A stretch of 44,450 nucleotides of DNA from an uncultured Erysipelotrichaceae bacterium (GTDB lineage Bacteria; Bacillota_I; Bacilli_A; RFN20; CAG-826). Positions 1-44,450 of this stretch are shown piece by piece. Position numbers and translations under genes: made by a program. Location of the stretch: assembly GCA_902777015.1 (NCBI GenBank), contig CACYSA010000007.1:1-44450 (forward strand). The letters run 5' to 3'. The first letter of the stretch is position 1, and each line of letters starts with the position of its first letter. Under the pieces are notes generated by a model that made no database searches, was not told the DNA's origin, and worked only from the letters and a program-made list of their open reading frames with translations.

Positions 1-1068
1 AATGGAGATGACTTGTGTTTGACCACGGGTGAACATGGCAGAGCCATGAGTTCTTGGTAATAAGTCGACTTGGGCGTCTAATGGACGGATTTCATCAACT
101 TTACGACCATCAGGTCTAATCTTTTCATCAGTAATTAATCTACGCACTTCTTTAGCAACGAGACCTTCTAAGGTTTCATTAACCATGTGCATGACTTTTT
201 GATGAGTCTTTTCATCTTCGTATTTACGTGTATCGTAATCATCTAAAATTTCATTTTCGATGGCGTCGATTGCGTCTTGTCTTTCTAACTTATCAAAGAT
301 AGAAATAGCTTTCTTTAAGCGTTGTTCCGCTCTATCGGTGACATCACGCTCGATTTCAGGATCACATTGATATAATTCGATTTCTCTTTTTGGTTTGCCA
401 ATTTCTTTAATGATTTCTTTTTGCCATTGGCAAAGTTTTTTGATAGCTTCATGACCAAACATTAAGGCATCAAGCATATCTTCTTCGCTCACTTGATCCG
501 CGCCAGCTTCAACCATGTTGATTGCTTCTTCAGTACCAGCAACGGCTAAGTTGATATCGCTTTGAGCTTTTTCTTCCACTGTTGGGTTGATGATGAATTT
601 GCCGTTAATTCTACCGACATAAACACCAGCGATTGGGCCATCAAATGGAATATCAGAAATACCTAAGGCTAAGCTAGAACCAAGCATCGCGGTCATTTCT
701 GGAGTGCAGTCTTGGTCAACAGACATCACTGTGTTGACGATTTGGACTTCGTTACGGAAGCCTTCGGAGAACATTGGTCTAATTGGACGGTCAATGAGTC
801 TCGCAGTTAATGTGGCGTGTTCCCCTGCACGGCCTTCTCTTCTTAAGAAGGAACCAGGAATTTTGCCAACTGCGTATTGCTTTTCTTCATAACCAACGGT
901 TAATGGGAAGAAATCACCTTCTTTAGGTTCATCTGAGCAACACGCTGTGGAAAGAACGACTGTTTCGTTTAATCTAACTAAAACCGCACCATCAGCTTGT
1001 TTAGCGATTTCGCCAGCTTCAACGACGAACTTCTTTCCTTCGAATTCTAATTCGAATACTCTTTTCAT
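1..1068 (-). CDS. pnp: Polynucleotide phosphorylase, N-terminal part (cut by window edge)
   Basis: Encodes the first 356 residues of PNPase, the phosphate-dependent 3'-5' exoribonuclease of the RNA degradosome; the gene runs off the left edge. The start [14 protein letters not shown], the run GSFLRREGR, the segment [12 protein letters not shown], and the later IRPDGR opening the second RNase PH-like domain are family hallmarks. The visible part covers the first RNase PH domain, the helical linker and the beginning of the second RNase PH domain; KH and S1 domains would lie beyond the edge. The ATG at 1066-1068 is preceded by AGAGGT at good spacing. pnp usually follows rpsO directly; here a three-gene cassette separates them and pnp has its own promoter. 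Confidence 0.97.
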
Positions 1069-1102
1069 TTTTTTACCTCTTTTTAAAATTTCAACGTGAG
1101 TT

Positions 1103-1131
1103 ATTATACTAGAAACCATTAACTTTGTTAA
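1103..1131 (-). promoter_or_regulatory. Predicted sigma-A-type promoter of pnp
   Basis: On the minus strand, TTAACA (1126-1131) and TATAAT (1103-1108) are separated by 17 bp. The predicted transcription start is near 1096, giving a leader of about 28 nt with the ribosome binding site AGAGGT. It lies just beyond the terminator of the upstream cassette, so pnp can be expressed independently of it. Confidence 0.7.
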
Positions 1132-1149
1132 ACACTTTATTTTTTATAT

Positions 1150-1178
1150 ATCAAAAAGCCTTTGTGCTTTTTACAAAG
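1150..1178 (-). terminator. Probable terminator after the LRR/SGNH lipoprotein gene
   Basis: On the minus strand CTTTGT (1173-1178) pairs with ACAAAG (1160-1165), followed by GCTTTTT. The stem is short and A/T rich, so it may be weak. An alternative pairing AAAAAGC/GCTTTTT overlaps it. Confidence 0.5.
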
Positions 1179-1214
1179 TTTCTATTTTGTTATCGAAAAT
1201 TAGAGAATTAAAAA

Positions 1215-3236
1215 CTAATCTAGTGGTAATTGATTTAACCAGCGATTAACGCGATGCATCGCACCACTACATGATAGATGCATGAAGTCATCTTTATTGA
1301 AATAGTTACCAGGATAGATGTTTTCTAATTGTGTATCAAAGAAAGTATATTCATTAAATCTATTTCTAATTCTTTCTTCAAAGCTTACATAGTAAGAAGT
1401 GTCATCAATGTTATTTTGATTGTATGTATTCCATGTTAATAAAACATGGTCTTTTTGTAATGAAGTAGCGGTAACAAAATCATCAATAAAAGCAAAATCA
1501 TCGCCATTATAATCATCTAGATAATGAGTGTAATCATATGGCGATTTGTTATTGATATCATCACTTGGAATATCTTCTAAATTCATGCCGTATTTATCCC
1601 ATCTAGAATAATTAACTGCTTCAGGTAATAAAGCGGTAACACCGATTTTATCAGTGCAAGTTAAACGATAATCAGTAAATGATTTCCAGAAGAAATCTTT
1701 GATTATTTGATAATCAGCGTTTTGTAAAACATCAAAATTATATTGTAAGAATGAGACATTTCTCGCTGTTGAATAATTTAATATTGGCCAAATAGGAACA
1801 ACAACATAATCATTTGCTCCGATGATATCAGCAATCGACATCATTAATAAATAACCATGTATCCCTGCGGTTGCACCATAGATGAAGAAATTATATTTAT
1901 CGCCCCACTTATCATCTAATTGACTTAAATCATGGTTTACTCTTATCGTACTATGACCGATAAATAGGACGTTATCTTTAGACTTATCAAGGTTCATAAT
2001 CGCGTCACGATATCTCGCTAAATTGTCTTCTTCATAGTTCCATTCGTTAGCTAAAGTATTCTTATTTAAGAATAATGTCTTTAAATTAGCCATATCAAAT
2101 GACTCTTTAGTTACTTTTTCAATTGATGAATAGAATGTTAAAGAAGTAACAGCGTTCATGTTTGTGAAAGCACCATCTTCGATTTCTTTAATTGTGTCAG
2201 GAATAATGATCTTTTTAACATTAGTTAGATTATTAAAAGCACCTGATTTAATAACAGTAACTTTCTTATTATCGTTATAAGCCGGTATCACTATTTCTTC
2301 TTCGTTAATGGAGGCGGATTTAATAGCGGATTCTTGTTCATCAATATCTTCGAAAGTGAAATATTTAATATCTGAATATTTTTTCCACTGGGCGTATAAA
2401 GTTAATGAGTTATTAGCAAATAAATCATTATTGATTCTTGAACCAATACCAATACGAGTTCCACTTCCATCTTTATTTGTGTTAAGTGATTCTAAAACAT
2501 AGCCATTTTTAAAAGCATAATTAGATAAATTAATCGTATTAGGGGCTAAATAATCATCGTGAGAATAATATGGTTGATAATCAGTTTTGATTAAGGAGTT
2601 ACCCCCTACTGTCTTACCTTCGTTTAAATCATATGTAATCTTTTTGCTATCATCTTGGAAATAATTAACATAGATTTCCATATCTTTATGCATCGTTAAT
2701 TCGTATGTTTGATCATAAGAAATAGGTACACCGCTTATTTGTCTAACCCCATTACGATAAGGAGCATCAAATGTATAACATAGGAACTCTTTATTCGTTG
2801 GTGTTACTTTAAGTAAAACAATCTCACCATAATGATAAAATTCTTTCTTTGGTTCAATAGTAATATCACCGTTATTGATATCGTTATTGACGATTAATTT
2901 ATAAACACCGATTGGTTCAGATTTGATATATGCGGTAGCGTTACCCCCTAAAGAATCGATAGTTAATAACTGTTTTTCTTCATCATAATTACCAATTGAA
3001 GTGGATTTAAAAATATAGTCATCATCAAATAATAAATGGAATGAAGCGGTCTCACCTTTTTTAATTGTTTGTAATTGTTCTGAATCGCTTCTTACATGTT
3101 CATCGCATATTAATGAAATAGTCACATCTTGATTATTAGAAGCTGGTTTTTTATATTCTGGTTTAACAAAAACACATGATGATAAAAAGACCATGAGGAG
3201 CACTATTAAGGAGACAAATGAAAGATTCTTTTTCAT
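1215..3236 (-). CDS. Lipoprotein with InlB-type repeat, BspA-type LRR and C-terminal SGNH-like hydrolase domain
   Basis: A 673-residue predicted lipoprotein: hydrophobic signal and lipobox LSSC with the acylated Cys at 21. Residues about 197-286 look like a Listeria-Bacteroides (InlB B/Flg_new) repeat ending SLTLYAQWKK. Residues about 290-392 carry BspA-type LRR_5 repeats (SGAFNNLTNVKKIIIPDTIK is typical). Residues about 420-673 resemble an SGNH hydrolase: IGHS with Ser429, a GATAG segment near 454, and DFMH with Asp650 and His653. It starts 1 nt after the stop of the next gene upstream, with GGAGG inside that gene's end, so the two are translationally linked. Likely role (inference): extracellular transfer or removal of acyl groups with the MBOAT partner. 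No substrate can be named. Confidence 0.8.
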   Translation of the reverse strand: MKKNLSFVSLIVLLMVFLSSCVFVKPEYKKPASNNQDVTISLICDEHVRSDSEQLQTIKKGETASFHLLFDDDYIFKSTSIGNYDEEKQLLTIDSLGGNATAYIKSEPIGVYKLIVNNDINNGDITIEPKKEFYHYGEIVLLKVTPTNKEFLCYTFDAPYRNGVRQISGVPISYDQTYELTMHKDMEIYVNYFQDDSKKITYDLNEGKTVGGNSLIKTDYQPYYSHDDYLAPNTINLSNYAFKNGYVLESLNTNKDGSGTRIGIGSRINNDLFANNSLTLYAQWKKYSDIKYFTFEDIDEQESAIKSASINEEEIVIPAYNDNKKVTVIKSGAFNNLTNVKKIIIPDTIKEIEDGAFTNMNAVTSLTFYSSIEKVTKESFDMANLKTLFLNKNTLANEWNYEEDNLARYRDAIMNLDKSKDNVLFIGHSTIRVNHDLSQLDDKWGDKYNFFIYGATAGIHGYLLMMSIADIIGANDYVVVPIWPILNYSTARNVSFLQYNFDVLQNADYQIIKDFFWKSFTDYRLTCTDKIGVTALLPEAVNYSRWDKYGMNLEDIPSDDINNKSPYDYTHYLDDYNGDDFAFIDDFVTATSLQKDHVLLTWNTYNQNNIDDTSYYVSFEERIRNRFNEYTFFDTQLENIYPGNYFNKDDFMHLSCSGAMHRVNRWLNQLPLD

Positions 3237-3237
3237 C

Positions 3238-4689
3238 TTAATATGCCTCCAAATATGCTTTATAGAACTGCCAATTATAATCAGTTAAATAAGATTGATA
3301 AGAGGTAGACGGGACGCATATTTTAAAATCTGGATGGACTTCTTTAAACAAGCCACCGGTAAAATCAACATTGATGAGATTTGGTTGTTCTTGTTGGAGA
3401 TAGACTTTAGTTAATGAAGTAGCGTTATCAAAAGCACCATTTTCAAAATAACGGTAACTTGAAGGGACGATAACACTCTTTAATTTATTAGCCCCTTTAA
3501 AGGCGTCTTTTTTAATGCCAATGACTGGTTTATGGTTATATGTTGAAGGTAATATAATACTTTCTAAATCAATATCTTCTTTTAGGGAGATCACACTATA
3601 GCCGGTTTCCTCTTCATTTAGATTGAAATACTTAGCGGTTTCACTATCTTCATCTTCGCTTGTTTGTTCAAGAGGATATTCTGGCATTTCTAATGGCTTA
3701 AAAGAAGGTGCTTTTGCTGAAGCAAAAATATCGCGATAAATATCTTCAGCGAATAGATAGCTTCTAAGAGAAGCGCCACTATCATTGAGATGGAAATTAG
3801 AATCATAAAAATAATGAGCGTCCAAAATATATTCTTGAGGATTACCAACAACTGGACAGGTGATGTTTTCTCTTATAGACCAATAATAGGAAGATATTTT
3901 ATCGCTATTAATTACTGCCTTTTCGTTAACTGGAGAAAAAGCATAATAAAGATTGGCTTTCTTTTTAGAAACTTTTTTATGATAGTCATTAACGTATTGA
4001 TAGAAAGTATCATCAATTTCATAAGAATAATCCACCATCATCGATGGATCAAAATGTAGAGCCATTCTATTTGCTGAGCGATAAGGAATATCATTTTTAT
4101 CTAATTCTTCATGGAAGATATCACCAAATTCATTAAAATTCTTTCTTTGATAGACGCCTGTTGGATTAATGATTTCTTTTTGTTTATTTCTCTCATTAGC
4201 GAAATTAAAAATATTACCGATGACTTTGTCACGGTTATCTTTAGGTAACTTCCAAACGAGATTAAAATCATCCTCTAACGCTTTTAAAGTAGACATTGGC
4301 TCAAAATATAAGCTCGTTGATTGTGAGTTTATTTCTGGAATGATAAAAACTAAATCACCAGGATTAATATAATCAATGGCTAAATCCATCATGATTTTAG
4401 TGCCAAGCATCGCATATAAACCAAAGTTCACTACTTTATAATCTTTAAATTCTTCTTCGATTAGTTTTGAATTAAAACCAAAAGCAACATTAGAACCACC
4501 GATGAGAACAATCTTCTTTTCTTTTTTATGTTTTTGTAGATTATGAACTTTGTCCACTAAAGCGGCGTAATAAGTTTTTGCATAGACGTGTTTTTGATTA
4601 AAGAAATAAATTGAAAAGATAGCAAAAGGAGATAGTGAGATCACTAAGCCGAGAATAAATACGCTAATCTTAATCAATACCTTCTTCAT
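3238..4689 (-). CDS. Membrane-anchored SGNH (DltD/AlgJ-like) protein with C-terminal BspA-type LRR
   Basis: A 483-residue protein with one N-terminal membrane anchor (about 7-30) and no lipobox. The SGNH-like domain (about 55-325) has VLIGGSNVAFGF with nucleophile candidate Ser66, an NFG block near 88, and Asp296/His300 in DSNFH. Residues about 355-480 hold a leucine-rich-repeat module of the BspA LRR_5 type (KDAFKGANKLKSVIVPSS). SGNH partners of MBOAT proteins, such as DltD, AlgJ/AlgX and PatB, complete acyl transfer to extracellular polymers; adjacency to the MBOAT gene (2 nt gap) supports that role. The LRR fusion is unusual for such partners. It is paralogous in plan to the following lipoprotein, but with the order of SGNH and LRR reversed. 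Confidence 0.8.
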   Translation of the reverse strand: MKKVLIKISVFILGLVISLSPFAIFSIYFFNQKHVYAKTYYAALVDKVHNLQKHKKEKKIVLIGGSNVAFGFNSKLIEEEFKDYKVVNFGLYAMLGTKIMMDLAIDYINPGDLVFIIPEINSQSTSLYFEPMSTLKALEDDFNLVWKLPKDNRDKVIGNIFNFANERNKQKEIINPTGVYQRKNFNEFGDIFHEELDKNDIPYRSANRMALHFDPSMMVDYSYEIDDTFYQYVNDYHKKVSKKKANLYYAFSPVNEKAVINSDKISSYYWSIRENITCPVVGNPQEYILDAHYFYDSNFHLNDSGASLRSYLFAEDIYRDIFASAKAPSFKPLEMPEYPLEQTSEDEDSETAKYFNLNEEETGYSVISLKEDIDLESIILPSTYNHKPVIGIKKDAFKGANKLKSVIVPSSYRYFENGAFDNATSLTKVYLQQEQPNLINVDFTGGLFKEVHPDFKICVPSTSYQSYLTDYNWQFYKAYLEAY

Positions 4690-4691
4690 AA

Positions 4692-6257
4692 CTAAAAATC
4701 AAAATAAATAAATGATGATGCTTCCCCATTACCCGCTTTCAAAGATATGAAGACGAAAAGGGAAACCGCAACTAAAAGAGTGGTCATCATAAAGAGGCTA
4801 GTCTTCTTAATTATGACCTTATGACGCATAAAGGAAATAATCTTTTCTTGATATAGCGAAATGACCTTCAAAATGACCAAAAGTGTGACCAACGTCATGG
4901 AAATGACTAGGAATTTGTTCATTTCCACTAGATTTGGATCAGTGAAAAGATTGTATGTACTTGGGATATTTAGCCTTATCATATGCCAAATATAACGTAA
5001 CGCTTCTCTTAAATCTGGAGCGCGGAAGAAGATCCAACCAAAGCATACGAAAAGGAAAGTGACCACTACTTTAATTGACTTAATTAAGACATTATTTGAT
5101 GGGGGTTTAATTTCCATTCCTCTACTCTTTTTGATTTGTTTTGGTAAGGCAGTTATGACAAGTAGAACACCATGTAATAAACCCCACACAATAAATGTCC
5201 AATTAGCGCCATGCCATAATCCAGAAATGAGCCAAACAATCAAAGTGTTAATAATCCATCTCCAAATAGGAACACGGTTACCACCTAATGGAATGTAGAT
5301 ATATTTCTTTAACCAGTTTCCTAAAGTGATGTGCCATCTTCTCCAGAATTCTTGGATGGATGAGGATAGATAAGGAGTATTGAAATTCTCTTCAAGTTTG
5401 ATACCAAATAAACCACTGATACCGATAGCGATATCCATAAATCCAGAGAAGTCACAATATAATTCAATGGCGTATAGTAATGTTGTTAACACTAATGGAA
5501 GGCCGTATATCTCACTAATATTAGCGTAACTAGCATTAACATATAAATTAATGACATTAGCGATAGCGAGCTTTTTAACTAAGCCAAGAGCGATTCTAAA
5601 GAATGATTTTAGATAATCGTTATTAACAAAAGAATGTTCGCTAAATAAACCATCTTTCTTCAATTGTTCATAACTAGATATCGGCCCTTGAAATATCTTT
5701 GGAAAATAAGAGACAAATAATAAGAATTTTAAAGGGTTAGTTTCCGCTTCTACATCTCTTTTATAGCAATCAACATTATAGGCAATAAGCGAGAATGTAT
5801 AAAAAGATATTCCTACAGGAATAATAAAATTAACTGTCGCCATACTAGCGTGAAATACGGAGTTCACACTACTAGCGAAGAAGTTATAGTATTTAAGCAC
5901 TAATAAAACACTAACGTTAATGATAATTGCAATAATCATCATTGCTTTTTCATAGCCTTTTCTATTATCAGATTTATCTATTTTTAAAGGATGGAATTTA
6001 GTTTTATTACTACTATCTTTATTGAACAATTTGTACTGCGTTAATAAGGAAGTTAAATAAGTAACAATAAAACTAAAACCTAGGTATATAAGGTAAACGT
6101 AATTATTAAAACCATAGAACACTAATGAGGCGATTAATAAAACTACCCACTGAGGAACGATGGTCTTTTTAGCTAAGCGATTAATCAAATATAGAAGATA
6201 ATATGAGATAAAACTCGCTAATAAGAGGATGATAAATTCTTTTGAAAATAAATCCAT
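4692..6257 (-). CDS. MBOAT family O-acyltransferase (AlgI/DltB-like)
   Basis: A 521-residue polytopic membrane protein of the MBOAT family. Diagnostic segments are SYFPKIFQGPI (about 183-193), FWRRWHITLGNWLKKYIYIP (about 304-323, His309) and SGLWHGANWTF with the conserved membrane His349. The family moves acyl groups from a cytoplasmic donor across the membrane for O-acetylation or D-alanylation of surface polymers. It is first in a tight three-gene unit with two SGNH proteins downstream, matching the AlgI/AlgJ or DltB/DltD logic. No dltA or dltC homologue is nearby, so acetylation of a glycan is more likely than D-alanylation (inference). The ATG has no convincing ribosome binding site. It sits between rpsO and pnp, an unusual location. 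Confidence 0.92.
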   Translation of the reverse strand: MDLFSKEFIILLLASFISYYLLYLINRLAKKTIVPQWVVLLIASLVFYGFNNYVYLIYLGFSFIVTYLTSLLTQYKLFNKDSSNKTKFHPLKIDKSDNRKGYEKAMMIIAIIINVSVLLVLKYYNFFASSVNSVFHASMATVNFIIPVGISFYTFSLIAYNVDCYKRDVEAETNPLKFLLFVSYFPKIFQGPISSYEQLKKDGLFSEHSFVNNDYLKSFFRIALGLVKKLAIANVINLYVNASYANISEIYGLPLVLTTLLYAIELYCDFSGFMDIAIGISGLFGIKLEENFNTPYLSSSIQEFWRRWHITLGNWLKKYIYIPLGGNRVPIWRWIINTLIVWLISGLWHGANWTFIVWGLLHGVLLVITALPKQIKKSRGMEIKPPSNNVLIKSIKVVVTFLFVCFGWIFFRAPDLREALRYIWHMIRLNIPSTYNLFTDPNLVEMNKFLVISMTLVTLLVILKVISLYQEKIISFMRHKVIIKKTSLFMMTTLLVAVSLFVFISLKAGNGEASSFIYFDF

Positions 6258-6312
6258 ATTTATATCTTACTACAAAAAGATATTAATGTGTTCTTTAGAC
6301 CACATTAGCAAG

Positions 6313-6337
6313 AAAAAAACCGCCTCTCCAGCGGTTT
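6313..6337 (-). terminator. Intrinsic terminator of rpsO
   Basis: On the minus strand AAACCGC (6331-6337) pairs with GCGGTTT (6317-6323) around a 7-nt loop, followed by TTTTCT. It lies 18 nt past the rpsO stop, so rpsO transcription should end before the MBOAT cassette. Confidence 0.85.
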
Positions 6338-6355
6338 GTTTCCTTAAGTGAGAAC

Positions 6356-6625
6356 TTATTTTCTTAAACCTAATTCAACGATTAATTTAAGATAAGCATC
6401 ACGATCGGTTCTGATTAAGTAGTCTAATAAACTACGTCTTTGACCGACAAGAATCATTAAGCCACGTTTGCTAGCGGCATCTTTGTGATTCTTCTTTAGG
6501 TGAGCGGTTAAGGCTTTGATTTGTTCGGTTAATAAGGCAACTTGAACTTGGACAGAACCAGTGTCTTTTTCATTTTTACCAAACTTCTTAACGAGCTCGG
6601 CTTTTCTTTCTTTGGTTAACGCCAT
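6356..6625 (-). CDS. rpsO: 30S ribosomal protein S15
   Basis: An 89-residue protein of normal length that matches S15 throughout: DTGSVQVQVALLTEQI, LTAHLKKNHKDAASKRGL and the 16S-binding GQRRSLLDYL. It binds the three-way junction of helices 20-22 in 16S rRNA early in small-subunit assembly. The ATG has a strong AGGAGGG site upstream. It lies downstream of ribF and is followed by a terminator; its own promoter is predicted at the 3' end of ribF. In many bacteria pnp would follow immediately; here it is over 5 kb away. Confidence 0.98.
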   Translation of the reverse strand: MALTKERKAELVKKFGKNEKDTGSVQVQVALLTEQIKALTAHLKKNHKDAASKRGLMILVGQRRSLLDYLIRTDRDAYLKLIVELGLRK

Positions 6626-6739
6626 TGAAATACCCTCCTAATTATTTTCTTAACTTATCTCCGGGAGTAACGTTAGGGTCTCGTTTGTCCTAGGGAAAAG
6701 TCGCAATGAATATTTTATATTCTTTTTAGCTTATTGCAA
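6626..6739 (-). promoter_or_regulatory. rpsO promoter and leader
   Basis: On the minus strand TTGCAA (6734-6739), a 16-bp spacer and TAAAAT (6712-6717) form a promoter overlapping the last codons of ribF. The leader of about 80 nt is more GC-rich than its surroundings and contains potentially pairing segments (GACCC, CTCCCGGAG). S15 often represses its own mRNA through leader structure; a leader of this size fits, but I cannot assign a known S15-binding fold by eye. Confidence 0.5.
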
Positions 6740-7627
6740 AGTGTTTTTTGTTTTTTCTTCGTCTTTCAATAATTGGGCTTTTAAATCTTCCATAGAATCA
6801 AACTTTTTGTTATTTCTCATAAATGAGACAAAGTCGACATAAATCTCTCGACCATAGAGCACTTCATTAAAGTCAATGATATGGACTTCGATGATTGGTT
6901 TTAATAGCTGGTTAATTGTCGGATGAGTGCCAACACAGATCATCGCTTTTCTTTTACGGTTTAAGAAATACGCATAGCCCATATAGACGCCATCTTTTGG
7001 GAAAACATATGGATAATATAAATCTAGATTAGCGGTTGGGAAATCAATCTTTTGACCGTTATGTAAACCCTCTACGACTAGACCAGAAATACGATATGGT
7101 CTACCTAATAAAGCACTGGCTTTTTCCACTTGTCCCGCTTCGATATATTCTCTAATTTTCTTTGATGATACCTTGATATTATCAATTTTCATTAGTGGCA
7201 CTACTTCGACATCAAAGAAGCGTTTTAAATAATCGGCATTACCTTCTCCATTAGTGCCGAAGCGATAGTCATCACCAACGAATATCTTTCTTGGATTAAG
7301 TGGCTTTAAGACACGATTGATGAATTCATCTTTAGTGACTTTTAATGTCTCCATATCGAAGTGCATGAGATATAAATATTTAACATCCATATCTTCAAGG
7401 AAGTCCGCTTTATCGAAGGTGGACATGATACAATAATTTTCTTTTTTACCGAGCAATACTCTTGGAGCAATATCAAAAGTCATAACTCCAACTGGATAAC
7501 CTTCCGCTAAAGCTTTTTTGATTAAATGCTGATGTCCTAAATGTAAACCATCATAGAAGCCTAAGCATAAAACAAGGTCTTTATCATTTGTTGGAACATT
7601 ATTAATATCAAATTCAATGATCTTCAC
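6731..7627 (-). CDS. ribF: Bifunctional riboflavin kinase / FAD synthetase
   Basis: A 298-residue protein that phosphorylates riboflavin to FMN and adenylylates FMN to FAD. The N-terminal nucleotidyltransferase domain (about 1-165) has GFYDGLHLGHQHL, a variant of the GxFDGxHxGH motif, and a VSSKKIRE segment. The C-terminal flavokinase domain (about 170-290) has GLHNGQKIDFPTANL and DGVYMGYA. The best start is a GTG at 7625-7627, overlapping the end of truB by 14 nt, so truB and ribF are translationally coupled. A cytoplasmic enzyme of normal length. Its FMN/FAD product would supply the flavodiiron and flavodoxin proteins encoded further right. Confidence 0.95.
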   Translation of the reverse strand: MKIIEFDINNVPTNDKDLVLCLGFYDGLHLGHQHLIKKALAEGYPVGVMTFDIAPRVLLGKKENYCIMSTFDKADFLEDMDVKYLYLMHFDMETLKVTKDEFINRVLKPLNPRKIFVGDDYRFGTNGEGNADYLKRFFDVEVVPLMKIDNIKVSSKKIREYIEAGQVEKASALLGRPYRISGLVVEGLHNGQKIDFPTANLDLYYPYVFPKDGVYMGYAYFLNRKRKAMICVGTHPTINQLLKPIIEVHIIDFNEVLYGREIYVDFVSFMRNNKKFDSMEDLKAQLLKDEEKTKNTLQ

Positions 7628-8489
7628 GATTAATGCCTCTTATACATTCATAATAACCTATTTCGCTATATTTATAAATAGCGATAGCGGTATTTTTATC
7701 ATCAATCACACAAAAAGTATCAAGTTTTTCATTAAACAATTTTAATGAGAGCTTACCACCATGTCTGGCTTTTTTAAGTTCCACTTCATTTGGTAATTTC
7801 TTTAAAGGTAAGAATTTAGATATAACTGTGCTGATATCAATTAAATCTGTTTCTTTAAGTTCCTTAATCGTTTTAGCCTCTTTCACATTAAGGTCTACTA
7901 TTTCGGTTCTTCTTAAAGCGATTAGATGGCCAACTGTATTGAGCCTTTCTGCGATAGTTTCCCCTAATGTTCTAATGTATGTTCCTTTACTGACTTTGGC
8001 TTTAAAACGGATAGTGTCATTTTTAAATTCTAAGAGTTCTAATTGTTCAATATCGATAACTCTTTTTGGAAGTTCAACTTCTTGATTAAGATGAGCGTAT
8101 TGATATAACTTTCTACCATTAACATGAACCGCTGAAGTGATTGGTACAGTTTGTTCTAATTCACCGATTAATGAAATAAAGACATCTTCGATGTCAGTTT
8201 CACTAATAGATGGTATTTCTTTTGTTTCAATTATTTCACCAGTTAAATCACCGGTATTAGTTTTTTTACCTAATAATAAAGTGGCTTCATAGGTCTTATA
8301 TTGACCTTCGATATAAGAAAGAGTCTTAGTAGCGTTATTTAAAGCGACGATTAATAAACCAGTCGCAAAAGGATCTAAAGTACCAGCGTGACCAACTTTT
8401 TTAGCATCGAAAATTTTAGCGATGATATTGCAGACATCTCTAGAAGTATAATCACTCTCTTTATCGATTAATAAGAAACCATCTTTCAT
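7614..8489 (-). CDS. truB: tRNA pseudouridine(55) synthase
   Basis: A 291-residue enzyme making pseudouridine 55 in the T loop of tRNAs. Hallmarks are KVGHAGTLDPFATGLL with the catalytic Asp, a YEATLLLGKKTNTGD segment, and VSKGTYIRTLGE. Length and domain layout are normal. The ATG at 8487-8489 faces the divergent ttcA-like gene across 39 bp. It ends with TGA, evidence that TGA is a stop in this organism. truB normally follows rbfA directly; here an oppositely oriented gene and a bidirectional terminator separate them, so truB-ribF is its own transcription unit. Confidence 0.96.
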   Translation of the reverse strand: MKDGFLLIDKESDYTSRDVCNIIAKIFDAKKVGHAGTLDPFATGLLIVALNNATKTLSYIEGQYKTYEATLLLGKKTNTGDLTGEIIETKEIPSISETDIEDVFISLIGELEQTVPITSAVHVNGRKLYQYAHLNQEVELPKRVIDIEQLELLEFKNDTIRFKAKVSKGTYIRTLGETIAERLNTVGHLIALRRTEIVDLNVKEAKTIKELKETDLIDISTVISKFLPLKKLPNEVELKKARHGGKLSLKLFNEKLDTFCVIDDKNTAIAIYKYSEIGYYECIRGINREDH

Positions 8490-8513
8490 CTTTTCTAAAT
8501 CACATGAAAATAA

Positions 8514-8519
8514 TATAAT
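8514..8519 (+). promoter_or_regulatory. -10 element of the ttcA-like gene (near-leaderless)
   Basis: A perfect TATAAT ends 9 bp before the ATG at 8529, so transcription would begin about 3 nt before the start codon. The -35 region is poor (TTTTCT at 8491-8496, 17-bp spacing). No ribosome binding site is visible, consistent with a leaderless mRNA. Confidence 0.5.
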
Positions 8520-8528
8520 TATTCAGTC

Positions 8529-9719
8529 ATGAAAGCAATTAGAACAGTCTTAGCGTGTATCCGCAAAGCGGATCAAAGATATAACCTCATCAATCATGGG
8601 GATAAAATCATGATTGGTCTTTCTGGTGGTAAAGACAGTGTTGCTTTAACTTATGCTTTAAGTTTATATCAAAAGTTTTCTCATACAGATTTTGTTATTC
8701 AACCAGTGATGTTAGATTTAGGTTTTCCTGGATTTAACCCTTATGAAATGAACAAATTTTGTGAATCTTTAGGACTTAAGCTTTTAGTGGTTGATAACAC
8801 TGAAGTTTATCGTATCTTACAAATCCAACAAAAAGATAAAGAACATCTTCCTTGTTCGATATGTTCAAGAATGAAAAAAGCTTCAATGAATAAGGTCGCT
8901 AAAGAGTTAGGATTTAATAAAGTGAGCTTTGCTCATCACGCTGATGACGCGATTGAAACATATATGATGAATACCCTATTTGGTGGACGTGTTGCTTCTT
9001 TTTCTCCAAAGATGCATTTAGAACGCGCTGATATCACTTTTATTAGGCCATTAATCCATGTAAGAGAAAGCGACATCATTAAATTAGTTAAAGAAGAAAA
9101 TCTTCCTGTTTTAGCGTCAGGTTGCCCCGCTAATATGCACACTAGAAGAGAAGATATGAAACTTCTTTTAAAAGATATTTATAAGAAGTGGCCAATCGCT
9201 AAAGATAACTTGTTAACAATGTTATCTAATTATGAAAAAGAAGATATTTGGGGCAAAGAAATCTATCATCAAATCAATCAAGATGGTTTAACTTTAAAAC
9301 CAGTTATTTCCTCGATGGATATGATGCATGTCTTAGATATTAGAACTAAAGTCTTTATTCAAGAACAAAATTGTCCTTATGAAATAGAAGTCGTTGAAAA
9401 GGAAGAAAAAGAAAGTCACCACTATCTTATTTATAATAAGGAAGATATTGTTGGGACAATTAGATATCGTCAAACAGGTGAAAGAGAATTTAAGATTGAA
9501 AGATTTGCAATTCTAAAAGAATATCGCGGGCATGAATATGGTAAAAAAGCTTTTCAATATTTAGTTAATAAAATAAGCGAAGAAAATACACCTTGTACGA
9601 TTTATTTCCACGCTCAATATCAATTAATGGATTATTATAAATCTCTAGGATTCATCGAAGAAGGAGAGACCTTCATCGAAGCGGATATAAAGCACATTAA
9701 AATGCTGAAAAAATGTTAA
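8529..9719 (+). CDS. TtcA-like tRNA 2-thiolation PP-loop protein fused to a GNAT acetyltransferase domain
   Basis: A 396-residue two-domain protein. Residues 1-250 form a PP-loop ATPase of the TtcA group: SGGKDS at 32-37, CSIC with Cys109 and Cys112, and Cys199 in ASGCP, the three cysteines that hold the [4Fe-4S] cluster in TtcA. TtcA thiolates C32 of certain tRNAs using ATP. Residues about 263-396 are a GNAT domain of the YjcF/ElaA kind: LDIRTKVFIQEQNCP, VGTIRYR, and the acetyl-CoA loop EYRGHEYGKK near 331-340. The fusion is not the usual form of either protein. It is a lone plus-strand gene inside the infB-truB block, flanked by a divergent start and a shared convergent terminator. The GNAT substrate is unknown. 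Confidence 0.88.
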   Translation: MKAIRTVLACIRKADQRYNLINHGDKIMIGLSGGKDSVALTYALSLYQKFSHTDFVIQPVMLDLGFPGFNPYEMNKFCESLGLKLLVVDNTEVYRILQIQQKDKEHLPCSICSRMKKASMNKVAKELGFNKVSFAHHADDAIETYMMNTLFGGRVASFSPKMHLERADITFIRPLIHVRESDIIKLVKEENLPVLASGCPANMHTRREDMKLLLKDIYKKWPIAKDNLLTMLSNYEKEDIWGKEIYHQINQDGLTLKPVISSMDMMHVLDIRTKVFIQEQNCPYEIEVVEKEEKESHHYLIYNKEDIVGTIRYRQTGEREFKIERFAILKEYRGHEYGKKAFQYLVNKISEENTPCTIYFHAQYQLMDYYKSLGFIEEGETFIEADIKHIKMLKKC

Positions 9720-9723
9720 GAAA

Positions 9724-9746
9724 AAAGAGAAGTTTTACTTCTCTTT
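9724..9746. terminator. Bidirectional terminator between ttcA-like gene and rbfA
   Basis: A perfect 10-bp stem AAAGAGAAGT/ACTTCTCTTT with a 3-nt loop, flanked by A-rich sequence on the left and T-rich on the right. It serves the plus-strand gene ending at 9719 and contains the stop codon and last codons of rbfA on the minus strand, where it is followed by a T-rich tract. Confidence 0.8.
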
Positions 9747-10073
9747 ATCTTTATTTAATAGCTCAGTAATTCGCGCTTCTCTTTTAAATGATTCATCTAG
9801 AGAGAAGACTATTTCAGGACATCTTCTAGTATCTAGTCTTTTAGCAAGTTCACTTCTAATGAAGCCCTTGCTTTTTTCTAAGACTTTCATGCCTTCTTCA
9901 ATTTGCTCTTCGAACATGAATGAGACAAATACTTTGGCGTAGCTGAAGTCTTTAGATACTTTCACTTCTGGAATGGTCACGAATCCAAGATGTGGATTTT
10001 TAATTTCCATCGTGATGATTTCAGAGATGCTTTTTCTAATAATACCGGCAATTCTTTCTTCTTTATTGGCCAT
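9735..10073 (-). CDS. rbfA: Ribosome-binding factor A
   Basis: A 112-residue KH-fold protein needed for maturation of the 30S subunit and the 16S 5' end. Family features are RIAGIIRKSISEIITMEIKNP, VTIPEVKVSKDFSYAKVFVS, and RSELAKRLDTRRCPEIVFSLDES near the C-terminus. It starts 2 nt after the infB stop with only a weak AGAG upstream, so translation is likely coupled. It is the last gene of the rimP operon; its stop codon lies in the terminator stem. Confidence 0.96.
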   Translation of the reverse strand: MANKEERIAGIIRKSISEIITMEIKNPHLGFVTIPEVKVSKDFSYAKVFVSFMFEEQIEEGMKVLEKSKGFIRSELAKRLDTRRCPEIVFSLDESFKREARITELLNKDKEK

Positions 10074-10075
10074 AA

Positions 10076-11914
10076 TTAATCTCTTTGTTCCACCATTTCG
10101 TATGATTCGATAATGTCGCCTTCTTTAATGTCATTAAAGTTTTCAATTAACATACCGCATTCATAGCCGTTTTTAACTTCTTTAACGAGATCTTTTTCTC
10201 TTTGTAAGGAGGCTAATTTACCTTCATAGATGATAATGCCATCTCTTAAGACACGGACACCACCTGTCGCTTTAATCACACCATCAACAACCATACAACC
10301 AGCGATTGTACCGAGTTTAGAAACTTTAAATAGTTTTCTAATTTCCGCTTGGCCGAGCACTTTTTCAACCATAGTTGGGGCAAGCATACCTTTCATCGCC
10401 GCTTGAATTTCTTCAATTAAAGCATAGATGATACGGTGTAATCTAATTTCGACTTTTTCTTCTAAAGCTTTGGCTCTTGTTTTGGCATCTGGTCTAACGT
10501 TAAAGCCATAGATAATAGCGTGAGATGCACCCGCTAAAAGGACGTCACCTTCGGTGATAGCGCCACTGCTGGCTCTTACAACATTAATCTTAACTTTATC
10601 ATTAGTTAATTTTTCTAATGATGCTTTAACGGCTTCAGCAGAGCCAGTTGATTCTGCTTTAACAATAACGTTAAGATTTTGAATTTCACCTTCTTTAGCA
10701 AGATTGAATAAATCATCTAAAGAGGCAGCACTTGTTTTATTTCTTTCAGCGGCTTCTTTAAGAAGTTTACGTTTAGTAGCAATACTTCTTGCTTCGCTTT
10801 CTTCAGAGAACGCCATGAAGCGATCACCGGCTAAAGGAACTTCACTTAAACCGATAATAGAAACAGGTGTACTTGGTAAAGCAACTTTTAAGACTTTGGA
10901 GAATTCGTTTGTCATTCTTCTAGCTTTACCATATGTTGTACCAACGACTAAGTAGTCTCCTTCTCTTAAGGAACCATTTTGCACTAAAAGCGTAGCTTTA
11001 GGACCTTCATTTTTATCTAATTTAGCTTCTAAAACTGTACCCATAGCGTATCTATCTGGGTTAGCTTTAAGTTCTTTCATTTCGGCCACTAAGAGGATGC
11101 TCTCTAATAAGCCATCAATGTTAGTTTTCTTTTTAGCGGAGATTTCAACAGCGATAACATCACCACCAAATTCTTCACAAATAACATCGTGAGAAATGAG
11201 TTCGTTTTTAACTCTTTCTGGATCTGCACCTGGTTTATCCATTTTGTTAATAGCGACAATAATTGGAACACCAGCCGCTTTAGCGTGGTCAATCGCTTCA
11301 ATTGTTTGAGGCATAACACCATCATCAGCGGCAACCACAAGAACAACGATATCTGTGACACCAGCGCCTCTAGCTCTCATCGCAGTAAAGGCTTCGTGTC
11401 CTGGAGTATCAATAAATGTAATTTTTTGACCATTGATTTCTTTTTGGTAAGCACCAATTTCTTGGGAGATACCACCGAATTCACCTTCGACAAGATTAGA
11501 ATTTCTAATCGCGTCAATTAAGGTTGTTTTACCATGGTCAACGTGACCCATAATGGTCACAACTGGAGGTCTTGGTTTTAACTTACTTGGATCATCGTTA
11601 ATTTCGACATCTTCGAAGTGTTCAGCGGCAACGATAACTTTCTTTTGGAAGTCGTAGCCAAACTCTAAACAGACAAGACCGATTAATTCATCATCAAGAA
11701 TTGTGTTGATGGTAACCATCTTACCTTGCAAGAATAAAAACTTAATAACATCACCAACTGGGATATTAATGGTTTTAGCAAGTTCTCCAGCACTTATCGC
11801 GCCAGTATAAACAAAGACACCACCGTTAACTTTTGATTTGCTACGATCAGTTTTGACCTTTGTTGAGACGTTAGTTTCACGTCCTGAATAATTGTTTTTG
11901 TTATTCTTTCCCAT
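10076..11914 (-). CDS. infB: Translation initiation factor IF-2
   Basis: A compact IF-2 of 612 residues; the long linker seen in enterobacterial IF-2 is missing. An IF2_N helical domain (about 30-80) is followed by the G domain: G1 [10 protein letters not shown]2 [11 protein letters not shown]3 DTPGHEAF, G4 NKMDKP, G5 SAKK. Domains II-IV include [16 protein letters not shown] [16 protein letters not shown] and the C-terminal fMet-tRNA-binding part ending in [10 protein letters not shown] chose ATG at 11912-11914, 6 nt after AAGGTG; a GTG at 11921-11923 is possible but overlaps that site. It follows rnpM by 19 nt. Confidence 0.97.
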
Positions 11915-11933
11915 CAACAGCACCTTCTTTCCT

Positions 11934-12185
11934 TTAAAGTAACTCTAATAATTGGTCATAGACTTTTTGACAGTCATTGACTCTTAAATGTTTTTCAATT
12001 ATATGTTTGCTTTTAGCTTTTAAGATAAGGTTTTTATCTTTAGATAAATAGCAACCGCGACCTTGCGCTTTATAAGTAGAATCAATGATTATTTCATGAT
12101 TAGGAGTCTTAACTACTCTAAACATTGACACGCGTGGATAAAGCGTTCTAGTCAAGATACATGTACGAATAATAGTTTTGTTCAT
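11934..12185 (-). CDS. rnpM: YlxR/RnpM family RNA-binding protein
   Basis: An 83-residue YlxR (DUF448) protein: RTCILTR near the N-terminus, and GRGCYLSKD near 42-50, a variant of the family's GRGAYL motif. In Bacillus the family member, named RnpM, binds RNase P RNA and modulates its activity. The start codon overlaps the nusA stop by 1 nt (TAATG arrangement), so translation is coupled. The L7Ae-like ylxQ gene, which often sits between ylxR and infB, is absent. Confidence 0.9.
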   Translation of the reverse strand: MNKTIIRTCILTRTLYPRVSMFRVVKTPNHEIIIDSTYKAQGRGCYLSKDKNLILKAKSKHIIEKHLRVNDCQKVYDQLLELL

Positions 12186-13903
12186 TATCTACCATCGTCA
12201 TCGTAGTATTCATCGAATTCATCGTAGTCGATATCTTCATCTTCGACTTCGTCTTCGTATTTTTCTTCTTCTTCCATTTCACGAAGTTCTTCTTCGGTGT
12301 AGATAGACATTCTTTCGCCAGTAGAAATGACTGGTTTGGATTCGTCTTCTTCCTCTTCTTCAACTTTCTTGTTGTTCTTCTTGTAAGACTTCTTAGTGCC
12401 TTTATTAGCTTTACGTGCACTTTCGTCTGCAAGAGATTTTTCAAGGTCTTCGATAGAAGTTGTTGTTTTAACCTCTTTGTGTTCTTCTTTGACTTCAACC
12501 TTTTCTTCTTTGACAGGCTTGACTTCAACAGGTTTTTCTTCCTTGACTGGTTCTTCTTTGACTTCTTCAACAACTGGTTCAGAAGCAATGATTTCTTCTT
12601 TGACTTCTTTCTTTTCAACTTCTTTTTCAAGAGCTTCTGTCAAATCAGCATCTTCTTCAGTAGAAGTTTCTTCGTAAACACGATCTTGAGGAGCAACATA
12701 GCCTTCTGGTAAACCACGTAAAACGCTTGGTTGAGCATTAGCTTCTTCGCTAGCTTTCTTAGCGAGCACTAATTCGGCTTTACGAGCATTTTCTTCAGCG
12801 GTAGCTTCTTCAAGAGAAATGTAACTGAGGCCTTCTTCAATGGCTTGAGTTTCTGTTTTAACATCGATATTGAAACCGGTTAATTTGACCGCTAAACGGA
12901 CATTAACACCACGTCTACCAATCGCTAACGAGAATGAATCATCATTAACAATAGCGGTAGCCTTTTTATTTTCTTCATCAATCACAGCGCCTAAAACACG
13001 AGCTGGTTTTAAAGCTTCCATAACGAATAAGGCTTTGTTTTCACTATAGCCGATAATATCGATCTTTTCTTTATTTGTACCACCATTACCTAATTGGGAA
13101 ACGACCTTTTGGATTCTTGCACCGTTACTACCGATACAGGCACCAGCTGGGTCAATGGTTGGATCTTTGCTATAAACGGCAACTTTACTTCTTTCACCGG
13201 CTTCACGAGCAATAGCTTTGATTTCAACAGTGCCATCATAGATTTCGCTGATTTCTTCTGCTAATAAGCATTTTAAGAAACCTTCTTTACTACGGGAAAC
13301 AACGATGTGAGCGCCTTTGTTACCATTAGCAACATCATCAACATAGATTTTAATTGTTTCACCGACGATAAATCTTTCATCACCAATTAATTCTTTCTTT
13401 GGTAAATAAACAGATGTTTTAACAATATTGACGGAAACACCACGTTCATCAACTTTTTCAACCTTACCAGTGATGAGGGTACCCATCTTATCTTTGAATG
13501 TTTCAAATAAGATAGATTTTTCTGCTTCCGCGAATTTTTGTTTCATCATGCTTTTGACACTCATCGCAGTGGCTTTCTTTAATTCATCAATTGTTGCGTA
13601 GATATTGAATTCATCCCCTGCTTTGTATTTCTTTGATTTGTCTTCAGCATTTGCGTCTTGGACACTGATTTGTAAGAAATCGTCTTCCACTTCGTCCACA
13701 ACGGCTTTGGCTTGATACATTTCGATTGTGCCTTTTTCTGGATCGATATTGACACGAACGTCAGCGTCATCCCCGCCTAATTGTTTACGATAAGCTTTGA
13801 TTAATGATTCTTCTAACATTTTAAGAATCGCGTCTTTGCTAATTCCCTTGCTCGCTTCAATTTCTTCTAAAGCGGCCATGAAATCTTGTGCGTTAATAGC
13901 CAT
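12185..13903 (-). CDS. nusA: Transcription termination/antitermination factor NusA with long acidic tail
   Basis: A 572-residue NusA. Residues about 1-125 are the RNA-polymerase-binding domain (MLEESLIKAYRKQLG), about 130-200 the S1 domain (LITGKVEKVDERG), and about 200-345 the two KH domains (GERSKVAVYSKDPTIDPAGA, IGSNGARIQKV, AIGRRGVNVRLA). The core ends near 350, as in other Bacillota NusA proteins. About 200 extra residues follow, dominated by Glu, Lys and Val in alternating blocks, ending in a strongly acidic stretch rich in Asp, Glu and Tyr (about 530-572). That tail is predicted to be disordered and is unlike the short C-terminus of B. subtilis NusA. It is the second gene after rimP (12-nt gap). 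Confidence 0.96.
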   Translation of the reverse strand: MAINAQDFMAALEEIEASKGISKDAILKMLEESLIKAYRKQLGGDDADVRVNIDPEKGTIEMYQAKAVVDEVEDDFLQISVQDANAEDKSKKYKAGDEFNIYATIDELKKATAMSVKSMMKQKFAEAEKSILFETFKDKMGTLITGKVEKVDERGVSVNIVKTSVYLPKKELIGDERFIVGETIKIYVDDVANGNKGAHIVVSRSKEGFLKCLLAEEISEIYDGTVEIKAIAREAGERSKVAVYSKDPTIDPAGACIGSNGARIQKVVSQLGNGGTNKEKIDIIGYSENKALFVMEALKPARVLGAVIDEENKKATAIVNDDSFSLAIGRRGVNVRLAVKLTGFNIDVKTETQAIEEGLSYISLEEATAEENARKAELVLAKKASEEANAQPSVLRGLPEGYVAPQDRVYEETSTEEDADLTEALEKEVEKKEVKEEIIASEPVVEEVKEEPVKEEKPVEVKPVKEEKVEVKEEHKEVKTTTSIEDLEKSLADESARKANKGTKKSYKKNNKKVEEEEEDESKPVISTGERMSIYTEEELREMEEEEKYEDEVEDEDIDYDEFDEYYDDDGR

Positions 13904-13915
13904 AATTTTTACTCC

Positions 13916-14374
13916 TTAAAATTTAATCGCTAAACGTATTTTGTAGATATTAGCCTTTAATATCTCTAAGTTAATACTTCTGGTTTTTTGACGATATGAG
14001 ATGATGATTTTATCATCACTAACACTAACTAAATCACCTTCGTAGATGTTTTCTCCTTTGATTGGATTAATTAAGTGAACGTTGACGTATTTATTAACGT
14101 AGTTACTTAATTGTTCAACCTTTAGTGGTTTTTCCGCACCTAAGGAAGAAAGATCTAAAGTATATGGTTTATCAAAAGGATTAAGCTCATCTAAATATTC
14201 ATTAAGAGCGTGAGTAAGGTTTACAATCATATCCATATCGATTTCGCTGACCTTATCAACGACAATGCTTAATAAATCTTGCCCGTCTTTATGACCATAA
14301 TTAAATTCGACGAGGTCATAACCTAGAGCGTTAACTTTACTTTCAATGAGTCCTTTTAATTGATTTAGTTCCAT
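13916..14374 (-). CDS. rimP: Ribosome maturation factor RimP
   Basis: A 152-residue protein acting in 30S subunit maturation. Typical segments are GYDLVEFNYGHKDGQDLLSIVVDK, an ALNEYLDE helix, and PYTLDLSSLGAEKPL (the usual YxLEVSSPGxxRPL in altered form). The start at MELNQLKGL (14372-14374) is preferred because AGGA lies just upstream; extending to 14407 would place the start inside a terminator hairpin. First gene of the rimP-nusA-rnpM-infB-rbfA operon. Confidence 0.92.
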   Translation of the reverse strand: MELNQLKGLIESKVNALGYDLVEFNYGHKDGQDLLSIVVDKVSEIDMDMIVNLTHALNEYLDELNPFDKPYTLDLSSLGAEKPLKVEQLSNYVNKYVNVHLINPIKGENIYEGDLVSVSDDKIIISYRQKTRSINLEILKANIYKIRLAIKF

Positions 14375-14379
14375 ATCCT

Positions 14380-14411
14380 TCAAAAACAAAGAGTGGCTTT
14401 TGGCCACTCTT
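14380..14411 (-). terminator. Intrinsic terminator in the leader of the rimP-nusA operon (attenuator candidate)
   Basis: On the minus strand a 9-bp stem AAGAGTGGC (14403-14411) / GCCACTCTT (14389-14397) with a 5-nt loop is followed by TTTGTTTTTG, an interrupted U-tract. It lies downstream of the operon's own promoter and 6-35 nt before the rimP start, so it can act both as terminator for licD and as a leader attenuator. In B. subtilis nusA is known to be autoregulated through a NusA-dependent leader terminator. Confidence 0.75.
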
Positions 14412-14454
14412 ATTCAGAGTATTTACTACTTAACTTGCGCTAAATAGCATAATC

Positions 14455-14482
14455 ATTATACATAATAATAAATATTTGTAAA
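14455..14482 (-). promoter_or_regulatory. Promoter of the rimP-nusA-rnpM-infB-rbfA operon
   Basis: On the minus strand TTTACA (14477-14482) and a perfect TATAAT (14455-14460) are spaced by 16 bp. The predicted start near 14448 gives a leader of about 74 nt that contains the terminator hairpin at 14389-14411. Confidence 0.75.
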
Positions 14483-14486
14483 TATT

Positions 14487-15362
14487 TTATTTAGTGTCAA
14501 AATCAAAACTTTTAATATGTAAAGCTTTTCTTTTCTTCATTGGGAAGTCATCAACCCATTTATTACCATCAAATCTTTTCAAAGATTTATTACCAAAGAA
14601 TAGTCTCACAAAACCTTCTAAGTCATTGAATGAATATAATTTATGACCGTTGAATTCATATTCTTTAAAAGGATAAATCATTTCTTTAGGGAACAGATTC
14701 TTTTTCGGTGAAGGAAAAGGAAGAACCATCGTTTGAGTGACATAAGAAGAACCTTTGTAGGCTACCGCTAATTTCTTTTCTTCATCTTTAATCTTATTTT
14801 TTAATTTAAGTGGGTCACGATTAAAGATATAATCTTTAATAAAATAAGAAATTAATCTTCTTCTATTTTTATTAATATGCTTTTTAAGTGTCTTTAAATT
14901 AGGAACATCTACTAAAGCGACAAGATCAACGAAAAAGCCATCAGAAGAATGGATGCGGTCTTTCATTCTTTTATAGTTATAGTCTTTCATTGTCGGACCA
15001 TTTTTATTTTTAATTTTAATCGTTGGCTGAAGGATGTTATAACGTTTATCTACTTCGTAGCAATCAAAGACATATTCTGGTGATAAGTCTTTTTTAAGTG
15101 CCTCAATTAATCGATCTAAATCTTCATAATTAAAGACAATATCAGCGTCATCATCCCAAGGGATGAAACCTTGATAATTATATAATCCAAGTGCACTACC
15201 AAAACCTAAAGCATAAGAAATAGAATTCTTACGGCAAATGCGGTCAATTTCCAATATTATTGGAAAAACAATATCTTGAATCTCGTTAATATAATGGCTT
15301 TTGCCGTTTTTATCTCGCCCTAAAAAATATTGATTGTGGTCAACGACATAATTATTTTCCAT
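14487..15362 (-). CDS. LicD family phosphotransferase-like protein
   Basis: A 291-residue protein of the LicD (nucleotidyltransferase-fold) family, whose studied members attach phosphocholine or similar groups to cell-surface glycans. The key block is YALGFGSALGLYNYQGFIPW followed by DDDADI, giving the metal-binding aspartates near residues 73-78. The rest is basic and lacks membrane helices, so the enzyme should be cytoplasmic. It begins 4 nt after the upstream zinc-ribbon/LRR gene with no ribosome binding site, which implies coupled translation. Together with the MBOAT cassette it suggests surface-polymer decoration. The acceptor is unknown. Confidence 0.82.
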   Translation of the reverse strand: MENNYVVDHNQYFLGRDKNGKSHYINEIQDIVFPIILEIDRICRKNSISYALGFGSALGLYNYQGFIPWDDDADIVFNYEDLDRLIEALKKDLSPEYVFDCYEVDKRYNILQPTIKIKNKNGPTMKDYNYKRMKDRIHSSDGFFVDLVALVDVPNLKTLKKHINKNRRRLISYFIKDYIFNRDPLKLKNKIKDEEKKLAVAYKGSSYVTQTMVLPFPSPKKNLFPKEMIYPFKEYEFNGHKLYSFNDLEGFVRLFFGNKSLKRFDGNKWVDDFPMKKRKALHIKSFDFDTK

Positions 15363-15366
15363 ATAG

Positions 15367-16809
15367 TTAGTGACGAGGATTGACGTTAATTTGACCGTCA
15401 GAACATTTTACGGTTGTGGTACCACTTTTAGTGAGCCAGTTGCTGCCTCTTTTAATAGCTTTCCACATTTCAACGGTACCGTTATATGTAACATCCACTA
15501 GTTTTGGTGTATTAAAGAAGCAATTAAAGCCGATTTCTTGTAAAGATGAAGGAAGACTAACGGTCGCTAAATTCACGCAGTTAGCGAAGGCGCTACTGCC
15601 TAAAGAAACAATGCCTTCTGGAATACTAGCAGAAGTAAGTTCAGTATTTTTAGCATAGGCTCTATCACCAACAGTAATCACATCTGATCCTTGAGGTATA
15701 TCTAAAGATTGTTGTTTATTTTCAAGATTAGGAGCTTTTTCAGGTTTAGTGTTATTTTCAATAACTGGTTCTGGATTAGTTTCAGGAGCGGATTCGATTG
15801 CTAGTTCCGGATTATTTGCTGGAGCGGATTCAATAACCGCTTTAGGAGTGGCTTCTTGTACTGGTGCGCTTTGTGGTTCAGGCTTTTTTGTGCCACATTC
15901 TGGGCAGAATTTGCCTTTTACTTGGGCTCCACAGTTAGGGCAAGCCCATGGTTCTGGTTTCTTTTCGCCGCATTCTGGACAGAATTTACCTGTTACTTGT
16001 GAACCACATTTTGGACAAGTCCAACTATTATCATTTTGTTTAACGGGCTCGTTAACGATTTCAACACGTCTACTTGAAGAGTGATGTGATGAATGAGCTT
16101 CGATGACTTGAGGTGCATTATCATCTTCTTCAATGACTGCGCCTTCTTTATGTTTATTCTTTTTGCCATTGAACGCTACACGATCTTTAAAGGCGATTTT
16201 ATAGATGATAAACAAGAATATACAAATGACAAACATGCCGCCTAAAATGGCTAATAAAGGAAGAGATAATGTAATTTTTACATTATTTCCTGTGGATTCA
16301 ATGACTTGCATATAGAAGAAGAAATACATATATGATAAGCCAATAGCGACAGCGAAGAACCAGAAAGTAAGCCAACCAAAAATATTCAAACTCTTTGGAT
16401 GAGCACTTTGACCAAATAGCATAAAGCCCACCGCTAATAAGGCTTCGACTAATGCCCAAATCGCGGTGATACCTAAAATACCACCGATCACTAATTCGAT
16501 TAAACCATGCATTTTACAAACAATGGCTAATACTTGATTAGTGGGCTCTCCCGCTAAAGGATAATAAGCTAAGAAGTCATCAAATTTAGGTTGGGCTAAA
16601 CTAGAAAAGAATCTTCTAACACTGAAAATAATATAATCTAGTCCTTTAAAGACGATTGGTGCTTCCCCTTCCTTAGTAAAAGAGAACATTGGAAGTAAGA
16701 CGAAGCCAGCGAATAAGCCAACAACCACTAAAGCTAAAAGAGCATAAAGAAATACACCAATACCATAAGGGCGATAAGTCTTTACACCTTTTCTATTCTT
16801 TCTAGCCAT
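15367..16809 (-). CDS. Four-helix membrane protein with double zinc ribbon and C-terminal BspA-type LRR
   Basis: A 480-residue protein not recognised as a named family. Four predicted membrane helices lie at about 18-40, 103-132, 143-166 and 182-205. With a basic N-terminus inside, the C-terminus should also be inside. Two zinc ribbons follow: CPKC (265-268) with CPEC (277-280), and CPNC (290-293) with CPEC (302-305). A Pro/Glu/Ala-rich linker (about 310-365) repeats an IESAP-like unit. Residues about 370-470 are LRR_5 repeats of the BspA type (SSAFANCVNLATVSLPSSL). BspA repeats are usually extracellular, so a cytoplasmic one is odd. It is followed at 4 nt by licD. Confidence 0.75.
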   Translation of the reverse strand: MARKNRKGVKTYRPYGIGVFLYALLALVVVGLFAGFVLLPMFSFTKEGEAPIVFKGLDYIIFSVRRFFSSLAQPKFDDFLAYYPLAGEPTNQVLAIVCKMHGLIELVIGGILGITAIWALVEALLAVGFMLFGQSAHPKSLNIFGWLTFWFFAVAIGLSYMYFFFYMQVIESTGNNVKITLSLPLLAILGGMFVICIFLFIIYKIAFKDRVAFNGKKNKHKEGAVIEEDDNAPQVIEAHSSHHSSSRRVEIVNEPVKQNDNSWTCPKCGSQVTGKFCPECGEKKPEPWACPNCGAQVKGKFCPECGTKKPEPQSAPVQEATPKAVIESAPANNPELAIESAPETNPEPVIENNTKPEKAPNLENKQQSLDIPQGSDVITVGDRAYAKNTELTSASIPEGIVSLGSSAFANCVNLATVSLPSSLQEIGFNCFFNTPKLVDVTYNGTVEMWKAIKRGSNWLTKSGTTTVKCSDGQINVNPRH

Positions 16810-16827
16810 AATTAAACACTTAAGTAA

Positions 16828-16833
16828 ATTATA
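16828..16833 (-). promoter_or_regulatory. -10 element before the zinc-ribbon/LRR gene
   Basis: A perfect TATAAT on the minus strand 18 bp before the ATG at 16809, without a good -35 hexamer. It lies in a short A/T-rich gap beyond the HAD phosphatase gene and would give a leader of about 12 nt. Weak evidence alone. Confidence 0.35.
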
Positions 16834-16865
16834 CTTGAGTTAACAAATAATAAAAGTGTTTATTA

Positions 16866-17492
16866 TCAAAGTAGTTCGCTTAATGAACGAATTCTTGTAT
16901 ATGGAGCGTCTTTATATTCGTCGTCTCTATCTAATAGAATTGGAACAATGCCAGCGTTAATAGCGGCTAGGCAGTCATTTAAAGAATCACCAACGTAGCA
17001 GACATCTTTCTTATCTCCACGATATCTAATCATTTCTAAAGCTTTTAAGATTGGCTCTGGCGAAGGTTTTGGATTTGGTGCTTCTCGATTACCCACTAAA
17101 ACTGTGAAGAAATCTTTTTGCATATCAAATTTATGTAAGACATCTCTTACATGAGGAACGTTATTAGATGTCACAATACCTAAATCTGCTTCATCCATTC
17201 TTAAATCGATGATTGTGTCATATGTATCATCGTAGATATTAGTTAGATTAACGCTTTCTTTAGAATTCACATATAATTCGATTTGTTCCATGAATTCGTT
17301 AAATCTTTCTTTAGGCGCGCCAAGTCTAGCGTAGCTATTTGGAATTGGTTCTCTAGTAAAAGAAAGAATTTCTCCTTCATTTATTTCCATACCTAAATAT
17401 TCATATGCCTTTTTAAAGACATATTTAGAAGATGGAAGCGTATCAAATAATGTTCCATCAAAATCGAATAAATATAGTTGGAATTTTTGCAT
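16866..17492 (-). CDS. HAD-superfamily hydrolase (phosphoglycolate phosphatase-like)
   Basis: A 208-residue haloacid-dehalogenase-type phosphatase with all four motifs: DFDGT (Asp10 nucleophile, Asp12), TSNN (motif II), Lys in NPKPSPEP (motif III) and GDSLND (motif IV). The helical cap between motifs I and II places it with the PGP/beta-phosphoglucomutase-like subgroup. The small-molecule phosphate it hydrolyses cannot be told from sequence. It starts 3 nt after the stop of the PepC-like gene, so the two form an operon. Confidence 0.9.
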   Translation of the reverse strand: MQKFQLYLFDFDGTLFDTLPSSKYVFKKAYEYLGMEINEGEILSFTREPIPNSYARLGAPKERFNEFMEQIELYVNSKESVNLTNIYDDTYDTIIDLRMDEADLGIVTSNNVPHVRDVLHKFDMQKDFFTVLVGNREAPNPKPSPEPILKALEMIRYRGDKKDVCYVGDSLNDCLAAINAGIVPILLDRDDEYKDAPYTRIRSLSELL

Positions 17493-17495
17493 AAA

Positions 17496-18824
17496 TTAGT
17501 CCGCTAAAGAACCCATTGGATCCCAAGGTTTTAAAACGATTGGTTTTTCTTCAAGAGCTTTTAATTCTTCTTCGTTAAGATATTTCTTATCAACAACTGC
17601 TTGATAGACAAATTGATCAAACCAACTCTTGGACATGATGTAGTAGCCTTCTTTAGCGCGATCTTTGCCCCAGGAGTTTTCAATCTTCCATTTGCTTGGA
17701 ATTCCTTCTCTGAAGGAAACACCAGTGATACACATCGCGTGATTCATTTGAGAAGCATGGTAATCTAATGATTCGCCTTTGTTCATCTTGAGGTCTAAAC
17801 CAAATGGTGTCTTAAGATCGAATCTGGTATCATCCCAAACGCCTTCTTCTCTTTCCCCATAGAAACCAACATCACTGCCAAACCAGACGATTCTATCATC
17901 TTTTAATTGGTTAACGATGAGTTCTTTCATTCTATCCATAGTGACATTTAAGTGAGTGACTTCTTTACCACCGACAACATTACCTAAATATTTAACAGTA
18001 TATGTTTTACCGAATGCTTTATCTTTTGTTGGAGCGTTGATTAATGAAACATAGTCATTTAATGAATCGCCTAAATATTTATCTTTGAACGATAAAGCAT
18101 CAAAGCCTTTTTCGATGCGGTAATTACCATCTTTATCAGTGTATTCAAAATCGAATTTTTCTGGGACTACGCCATAGGCGTCAATCAATAAGAAATAAAT
18201 CTTATTTAAGACTTTTTCTTTTTCTTTTCTAACAGCGTTTAAACCACCATTAGCATATAAAGCTTTAGCGTCACTAGCGAATTTTCTAATGTTGAAGTTA
18301 ATTAATTGACCTGTTTCTCTAGTGGCACTGCTGGTATTTGTTTCTGGATAAACGTTCTTTGGGCATAAACCATATTTATTAACTAAATTAACAAACATAT
18401 CCCATTGACCACCATCACCAACACCGTTTTGTAATAAGTATGTTAATGTTCTATCGTCATAATCTTTATCGATTAATTCGATAACAGCTTCCAATAAATA
18501 ATTAGATTTTTCTAAACGATCATAGAAAGCTAAGTAGCTTTGTGATAATTCGAAATTGCCTAAATTTAATTTCTTAGCAATGACTTCTCTGCAAACATTG
18601 GTAGCAGCGAATAACCAGCATCTACCAGAAGCCTTTTGATTAGCGGCAGGTAATGTTTTGATATTAATATCAAAGTTGAAATCCATTTCTTTGATTTCAT
18701 CTTGACTTGCCGCGACTGTGTATAAAGAACTCTTCACTAAAGCATGACGAAGAATTGTGTTCTTATCATCTTTCTTATAGTTTTGAAGTTCTTTTTCTAA
18801 ATAAGTTTTTTTAATTGATTCCAT
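17496..18824 (-). CDS. pepC: Aminopeptidase C (bleomycin hydrolase family cysteine peptidase)
   Basis: A 442-residue papain-fold C1B peptidase. The active site is complete: oxyanion Gln63 and nucleophile Cys69 in NQKASGRCWLF, His362 in MNHAMCITGV and Asn383 in ENSWG. Length and overall sequence match PepC/bleomycin hydrolase, a cytoplasmic hexamer that removes N-terminal residues from peptides. There is no signal peptide. The ATG has AGAAGG upstream and a clear promoter. It heads a two-gene operon with the HAD phosphatase and is divergent from the NUDIX gene. It fits peptide recycling together with the CstA-type transporter further right (inference). Confidence 0.95.
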   Translation of the reverse strand: MESIKKTYLEKELQNYKKDDKNTILRHALVKSSLYTVAASQDEIKEMDFNFDINIKTLPAANQKASGRCWLFAATNVCREVIAKKLNLGNFELSQSYLAFYDRLEKSNYLLEAVIELIDKDYDDRTLTYLLQNGVGDGGQWDMFVNLVNKYGLCPKNVYPETNTSSATRETGQLINFNIRKFASDAKALYANGGLNAVRKEKEKVLNKIYFLLIDAYGVVPEKFDFEYTDKDGNYRIEKGFDALSFKDKYLGDSLNDYVSLINAPTKDKAFGKTYTVKYLGNVVGGKEVTHLNVTMDRMKELIVNQLKDDRIVWFGSDVGFYGEREEGVWDDTRFDLKTPFGLDLKMNKGESLDYHASQMNHAMCITGVSFREGIPSKWKIENSWGKDRAKEGYYIMSKSWFDQFVYQAVVDKKYLNEEELKALEEKPIVLKPWDPMGSLAD

Positions 18825-18852
18825 CGGGAATACCTTCTTTCTAACGTGTATT

Positions 18853-18910
18853 ATTTTATGAAATAATAATTTTTAATGCAATTTATACGATAAAAATAGC
18901 GTATGATAAT
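18853..18910. promoter_or_regulatory. Divergent promoters of pepC (-) and the NUDIX gene (+)
   Basis: For pepC on the minus strand: TTGCAT (18876-18881), 17-bp spacer, TAAAAT (18853-18858). For the NUDIX gene on the plus strand: TATGAT (18902-18907) or GATAAT (18905-18910), with TTTATA at 18882-18887 as a possible -35. The plus-strand start would fall on or beside the ATG at 18914, with no ribosome binding site, suggesting a leaderless mRNA. Confidence 0.6.
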
Positions 18911-18913
18911 AGC

Positions 18914-19444
18914 ATGGATAAAAAAGAAAAAACTATTAAAAGTGAAACTATTTATGACGGTAGAATCATCACCGTTAAAAAAGATGAAGTCTTGTGCCCA
19001 AATGGGGAAAAATCTATTAGAGAAGTTGTCACTCATCATGGTGGCGTTGGTATTTTAATTAAGATTGATGATAAATTTATCATCGAAAAACAATATAGAT
19101 ACGCCCTTGACGAGGAATTATATGAATTACCAGCGGGCAAACTTGAAAAAGGTGAAGAACCATTAGAAGCAGCGAAAAGGGAATGCTTAGAAGAAACAGG
19201 TTATCGCCCACTTGAAATGATTCATTTAGGCGATATGTCCCCAACATGTGGTTATTCCACTGAAATTATTCATTTCTATTACTGCCCTAAATCAGTTAAA
19301 GAAACGAGACATTTAGACAGCGATGAAGTCATTGATTTAATGTATCTATCATTAGAAGAAATTGAACAATTAATTAAAGAAAATAAAATTATCGATTCGA
19401 AAATCTTAGCGGTTCTAACTTTATATAAGAACAAAATTGCTTAA
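18914..19444 (+). CDS. nudF: NUDIX hydrolase, ADP-ribose pyrophosphatase type
   Basis: A 176-residue NUDIX enzyme. The NUDIX box begins GKLEKGEEPLEAAKRECLEE and continues TGY, fitting GX5EX7REUXEEXGU. The N-terminal TIYDGRIITVKKDEV and the later SPTCGYSTEIIHFYY are typical of ADP-ribose/ADP-sugar pyrophosphatases, which cleave ADP-ribose to AMP and ribose-5-phosphate. The stop overlaps the stop of the convergent ABC exporter by 4 nt, and no terminator hairpin lies between them. No ribosome binding site precedes the start, though the start is supported by similarity of the first residues to the family. Confidence 0.9.
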   Translation: MDKKEKTIKSETIYDGRIITVKKDEVLCPNGEKSIREVVTHHGGVGILIKIDDKFIIEKQYRYALDEELYELPAGKLEKGEEPLEAAKRECLEETGYRPLEMIHLGDMSPTCGYSTEIIHFYYCPKSVKETRHLDSDEVIDLMYLSLEEIEQLIKENKIIDSKILAVLTLYKNKIA

Positions 19445-21195
19445 CTAATATCAATCTTAGCGGTGAATTCTTCATCGCTATTTTTAAATTGTAAACGATA
19501 TAAATCAGCATAAATGCCGTTTAGTTTTAATAAGTCATCATGGCTTCCTTTTTCCATGATTTTTCCTTTGGAAATAACAGCGATTTCATCAGCGTTTTTA
19601 ATTGTTGATAAACGGTGCGCCACTACTAAACAGGTTCTACCTTTAGCGAGCTCTTGTAATGATTTTTGAATGAGCATTTCTGTCGTATTATCTAAGGCGC
19701 TTGTGGCTTCATCTAAAATGAGAATTGGAGGATTTTTTAAAAATAATCTCGCAATTGATAATCTTTGTTTTTGACCACCACTTAAACGCACACCTCTTTC
19801 ACCGATTTCTGTGTCTAAGCCGTGTGGTAATGTATTAATGAAATCTAAGATATTAGCCTTTTTAGCGGCCTCGATTATTTCTTCATCAGTGGCGTCAGGT
19901 TTGCCGTACACAATATTATCTTTAATCGTTCCTCCAAAAAGGAAGACATCTTGTTGAACGATACCGATTTTTTCTCTTAATGAGCGGAGTGTGTAATCAC
20001 CAATATCGATGTCATCGATATAGATATGACCTTCTTCTAAAAAATAAAACCTTGGAATTAAATGACATATTGTGGTTTTACCACCACCAGAAGGACCCAC
20101 TAAAGCGAGAGTTTTACCTTTTTCTAAATGGAAAGAGACATCATCTAATACTTCATTAGATTCCTCATAATGGAAACTGACGTGATCAAATCTAATGTCA
20201 CCACTGACTTGTTCGCACTGTTTGTTACCGTTATAAATAGTTTCACTTTTTTCATCTAATAAATTAATGAATCTCACAAATCCAGCGGAAGCACTTTCGA
20301 ATTGTTCCATGAACATGATTAATTGGTTAATTGGGTTAATAAATAAACTAACGGAGACGATAAAAGCACTGTAATCACCATAATTAAAGTCACCTATTCC
20401 TTTATAAAGGAAAATGCCACCCACGACGAGAATTAAGACATTAAAGAAATCTGTGACAAATTGAGAGACTGCAAAATATTTGCCCATTGATGAGAACACT
20501 TCAGTTCTCGCGGAAATATAATCATCATTAGCCTTTTCAAATCTTTCTTTTTCAATAGATTCATTTGTGAATGCTTTAGTTACTCTAATACCTGATATTG
20601 AGCTTTCAAGTCGAGCGTTAATGCCAGCGATTGCTTTTTTACTTCTACGCATCGCATTTCTAAATTTCCTACGGAAAAACCATGTTAAGAAAAATAGAAT
20701 TGGGATAACGCCTAAAAGGATGAGACCTAAGACCCAATCGATAAACATTAAATAAGTAAAGGCACCTATCGCGGTAAAAGAAGCGATAAAAAGGTTTTCT
20801 GGACCATGATGGGCTAATTCACTAACATCAAATAAATCATTGGTCATCGTTGACATAATGATGCCTGTTTCATGATTATCGAAATATGAATAAGGTAATG
20901 TTTGTAATTTATCAAATAAATCACTACGCATTTCCCCTTGCATGTGTACACCCATGATGTGCCCATAATATTGCACGAAATAGCGTAAGCCCATTCTTAT
21001 GATATATATACCCACAAGAATTGCCCCACCAACGATGATCATATTTAAATCATTCGCTGGTATCCAAGTATTAAGCATGATTCTAGTAATAATAGGATAA
21101 CCAATACCAGTTACCGCGATTAAAAAGGCCGCGAGCATATCTAGAGTCAAGATTAATTTATGGTTTTTATAATAATGGATAAATCTTTTAAACAT
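19441..21195 (-). CDS. ABC exporter, fused membrane and ATPase domains (MsbA/LmrA-type)
   Basis: A 584-residue half-transporter. Six membrane helices occupy about 1-310 (the type I exporter fold), and the ATPase domain about 340-570 has Walker A GPSGGGKTT, Q-loop QQDVF, signature LSGGQKQR, Walker B ILILDEATSALD and an H-loop His in VVAHRLS. All ATPase motifs are intact. Such proteins usually act as homodimers or in tandem pairs and export lipids, peptides or drugs; no second half-transporter is adjacent, so a homodimer is likely. The substrate is unknown. It overlaps the convergent NUDIX gene by 4 nt. Confidence 0.93.
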   Translation of the reverse strand: MFKRFIHYYKNHKLILTLDMLAAFLIAVTGIGYPIITRIMLNTWIPANDLNMIIVGGAILVGIYIIRMGLRYFVQYYGHIMGVHMQGEMRSDLFDKLQTLPYSYFDNHETGIIMSTMTNDLFDVSELAHHGPENLFIASFTAIGAFTYLMFIDWVLGLILLGVIPILFFLTWFFRRKFRNAMRRSKKAIAGINARLESSISGIRVTKAFTNESIEKERFEKANDDYISARTEVFSSMGKYFAVSQFVTDFFNVLILVVGGIFLYKGIGDFNYGDYSAFIVSVSLFINPINQLIMFMEQFESASAGFVRFINLLDEKSETIYNGNKQCEQVSGDIRFDHVSFHYEESNEVLDDVSFHLEKGKTLALVGPSGGGKTTICHLIPRFYFLEEGHIYIDDIDIGDYTLRSLREKIGIVQQDVFLFGGTIKDNIVYGKPDATDEEIIEAAKKANILDFINTLPHGLDTEIGERGVRLSGGQKQRLSIARLFLKNPPILILDEATSALDNTTEMLIQKSLQELAKGRTCLVVAHRLSTIKNADEIAVISKGKIMEKGSHDDLLKLNGIYADLYRLQFKNSDEEFTAKIDIS

Positions 21196-21241
21196 GCTCT
21201 TATTATATTTATTTAATAAGAATAAAGATAGTGATTTACTT

Positions 21242-21270
21242 CAAAAAGAAAAGGGTCCGCTTTGAACCCT
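21242..21270 (-). terminator. Terminator of the small lipoprotein gene
   Basis: On the minus strand AGGGTTC/GGACCCT (7 bp with one G-U pair, 21252-21270) is followed by TTTTCTTTTTG. The left arm includes the last base pairs of the gene's TAG stop. Confidence 0.75.
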
Positions 21271-22072
21271 ATTTCTCTAAATATTTATTCCAATCGCTCG
21301 GTAAGGAGACTTTTACGCTACTAGGGTATTTGACTACGAGCTTGTTTGTTGATTCAAGTTGATTATTCACCATTCTAGTTTCTTCATAGCCCATTAAGCC
21401 TTGAGGAGCATATGAAATTTCAAAATCTAGGACGTTATCATTACCATCTCTAGCGTATTCCAAGTGCGTTTTGATTGTGACGTCACTACCATCTGTGGTG
21501 AAATATTCAATATTTATTTCATTAGAACGCTTGTATTCGTTAATTTCCACGACCGGATCTTCTCTTTCACCAGATAGACCAAACTTTGAATTATATATAA
21601 CGACATCATTGCTAACATAACGTTCACCGCCGATAAAGTAACTACCTTTCGGATCATTCACGATTTTAGCGACTCTATAAACGTCTTTAGATTTGTTAGA
21701 AGATTGTTTTTCAAATAATACATAATCATCTTTTGTTTCATAAGGCACAAAATAATAATCTTTATAAGAAATAATCTTATCGCCACCGGTATAATTTGTC
21801 TCAGTGACAATACGTTCATAGTAACAATTGTTCGCGCTGGCTTTTCTTGTTCTTTTTGATTTAATTGTTTCGGTGATGTGACCATCTCGATCAATGTAAT
21901 TACGTTGAGCGGTCCCGGTAAATTCATAAGGATAAGTATCTTCTAAAGAAGAGCTTATTGTTCCAGCAATTTCTAAAGCTTTTTCTTCACTAATCTTTTC
22001 CATAGCGGGCGTAGATTGACAAGCCACTAAAGAAATAACGGGAAGGAATAAGAAGAAATGTTTTGCTTTCAT
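21269..22072 (-). CDS. Lipoprotein of unknown function
   Basis: A 267-residue predicted lipoprotein with lipobox LVAC (Cys18). The chosen ATG at 22070-22072 gives a proper signal peptide and has AGAGG upstream. The mature part looks like a beta-rich LolA/LppX-type or similar lipoprotein fold: alternating strands with many Tyr and charged residues and a repeated YxxxxE pattern, but no motif that I can name. It stands alone between the exporter gene upstream on the map and a larger lipoprotein, each with its own terminator. Extracellular, membrane-tethered; function unknown. Confidence 0.75.
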   Translation of the reverse strand: MKAKHFFLFLPVISLVACQSTPAMEKISEEKALEIAGTISSSLEDTYPYEFTGTAQRNYIDRDGHITETIKSKRTRKASANNCYYERIVTETNYTGGDKIISYKDYYFVPYETKDDYVLFEKQSSNKSKDVYRVAKIVNDPKGSYFIGGERYVSNDVVIYNSKFGLSGEREDPVVEINEYKRSNEINIEYFTTDGSDVTIKTHLEYARDGNDNVLDFEISYAPQGLMGYEETRMVNNQLESTNKLVVKYPSSVKVSLPSDWNKYLEK

Positions 22073-22128
22073 GATTTTACCTCTCACCAATTAAGACGAT
22101 TATAGAATAAAAAACTGCTAAAAACCAT

Positions 22129-22156
22129 AAAAAAGCCCGCTATTGCTAGCGAGCTT
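22129..22156 (-). terminator. Terminator of the 363-residue lipoprotein gene
   Basis: On the minus strand AAGCTCGCTA (22147-22156) pairs with TAGCGGGCTT (22133-22142), one G-U pair, loop of 4, followed by a T tract. Confidence 0.85.
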
Positions 22157-22179
22157 AGTAAGTTAATTAATCTAAACGA

Positions 22180-23271
22180 TTATTCGCCTTCTGCTGGATC
22201 TGCTGGTTCAACGATGTATTCAACGTGGACACCGATAGCACCGTAGTAAGCAGCTTCACCATCGTTTTGACCTTTTGTTGTATCGGAGATGACTGTTAAT
22301 TTGAGGTTTTCATCAGCGAATTCAACTGTCTTTGTGAAGTCAACAGAACCTAAAGCTTTACCAGCTTCTCTTGTACGTGGAGCAGCGTTAGCTGTTAAGT
22401 GGGTCATCCAGTCTTCACCACCGGTCATATTACCGATAGCGAGATAGAAGTAAGCGTTTTCACCATCAACTTGCCAGAATTTATCGGCGTTAGATGTCTT
22501 GGTGTAGTTAGCCATACGTTGGAAGTCGGCTAATGTGTTCCAACCATCAGCTGTTTCTTGGGTGAATGGAGTAGCTTGTTTGCCACCTAATTTGAGGTAG
22601 ATACCTTCGTGACCTTCTGCTGGGTTCTTAACGAAGTCACCAGTTGTGATAGCGAATGGTCCAAGGTTTTCAATGGCTAAGCCATTAGCGGATTGGTCGT
22701 TACGAATGAAGTAGTCATATTTGGAATCTCTGGCTTGGAATTCAGCGTTGTCATCAACCCATTCTAAGAGGGCATAGTCTGCAGCGGAGAAACCACCGAA
22801 GAAGTGATAGACACCTGTTGGGGCATCAGCGATGTCAGTAACGCAGTATTTGAATTCGAAGTTAACTTTTGTAGCGTCAGCGGCTGGTGTGAAGGTGATG
22901 TCAATGAAGTCAGCTGCTTCTGGGACAGCTTTACCATAGATGAAGTTATCGGAAGAAACTGTGCCATCTTCACCTGCTTCTGGGATATCAGCATCAGTGG
23001 AGATACCGAAAGCGTATTGTAATTTGTCAGCAGCGGTATATAATGTTTCGCTACCTTTGAATTGGACATATACCTTGTCGCCTTCCTTTGCTAATGTAAT
23101 GGAATCAATACTAGCAGCTTTGACTGGTTTTGGAGGTTCTTTACTGGTAACTGTTGGAGCTTTGCTGCTCTTTCCAGCTGGAGTACTTGCACTTGTCTTT
23201 GGACCACCACAAGCAGCCAATGTCATTGTTGCGGCCATTGCTAAGACAGCAAATAATTTATTGTGTTTCAT
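22180..23271 (-). CDS. Lipoprotein of unknown function (363 aa)
   Basis: A predicted lipoprotein with signal peptide and lipobox LAAC (Cys21), followed by a low-complexity Ser/Thr/Pro/Lys linker (about 24-50) and a large acidic beta-rich exported domain. No catalytic motif is visible. The mature part is rich in Asp, Ala and aromatic residues, as in carbohydrate- or surface-binding beta-sandwich domains, and the alternation suggests two such modules (about 52-170 and 175-350; inference). The start ATG at 23269-23271 has AAAGGA upstream. It shares a 15-bp upstream motif with the Big2 lipoprotein gene at 31488-32999. Confidence 0.75.
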   Translation of the reverse strand: MKHNKLFAVLAMAATMTLAACGGPKTSASTPAGKSSKAPTVTSKEPPKPVKAASIDSITLAKEGDKVYVQFKGSETLYTAADKLQYAFGISTDADIPEAGEDGTVSSDNFIYGKAVPEAADFIDITFTPAADATKVNFEFKYCVTDIADAPTGVYHFFGGFSAADYALLEWVDDNAEFQARDSKYDYFIRNDQSANGLAIENLGPFAITTGDFVKNPAEGHEGIYLKLGGKQATPFTQETADGWNTLADFQRMANYTKTSNADKFWQVDGENAYFYLAIGNMTGGEDWMTHLTANAAPRTREAGKALGSVDFTKTVEFADENLKLTVISDTTKGQNDGEAAYYGAIGVHVEYIVEPADPAEGE

Positions 23272-23302
23272 AAAAATTTCCTTTCTGTGCAAAAATTGCA
23301 CC

Positions 23303-23317
23303 ATGATTCACAATTCC
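23303..23317. promoter_or_regulatory. Upstream motif shared with the Big2 lipoprotein gene
   Basis: ATGATTCACAATTCC on the plus strand, 32 nt upstream of the lipoprotein start. The same sequence with one change is found at 33065-33079 before another lipoprotein gene. Between motif and ribosome binding site lies an inverted repeat GTGCAA/TTGCAC (about 23288-23302). Possible common operator or leader element. Confidence 0.4.
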
Positions 23318-23437
23318 GAGTATGTCGTTGATTTTTGTAATCAACATTACAAGATAATATTAAAGAAAAATGAAATTCTTTTCAATAGCAAAATGATAAT
23401 TAGAGTGGGTTATAAATTATATTCAACTTTTCCAAAA

Positions 23438-23468
23438 GAAATGCCGTTCACGCGATTGTAACGGCATT
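23438..23468 (-). terminator. Terminator of the flavodoxin-flavodiiron-rubredoxin operon
   Basis: Perfect 10-bp stem AAATGCCGTT/AACGGCATTT with an 11-nt loop, 7 nt past the rubredoxin stop on the minus strand. T residues on both sides mean it could work in either direction. Confidence 0.8.
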
Positions 23469-23475
23469 TTTCTTA

Positions 23476-23631
23476 TTATTCAGGTTGGAATAAGTCTTTA
23501 CCAGCGCCACACCAGGCACATTTGTAATCTTCAGGTAAATCTTCGAACTTTGTACCTGGAGCAATGCCACGATCTGGATCACCGAGGTCTTCGTCATAAA
23601 CGAAGCCACATGCTTGACATACGTACTTCAT
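23476..23631 (-). CDS. Rubredoxin
   Basis: A 51-residue iron-sulfur protein. It has the two knuckles CQAC (Cys5, Cys8) and CAWC (Cys38, Cys41) with [13 protein letters not shown] at the start and [18 protein letters not shown] at the end. The four cysteines bind one Fe atom that shuttles single electrons. It begins 11 nt after the stop of the flavodiiron gene, with AAAGGAGAG upstream, so the two are co-transcribed. It is probably an electron donor or acceptor for the flavodiiron protein or for peroxide-reducing enzymes encoded elsewhere. Confidence 0.97.
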
Positions 23632-23642
23632 AGGTCTCTCCT

Positions 23643-25445
23643 TTATTTGATTTCTTCAAAATCTGCGGCACCATGTTTACAAAGTGGGCAGACGATATCT
23701 TCAGGTAATGTATCGCCTTCATAGACATAACCACACACCTTGCAAACGTAGCCTTTTTTCTTTTCGGTGTTTGGCTTTGGTTTAACGTTTGCTTGGTAAT
23801 AGTTATATGTCATTGTTTCAATATTATTAATAATCTTACTTTCAGTAACGGAGCAGATGAACATGCCGTGTGTACCTAAATCAACGTATTGATCAACCTT
23901 TAATGAGATAAAGGCATTGATGTAGTTAGGTAAGACCACTAAACCGTTTTCACTTCTCAAGACTTCTTGACCTTCAAATTTATTAACATCTTTACCACTT
24001 CTAAAACCGAATGATTGGAAGATACTAAATGGTGTTTCATTATTTAAACAGTTGATATTTAGAACACCACTTTTCTTGATGACATCATGAGAATAATTCA
24101 TTTTATTAATATTAACTGCAACGCGTAAAGGTGTATCAGTTAACTGTGTAACGGAATTAAGAATTAAACCATTATCTTTTTGACCATCATTAGAGGTTAC
24201 AACATATAGACCATAACCAATCTTAAATAAAGCTTTTGGATCTAATTCTGGTTTGTTTTCTTCTTTGATTTCTCTAATGGCTTTATAGTCAAGAGAAAGG
24301 GCGTCCGCTAAAGATTGGATTTGTTGTTTATTTTCTTCACTTAGGGAAGAAAGAATTCTCACTGTTGGTTCAACAATTGTCAAATTTTTAGCGTTAGCGA
24401 GTTTATCTTTCATGACTTTTGCCGCTAAAGGAGCCCAGGAACCATTTTCCATAAAGGCAATCTTCTTATTTTGGAAATTGCGTTCTAATAAATGGGCAAT
24501 GAATGTATCCATGAATGGGAAGATACCAGCGTTATATGTTGTTGTGGCTAAAACGATTTTAGAATATCTAAAAGCATCTTCCACTGCTTCCGCCATATCA
24601 TCTCTTGCTAAATCAGTAACAGCGATTTTAGGTGTGCCGTTAGCTTCTAGTTTTTCTTTTAATAATTCCACTGCTTCTTTAGTGTGACCATAGACTGATG
24701 TATAGAAAATAGCGACACCATCTGTTTCTGCTTGATAGCTTGACCAAATATCATATTGTTTTAAATAATGGCCTAAATCTTCTTTTAAGATTGGTCCATG
24801 TAATGGACAAATTGTTTGAATATCTAATGTAGCCGCTTTCTTTAATACTGCTTGGACTTGAGCGCCATATTTACCGACGATACCAAAATAATATCTACGG
24901 GCTTCACAGTCCCATTCCTCTTCCACGTCAAGAGCGCCGAATTTACCAAAAGCGTCCGCGGAGAATAATAATTTAGCGGTACTATCATAGGTAAACATGA
25001 CTTCTGGCCAGTGGACCATTGGGGCAAAGACAAATGTTAAGATATGGGAACCTAAATTTAAAGTATCGCCATCATTAACAACTAGTTGGTGCTTGATTTC
25101 TTGATGGAAGAACTGTTCCATCATCTTGAATGTCTTTTGATTACCAACTACGTATGTATCAGGATATTTCTTTAAGAAATTAATGATGTTCGCGGAATGG
25201 TCTGGTTCCATATGTTGAATGATTAAATATGTAGGTTTTTGACCTTCTAAAACTTGTTCAATGTTTCTTAACCATTCTTCAGTGAAATGTTGATCCACTG
25301 TATCCATAATAGCGATGCATTCATCTTTGATAACATAGGAGTTATACGCCATACCATTAGGGACGATGTATTGACCTTCAAAGAGGTCGATTTGGTGATC
25401 ATTTACACCAACGTAATAAATATCTTTTTGTACTTCTTTTTTCAT
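23643..25445 (-). CDS. Flavodiiron protein with flavin-reductase and rubredoxin modules
   Basis: A 600-residue multi-domain O2/NO reductase. Residues about 1-245 are the metallo-beta-lactamase-fold diiron domain with the ligand set beginning HMEPDH (His78, Glu80, Asp82, His83). About 250-390 is an FMN-binding flavodoxin domain ([21 protein letters not shown]). About 405-545 is a flavin-reductase-like domain ([26 protein letters not shown]). About 560-600 is a rubredoxin with CKVC and CPLC. Fusion puts the whole electron path on one chain, like a flavodiiron core joined to a Moorella Hrb-type flavoredoxin-rubredoxin. The ATG at 25443-25445 is chosen over an upstream TTG because AAGAGA lies before it. 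The second gene of a three-gene redox operon, it starts 2 nt after the flavodoxin gene. Confidence 0.95.
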
Positions 25446-25447
25446 AA

Positions 25448-25954
25448 TTATCTCTTTAACCAATCATTTAATTTTGCATCGATTTGTTCGACTTCTACAC
25501 CTTTACAGGCAAAGCCTGGTTTAATAATTGCGCCCTTGGCTTGGCCTTTAAGTTCCATTTCTGCAAGGCCTAATGAACCTTCTTCATTGGTGCAGAATGG
25601 ATAAATTGTTTTACCGATAAATTTATAATCTTTAACAAAAGTCGCCACCACTCTTGGATATGTTCTCCACCAGCATGGGAAGCCTAAATAAATCACATCA
25701 TATTCATCCAAATTTGGTAATGGATTTAAATAAGGCACTCTTTCTCCTGTTTCATCTTCTTTTCTTGAACGTTTAACACATTCATCATAGGAAAATGGAT
25801 ATGGTTCAACTGGCTCAATTTTATACATTGGAGCGTTTAACACAGCGGAAATCTTTTCCGCAAGTATTTCAGTGAAACCTTTATTGATGATTTGCTTTTC
25901 ACCGTTAAGAGAATTTTCTCCCACACGAGAAAAATAGACGACTAATTGTTTCAT
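25448..25954 (-). CDS. Flavodoxin
   Basis: A 168-residue flavodoxin-fold protein of the longer flavodoxin_4-like group. The N-terminal VVYFSRVGEN supplies the phosphate-binding loop; YLGFPCWWRTYPRVVATF and PFCTNEEGSLG are the typical flavin-contacting loops. It probably binds FMN and carries electrons. It lies immediately upstream of the flavodiiron gene and is likely the first gene of that operon. No strong promoter is evident in the 77-bp gap to the divergent GNAT gene. Confidence 0.9.
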   Translation of the reverse strand: MKQLVVYFSRVGENSLNGEKQIINKGFTEILAEKISAVLNAPMYKIEPVEPYPFSYDECVKRSRKEDETGERVPYLNPLPNLDEYDVIYLGFPCWWRTYPRVVATFVKDYKFIGKTIYPFCTNEEGSLGLAEMELKGQAKGAIIKPGFACKGVEVEQIDAKLNDWLKR

Positions 25955-26031
25955 ACTTATTTTTAAATCTTTTTAGTAAGATCTTCCCTTCTCCTTCATT
26001 ATTACAAATATGAATTAGCAAAGGAAGAAAT

Positions 26032-26589
26032 ATGTTTTACAATATTACCATGTTAATAAAGAAACTATATCAAGGCCAAAACGATATGAAGGAAGATATC
26101 GCTACTTTATTAGTAAGCGCTTTCCCCGAAGACGAAAGACCACCAGTACCTTATTTTTTCCAATCATTAGAAAGAAAAGGTAATAACATATATACCTATT
26201 ATCTTAATGATGAATTTATAGGTTTTACTTATGTAACTTTATATGAAGATGTCTGCTATCTCTTCTTTTTAGCGGTATCTGAAAATAAACGCCATCAAGG
26301 TTTTGGCGGTCAAATTCTTGAAGATATCAAAAAGACATATAGTGACTATGTTATTCTTTTATGTTTCGAAGAAATTGATCAAAAATATCCTAATTATGAA
26401 CAGAGAATTAAAAGGAAACAGTTCTATTATTCTCATGGTTTTCAGGATAACAAATTAAAAACCAATGAATTTGGTGTTATTTTTGAAACCGCTTTCATTG
26501 GTCAACATTTAGTTAGTTTTGCTACTTATGTAGAGATATTTGTTCTAGGTTTTGGAGAATTTGCTAGAAAATATATTAAGCAAGCTTAA
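26032..26589 (+). CDS. GNAT family N-acetyltransferase
   Basis: A 185-residue acetyltransferase. The acetyl-CoA-binding region is VSENKRHQGFGGQILEDIKK (about 80-100), carrying the R/QxxGxG/A motif, preceded by the hydrophobic strand CYLFFLAV. The C-terminal FYYSHGF is a usual end feature of the fold. The substrate is unknown. The ATG has AAGGAAG 5 nt upstream, a proper site unlike several neighbours on the plus strand. A start at the later MLIKKL is also possible. It is divergent from the redox operon and its stop abuts the next minus-strand gene end to end. Confidence 0.85.
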   Translation: MFYNITMLIKKLYQGQNDMKEDIATLLVSAFPEDERPPVPYFFQSLERKGNNIYTYYLNDEFIGFTYVTLYEDVCYLFFLAVSENKRHQGFGGQILEDIKKTYSDYVILLCFEEIDQKYPNYEQRIKRKQFYYSHGFQDNKLKTNEFGVIFETAFIGQHLVSFATYVEIFVLGFGEFARKYIKQA

Positions 26590-27000
26590 TTAATCTTCGT
26601 TTAAGAATCGTTCTGCTTCTTTTAAATCACGACAAATAGTTAAACCCATATTAGCCCCAATTAAAGAAAATGGATTAAGTGAAATCGCACTGAAGATTCT
26701 GCACAATTTGTAGTTAATTCTTTTATGAGTTTTCGTAGAAATAATAGCAAACGCCAAGCTAACGAAAGATATGGCACCTATGACGGCTATTAAAACACCA
26801 ATAAGCGCAACAAATAAGTAAGCAAGGCCAAAGAACAATGTTGTTATTGGATCAATTGTGCCTTGCGAATTGTTTTTAACGATATAAACGATAAAAACAC
26901 CAAAAGCGATGATGCAAAGGCCAACGATGACGCTATAGACCATGCCAATAGTAAGAAATTTATCTGATTTTTTATAAACAAGCATAATTGATAAGACCAT
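26590..27000 (-). CDS. Small membrane protein, unknown
   Basis: A 136-residue protein with about three hydrophobic helices (about 17-40, 52-85 with a long hydrophobic stretch, and a shorter one about 100-118) and polar loops rich in Lys and Asn. I recognise no family. The start is uncertain: ATG at 26998-27000 lacks a ribosome binding site, and an internal ATG (MLVYKK) is a plausible alternative. The gene ends base to base with the convergent GNAT gene. It resembles its neighbour at 27086-27502 in size and topology, so the two may be diverged small membrane proteins. Confidence 0.6.
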   Translation of the reverse strand: MVLSIMLVYKKSDKFLTIGMVYSVIVGLCIIAFGVFIVYIVKNNSQGTIDPITTLFFGLAYLFVALIGVLIAVIGAISFVSLAFAIISTKTHKRINYKLCRIFSAISLNPFSLIGANMGLTICRDLKEAERFLNED

Positions 27001-27037
27001 TTTAAGATAAATTAATTGATAGAATCAACAAAAAATA

Positions 27038-27066
27038 AAACCAATGAGTGATTAGCCCATTGGTTT
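27038..27066 (-). terminator. Terminator of the DUF4064-like gene
   Basis: Stem AAACCAATG/CATTGGTTT (9 bp, 11-nt loop) followed on the minus strand by TATTTTTTG. Confidence 0.8.
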
Positions 27067-27085
27067 ATATGCGTTTCTTTGATGA

Positions 27086-27502
27086 TTATTGAGCGTCAAT
27101 GATATTGCTTCTGTTTTCTCTATTTATGGCAAGGATGCCGAGGACACCACCAGCGACACCGAAATAAGTAAAGCTTAAAGCGCTTAAGACAATCGCGGTA
27201 ATGAATTTACCTTTGCTTTTAGAATTTCTCGCACTAGCGGAAACGATTGCTGAAGGTAGGCAAAGTAAGCCAAAGATGAGGAGCATCACACCGACACCAA
27301 TTAAGACACCTTGCGCAATTGATAAAGCAATTTCTGGATCATCAGAATTAGTGTGAATTGTGCCGTTTTGAATACCTTCCATGATTAAGTCTTTAAATGA
27401 TGCAAAGACAAACATCATGATGGCTGAGCCCACGAATATGGCTAAGAACACAAAGCCAAAAATCATGTTAACTGTTAAAAATGTGTTTGATAATTTACGC
27501 AT
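27086..27502 (-). CDS. Small membrane protein, DUF4064-like
   Basis: A 138-residue protein with three or four hydrophobic helices (about 8-32, 66-90, 104-128) and a short polar segment (about 38-62). The layout, and the motif ARNSKSKGKFITAIVLSALS before a glycine-rich last helix, recall DUF4064-type small membrane proteins of Bacillota. No activity can be deduced. The ATG has AAAGGAGAA upstream. It lies 35 bp past the diguanylate cyclase stop and may be read from that promoter. Confidence 0.65.
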   Translation of the reverse strand: MRKLSNTFLTVNMIFGFVFLAIFVGSAIMMFVFASFKDLIMEGIQNGTIHTNSDDPEIALSIAQGVLIGVGVMLLIFGLLCLPSAIVSASARNSKSKGKFITAIVLSALSFTYFGVAGGVLGILAINRENRSNIIDAQ

Positions 27503-27537
27503 ATCATTCTCCTTTTTATAACTAATAAAAGTATAGA

Positions 27538-28959
27538 CTATTTCTTTAAATCTTCATAGAAGCAATAATCACTTTTTGTGCGACCTTTGACTTCATACAT
27601 AGCTTTATCAGCTTTACGGTAAAGTGAGTCGGTATTATCACTCTTCGTGCCAAACGCCACACCGATGGAAAAGGAAGCTGATGGAAGACCTTTTTCTTCA
27701 ACAGCGGCTTCTTCTTCAATTCTATTGAATTTTTGAATTAATTCTTGTTTGATGACTTCTCTATTTGAATAATCAAAGATTAAGATAGCGAATTCATCAC
27801 CACCTAAACGGCAAATATAATCGTTAGGGAAATATTTACTTAAAATGTTACTTAAGCGTTTTAAAGCTTTATCACCAGCGACGTGACCATAATTATCATT
27901 AATGGCTTTAAAGTCATCGATATCAACAAGGATATAGATTGTTCTTTCTAAAGATAAATCGTGATAGAAAGAATCATAACCAGCGCGGTTATATAAACCG
28001 GTTAAATTATCGTGTTCAGCGATATATGTTAATTTTTCAGCGTTGTTAATTGTAGTCGCTCTTGCTTCGTTATAAGCATCCACTAGGTAACGGTATTCTC
28101 TTAAACCACGGGATTCAAGGAATTCTCTTTTCGAAATCTTTTCAACCGCGGTATCAATTGGTTTAGTTAAGCCAACACGAATAAAGATAATGGCTAATAC
28201 GAAGAAGACAATTAAGACCATGATAAATGATTGTTGAATAATGAGAACCGCTCGTAATTGTTCTGATGCATTCAAAACATTTTTCTCTAATAGCGCATCA
28301 ATACCACTAACGGAGCTATTGATTTTACCAGAGATGACATCTTTTTGTCTGTGATAGTTTTCACCATAGACATAATCAAGTGCGCGACCCTTTTGTTCGT
28401 CTTTACTTAAAGCAGCATCTTGTGCGCTTAATTCAAGAGTCATGACGTGTTCAAATATTTCATCGGTATGTCTTTTATCATCAGGATAAATCTGATATTT
28501 CTCAGCGGAATAATCTTTATCAAAAGCAGCGATTGTTAATCTCATCGCATAAAATTCATCATTCATTAAAGTGACAGAGCTTTCCACCGCTTTCTCTAAG
28601 TCATCAACAGGACCGACTTTACCTAATTTGCTTTCAAGGTATTCAAGAGCGTTTTGTCTTGTTTTAGTGGTATAGCTTTCTTCCATGTAATTGAAGATAA
28701 ATTCATCATTACCAGTAGCAACATAGGAACGAGCTTGAGAAGTTAAATAGTCTGATGCATCTTGCACATCCATCGCAGAAATCTTTAGACTTGCGTATTC
28801 TTGTGTCATCTTTTGCACTCTTTCGAATTGGAAAGAAAGCATATATAAAGAGACGATTAACATCACCAAAATAGCAACACCAAAACCACCGAGAATCCAG
28901 CCTACAGTCTTAATAGAAATACTCTTTTTTGTGTTTTTATTGTCACTATGTTTTTCCAT
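27538..28959 (-). CDS. Membrane-bound diguanylate cyclase (GGDEF domain)
   Basis: A 473-residue protein: membrane helix about 19-42, an extracellular helical sensor region about 43-235, a second helix about 238-262, then a GGDEF domain about 310-470. The active-site motif GGDEF is intact at 386-390, with HDNLTGLYNR at its start and DIDDFKAINDNYGH (metal and substrate contacts). It makes c-di-GMP from two GTP. The inhibitory RxxD site expected at 377-380 reads FPND, so product inhibition through that site is probably lost. The extracellular part is helical and acidic, like four-helix-bundle sensors. A near-leaderless promoter with a perfect palindrome precedes it. Confidence 0.92.
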   Translation of the reverse strand: MEKHSDNKNTKKSISIKTVGWILGGFGVAILVMLIVSLYMLSFQFERVQKMTQEYASLKISAMDVQDASDYLTSQARSYVATGNDEFIFNYMEESYTTKTRQNALEYLESKLGKVGPVDDLEKAVESSVTLMNDEFYAMRLTIAAFDKDYSAEKYQIYPDDKRHTDEIFEHVMTLELSAQDAALSKDEQKGRALDYVYGENYHRQKDVISGKINSSVSGIDALLEKNVLNASEQLRAVLIIQQSFIMVLIVFFVLAIIFIRVGLTKPIDTAVEKISKREFLESRGLREYRYLVDAYNEARATTINNAEKLTYIAEHDNLTGLYNRAGYDSFYHDLSLERTIYILVDIDDFKAINDNYGHVAGDKALKRLSNILSKYFPNDYICRLGGDEFAILIFDYSNREVIKQELIQKFNRIEEEAAVEEKGLPSASFSIGVAFGTKSDNTDSLYRKADKAMYEVKGRTKSDYCFYEDLKK

Positions 28960-28970
28960 ACACTTTGATT

Positions 28971-28999
28971 ATTATAAGCATTCAATAATAATTATTGAA
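28971..28999 (-). promoter_or_regulatory. Diguanylate cyclase promoter with overlapping palindromic operator
   Basis: On the minus strand TTCAAT (28994-28999), 17-bp spacer, TATAAT (28971-28976); the predicted start is about 5 nt before the ATG. A perfect 19-bp palindrome, TTCAATAAT-A-ATTATTGAA (28981-28999), covers the -35 and most of the spacer, the position expected of a repressor site. Confidence 0.6.
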
Positions 29000-29050
29000 G
29001 AGGGCAAATAAACTAAATATATAAAAAGCAAAGATATAATCTTAATATAA

Positions 29051-29075
29051 TTTTTTGCTAAAAAGTTGAATATTT
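29051..29075. promoter_or_regulatory. Sequence element shared with the EAL gene upstream region (copy 1)
   Basis: Six T, three variable bases, then AAAAAGTTGAATATTT on the plus strand, 92 bp before the diguanylate cyclase start and touching the degV stop. The same element stands at 37886-37910 in the same orientation before the EAL gene. Read on the minus strand it contains TTCAAC, which could serve as a -35 (TATTAA lies 17 bp on). Confidence 0.45.
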
Positions 29076-29966
29076 TTATTTTTTAGCGCCTTTTTCAGTA
29101 ACTGTTTTTCCTTTAAACCAACAGCCATACATGCCAGGTCCACAGCAGACACCAACGATTGGACTAATAATATATTCTTCGGTTTTAAGATGTAATTCTT
29201 CTTCGATGCGTTTCTTTAAATAAGCTTTAGCGTCCCCTGGCATTGTTTCACCTAAATAGACGACATCAGTGACACCTTCCACCATGTTTTCTTTAACATA
29301 ATTGAAGCATTCCACCATCGCCTTACTTGGACCATGCACTTTCTTAAAAGTGTAATTGTTACCATAGATATCCGCCATAATGAGAGGTTTGATATTTAAA
29401 GTATCCGCAAAGAAAGCAGCGGCACCACTCACTCTACCATAGGCTTTTAAATATTTTAATGTATCGATAGAACCGACTTGATGGTAATTTTGCTTATCTT
29501 GTTCAATATAGTCATAGACTTCTTTGATTGATTTGCCTTGATCTCTAAGCTTAGCGGCTTCCACGACCATTAAGCCTAAGGCCATTTCAGCGCGGCATGA
29601 GTTAATTGATAATATTGTTCTTTCTGGATATTTTTCTTCTAGATCTTTTCTAATTAATTCAAATACTCCTCTTGTACCACTTAAGGCATCAGTGCAAGCG
29701 ATATAAAGAATATCAATACCTTTTTCTAGGTATTTTTCACATTTTTCCATGAATTCTGTCGCTGTCACTAAGGAGGTAGTAATGGTCACATTTGGATCTT
29801 TTACCCAAGCATATAATTGCTCTCTAGAAAATTCTTCATAATCTAAATCACCATGCTTTTGGTCACCATTAATAATTAAGCCCATACGGAAATAATCAAT
29901 ACCATATTGCTCTCTTAGTTTTTTAGGCATACCAGAGGAGGTATCAGTAAAAATTTGAAAAGCCAT
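29076..29966 (-). CDS. DegV family fatty-acid-binding protein
   Basis: A 296-residue cytoplasmic protein of the DegV family. The N-terminal FTDTSSGMP, the ligand-pocket segment TITTSLVTATEF, the block LSGTRGVFE (a form of SGTY), and a C-terminal ISPIVGVCCGPGMYGCW match the family. DegV/FakB proteins bind a fatty acid and present it to the FakA kinase for phospholipid synthesis; whether this copy acts as FakB is inference. No FakA is in the window. An AGGGAG site precedes the ATG at 29964-29966. Confidence 0.92.
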   Translation of the reverse strand: MAFQIFTDTSSGMPKKLREQYGIDYFRMGLIINGDQKHGDLDYEEFSREQLYAWVKDPNVTITTSLVTATEFMEKCEKYLEKGIDILYIACTDALSGTRGVFELIRKDLEEKYPERTILSINSCRAEMALGLMVVEAAKLRDQGKSIKEVYDYIEQDKQNYHQVGSIDTLKYLKAYGRVSGAAAFFADTLNIKPLIMADIYGNNYTFKKVHGPSKAMVECFNYVKENMVEGVTDVVYLGETMPGDAKAYLKKRIEEELHLKTEEYIISPIVGVCCGPGMYGCWFKGKTVTEKGAKK

Positions 29967-30073
29967 ACATTATAAACTCCCTTTAATAAACGTCTTTAAA
30001 ATAATATCATAGTTACTTTGTTTTATAAACAATATCATTGATAAGCAACTAGTAGAATAGTAACATTTTTACT

Positions 30074-31417
30074 ATGACTGTAAGAATTAGTGACCACTTT
30101 ACTTATAAGAAAATCGCTAGAATCACCATCTTTCCAATTATGATGATGGTTTTTCTTTCTTTATATTCTGTTGTGGACGGCTTATTCATCGCTAATTTTT
30201 CTAATAACAACGCTTTTGCGGCGGTTAATCTCATCTTCCCATTTATTATGATTATCGGTTCAATCGGTTTCATGCTTGGAACAGGTGGTACCGCTTTAGT
30301 CTCTAAATATTTAGGCGAAGGTAATCAAGATAAAGCCAATAAAACATTTTCATTAATTATCTACACCACTTTAGTTTTTGGATTTGTCTTTTCTTTAGTG
30401 GGATTCTTTTTAGTTAAGCCTATCGTTTCTTTGATGGCCTCTTTTACCACTGATTCAACAGAAGAAATGATTGAATACGCCACTCTATATGGCAGAGTGA
30501 TGATGTTAGGACAAATAGCATTTATGCTACAAAATGTCTTCCAATCATTTTTCATGGTGGCTGAAAAAGGTAAGATGGCTTTCTTATTTACATTTTTAGC
30601 GGGTGTTTCTAATATCGTTTTTGATACTTTATTTATCGCTATTTTAAAGATGGGTATATTAGGGGCGGCATTAGGGACGATTATTGGATACGCTGTCGGT
30701 GGCTTTGGTCCACTTCTATATTTCATCTTTAAAAAGGATTTACCAATTAAATTAGGTAGATCTCATCTAGATTTTAAAGATTTATTCCAGTCTATTTATA
30801 ACGGCATAAGCGAATTTATTTCTAATATTGCGATGAATTTAGTTTCTGTTGTTTATAATTCTCAACTTTTGAAAGCGTACGGCGTGAATGGCGTTTCCGC
30901 GTATGGCATCATCATGTATGTCTCTTTTATATTTGTGGCGATATTCATCGGTTATTCGATTGGTATGGCTCCCGCGGTTGGCTATAACTATGGAGCAAAA
31001 AATAAAAGTGAACTACATAATATTTTAAAGAAAAGTCTATTTGCGATGGCGGTTTTAGGCGTCTCGATGTTTATTCTTTCTACCGCTACTGCTTTCCCTT
31101 TTGCACTATTATTTGGAAGAGGAGAAAAAGATTTAATCGATTTAACAGTTCATGCGACATTAGTTTATTCAATAGCGTATTTAGCGATTGGCTTTTCAAT
31201 GTTTTCTTCTTCTTTCTTCACCGCGCTTAATAATGGAGCGGTCTCCGCGATTATTTCTTTAATGCGAACATTAGTGTTCCAGATTGGTATGATTATGTTA
31301 TTCCCCATAATATTTGGTGAAAAAGCTCTTTGGTGGGCATTAGTGGTTGGTGAATTATTAAATGTTGTTTTAGCTTCAATATTCTTAATCGCTAATAAGA
31401 AAAAATACGGCTATTAA
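30074..31417 (+). CDS. MATE family multidrug/metabolite exporter
   Basis: A 447-residue, 12-helix antiporter of the MATE family. The first half contains MMVFLSLYSVVDGLFIANF and LGTGGTALVSKYLGEG, the second APAVGYNYGAKN, each typical of the two six-helix bundles. It exports cationic compounds or metabolites in exchange for Na+ or H+. The ATG has no ribosome binding site, and TAGAAT (about 30052-30057) ends 16 bp upstream, giving a very short leader. Convergent with the Big2 lipoprotein across a bidirectional terminator. Confidence 0.92.
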   Translation: MTVRISDHFTYKKIARITIFPIMMMVFLSLYSVVDGLFIANFSNNNAFAAVNLIFPFIMIIGSIGFMLGTGGTALVSKYLGEGNQDKANKTFSLIIYTTLVFGFVFSLVGFFLVKPIVSLMASFTTDSTEEMIEYATLYGRVMMLGQIAFMLQNVFQSFFMVAEKGKMAFLFTFLAGVSNIVFDTLFIAILKMGILGAALGTIIGYAVGGFGPLLYFIFKKDLPIKLGRSHLDFKDLFQSIYNGISEFISNIAMNLVSVVYNSQLLKAYGVNGVSAYGIIMYVSFIFVAIFIGYSIGMAPAVGYNYGAKNKSELHNILKKSLFAMAVLGVSMFILSTATAFPFALLFGRGEKDLIDLTVHATLVYSIAYLAIGFSMFSSSFFTALNNGAVSAIISLMRTLVFQIGMIMLFPIIFGEKALWWALVVGELLNVVLASIFLIANKKKYGY

Positions 31418-31441
31418 TATAATTAATAATAAGGATATAAA

Positions 31442-31471
31442 AAAAGGAATGATCGAGTGACCATTCCTTTT
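31442..31471. terminator. Bidirectional terminator between MATE and Big2 lipoprotein genes
   Basis: Perfect 10-bp stem AAAAGGAATG/CATTCCTTTT with a 10-nt loop; A-tract on the left and T-tract on the right make it usable from both sides. Confidence 0.85.
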
Positions 31472-31487
31472 AAAATTGTTCACTTAA

Positions 31488-32999
31488 TTAAGCGTTAGGA
31501 ACGAATTTGAAGAAGTCAATGTTTGGAACTTGATCTGCTTCTTCACCGAGCGCTTTAACTTCGATGGTATTTTCGCCGGCTTTAAGGGAGACAACACCGA
31601 GTAAGTAATCAGTGAATGTACGGCCAGAGATAGCGGTTTCGGCTGGGATAGCAACAGCTGTATTATTAACTTTAATTTCAACGACAGCGGCTAAATCAGC
31701 GATATCAGTCATACCATATTGACCAGCGGCTCTGCCGTTTAAATACATCTTATAGGAACCAGCATTAGCAGCATTGAACTTAATTGTTAAGACTGCACCA
31801 GCACCCCATTGAGCGGTACATGTTTCACCACCACTTGTTGTTCTACGGAGAATAGCGGTATCAGCTTCAGCGATATCGACATCACCGATTTTACCTGTTT
31901 CGATTTCGGCTTTGATTTCACCAGCGACGACTTTATCTGTAACTTTAACAGTAACTCTTGTGGCTTTCATACCAACTTTTGTCACAAAGATTGTGGCACT
32001 ACCTTTAGCAACACCAGTAACTAAACCAGTTTCACTAACTGTAGCAACTGCTTCACTAGAAGTAGCATATGTCACACCAGCAGTAGCACACTTTAATTGG
32101 ACTGTGGCTTCCGCTTCAATTGTTAATTCAGCTTCATCATTTGTGATGACAATAGCTTCTTTTTCTGCGGCTGGGACAGCGGCAATTGTTGCAGCACTAG
32201 AAGCGTAGATTTGTAAATCATCTAGATATGGGGCATTGCCTTTCATAGTGATTTCTAAAACGTTATTACCAGCAACTAAATCATACATGCCAAGTGAGAC
32301 ACCTTGGAAGGTGTAACCACCTTGACCATCAGAGTCTGTTTCATATTTACGTGACGCTAAGTCGATAGCGGCGTTATTGAATTTAGCTTCCATGATATCG
32401 CTTAATGGATCAAATGAATTGTTATGACCCATGGTGAGCATTAATTCTGCTTTAACGGCTTTATCGGAAGTAAATGTTAATGTTTCTTTATCACCTTCAC
32501 CGAAGTAACCGATACATTTGCCATCGGAAGCTGAAGATTTGTCATAGACTGGGGTTTCAAATGGACCACGATCATTGTTATACCACATACCATCAGCGGC
32601 ATAGTGATCTGCATCTTCCATGTGTAATGTTGCAGTTGGTGCTGGTCTTTCGACTGTGAGGGTAATTCTACCATCAGTATGACCTTCTTTTTTAGCGGTA
32701 ATGGTTGCACTACCATAACCTTTAGCAGTTGCTAAGCCTGTGTCACTAACTTCTACGACTTTCGCGTCAGAAGATGTCCAGGTGACGCCTTCCTTATCGG
32801 CGGCTAATTGGACTGTTTCATTAAGTCCTAATTTTGTTTTGTTATCTGCTGCAGTTACCTTGATGCTTGGTTTAGCGGGAACTGAAGAGACTGGTTGGTT
32901 ACTAGAACCTTGTTTGCTTTCGTCTTTCTTGTCACATGCGCCCAAGCCTAAAACTAACGCTGCCACGGCGAATGGAAGAAATACTTTCAATTTTTTCAT
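31488..32999 (-). CDS. Lipoprotein with Big2 (Ig-like) and carbohydrate-binding-type domains
   Basis: A 503-residue lipoprotein: lipobox LGAC with Cys22 and a Ser/Lys/Gln linker. Residues about 40-105 form one BIG_2 Ig-like domain (GLATAKGYGSATITAKKEG). About 110-265 is a CBM6/35-like beta-sandwich (LHMEDADHYAADGMWYNN, DDLQIYAS). A second BIG_2 domain lies at about 280-355 (TGLVTGVAKGSATIFVTK), and a second CBM-like module about 365-500 (AGSYKMYLNGRAA, NIDFFKF). No catalytic domain is present, so the role is probably adhesion or glycan binding at the surface. The ATG at 32997-32999 is preferred to an upstream TTG; it has AAAGGAG 11 nt upstream. Confidence 0.85.
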   Translation of the reverse strand: MKKLKVFLPFAVAALVLGLGACDKKDESKQGSSNQPVSSVPAKPSIKVTAADNKTKLGLNETVQLAADKEGVTWTSSDAKVVEVSDTGLATAKGYGSATITAKKEGHTDGRITLTVERPAPTATLHMEDADHYAADGMWYNNDRGPFETPVYDKSSASDGKCIGYFGEGDKETLTFTSDKAVKAELMLTMGHNNSFDPLSDIMEAKFNNAAIDLASRKYETDSDGQGGYTFQGVSLGMYDLVAGNNVLEITMKGNAPYLDDLQIYASSAATIAAVPAAEKEAIVITNDEAELTIEAEATVQLKCATAGVTYATSSEAVATVSETGLVTGVAKGSATIFVTKVGMKATRVTVKVTDKVVAGEIKAEIETGKIGDVDIAEADTAILRRTTSGGETCTAQWGAGAVLTIKFNAANAGSYKMYLNGRAAGQYGMTDIADLAAVVEIKVNNTAVAIPAETAISGRTFTDYLLGVVSLKAGENTIEVKALGEEADQVPNIDFFKFVPNA

Positions 33000-33271
33000 T
33001 GGGTAAAAAACTCCTTTTCTTTCCCAATCAACCATAAAAAATCATAGACAAAACAAATTCGTTTATGATTCGCAATTCCCTTATTGCTTCCATTATATAC
33101 AACATTTATTTGTTTAGCATAGAAAAAAATAACGATAATTGCTGAAAAAGTATTTATAATGCTTTTTATTTATTGTGATTTTTTTATTCTTATTTCATAA
33201 GGGATTTATATATAAATTATTATTAATTAGTGCAGTGACAAAAAGTTTTGAATATATTTTACTTTTTTGAC
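33000..33271. promoter_or_regulatory. Intergenic region upstream of the Big2 lipoprotein and GntR genes
   Basis: No gene is visible. On the minus strand TATAAT (33092-33097) lies about 95 bp before the lipoprotein start without a clear -35. The leader carries the shared motif ATGATTCGCAATTCC (33065-33079, plus strand) and an inverted repeat AATCATA/TATGATT. Further right the DNA is almost pure A/T up to the GntR promoter, including AAAAAGTTTTGAATAT near 33240-33256, distantly like the element at 29051 and 37886. Confidence 0.5.
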
Positions 33272-33317
33272 TTTACAACTATTTTTTATCAGCATAGAAT
33301 TAATACAGTTAATACAG
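33272..33317 (+). promoter_or_regulatory. Promoter and tandem-repeat operator candidate of the GntR-ABC operon
   Basis: TTTACA (33272-33277), a 17-bp spacer and TAGAAT (33295-33300). Two exact tandem copies of TTAATACAG (33300-33308 and 33309-33317) begin at the end of the -10 element, cover the predicted transcription start and stop 3 bp before the ATG at 33321. A repressor bound there would block the operon, as expected for GntR/YtrA autoregulation. Confidence 0.65.
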
Positions 33318-33320
33318 ATT

Positions 33321-33656
33321 ATGGAAACCAAGAAACCTTTGTTCATTAAAATTAAAGATTTTTACGAAAGACTGATCGATATGGAAGCTTATCATGAGGG
33401 CGATATGATGCCTTCAGTAAGAGAAGTTGGTCTCTCTTTTGATGCGAATCCTAATACAGTCCAAAGAGCTTTCACTCTCATGGTGGAAGATGGTTATCTA
33501 GAATCTGTTCCTAAAAAAGGATTTTACGTTAAAAAAGTGACCGTAGACCGTTATAAAGCGTTACGCGAGTCATTAAAAGAAATTATTAAACAAGGTTACA
33601 GCAAAGAAGAAATTAAGAAAGAATTGGAGGGTTTAGACGATGATTGCAATAAATAA
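33321..33656 (+). CDS. GntR family regulator, YtrA type
   Basis: A 111-residue regulator: the N-terminal winged helix (about 5-72; PLFIKIKDFYERL, GDMMPSVREVGLSFDANPNT, LMVEDGYLESVPKKGFYVK) is followed by a short helical tail (about 75-111) instead of an effector domain, as in the YtrA subfamily. YtrA-type proteins repress the ABC transporter genes beside them. The start METKKPLF is chosen because the next in-frame start upstream lies before the predicted promoter. No ribosome binding site precedes it. Its 3' end overlaps the ATPase gene by 17 nt. Confidence 0.9.
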   Translation: METKKPLFIKIKDFYERLIDMEAYHEGDMMPSVREVGLSFDANPNTVQRAFTLMVEDGYLESVPKKGFYVKKVTVDRYKALRESLKEIIKQGYSKEEIKKELEGLDDDCNK

Positions 33657-34515
33657 CTTAGTCAAAACTTTCGGAAACGTAAGAGCAGTCGATGATTTAA
33701 CACTAACGATTAACCCTGGCATCAATGGCTTAGTTGGTGAAAACGGCGCTGGTAAATCAACACTACTACGTCTAATCTCTGATGTTTATGATGCTGATAA
33801 TGGATATATTTATATCGATGGCTTACAGAGTAATCTAGTGGAAGCAAAAAAGGAAGTATTCTTTCTTCCTGATGATCCTTACGCTCCTAAAAATTACACT
33901 ATTCAACAAGTATATAGTTTTTATTCTACTTTATTTGCGTTAGATAAAGATAAATTCTTAAAAACAATGAAGAAATTAAATCTTCCTACTAATAGAAAGA
34001 TTGCAACATTCTCTAAAGGTATGAGAAGACAGTTCTTTATCGCCTTAGCCTTATCTAGCAAAAGCAAATACATCTTATTAGATGAAGCGTTTGATGGACT
34101 TGATCCACTAGTGCTCGATACGATTAAACAAGAAATTATCGCTGACGCAGAAAATAAGACTTATCTACTTTCTTCTCATAATATTTCATGTTTAGAAAGA
34201 TTATGCGATAACTTCATCTTACTTAGCAAAGGAAGATGTGAGAAAAACGATAACATTGAACACCTTGGCGAATCATTTGTGAAATATCAAATCTTAGCCA
34301 AAGAAGAGATTACTAAAGAAGATTTAGAAAACTTAGGTTTAAAAGTGCTTTCATTTAAGAAAGTTGGTTCGATTAATAATGTTGTTTTCTATGATAATAT
34401 CGATGAAAAAGTTATTAATAACCACTACCACGTCATTTTAAACGAAAAGATTGCAATTGATCCTGATGAATTAATTGCCTTAGAAATGTTAGCCGCGAGA
34501 AAGGAGGATAGATAG
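33640..34515 (+). CDS. ABC transporter ATP-binding protein (YtrB-like)
   Basis: A 291-residue ATPase: Walker A GENGAGKST, signature region FSKGMRRQF (degenerate LSGGQ, as is common in this exporter subgroup), Walker B YILLDEAFDGLDP and an H-loop His in SSHNISCLE. The C-terminal 80 residues are a small extra domain. It pairs with the permease that follows; GGAGGG lies 8 nt before the ATG inside the regulator gene. It resembles Ytr/bacitracin-type exporters induced by wall-acting antibiotics, though the substrate here is not known. Confidence 0.92.
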   Translation: MIAINNLVKTFGNVRAVDDLTLTINPGINGLVGENGAGKSTLLRLISDVYDADNGYIYIDGLQSNLVEAKKEVFFLPDDPYAPKNYTIQQVYSFYSTLFALDKDKFLKTMKKLNLPTNRKIATFSKGMRRQFFIALALSSKSKYILLDEAFDGLDPLVLDTIKQEIIADAENKTYLLSSHNISCLERLCDNFILLSKGRCEKNDNIEHLGESFVKYQILAKEEITKEDLENLGLKVLSFKKVGSINNVVFYDNIDEKVINNHYHVILNEKIAIDPDELIALEMLAARKEDR

Positions 34516-34516
34516 T

Positions 34517-35683
34517 ATGAGACGTTATATTTTTGGTTCGATTCTTAGAAAGTTACCACTATTTATTGTTTTAACTGTTGTTCTCTGTTCTGTAGCGATA
34601 TTCTCTAGTAATGATGTGGGATTTATCGTTTCTCATCCTATTAGTAACCCTCAATATTCCTCAGGGCCAACTGACGCTGGATTCTTACCTTTGATTATTT
34701 TCTTCTTTGTCTTTATGACATTCTTACCACTATTCAGCATGAACTACCGCTACTCATTAGCTAAAGCCGACCTTTATAAACAGGCGCCATATAAGAAGAA
34801 AAGTATTAGATATGCTGAACACTTATCAACATTAATTATTGTTTTAATTGGTTTTACGTTAGCGTGCTTATTATTGGTGGGCTTGATTGCCTTTAGAAAT
34901 GGCTATGCCAAAGTTAATGCAAGCACTACTTCCAGTGACTATGTTTATGAAGTCATTACTTATAATTATGTCTACTACATACCGCTATATTTCCTCTCTG
35001 TTGTCTTAGGCACCGCGCAATATTTCATCTCTTATTTCTTAGTTTCTAGAAGTAACTGCGCTCGTAATTCAGTTTTAGTATTGATGACTGGTGAATTTGC
35101 CTTAATGGCCTTTATTACCGTTCTTGCTAGCTTTATGAACGCCACATCTAAAACTGCTTCGTTTACTTATTTATGCTTTACTGGTGCTTCTCCAGCTTTG
35201 CCTATTGTTACTCTTACAGAAATCTTTAACCGCGCGATTATTTATAACGAAAATTACTTCGCTTTATTGAATGAAGAAGCTGATTATATTTCAACTGGAG
35301 TGGTATTATTCTTACTCATTTCTAACTTCATTATTTATTTTACTGTAGCTATTCTTGGTGTCATTTCCTTTACAAAAGAGGCAGATCCGTCAGGAGAATT
35401 TGCAGGAAAGCCAAACACCAAAAAACCATATCAAGAGATAATTTTCCATGTCGGGTTCGGACTTTTAGGCACTTTTATCAGCGCTATGGTCTTAAGATTA
35501 AATATGCTTTCTTACTTCTTATTTCTTGTATTATTTTTAGCATCATATTATCCTTTATACGGGACATTAATCCGCAACTTCAAATTAAAGCCTTGGCAAA
35601 TAGGCATTATGGCGGGTGTCGTCCTGTTCGTTATTACCATTAGTGCAATCGATAATTGGACATATAACGTATACTTTTACTAA
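34517..35683 (+). CDS. ABC transporter permease of the GntR-ABC cassette
   Basis: A 388-residue membrane protein with about eight hydrophobic helices (about 12-30, 55-75, 95-117, 150-175, 182-205, 255-280, 310-335, 350-380) and no recognised motif. Position, spacing (1 nt after the ATPase stop, with AAAGGAGG upstream) and topology identify it as the partner permease. The sequence does not closely recall a named family, which is normal for this fast-evolving group. A stacked pair of hairpins ends the operon. Confidence 0.8.
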   Translation: MRRYIFGSILRKLPLFIVLTVVLCSVAIFSSNDVGFIVSHPISNPQYSSGPTDAGFLPLIIFFFVFMTFLPLFSMNYRYSLAKADLYKQAPYKKKSIRYAEHLSTLIIVLIGFTLACLLLVGLIAFRNGYAKVNASTTSSDYVYEVITYNYVYYIPLYFLSVVLGTAQYFISYFLVSRSNCARNSVLVLMTGEFALMAFITVLASFMNATSKTASFTYLCFTGASPALPIVTLTEIFNRAIIYNENYFALLNEEADYISTGVVLFLLISNFIIYFTVAILGVISFTKEADPSGEFAGKPNTKKPYQEIIFHVGFGLLGTFISAMVLRLNMLSYFLFLVLFLASYYPLYGTLIRNFKLKPWQIGIMAGVVLFVITISAIDNWTYNVYFY

Positions 35684-35720
35684 GAGTATTAAGGAACAAT
35701 CTTCTTATTAATACTAAAAA

Positions 35721-35781
35721 AAGCCAGTTGTGCTCCCTTTTGACTGGCTTAACCACTGCTTAATCGTAGTGGTTTTTATTT
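35721..35781 (+). terminator. Tandem terminator of the GntR-ABC operon
   Basis: Two adjoining hairpins: AAGCCAGT/ACTGGCTT (35721-35750) and AACCACT/AGTGGTT (35751-35774), the second followed by TTTATTTTATT. Confidence 0.8.
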
Positions 35782-35787
35782 TATTAA

Positions 35788-35820
35788 CTAAAAAGCCATC
35801 AGAAGGAGAGTGATGGCTTT
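35788..35820 (-). terminator. Terminator of the EAL gene
   Basis: Perfect 10-bp stem AAAGCCATCA/TGATGGCTTT (35792-35820) with a 9-nt loop, followed on the minus strand by TTAGTT. Convergent with the ABC operon terminators. Confidence 0.8.
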
Positions 35821-35839
35821 GGGGAGAAACTAGCTTCCA

Positions 35840-37762
35840 CTAGTTGGTGTGCGTTAAGAATTGACTCAATTCACCAATTGGAATTGGTCGAGAATATTTA
35901 AAGCCTTGTAAATATGAAGCGGACATATTAATGCAACGATTTTCATCGTTATTGCTTTCAACACCTTCATATAAAACTGAATAATCAAGGTCTTTAAACA
36001 TCGTGGCTAATTTACTAACAATTAATTTACTACGTGCGTTAATACCACTAGCGATGACCATGGAACGGTCAAATTTGATAATATCAAATGGCAATTCTAA
36101 AATACGTTCCATATTGCTATAGCCCGTACCAAAGTCATCGAGATAGAATTTAATACCTTGGTCATGTAGTTCTTCAATTTTGGCTTTAACGAAATAGAAA
36201 TCGTCTTCACTCTTTGATTCCGTAATCTCAATAGCGAGCTTATCACCACTGACGTTATTTCTTTTAAGGATTTCTTCGATATCTGTACAGAATCTTTCAT
36301 CTTTTAGTTCAATTATCGAAACATTAACGCTTATTCTTTTAAATTGATATCCATTAGTGACGAATTGGCTAATAGCCTGACAAGTTTTGTTTAAGATGAT
36401 TTTAGTTAAGGCATGGATATAACCATGTTGCTCCGCGAGAGGAATGAATTGGTCAGGATAGACGATACCATTTCTTGGTAAATCAAGGCGCATTAAAGCT
36501 TCTGCGGTATCAAATGCACCTGTTTCAATATTGAAGACAGGTTGACAATACGCTAAAACACGGGGATCATCTAAGTCGCATTTACTGTAGATATCTTCGA
36601 GTTCTTTAAGAATGTTTTCTCTTTTTCTAAAGTTTTCAATATCATCGCTATCAACACGATGCTTAGTGTTTTCAGGAATATAAGTATGAATAAAATTAAT
36701 GAATGACAAATATTCATTAGATTCACTTATTTCATCAATTGATTCACCATATACAATCTTATATGGGAGTTTAAATGTCTCATACTGTTCTTCAAATGCT
36801 TTTAAGATTGTATTCATCCATTGGATGTAATCAGGATTAGAATCCTTTCTTCCTAATAGGACAAGTTGTCCATTATTGATTTGAAATAAAACACCATTAC
36901 GGAACAATTCTTTAGTGAATTTAATTGTTTGTGCTTTTACTTCATCTGGCATCGATTTACCTTCACCAACGAAATTAGGTAATAGTAATGACATGAAAAT
37001 AAATTCTTTTTTATTGTCATAGAGGTTTTTAACCATTTGTTCTAATGAATTAGAATTAAGCGTTCCTAAGTTAATATCCATCGGATTAGCGTGAACAATA
37101 TAAAGCATACCGATAACAGGTAAAGCAAATGTCAATGTTGTTAATGAATCTTGATTAATAATCAACTGCCCAATACGAATGATAACCGATAAGGCAACGA
37201 TACTATAAAAGCCATTAGCGACACGTTGATGGACTAACTTTCTTCCGGTTATTAATAAATAGGTAATATAAACAAAATAAACAAAATAACCGATGGTAAA
37301 GATGTCAAAGCCCTCTCTCACTTCTTTTGTTTCTCTATCAATAGAGAAGCCAATGCCAGTCAAAGTAAAGACAATGTCCGCAATTGTGAAAGCAGCAAAT
37401 AAAATAGCCGAGATTATCGCCACTCTTCTTGACTTACTATGTTCCATGTTAGTGATAACAGAAATATATAAAGTGAATAAAAATAGCACCTGGAATAACA
37501 GTGTTTGATAAAGAAGTCTTAATGAATATAATAAACCGTTTACACCATCAAGCTTTGCATTCACTACTTGATGGAAACCAACGTGAAGAATAGAAGCAGT
37601 AAAAACTAATCCGACGATGACAAAGAAGATCTTAGCGGCTCTTTTATGAGCGACATAAGAGGTCGCTAACAAAATAAAAACGACGATACAAATGCCGATT
37701 GTCGCGACATCGCCCATTCGTGTATAATTCTCAATAAAATGCTCTGACGTAAAGATAGGCAT
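35840..37762 (-). CDS. Membrane-bound EAL-domain c-di-GMP phosphodiesterase
   Basis: A 640-residue protein. About seven or eight membrane helices fill residues 18-225 and resemble 7TM sensor modules. Residues about 240-365 look like a GGDEF domain without its signature (NNGQL where GGDEF is expected), so probably a regulatory remnant. The EAL domain (about 385-635) has all catalytic residues: EAL (Glu421), Asn480, Glu512, Asp542/Asp543 in DDFGTGYS, Lys563, Glu602 in YEGVES and Gln619. It should hydrolyse c-di-GMP to pGpG. GGGAG precedes the start. It is the natural counterpart of the cyclase at 27538-28959. Confidence 0.92.
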   Translation of the reverse strand: MPIFTSEHFIENYTRMGDVATIGICIVVFILLATSYVAHKRAAKIFFVIVGLVFTASILHVGFHQVVNAKLDGVNGLLYSLRLLYQTLLFQVLFLFTLYISVITNMEHSKSRRVAIISAILFAAFTIADIVFTLTGIGFSIDRETKEVREGFDIFTIGYFVYFVYITYLLITGRKLVHQRVANGFYSIVALSVIIRIGQLIINQDSLTTLTFALPVIGMLYIVHANPMDINLGTLNSNSLEQMVKNLYDNKKEFIFMSLLLPNFVGEGKSMPDEVKAQTIKFTKELFRNGVLFQINNGQLVLLGRKDSNPDYIQWMNTILKAFEEQYETFKLPYKIVYGESIDEISESNEYLSFINFIHTYIPENTKHRVDSDDIENFRKRENILKELEDIYSKCDLDDPRVLAYCQPVFNIETGAFDTAEALMRLDLPRNGIVYPDQFIPLAEQHGYIHALTKIILNKTCQAISQFVTNGYQFKRISVNVSIIELKDERFCTDIEEILKRNNVSGDKLAIEITESKSEDDFYFVKAKIEELHDQGIKFYLDDFGTGYSNMERILELPFDIIKFDRSMVIASGINARSKLIVSKLATMFKDLDYSVLYEGVESNNDENRCINMSASYLQGFKYSRPIPIGELSQFLTHTN

Positions 37763-37885
37763 TCTAATTTCTCCCTTTTAAACTAGTAAACCTTACTCGC
37801 CAAAAAAAGTTTTATTTCTCTTATATGATAGAGACAGCTTTTTATCTACTTAATTAATAGCACTTTTATAAGCGTAATAAAATAT

Positions 37886-37910
37886 TTTTTTCGCAAAAAG
37901 TTGAATATTT
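37886..37910. promoter_or_regulatory. Sequence element shared with the diguanylate cyclase upstream region (copy 2)
   Basis: Six T, CGC, then AAAAAGTTGAATATTT on the plus strand, 124 bp before the EAL gene start. It matches the element at 29051-29075 at 22 of 25 positions or better. It lies between the EAL gene and the terminator of the DUF3592-like gene. Confidence 0.45.
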
Positions 37911-37938
37911 GGTTGAATAGAATTCCACTCTTTTATAA

Positions 37939-37968
37939 ATAAAAAGACATTTATGTTGATTAAATGTC
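37939..37968 (-). terminator. Terminator of the DUF3592-like gene
   Basis: On the minus strand GACATTTA (37961-37968) pairs with TAAATGTC (37946-37953), loop of 7, followed by TTTTTATTT. Confidence 0.85.
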
Positions 37969-37979
37969 ACTTTTTAGTA

Positions 37980-38555
37980 TTAAATATCAGAATCTTTAAT
38001 TTGTACGGGATTATCGATATCAAAATAGCAATCATCTTGATAAACTAAACACTCGTATCTTTCGCCTTCTTTAATATCTTCAAAGCGATAAGCATTAAAG
38101 TATAGACTTAAGATATGTTTTTCTCCTGATTGACCTTGATATTCTAATTCAACAGAATATTTGGGCATATGACGACGGTAGTAGATATGTCTCACCACTT
38201 TTTTAACTAAACAAGTAGATTTGATACCTTTAGCCTTTACTTCGTTACTTCTTCTACCGTTTATTATGTTCCAAATACCAATCCCAATACAAAATGCTGA
38301 AATTGGTAGTAAGAATAATAAAGGAGCGAGAAATAGACCACTAGAGAAGAAGTCTTTATTAGATGAACGCTCGTAATAATAATAGCCATTTCCACCAACG
38401 AGCACTGGATCGAGATCATCTTCTTTAGGCGGCATTGATTGTTCTTTGATAAAGAAATAAATAAAAATAGCGGCGAGTATTCCAATGAATAATGCACCGA
38501 GTACAATCATGATAATGCCTGCGTTTACGCTACTTTGACGACGAATTCTTTGCAT
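37980..38555 (-). CDS. DUF3592-like membrane protein
   Basis: A 191-residue protein with two membrane helices (about 12-36 and 72-96) around an extracellular loop containing a run of Tyr residues, and a C-terminal cytoplasmic beta-rich part (about 105-185) with YSVELEYQGQSGEKH and YECLVYQDDCYFDI. This two-helix plus beta-domain layout matches DUF3592-type proteins. Function unknown. No strong ribosome binding site precedes the ATG at 38553-38555. It sits alone between the EAL and PlsC genes. Confidence 0.65.
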   Translation of the reverse strand: MQRIRRQSSVNAGIIMIVLGALFIGILAAIFIYFFIKEQSMPPKEDDLDPVLVGGNGYYYYERSSNKDFFSSGLFLAPLLFLLPISAFCIGIGIWNIINGRRSNEVKAKGIKSTCLVKKVVRHIYYRRHMPKYSVELEYQGQSGEKHILSLYFNAYRFEDIKEGERYECLVYQDDCYFDIDNPVQIKDSDI

Positions 38556-38635
38556 AATAATTACCGATATTTAATTATCAATATTTTTTAGGTAATTACA
38601 ACAAAAAATTATATTTTTTATTTATAAATAATCTA

Positions 38636-39463
38636 TCAGTCTATTTTCTTAGAATTATGATAAATCGGTGGATAGATATTATCGTTATTAAAACCCGCTA
38701 AACGGCATATTTCTTGATGGACTCTTATGGTCAAATCATCAACTTGTTTAGCTTTATCCAAATTCTTATCAGCGTAGATTGGTTCACCAATATTTAATGT
38801 TAATGCAGCGGGTTGCTTAAATAGATGTTTTCTAATCCAACTTGGTTTTCGATATGAAAAAGCCATTGGGATAATTGGTTTATCATTTTTAATCGCTAAA
38901 GAAGCAGCGCCATTTTTAAATGGGCGGATTGGAGTGTAATATTCCCACATACTTCCTTCAGCGTAAATATGCAATATATTGCCTTCTTTTAATATCTTTT
39001 TTAAAGAATTAGAGAAAGCCACTGTGGCTTCATTATCGTTTAATGGAATTGGTATTCCTCCCACCATTCTTACTAATGGCCCACTTTCGCCGTTGACGTT
39101 TTTATCCCAGGCTAATAAATATGGCCATCTATAGCGATGAATAGCTTTCATAATGCATATATAGTCCCACATATGCACGTGATTAGCGACAGTAATTGCC
39201 CCATTTCTTATTAAATGTTTATTTCTTTTTAGATTCTTTTTGCCTTTTATTCTTATTCCCATTTTGAAAAATGTCAGAATTGGGAATACTAAAATGACTA
39301 AAAGTAATCTAACCCAAAACCTTTTGAAAGCGAATCCTTTTGAATAATCGACATATGGATAATCCTTATCAAAGATAAAGCCACGATCCATATTTACTTT
39401 TAAATAATGCTGACTAGTATCTTCTGGATAAGGATATTTATTATTTGTATTAGGAATAAACAT
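38636..39463 (-). CDS. plsC: 1-acyl-sn-glycerol-3-phosphate acyltransferase (PlsC-like)
   Basis: A 275-residue acyltransferase of the PlsC fold. The catalytic HX4D motif is in NHVHMWD (about 92-98), followed by the glycerol-phosphate-binding EGSMWEYYTP (about 159-168) and a proline-containing IIPMAFSYR block. One membrane-associated hydrophobic helix lies at about 52-70. The family converts lysophosphatidic acid to phosphatidic acid at the inner face of the membrane. About 45 N-terminal residues precede the helix, more than in many PlsC proteins. It may draw on fatty acids handled by the DegV protein (inference). Confidence 0.88.
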   Translation of the reverse strand: MFIPNTNNKYPYPEDTSQHYLKVNMDRGFIFDKDYPYVDYSKGFAFKRFWVRLLLVILVFPILTFFKMGIRIKGKKNLKRNKHLIRNGAITVANHVHMWDYICIMKAIHRYRWPYLLAWDKNVNGESGPLVRMVGGIPIPLNDNEATVAFSNSLKKILKEGNILHIYAEGSMWEYYTPIRPFKNGAASLAIKNDKPIIPMAFSYRKPSWIRKHLFKQPAALTLNIGEPIYADKNLDKAKQVDDLTIRVHQEICRLAGFNNDNIYPPIYHNSKKID

Positions 39464-39596
39464 ATCTTCTTTATTTTATATCTTAGGTAGTAATAGATAA
39501 ATAATTGCTTTGTATAATGAACGAAAAAGTGTAAAATATCGTTAAGTCTTCTAAAAATATAAAAATTTTAATTTTTAATGATTTTTTCTATCAAAA

Positions 39597-39624
39597 ATTG
39601 TTTATTAGAAGCGAAAATTATAAT
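39597..39624 (+). promoter_or_regulatory. Promoter of the Hc1-like gene
   Basis: A perfect TATAAT (39619-39624) with ATTGTT (39597-39602, 16-bp spacing) or TTGTTT (15-bp spacing) upstream. The leader would be about 23 nt and contains GAGAAAGG. The rest of the 190-bp gap to plsC is A/T-rich without genes. Confidence 0.5.
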
Positions 39625-39653
39625 AAATTATTAGAGAAAGGTTGGTTATAGCT

Positions 39654-39824
39654 ATGTCTACAGTTGAACAAATTAAAGCTGCATACGAAGCTTTCGTCGA
39701 AGAAAACGAAAAATTCGTTGAAAAAGGCAATAAAGCTGCTGGTGGCCGCGCTCGTAAAGCCTTAATGGAACTTGCAAAATTAGCAAAAGTTCGCCGCGCT
39801 GAAATCCTTGAAGAAAAGAAATAG
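39654..39824 (+). CDS. Hc1-like histone H1 family nucleoid protein
   Basis: A 56-residue basic helical protein. The segment KGNKAAGGRARKALMELAKLAKVRRAEI matches in plan the conserved part of the chlamydial histone-like Hc1 family (a KGNKAA element, then Arg/Lys-rich helix). The N-terminal STVEQIKAAYEAFVEENEKF is a second amphipathic helix with more acidic residues. It probably binds DNA and shapes the nucleoid; expression and effect are unknown. The ATG at 39654 is preferred over an upstream TTG. It has its own promoter and a bidirectional terminator shared with cstA. Confidence 0.75.
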   Translation: MSTVEQIKAAYEAFVEENEKFVEKGNKAAGGRARKALMELAKLAKVRRAEILEEKK

Positions 39825-39842
39825 TTCTTTAATTAGGAAGAT

Positions 39843-39878
39843 AAAACGAATGGTTGATGCCATTCGTTTTTATTTTTT
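39843..39878. terminator. Bidirectional terminator between Hc1-like and cstA genes
   Basis: Perfect 10-bp stem AAAACGAATG/CATTCGTTTT (39843-39870) with an 8-nt loop, followed by TATTTTTT on the plus strand and preceded by an A-rich stretch. It overlaps the cstA stop codon. Confidence 0.8.
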
Positions 39879-41447
39879 CTTACGTCTTCTTTTAAAGAAT
39901 CTTTTCCATCTGCTCTCTTTAACTTCTTTTTTATTTGGAGCTGGAGCAACTTGTTCTGTTACTAATGGTTCTTCTTCATCTATTACTGTGCCTTTTCTAA
40001 TAAAGAGCATGACTAAATAGAAGATAAATATCGCTGAAGTCACACTAATACCGATGATATTAGCAAGATAATATGGAATAAATCGACCAAGCGCTAAATT
40101 AGGTTCTGCTAGTATGTAGATAACTATAACTGCGGTCATAAATATCGCCGGTATCCCTGTAAATAATGACTTATATTTATTAGTCCCGTGCTTTAATAAA
40201 TAAATCGTTGAGACCCATAAAGAAGCGGCCGCTAGAGCTTGATTAGACCAAGCAAACCACCGCCATAAGATGTTAAAGTTAGCGGCATCAGCGAAGTTCC
40301 AAATGCTGATTGCAATCACTAAACCAAATAAAGGTAATGTTAAGATAATACGTGTACGTATCTTTTTTTGATTGATATGGAAGGCTTCCGCCACAATTAA
40401 TCGACAACTTCGTAAAGCGGTATCACCACTTGTAATTGGGCATATTACAACACCAACAATGGCTAAGACTGTACCAATTGGCCCTAAAACACCTTTGGAT
40501 ATTTCATTAACGGAATTAGAACTACCACCGATAGCGCTTAAAGCGGACCAACCTTCTTGTGTATCAACTCTAAAAAACGCCATAGCAGCGGCTGCCCAAA
40601 TTAAAGCGATTATACCTTCTGCTACCATTGCTCCATAAAATATTTGACGTCCTTCTTTTTCGCTTTTGATGCATTTTGCAATCATTGGTGATTGAGTAGC
40701 GTGGAAACCACTGACCGCACCACAAGCGACAGTCGTCATCATAAATGGCCACCAAGGAAGACTACCGTTAGCGTTAGAAAAATCTTTGAGATGGCCGATT
40801 AATTCTAACATTGGATAGCTATTGGAATTAGCCATAATACCAACGATAACCGCTACCGCCATCACGATAAGAATAATGCCAAATAATGGATAGATTTTAC
40901 CAATGACTTTATCGATTGGAACGATTGTACTAATAAAGTAATAGACGAGAATGATAATCATCCAAATCCAGGCTTTAACATTACCACCTGTTAAGGATTC
41001 TAATAATGTTGAAGGTGAAACAACAAAGACAGCGGTGACTAGAATTAATAACACTACTGAGAATAGTCTCATGATGTGTTCAAATGCTTTGCCAGCGTAT
41101 TTACCCGCTAATTTAACAATTGAATTACCATTATTTCTAGAGGAGATCATGCCCGAGAAATAATCATGCACTGCTCCACCTAAAATACAGCCAATGACAA
41201 TCCAAACGAAAACGATTGGACCAAATAAGGCACCACTAATAGCGCCAAATATTGGACCTGTACCAGCAATATTTAATAGTTCAATAAGAAACGCTTTCCA
41301 TTTTGGTAATGGCGTAATATCCACACCATCCGGATTAGCAATAGCGGGTGTTTTTCTATCATCAGTAGCAAAAACTCTTTCCGTGACACGACTATAGACG
41401 AAGTAGCCACCGATTAATAACGCTAGAGCAATAAAAAACGTCACCAT
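39870..41447 (-). CDS. cstA: CstA family carbon-starvation transporter
   Basis: A 525-residue polytopic protein with the CstA hallmarks GPIFGAISGALFGPIVF, GGAVHDYFSGMISSRNNG and GFHATQSPMIAKCIKSE. About 14 membrane helices; the C-terminus is a short polar tail rich in Arg and Lys. It is shorter than the about 700-residue E. coli CstA, as is usual for the Bacillota form. Members have been linked to uptake of peptides or pyruvate. TATAAT on the minus strand lies about 25 bp upstream of the start. It may supply substrates to PepC (inference). Confidence 0.93.
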   Translation of the reverse strand: MVTFFIALALLIGGYFVYSRVTERVFATDDRKTPAIANPDGVDITPLPKWKAFLIELLNIAGTGPIFGAISGALFGPIVFVWIVIGCILGGAVHDYFSGMISSRNNGNSIVKLAGKYAGKAFEHIMRLFSVVLLILVTAVFVVSPSTLLESLTGGNVKAWIWMIIILVYYFISTIVPIDKVIGKIYPLFGIILIVMAVAVIVGIMANSNSYPMLELIGHLKDFSNANGSLPWWPFMMTTVACGAVSGFHATQSPMIAKCIKSEKEGRQIFYGAMVAEGIIALIWAAAAMAFFRVDTQEGWSALSAIGGSSNSVNEISKGVLGPIGTVLAIVGVVICPITSGDTALRSCRLIVAEAFHINQKKIRTRIILTLPLFGLVIAISIWNFADAANFNILWRWFAWSNQALAAASLWVSTIYLLKHGTNKYKSLFTGIPAIFMTAVIVIYILAEPNLALGRFIPYYLANIIGISVTSAIFIFYLVMLFIRKGTVIDEEEPLVTEQVAPAPNKKEVKESRWKRFFKRRRKKK

Positions 41448-41506
41448 AATGAAATAATTCCCTTTTCGAATATTATATTAACACGCTATTTGTCACAAAA
41501 GTGCCA

Positions 41507-41534
41507 CAAAAAAACTCACAATTTAGTGAGTTTT
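41507..41534 (-). terminator. Terminator of the STAS gene
   Basis: On the minus strand AAAACTCAC (41526-41534) pairs with GTGAGTTTT (41511-41519), loop of 6, followed by a T tract; 5 nt past the STAS stop. Confidence 0.85.
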
Positions 41535-41539
41535 AAATA

Positions 41540-41842
41540 TTATTTTTTCTCGATATTGAGTATCTTAGTAAAGCCAGTTAATTCCAGCACATCCATAACT
41601 GAAGGACTAGCGTTAATGATTGTCATTTCATTATCGGTACTAAGATGCTTCCTAGCGGCTAAAAATATTCTTAATCCCGCACTTGAAACATAGGTGCATT
41701 GATCTAAATCTAAAATCAAATTATCAACTTTGTTGATATCCGCTTTTAAAGAGGACTCTAAAATTGGACTGGTAACACTATCGACTTCGCCGATGATTTG
41801 TACTGTCAATGTTCTTTTATCAATCGATTTTTTGATTTCCAT
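41540..41842 (-). CDS. STAS domain protein (anti-sigma factor antagonist type)
   Basis: A 100-residue single STAS domain. The segment LILDLDQCTYVSSAGLRIFL holds the loop with the serine (Ser54, possibly Ser53) that is phosphorylated in SpoIIAA/RsbV-type proteins. N-terminal TVQIIGEVDSVTSPILE is typical. It would bind an anti-sigma kinase when unphosphorylated and so release a sigma factor. No RsbW-like kinase, phosphatase or sigma gene is in the window, so it is an orphan. It lies 40 bp past the K+ channel gene and may be co-transcribed with it. Confidence 0.87.
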   Translation of the reverse strand: MEIKKSIDKRTLTVQIIGEVDSVTSPILESSLKADINKVDNLILDLDQCTYVSSAGLRIFLAARKHLSTDNEMTIINASPSVMDVLELTGFTKILNIEKK

Positions 41843-41882
41843 ATGCTTGATTATTTTAATAATTTATCGCTAAATGTCAAAG

Positions 41883-42719
41883 CTATTTTTCTTCATCATT
41901 AACTATGTTAGCTTGCTCTTGATTATCTTTCTCTTTGTTTTCCAAATCTTGGATGCGTTTTTCAATATCGACAATATTAGCGTAATATTCTTTGTCTTTT
42001 GCTTCTTTTTCACGATATTTAGATAATTCTTTAACGAATGCCGCGGCGATAAAACCAGATGGTAAAGCGAAAATAATAACACCAACGATAGATGTGATCA
42101 TCGCCACTACTCGACCAGCGATTGATGTCGGAATAATATCACCATACCCGACAGTAACCATTGTGACTACTGACCAATATACCGCATCAAAGAATGTTGG
42201 GAATGTATCTGGTTCAACGTTAAAAATCACTAAAGCAGAGAATAACATATAAACGACTAAAATGAAGAAAATAGACATTAAGACATAGCCATAATTTTTA
42301 AGAACATTAGTTAAAATCATAATCGATTTTGAGTAGCGGATAAACTTCAAAAATCTTAATGTATAAACCAAACGTAAAAGCATGGCAAATCTTAAGCCTA
42401 ATCCGAAATCTGTGAATAGAGGTAAGATACAAATTATATCGATAATAGCAAAGAAAGTTACTGGGTAGATTAAGAAAGATAATTTGCCTTTTTTAATTCT
42501 AAAATCAGCGGTTAACCATCTTAATAAATAGTCGATAATAAAGATGGTAACGACGACAATATCGGTATATTTAAAAACTTTATATTTTTCATGGAACGCT
42601 AATGGTAATAGACCCATGATGATAACGATAATCATCACCACATCATAAACGCGGCACCATATAGATGAACCTGTCCAAATATTGATAATATCGCTAATTT
42701 TCTTTCTGAAATTGTACAT
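41883..42719 (-). CDS. Voltage-gated-type potassium channel subunit
   Basis: A 278-residue six-helix channel subunit. Helices S1-S4 occupy about 22-128; S4 is marked by Arg110, Arg116, Arg122 and nearby basic residues. S5 is about 143-167, the pore helix about 172-188, the selectivity filter TVGYGD at 189-194, and S6 about 203-228. A C-terminal coiled coil (about 230-270, rich in Glu, Lys and Gln) probably assembles the tetramer. It should conduct K+ and set membrane potential. The filter is canonical. Confidence 0.93.
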   Translation of the reverse strand: MYNFRKKISDIINIWTGSSIWCRVYDVVMIIVIIMGLLPLAFHEKYKVFKYTDIVVVTIFIIDYLLRWLTADFRIKKGKLSFLIYPVTFFAIIDIICILPLFTDFGLGLRFAMLLRLVYTLRFLKFIRYSKSIMILTNVLKNYGYVLMSIFFILVVYMLFSALVIFNVEPDTFPTFFDAVYWSVVTMVTVGYGDIIPTSIAGRVVAMITSIVGVIIFALPSGFIAAAFVKELSKYREKEAKDKEYYANIVDIEKRIQDLENKEKDNQEQANIVNDEEK

Positions 42720-42860
42720 AACGTTATTATTTTATAATAGTAGATTTTTAAATTCAAAGGATGAGATAAAAAGACCTTTTATCCTAGTTATTATTTTTCA
42801 CGTTGTTTAGTAATGAATATGAAAAAATATTTGATTACTATGCAAAATAATTAGTCAGCT

Positions 42861-44036
42861 TTATTGTTTTAGTAAATCATTATTTAGTGAGCACGTTAAC
42901 ATATAAGCATAATTATCATCTTCAAAGAAACCATAGACCATATCTTCAAATGGTTTAATGAGTTTGACGTTAATAAACTCGTCACTATATTCACTAAAAG
43001 AATCAGGATAGATATTTGATAATAAGCGATATTTGTTATGAAGTAATTGCCAAATACTACTGTTCGCACTTGGAAGATTCAAAGTGATGTTCTTTTTATT
43101 AATTCCATAGAAGATTATACTGCTAACGATGTTTTTAGGATGAGTGCAATCTGGATCGATAACAGAATAACCAATAGTAAATAATGGAATATCCATTTTC
43201 TCGTCTTTTAATTCAAATATTGCCTTATTAGTGTAAGGTATTTCTAAAGACTTGCCACCGATGTCTTCGAACGGAAAGTCCATCTTTGATGGATAATAGA
43301 CAGAATCTGGTAAGTATTGCACATAATCAGTGTCATATTGCTCGTTAAAATGATGGGTGTAATTATAACTATTCCAATATGGTGAATGACCATAACTGCC
43401 ATTAGGATCTCTACCAGGATAAGGGGTAACGAAATCATGATGTTTGATATTAGTTAGCATCGTATTAAAGGCTTTAAAATTACCGTTTAAATCACTTTCA
43501 GTTACTTTACTATATCTAGACATATCATGATCTTTCGATTTGATATTTAATGTATAAGTTTTATTCTCATACTGGATATAAACTGGTTTTGTTTCAAATT
43601 TTGAGCACGCAATAAGATTATATCTAATGGAATTATTATATGTGTTTTTATATAAGGAATAAGTTTCTATTCCTTCATTACCTGTGAGTTTAAAAACACT
43701 CTCACTGATATTATCAACTTCATGAGAAATTGGAAAATAAATTTCTAATGATAACGAATCACATACTTCAACTTCCACATTGTAAGTGGTAGATTGTTCC
43801 ACTATCCATTTATCACTGATGTCGCGACCGCTTAATTCAATATGGAACTTCTGATCAATTAAATAAGAATAGGTGGAACGATTATTAGAAGTACCTGTTG
43901 ATGATTGTTCATGATTACTCATTACATCATCGTTTCCGTTGCTCTTATGGCTACTAAAAAAGTCATGACGGCTACAGCCAGTCATCAAAATTGGTAATGT
44001 TAATAACGATAATATAAAGGCTTTTTTAGTTCTCAT
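42861..44036 (-). CDS. Lipoprotein of unknown function (391 aa)
   Basis: A predicted lipoprotein with lipobox MTGC (Cys21), a Ser/Asn/His-rich linker (about 22-50) and an exported domain of about 340 residues rich in Tyr, Asp, Asn and Ser. The first part (about 55-165) looks beta-rich; the middle (about 195-260) has an unusually Tyr/His/Pro-rich stretch (PYWNSYNYTHHFNEQYDTDY). No named domain is recognised. The ATG at 44034-44036 has AGGAAG upstream. It has its own promoter with an overlapping inverted repeat and lies 141 bp before the K+ channel gene on the same strand. Confidence 0.75.
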   Translation of the reverse strand: MRTKKAFILSLLTLPILMTGCSRHDFFSSHKSNGNDDVMSNHEQSSTGTSNNRSTYSYLIDQKFHIELSGRDISDKWIVEQSTTYNVEVEVCDSLSLEIYFPISHEVDNISESVFKLTGNEGIETYSLYKNTYNNSIRYNLIACSKFETKPVYIQYENKTYTLNIKSKDHDMSRYSKVTESDLNGNFKAFNTMLTNIKHHDFVTPYPGRDPNGSYGHSPYWNSYNYTHHFNEQYDTDYVQYLPDSVYYPSKMDFPFEDIGGKSLEIPYTNKAIFELKDEKMDIPLFTIGYSVIDPDCTHPKNIVSSIIFYGINKKNITLNLPSANSSIWQLLHNKYRLLSNIYPDSFSEYSDEFINVKLIKPFEDMVYGFFEDDNYAYMLTCSLNNDLLKQ

Positions 44037-44124
44037 TTTTTGCTTCCTCATTAATAAAGACGAATTAAACAAAGAAAACCGCTAAAATATTTCTTTTTTT
44101 GTTCCGCATTATTCATCACTTTTT

Positions 44125-44155
44125 ATTATATTTATTTCAAAGTGCATTTGCACTT
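44125..44155 (-). promoter_or_regulatory. Promoter and inverted-repeat operator candidate of the lipoprotein gene
   Basis: On the minus strand TATAAT (44125-44130) with GTGCAA (44148-44153) 17 bp upstream. The inverted repeat AAGTGC-ATTT-GCACTT (44140-44155) covers that -35. The predicted start is near 44118, leaving about 80 nt of leader. Confidence 0.5.
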
Positions 44156-44190
44156 AGAAAAAAACAGGACCTATTGTATTAAGTCCTGTT
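44156..44190 (-). terminator. Terminator for a minus-strand transcript entering from the right
   Basis: Perfect 8-bp stem AACAGGAC (44163-44170) / GTCCTGTT (44183-44190); on the minus strand the hairpin is followed by TTTTTCTAAG. It would end a transcript coming from beyond 44298. Confidence 0.7.
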
Positions 44191-44204
44191 ATCTTCTAGA
44201 TGTC

Positions 44205-44298
44205 TCCGTTTACCAATTTTGATACAATGTCCCCCCTCTAGGAGTTTTGTCCCCCCCTGAGAGTTTTTTTATAAACGGATGTAAGCATTATTGCTTAC
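44205..44298. repeat. C-rich direct repeats inside an inverted repeat, possible mobile-element end
   Basis: Two imperfect 20-bp direct repeats beginning TGTCCCCCC (44229-44248 and 44249-44268, plus strand; each ends in a GAG-TTT block) lie between the inverted repeat TCCGTTTA (44205-44212) / TAAACGGA (44272-44279). A palindrome GTAAGCA-TTAT-TGCTTAC follows at 44281-44298. Such stacked repeats resemble ends of IS21-like and other transposons, but no transposase is visible in the window. Confidence 0.4.
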
Positions 44299-44450
44299 TA
44301 ATAAATTTTATCACAGCTACTAATTAAAGAAAAGTCAGGTTTTAAATCCGATTGCATTGCGCAAGACGTTACATTATCTTCTGAAACATATAGCGCACCT
44401 TGTCCAGGCGGCTGTTTGGACGGCGGGGCTGGATGACTGGCTTGCCGACA
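44298..44450 (-). other. Open reading frame entering from the right edge, coding status uncertain
   Basis: An uninterrupted minus-strand frame of 50 codons runs from the window edge to a TAG at 44298-44300. Its peptide (ends ISSCDKIY) matches nothing I recognise. The outer 60 bp are clearly GC-richer than the rest of the window and are also open in one plus-strand frame (reading LVQAAVWTAGLDDWLAD), so strand and coding are undecided. It could be the C-terminus of a transposon gene linked to the repeats at 44205-44298. Confidence 0.25.

Follow-up and report, generated by a model that had tools for sequence, protein, structure and literature searches.

A cassette of one MBOAT and two leucine-rich-repeat SGNH proteins between rpsO and pnp, a probable surface-acylation system

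The window analysed here, a 44,450-nucleotide stretch from an uncultured Erysipelotrichaceae bacterium, likely a gut Firmicute, carries a minus-strand cassette between rpsO and pnp with genes for a protein of the MBOAT acyltransferase family, a predicted SGNH-fold protein (SGNH1) and a predicted SGNH-fold lipoprotein, the latter two both with leucine-rich repeats (LRRs). Dozens of other Firmicutes, mostly uncultured, also have the three-gene set. Our best explanation overall is that the MBOAT and the two LRR-SGNH proteins probably acylate an exported surface polysaccharide, drawing the acyl group from a thioester in the cytoplasm. Surface acylation influences bacterial resistance to enzymes and antimicrobial peptides, as well as host recognition. 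MBOAT-SGNH systems themselves are known; a layout of one MBOAT with two LRR-SGNH proteins was not found described in the literature searched, which lay mostly outside subscription journals and yielded nothing joining MBOAT/SGNH with LRRs, MBOAT with BspA, or a DltD acyltransferase with an LRR domain; papers joining SGNH and BspA-type LRRs appeared unrelated. A recurring MBOAT module gives part of the large BspA-type LRR protein class an enzymatic setting, and through a module with two LRR-SGNH proteins the choice of acceptor by MBOAT-SGNH systems becomes a testable question.

The locus between rpsO and pnp

The genes for the MBOAT (521 residues; 4692–6257), SGNH1 (483 residues; 3238–4689) and the lipoprotein (673 residues; 1215–3236) lie on the minus strand with gaps of 2 nt (MBOAT-SGNH1) and 1 nt (SGNH1-lipoprotein), and these coordinates bear out the tight spacing noted in a preliminary description of this DNA. 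Upstream lies rpsO (6356–6625, minus strand), recognised by its translation and 95–99% identical to the copies in relatives; downstream lies pnp (1–1068, minus strand, cut by the window start), with RNase_PH, RNase_PH_C and PNPase domains. A terminator-like hairpin of rpsO (6317–6337, minus strand) marks the upstream edge of the cassette, and a promoter-like site before pnp (1103–1131, minus strand; 11 of 12 consensus letters) the downstream edge. The hairpin is also found in an empty site (L091), where a stretch matching the promoter-like site occurs as well. Since promoter-like sites between 900 and 6750 are at chance level (30 observed, 30.9 expected), we claim no promoter for the cassette. 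Exact repeats of 9–16 nt common to both edges were not found, so no insertion element is named, and an Rfam scan of the window returned no match.

The preliminary description had taken the separation of rpsO from pnp as a sign of acquisition or rearrangement. Comparison of the rpsO-pnp spacing agrees with this: the cassette is present in only two of the ten genus genomes with a measurable gap, and in one relative the gap is 153 nt. This copy was probably gained at, or moved to, its present position.

Protein anatomy and the proposed acyl transfer

The first protein belongs to the MBOAT O-acyltransferases, with a match to PF03062 (E 2.2e-27; 96.7 bits against a gathering score of 27) and a conserved catalytic histidine. 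Its sequence matches among solved structures include those of DltB and HHAT, with DltB closest. Both His349 and the residues F516, Y518 and F521 are kept in 73 of 75 MBOAT frames from 80 related loci, the other two being gapped at these positions. The latter residues lie in the C-terminal peptide FIYFDF (4695–4712, minus strand), which includes Tyr518 and has the PatA/DltX-type sequence FXYXXF, an acyl-shuttle motif according to the available text of PMC12148441. Small hydrophobic ORFs end close to the MBOAT start in 51 of the 80 loci, chance frames among them, and only their one clustered family (14 loci) was counted.

SGNH1 consists of an N-terminal helix, predicted to be a membrane anchor, an SGNH domain (residues 38–325; 3715–4578, minus strand) with Ser66, Asp296 and His300, and C-terminal LRRs (residues 349–473; 3271–3645, minus strand). 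Its structural model (pLDDT 93.7) matches SGNH/GDSL structures and contains the LRR fold. Ser66, Asp296, Asn298, His300 and Asn302 are found in all 75 SGNH1 proteins, and in 57 cases the cassette gene that follows the MBOAT is SGNH1; in 55 of these the two genes are no more than 75 nt apart or, judged by the called start, overlap. The invariant Ser, Asp and His positions, together with this usual place after the MBOAT, make SGNH1 a likely obligate partner of the MBOAT. LRR_5 was found in 42 of 45 SGNH1 proteins scanned. A 436-residue group with no precomputed domain was considered as SGNH1 relatives lacking LRRs and set aside, as P0180, P0192 and P0202 show sub-threshold LRR_5; P0186 (403 residues, 64% identical, possibly cut) shows none.

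The third gene encodes a lipoprotein with a lipobox-like Cys21 (Cys in 59 of 64 lipoproteins), a β-rich N-terminal part, LRRs (residues 286–389; 2070–2381, minus strand) and a C-terminal SGNH domain (residues 419–673; 1218–1982, minus strand) with Ser429 and His653. Its model (pLDDT 88.9) likewise matches SGNH/GDSL structures and LRRs, and LRR_5 was found in 34 of 37 lipoproteins scanned. It is the most divergent member of the cassette (27% mean column identity). His653 is kept in 63 of 64 lipoproteins; the nucleophile column at Ser429 is Ser in 46, Cys in 17 and His in one, and because of this variability some lipoproteins may not be serine transferases.

The SGNH domains of the two partners are homologous to each other, and both proteins are predicted to be exported. 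Pfam LRR_5 matches in both (E 1.5e-6 and 1.8e-11; 28.5 and 44.5 bits, gathering score 27.7), combined with the modelled LRR fold, place them among the BspA-type LRR proteins. As neither Pfam nor NCBIfam gave an SGNH family match in the window proteins, fold models were used, and these, with the conserved Ser, Asp and His positions, assign both proteins to the SGNH/GDSL superfamily; a single lipoprotein among the 37 matched Lipase_GDSL_2 (E 0.0097). In sequence searches of solved structures with A4 and A5, the best 60 of 133 matches and 15 of 15, respectively, look like LRR proteins or LRR-bearing constructs, and none of these is named as an SGNH enzyme. The names AlgJ, AlgX and WssI are absent among the 50 fold matches listed, which excludes none of them. 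The preliminary description of both partners as SGNH-like proteins with BspA-type repeats is thus upheld, as is its assignment of the cassette to MBOAT-SGNH acyl-transfer machinery, through the SGNH fold, the Ser/Asp/His positions and the C-terminal shuttle motif.

From this anatomy and from published work on PatA/PatB and Dlt, we propose the following path. The MBOAT would take the acyl group from acyl-CoA, and His349 would help load it onto Tyr518 of the FIYFDF peptide, from which it may pass to Ser66 of membrane-anchored SGNH1. Either SGNH1 or the lipoprotein would then set the acyl group on a glycan hydroxyl; the faster-evolving lipoprotein is the likely acceptor-handling partner, in a role like that of AlgX beside AlgJ. 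The LRRs might hold the glycan or dock SGNH1 and the lipoprotein together. The preliminary description had the LRR modules targeting the enzymes to a surface polymer or host ligand; docking of one SGNH protein to the other would be an equally plausible role.

Recurrence and genomic neighbourhoods

Seven MBOAT genes were found in four of 16 genus genomes, the other 12 having no MBOAT match, and all seven are clustered with both partners, although in one cluster (C8) the lipoprotein lies ~4 kb off on the other strand. All three genes are present in 60 of the 80 related loci fetched, and in the named strains Eubacterium plexicaudatum ASF492 and Schaedlerella arabinosiphila DSM 106076, which are not MAGs. 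The lipoprotein is absent in 12 of the 80 loci, where a contig end lies no more than 2 kb away, and the MBOAT in three, two of them well inside contigs. L130 and L133 carry SGNH1 and the lipoprotein with no MBOAT in nearly 8 kb or more on either side; in L127, L140 and L160 the MBOAT is also missing, but a contig end is close by. The preliminary description had called for such a co-occurrence search, and was prepared to give way if neither partner had an SGNH fold or if the genes never met elsewhere; instead, the fold is modelled in both and the genes do co-occur.

On a rival reading, the lipoprotein would have only its operon in common with the MBOAT/SGNH1 pair and might be an esterase, or an adhesin with no catalytic activity, as its divergence, its variable nucleophile column and the transglutaminase-like lipoprotein that fills the third slot in three relatives (G249, G317 and G504) could suggest. 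Against this, both SGNH domains occur in a single frame in five of the 80 loci (four in one order and one reversed, the latter possibly an assembly error), His653 is nearly invariant, and the lipoprotein accompanies every genus cluster. We regard this rival reading as unlikely.

A tree splits the modules into two groups. Capsule or exopolysaccharide genes accompany the window's clade, and the larger clade is associated with GH3 glycosidases, together with a ligase, rather than with polysaccharide synthesis. Polysaccharide and GH3 labels are separated by one tree branch, and none of 500 shuffles scored as low; the polysaccharide seeds were loci already known as such, mostly from the window's clade, which biases the labelling toward finding polysaccharide loci there. 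The window's clade (10 rows, 100/100) has no GH3 label and four polysaccharide loci among its ten. Neighbours in the window-clade relatives L096, L098, L099 and L102 include a sugar dehydrogenase, epimerase, Bac_transf, glycosyltransferase or Wzy_C, and Wzy_C adjoins the module in L097 (G013); the region around the genes in G317 and G249 also contains a flippase-family gene or a sugar nucleotidyltransferase. The window's own copy has no polysaccharide gene next to it, and the Bac_transf loci of its genome are on other contigs. We consider a capsule or exopolysaccharide the likely acceptor in the window's lineage.

A substrate other than the cell's own polysaccharide, such as imported or dietary glycans, a glycoside or a glycolipid, is conceivable for the GH3-linked clade and, by extension, for the window copy. 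GH3 family members occur in 30 of the 80 loci, the neighbours include genes for a GHKL kinase/response regulator and for sugar transporters, an AMP-forming ligase family member in 23 of the 80 loci hints at a special acyl group, and two further module copies in the window's genome fall in the GH3-linked clade. The window copy itself, however, belongs to the other clade, and with 12 GH3 genes in a genome of 1.62 Mb part of the GH3 linkage is background. We judge this reading quite unlikely.

Acylation of an exported polysaccharide, our preferred reading, may also be cast in a bolder form, as a two-stage Firmicute relay. Acyl groups would move from the MBOAT-tail tyrosine to SGNH1 and on to the Ser or Cys of the SGNH lipoprotein, with LRRs locking the enzymes together and onto the glycan. 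Lineages would exchange the acyl donor by way of a dedicated acyl-CoA ligase, and could use either an SGNH or a transglutaminase-like enzyme for the terminal step, thereby decorating different surface glycans of gut bacteria. In this full form the relay is speculative and on balance doubtful.

Comparison with known acylation systems

The Dlt system (DltB, DltD, DltX, DltA and DltC) likewise joins an MBOAT to an SGNH protein. A Dlt-type reading, in which D-alanine passes from a carrier protein onto teichoic acids or another polyanion and LRRs have been added to DltD-like proteins, draws on the closeness of DltB structures, on the alignment of the SGNH models with DltD over 240 residues and on the linked AMP-forming ligases, but is very improbable, as the MBOAT scores 157 bits on the NCBIfam DltB equivalog against a cut-off of 375, the ligases are of another type, a single ACP query at E 0.01 found no carrier protein in the 80 loci (a weak negative), and the shuttle motif, the same as that of DltX, is carried by the MBOAT itself. 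In a scan of three cassette-linked ligases, the top models were those of fatty-acyl-CoA and o-succinylbenzoate-CoA ligases, none of them reaching its cut-off; DltA does not appear among the 25 model matches listed, and the L169 ligase has an amino-acid adenylation match further down the list. For the ligase of a Dlt-like operon in G035, in contrast, amino-acid adenylation and DltA models come out on top. No ORF of at least 60 residues for a DltA-type ligase or DltC carrier lies beside the window copy. Dlt also has one SGNH protein and no LRR, whereas the cassette has two SGNH proteins with LRRs.

To our knowledge PatA/PatB carries no LRR. Its acceptor is peptidoglycan, whereas the cassette's relatives are linked to polysaccharide or GH3 loci, and the available text of PMC12148441 describes one SGNH partner rather than two. 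CcsH/CcsI, from a proposed clostridial acetylated cellulose locus, is likewise a Firmicute pair, in which an MBOAT and its proposed acetyltransferase partner are encoded next to a polysaccharide synthase; in the accessible part of PMC7710045, CcsI is a DHHW-family protein, unlike the cassette's SGNH proteins, and no second SGNH protein or LRR is described.

AlgI is an MBOAT, and AlgX has a carbohydrate-binding module where the cassette proteins have LRRs. The preliminary description was right in placing the cassette among MBOAT-SGNH pairs (AlgI/AlgJ, DltB/DltD, PatA/PatB) but missed the closest layout, that of Pseudomonas alginate O-acetylation, where AlgI serves the two SGNH-like proteins AlgJ and AlgX; there the acceptor is an exported polysaccharide, which for the cassette is only inferred. 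According to the available text of PMC4148444, polymer is bound by AlgX, for which the role of terminal transferase is proposed, and weakly or not at all by AlgJ. The AlgJ triad runs Asp190-His192-Ser288 in the same text, with Asp-His ahead of Ser, whereas in SGNH1 the serine comes first (Ser66, Asp296, His300). AlgJ/AlgX or DHHW Pfam matches were absent from the window proteins at E 1, and from 45 SGNH1 proteins and 37 lipoproteins at E 0.01. By membership the module is neither Dlt nor AlgJ/AlgX; in our reading it is an O-acylation device of the AlgI/AlgJ/AlgX kind that combines SGNH enzymes of DltD order with LRR modules and would act on an exported polysaccharide.

Organisation and conserved residues of the cassette

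The cassette consists of three minus-strand genes, encoding a 521-aa MBOAT protein (4692–6257; PF03062, E 2.2e-27, with DltB structures also matched by sequence), a predicted membrane-anchored SGNH protein with C-terminal leucine-rich repeats (LRR), which we call SGNH1 (3238–4689, 2 nt from the MBOAT gene), and a predicted LRR lipoprotein with a C-terminal SGNH domain (1215–3236, 1 nt from the SGNH1 gene). It is flanked by rpsO (6356–6625) on one side and by pnp (from 1068, running off the window) on the other, both on the minus strand. Pfam detects LRR_5 in both SGNH1 and the lipoprotein of the window, and recognises an SGNH family in neither. At E 0.01 or better, LRR_5 was present in 42 of 45 SGNH1 proteins scanned (43 of the 75 belonging to 80 related loci, plus those of the window and of locus L072) and in 34 of 37 lipoproteins (the window, L072, L073 and 34 of 64), 18 of these 37 also carrying Flg_new repeats. 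Searching the protein collection with the SGNH1 domain returned at least 439 proteins at E 1e-20 (at least 7999 candidates scored); among the matches listed, the few that carry a name from their source are annotated as hypothetical protein. The lipoprotein profile gave 134 matches at E 1e-3, many through repeats alone.

Gly64, Ser66, Gly90, Asp296, Asn298, His300 and Asn302 of SGNH1 are conserved in all 75 proteins from the 80 fetched loci, five fused ones being excluded. The lipoproteins have Cys at the Cys21 column in 59/64 and retain His653 in 63/64, while their nucleophile column holds Ser in 46, Cys in 17 and His in one; where it is Cys, the site reads GCS (for example L116 11361–13226 and L121 11340–13118). 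His349 of the MBOAT protein and the F, Y and F of its C-terminal motif are each conserved in 73 of 75 frames and gapped in the remaining two, the set including pieces from contig-end cuts or split frames.

Co-occurrence and variant cassettes

The three genes, grouped as one system in the preliminary description, do recur together elsewhere. A genome_contigs search with SGNH1 found 120 relatives, and among the best 80, kept as loci, 60 contain MBOAT, SGNH1 and lipoprotein genes. The others have MBOAT with a fused SGNH pair (3/80), the fused pair alone (2/80), MBOAT and SGNH1 without the lipoprotein (10/80), SGNH1 alone (2/80), or SGNH1 and lipoprotein without MBOAT (3/80). In all 12 loci lacking a lipoprotein or full fusion, a contig end lies within 2 kb of the cassette. 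Five loci have both SGNH parts without MBOAT: L127, L140 and L160, with a contig end within ~3 kb, and L130 and L133, for which close to 8 kb or more of flanking sequence was retrieved on each side. SGNH1 and the LRR-SGNH protein are fused, in the order SGNH1-LRR-SGNH, in a single frame of 978–1046 aa in L127, L146, L153 and L161; the L140 fusion may be an assembly fault, since its order is reversed and its N part lies in a different frame. Gene order varies (M, MBOAT; S, SGNH1; L, lipoprotein): L-M-S in 30 loci, M-S-L in 12, S-L-M in eight, L-S-M in four, and a few others. One complete cassette (L110) is on a contig labelled Candidatus Gastranaerophilales, reflecting either transfer or a mis-binned contig.

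Within the genus, PF03062 matches seven genes in 4 of 16 genomes, and SGNH1 and the LRR-SGNH lipoprotein accompany all seven; no match was found in the other 12, several of which are incomplete. The source genome has three such clusters, on contigs C7 (the window), C8 and C16, that on C8 having its lipoprotein ~4 kb away on the opposite strand.

More broadly, SGNH1 occurs in 3/296 genomes of an even class sample and 6/392 of a phylum sample, the source genome counted in each; one of the six (G480) has a weak 350-aa match adjoining an MBOAT. In three relatives from another family (G249, G317, G504), the gene after SGNH1 encodes a protein that resembles a lipoprotein and has a transglutaminase-like match, above the Pfam cut-off in G249 and G317 and below it in G504 (third-slot genes at L188 5436–8156, L189 5138–7648 and L190 10130–11806). 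A second SGNH was searched for in these genomes and not found.

The rpsO–pnp site and gene neighbourhoods

pnp was found in 13 of the 16 genus genomes, and the rpsO–pnp gap could be measured in ten. As the preliminary description proposed, the sequences point to acquisition or rearrangement: the gap is cassette-sized in two of the ten (5287 nt in the source genome, 5286 nt in G004), the remaining eight gaps measure 925, 282, 840, 882, 553, 1166, 153 and 839 nt, and the rpsO hairpin and pre-pnp stretch of the 153-nt site are retained at the cassette's two edges. In G013, cassette and pnp lie on different contigs. These gap lengths, edges and the G013 location together argue for a gain or move of the cassette; no mobile element was seen at the site. 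The gaps of L086, L089, L094 and L087 hold other small membrane-protein-like ORFs (218–242 aa, antisense), marking the gap as a variable site in the genus. Elsewhere in the window, a 396-aa ORF (8529–9719) resembles, by eye, a PP-loop tRNA-modifying ATPase fused to a GNAT acetyltransferase.

An SGNH1 tree (77 rows, trimmed to the last 470 residues, duplicates removed, fused rows and four frames >600 aa excluded) places the window in a clade of ten rows (100/100), four of them polysaccharide-labelled and none labelled GH3, and 31 GH3 rows in a 64-row clade; a fifth polysaccharide-labelled row (G249) falls outside the window's clade. The two labels require one change on the tree, a number as low as this being reached in 0/500 shuffles, with polysaccharide labels biased toward the window clade and G317 because the seeds were drawn from those loci. 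Neither label is on 41 rows, many from short contigs.

In four window-clade loci (L096, L098, L099, L102), neighbours include sugar dehydrogenase, epimerase, Bac_transf, glycosyltransferase, and Wzy_C or TupA ATP-grasp genes (eleven identified by Pfam, others by seed matches or by eye); the G013 cassette (L097) adjoins a Wzy_C gene, and polysaccharide-type genes also occur in two of the three transglutaminase-variant loci. Contigs C5 and C2 of the source genome carry Bac_transf genes in surroundings that by eye resemble polysaccharide loci. The C5 locus encodes a Big_2/VanZ protein with 43% identity to the two frames immediately following the cassette of L096, which hints that the cassette of the window may formerly have been part of a polysaccharide locus like that on C5.

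In other loci, GH3 enzymes lie near the cassette (62 proteins in 30/80), a linkage that is partly background, since 12 such genes are present in the 1.62 Mb of the source genome. Ligase (23/80), small membrane protein (14/80), sugar transporter (11/80), GHKL kinase (18/80) and response-regulator (16/80) genes also occur nearby. Some GH3 enzymes near larger-clade cassettes have predicted membrane segments (for example L072 9163–12333 and L129 4192–7182), that of L072 with its C-terminal domain ahead of the N-terminal domain.

A putative acyl relay and known systems

From the established genes, predicted folds, residues and gene linkage, we infer an acyl relay, its chemistry, acceptor, order and LRR role all being read from this anatomy. 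An acyl group from acyl-CoA, or another thioester, would pass to the MBOAT protein, then to Tyr518 of its own C-terminal motif, then to Ser66 of SGNH1, and from SGNH1 to a glycan, directly or via the lipoprotein. The Tyr of the FXYXXF motif is described as the acyl carrier in PatA and DltX (PMC12148441).

By membership, the cassette is neither AlgJ/AlgX nor Dlt. AlgJ has Asp-His ahead of Ser, whereas the cassette SGNH has Ser first, and no AlgX/DHHW Pfam match to the cassette proteins was found. Unlike in Dlt systems, the MBOAT protein falls below the DltB cut-off, the window's cluster has neither DltA nor DltC, and the shuttle motif sits on the MBOAT protein itself. A Dlt-like operon does occur in G035 (L079 107–5108), comprising a probable PPTase, an adenylation ligase, a carrier, an MBOAT and a short SGNH-like protein in which no LRR is evident; the PPTase, carrier and SGNH assignments were read from the sequence. 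The nearest working model is alginate O-acetylation, for which the cited work describes AlgJ as binding polymer weakly or not at all and AlgX as a polymer binder and proposed terminal transferase (PMC4148444).
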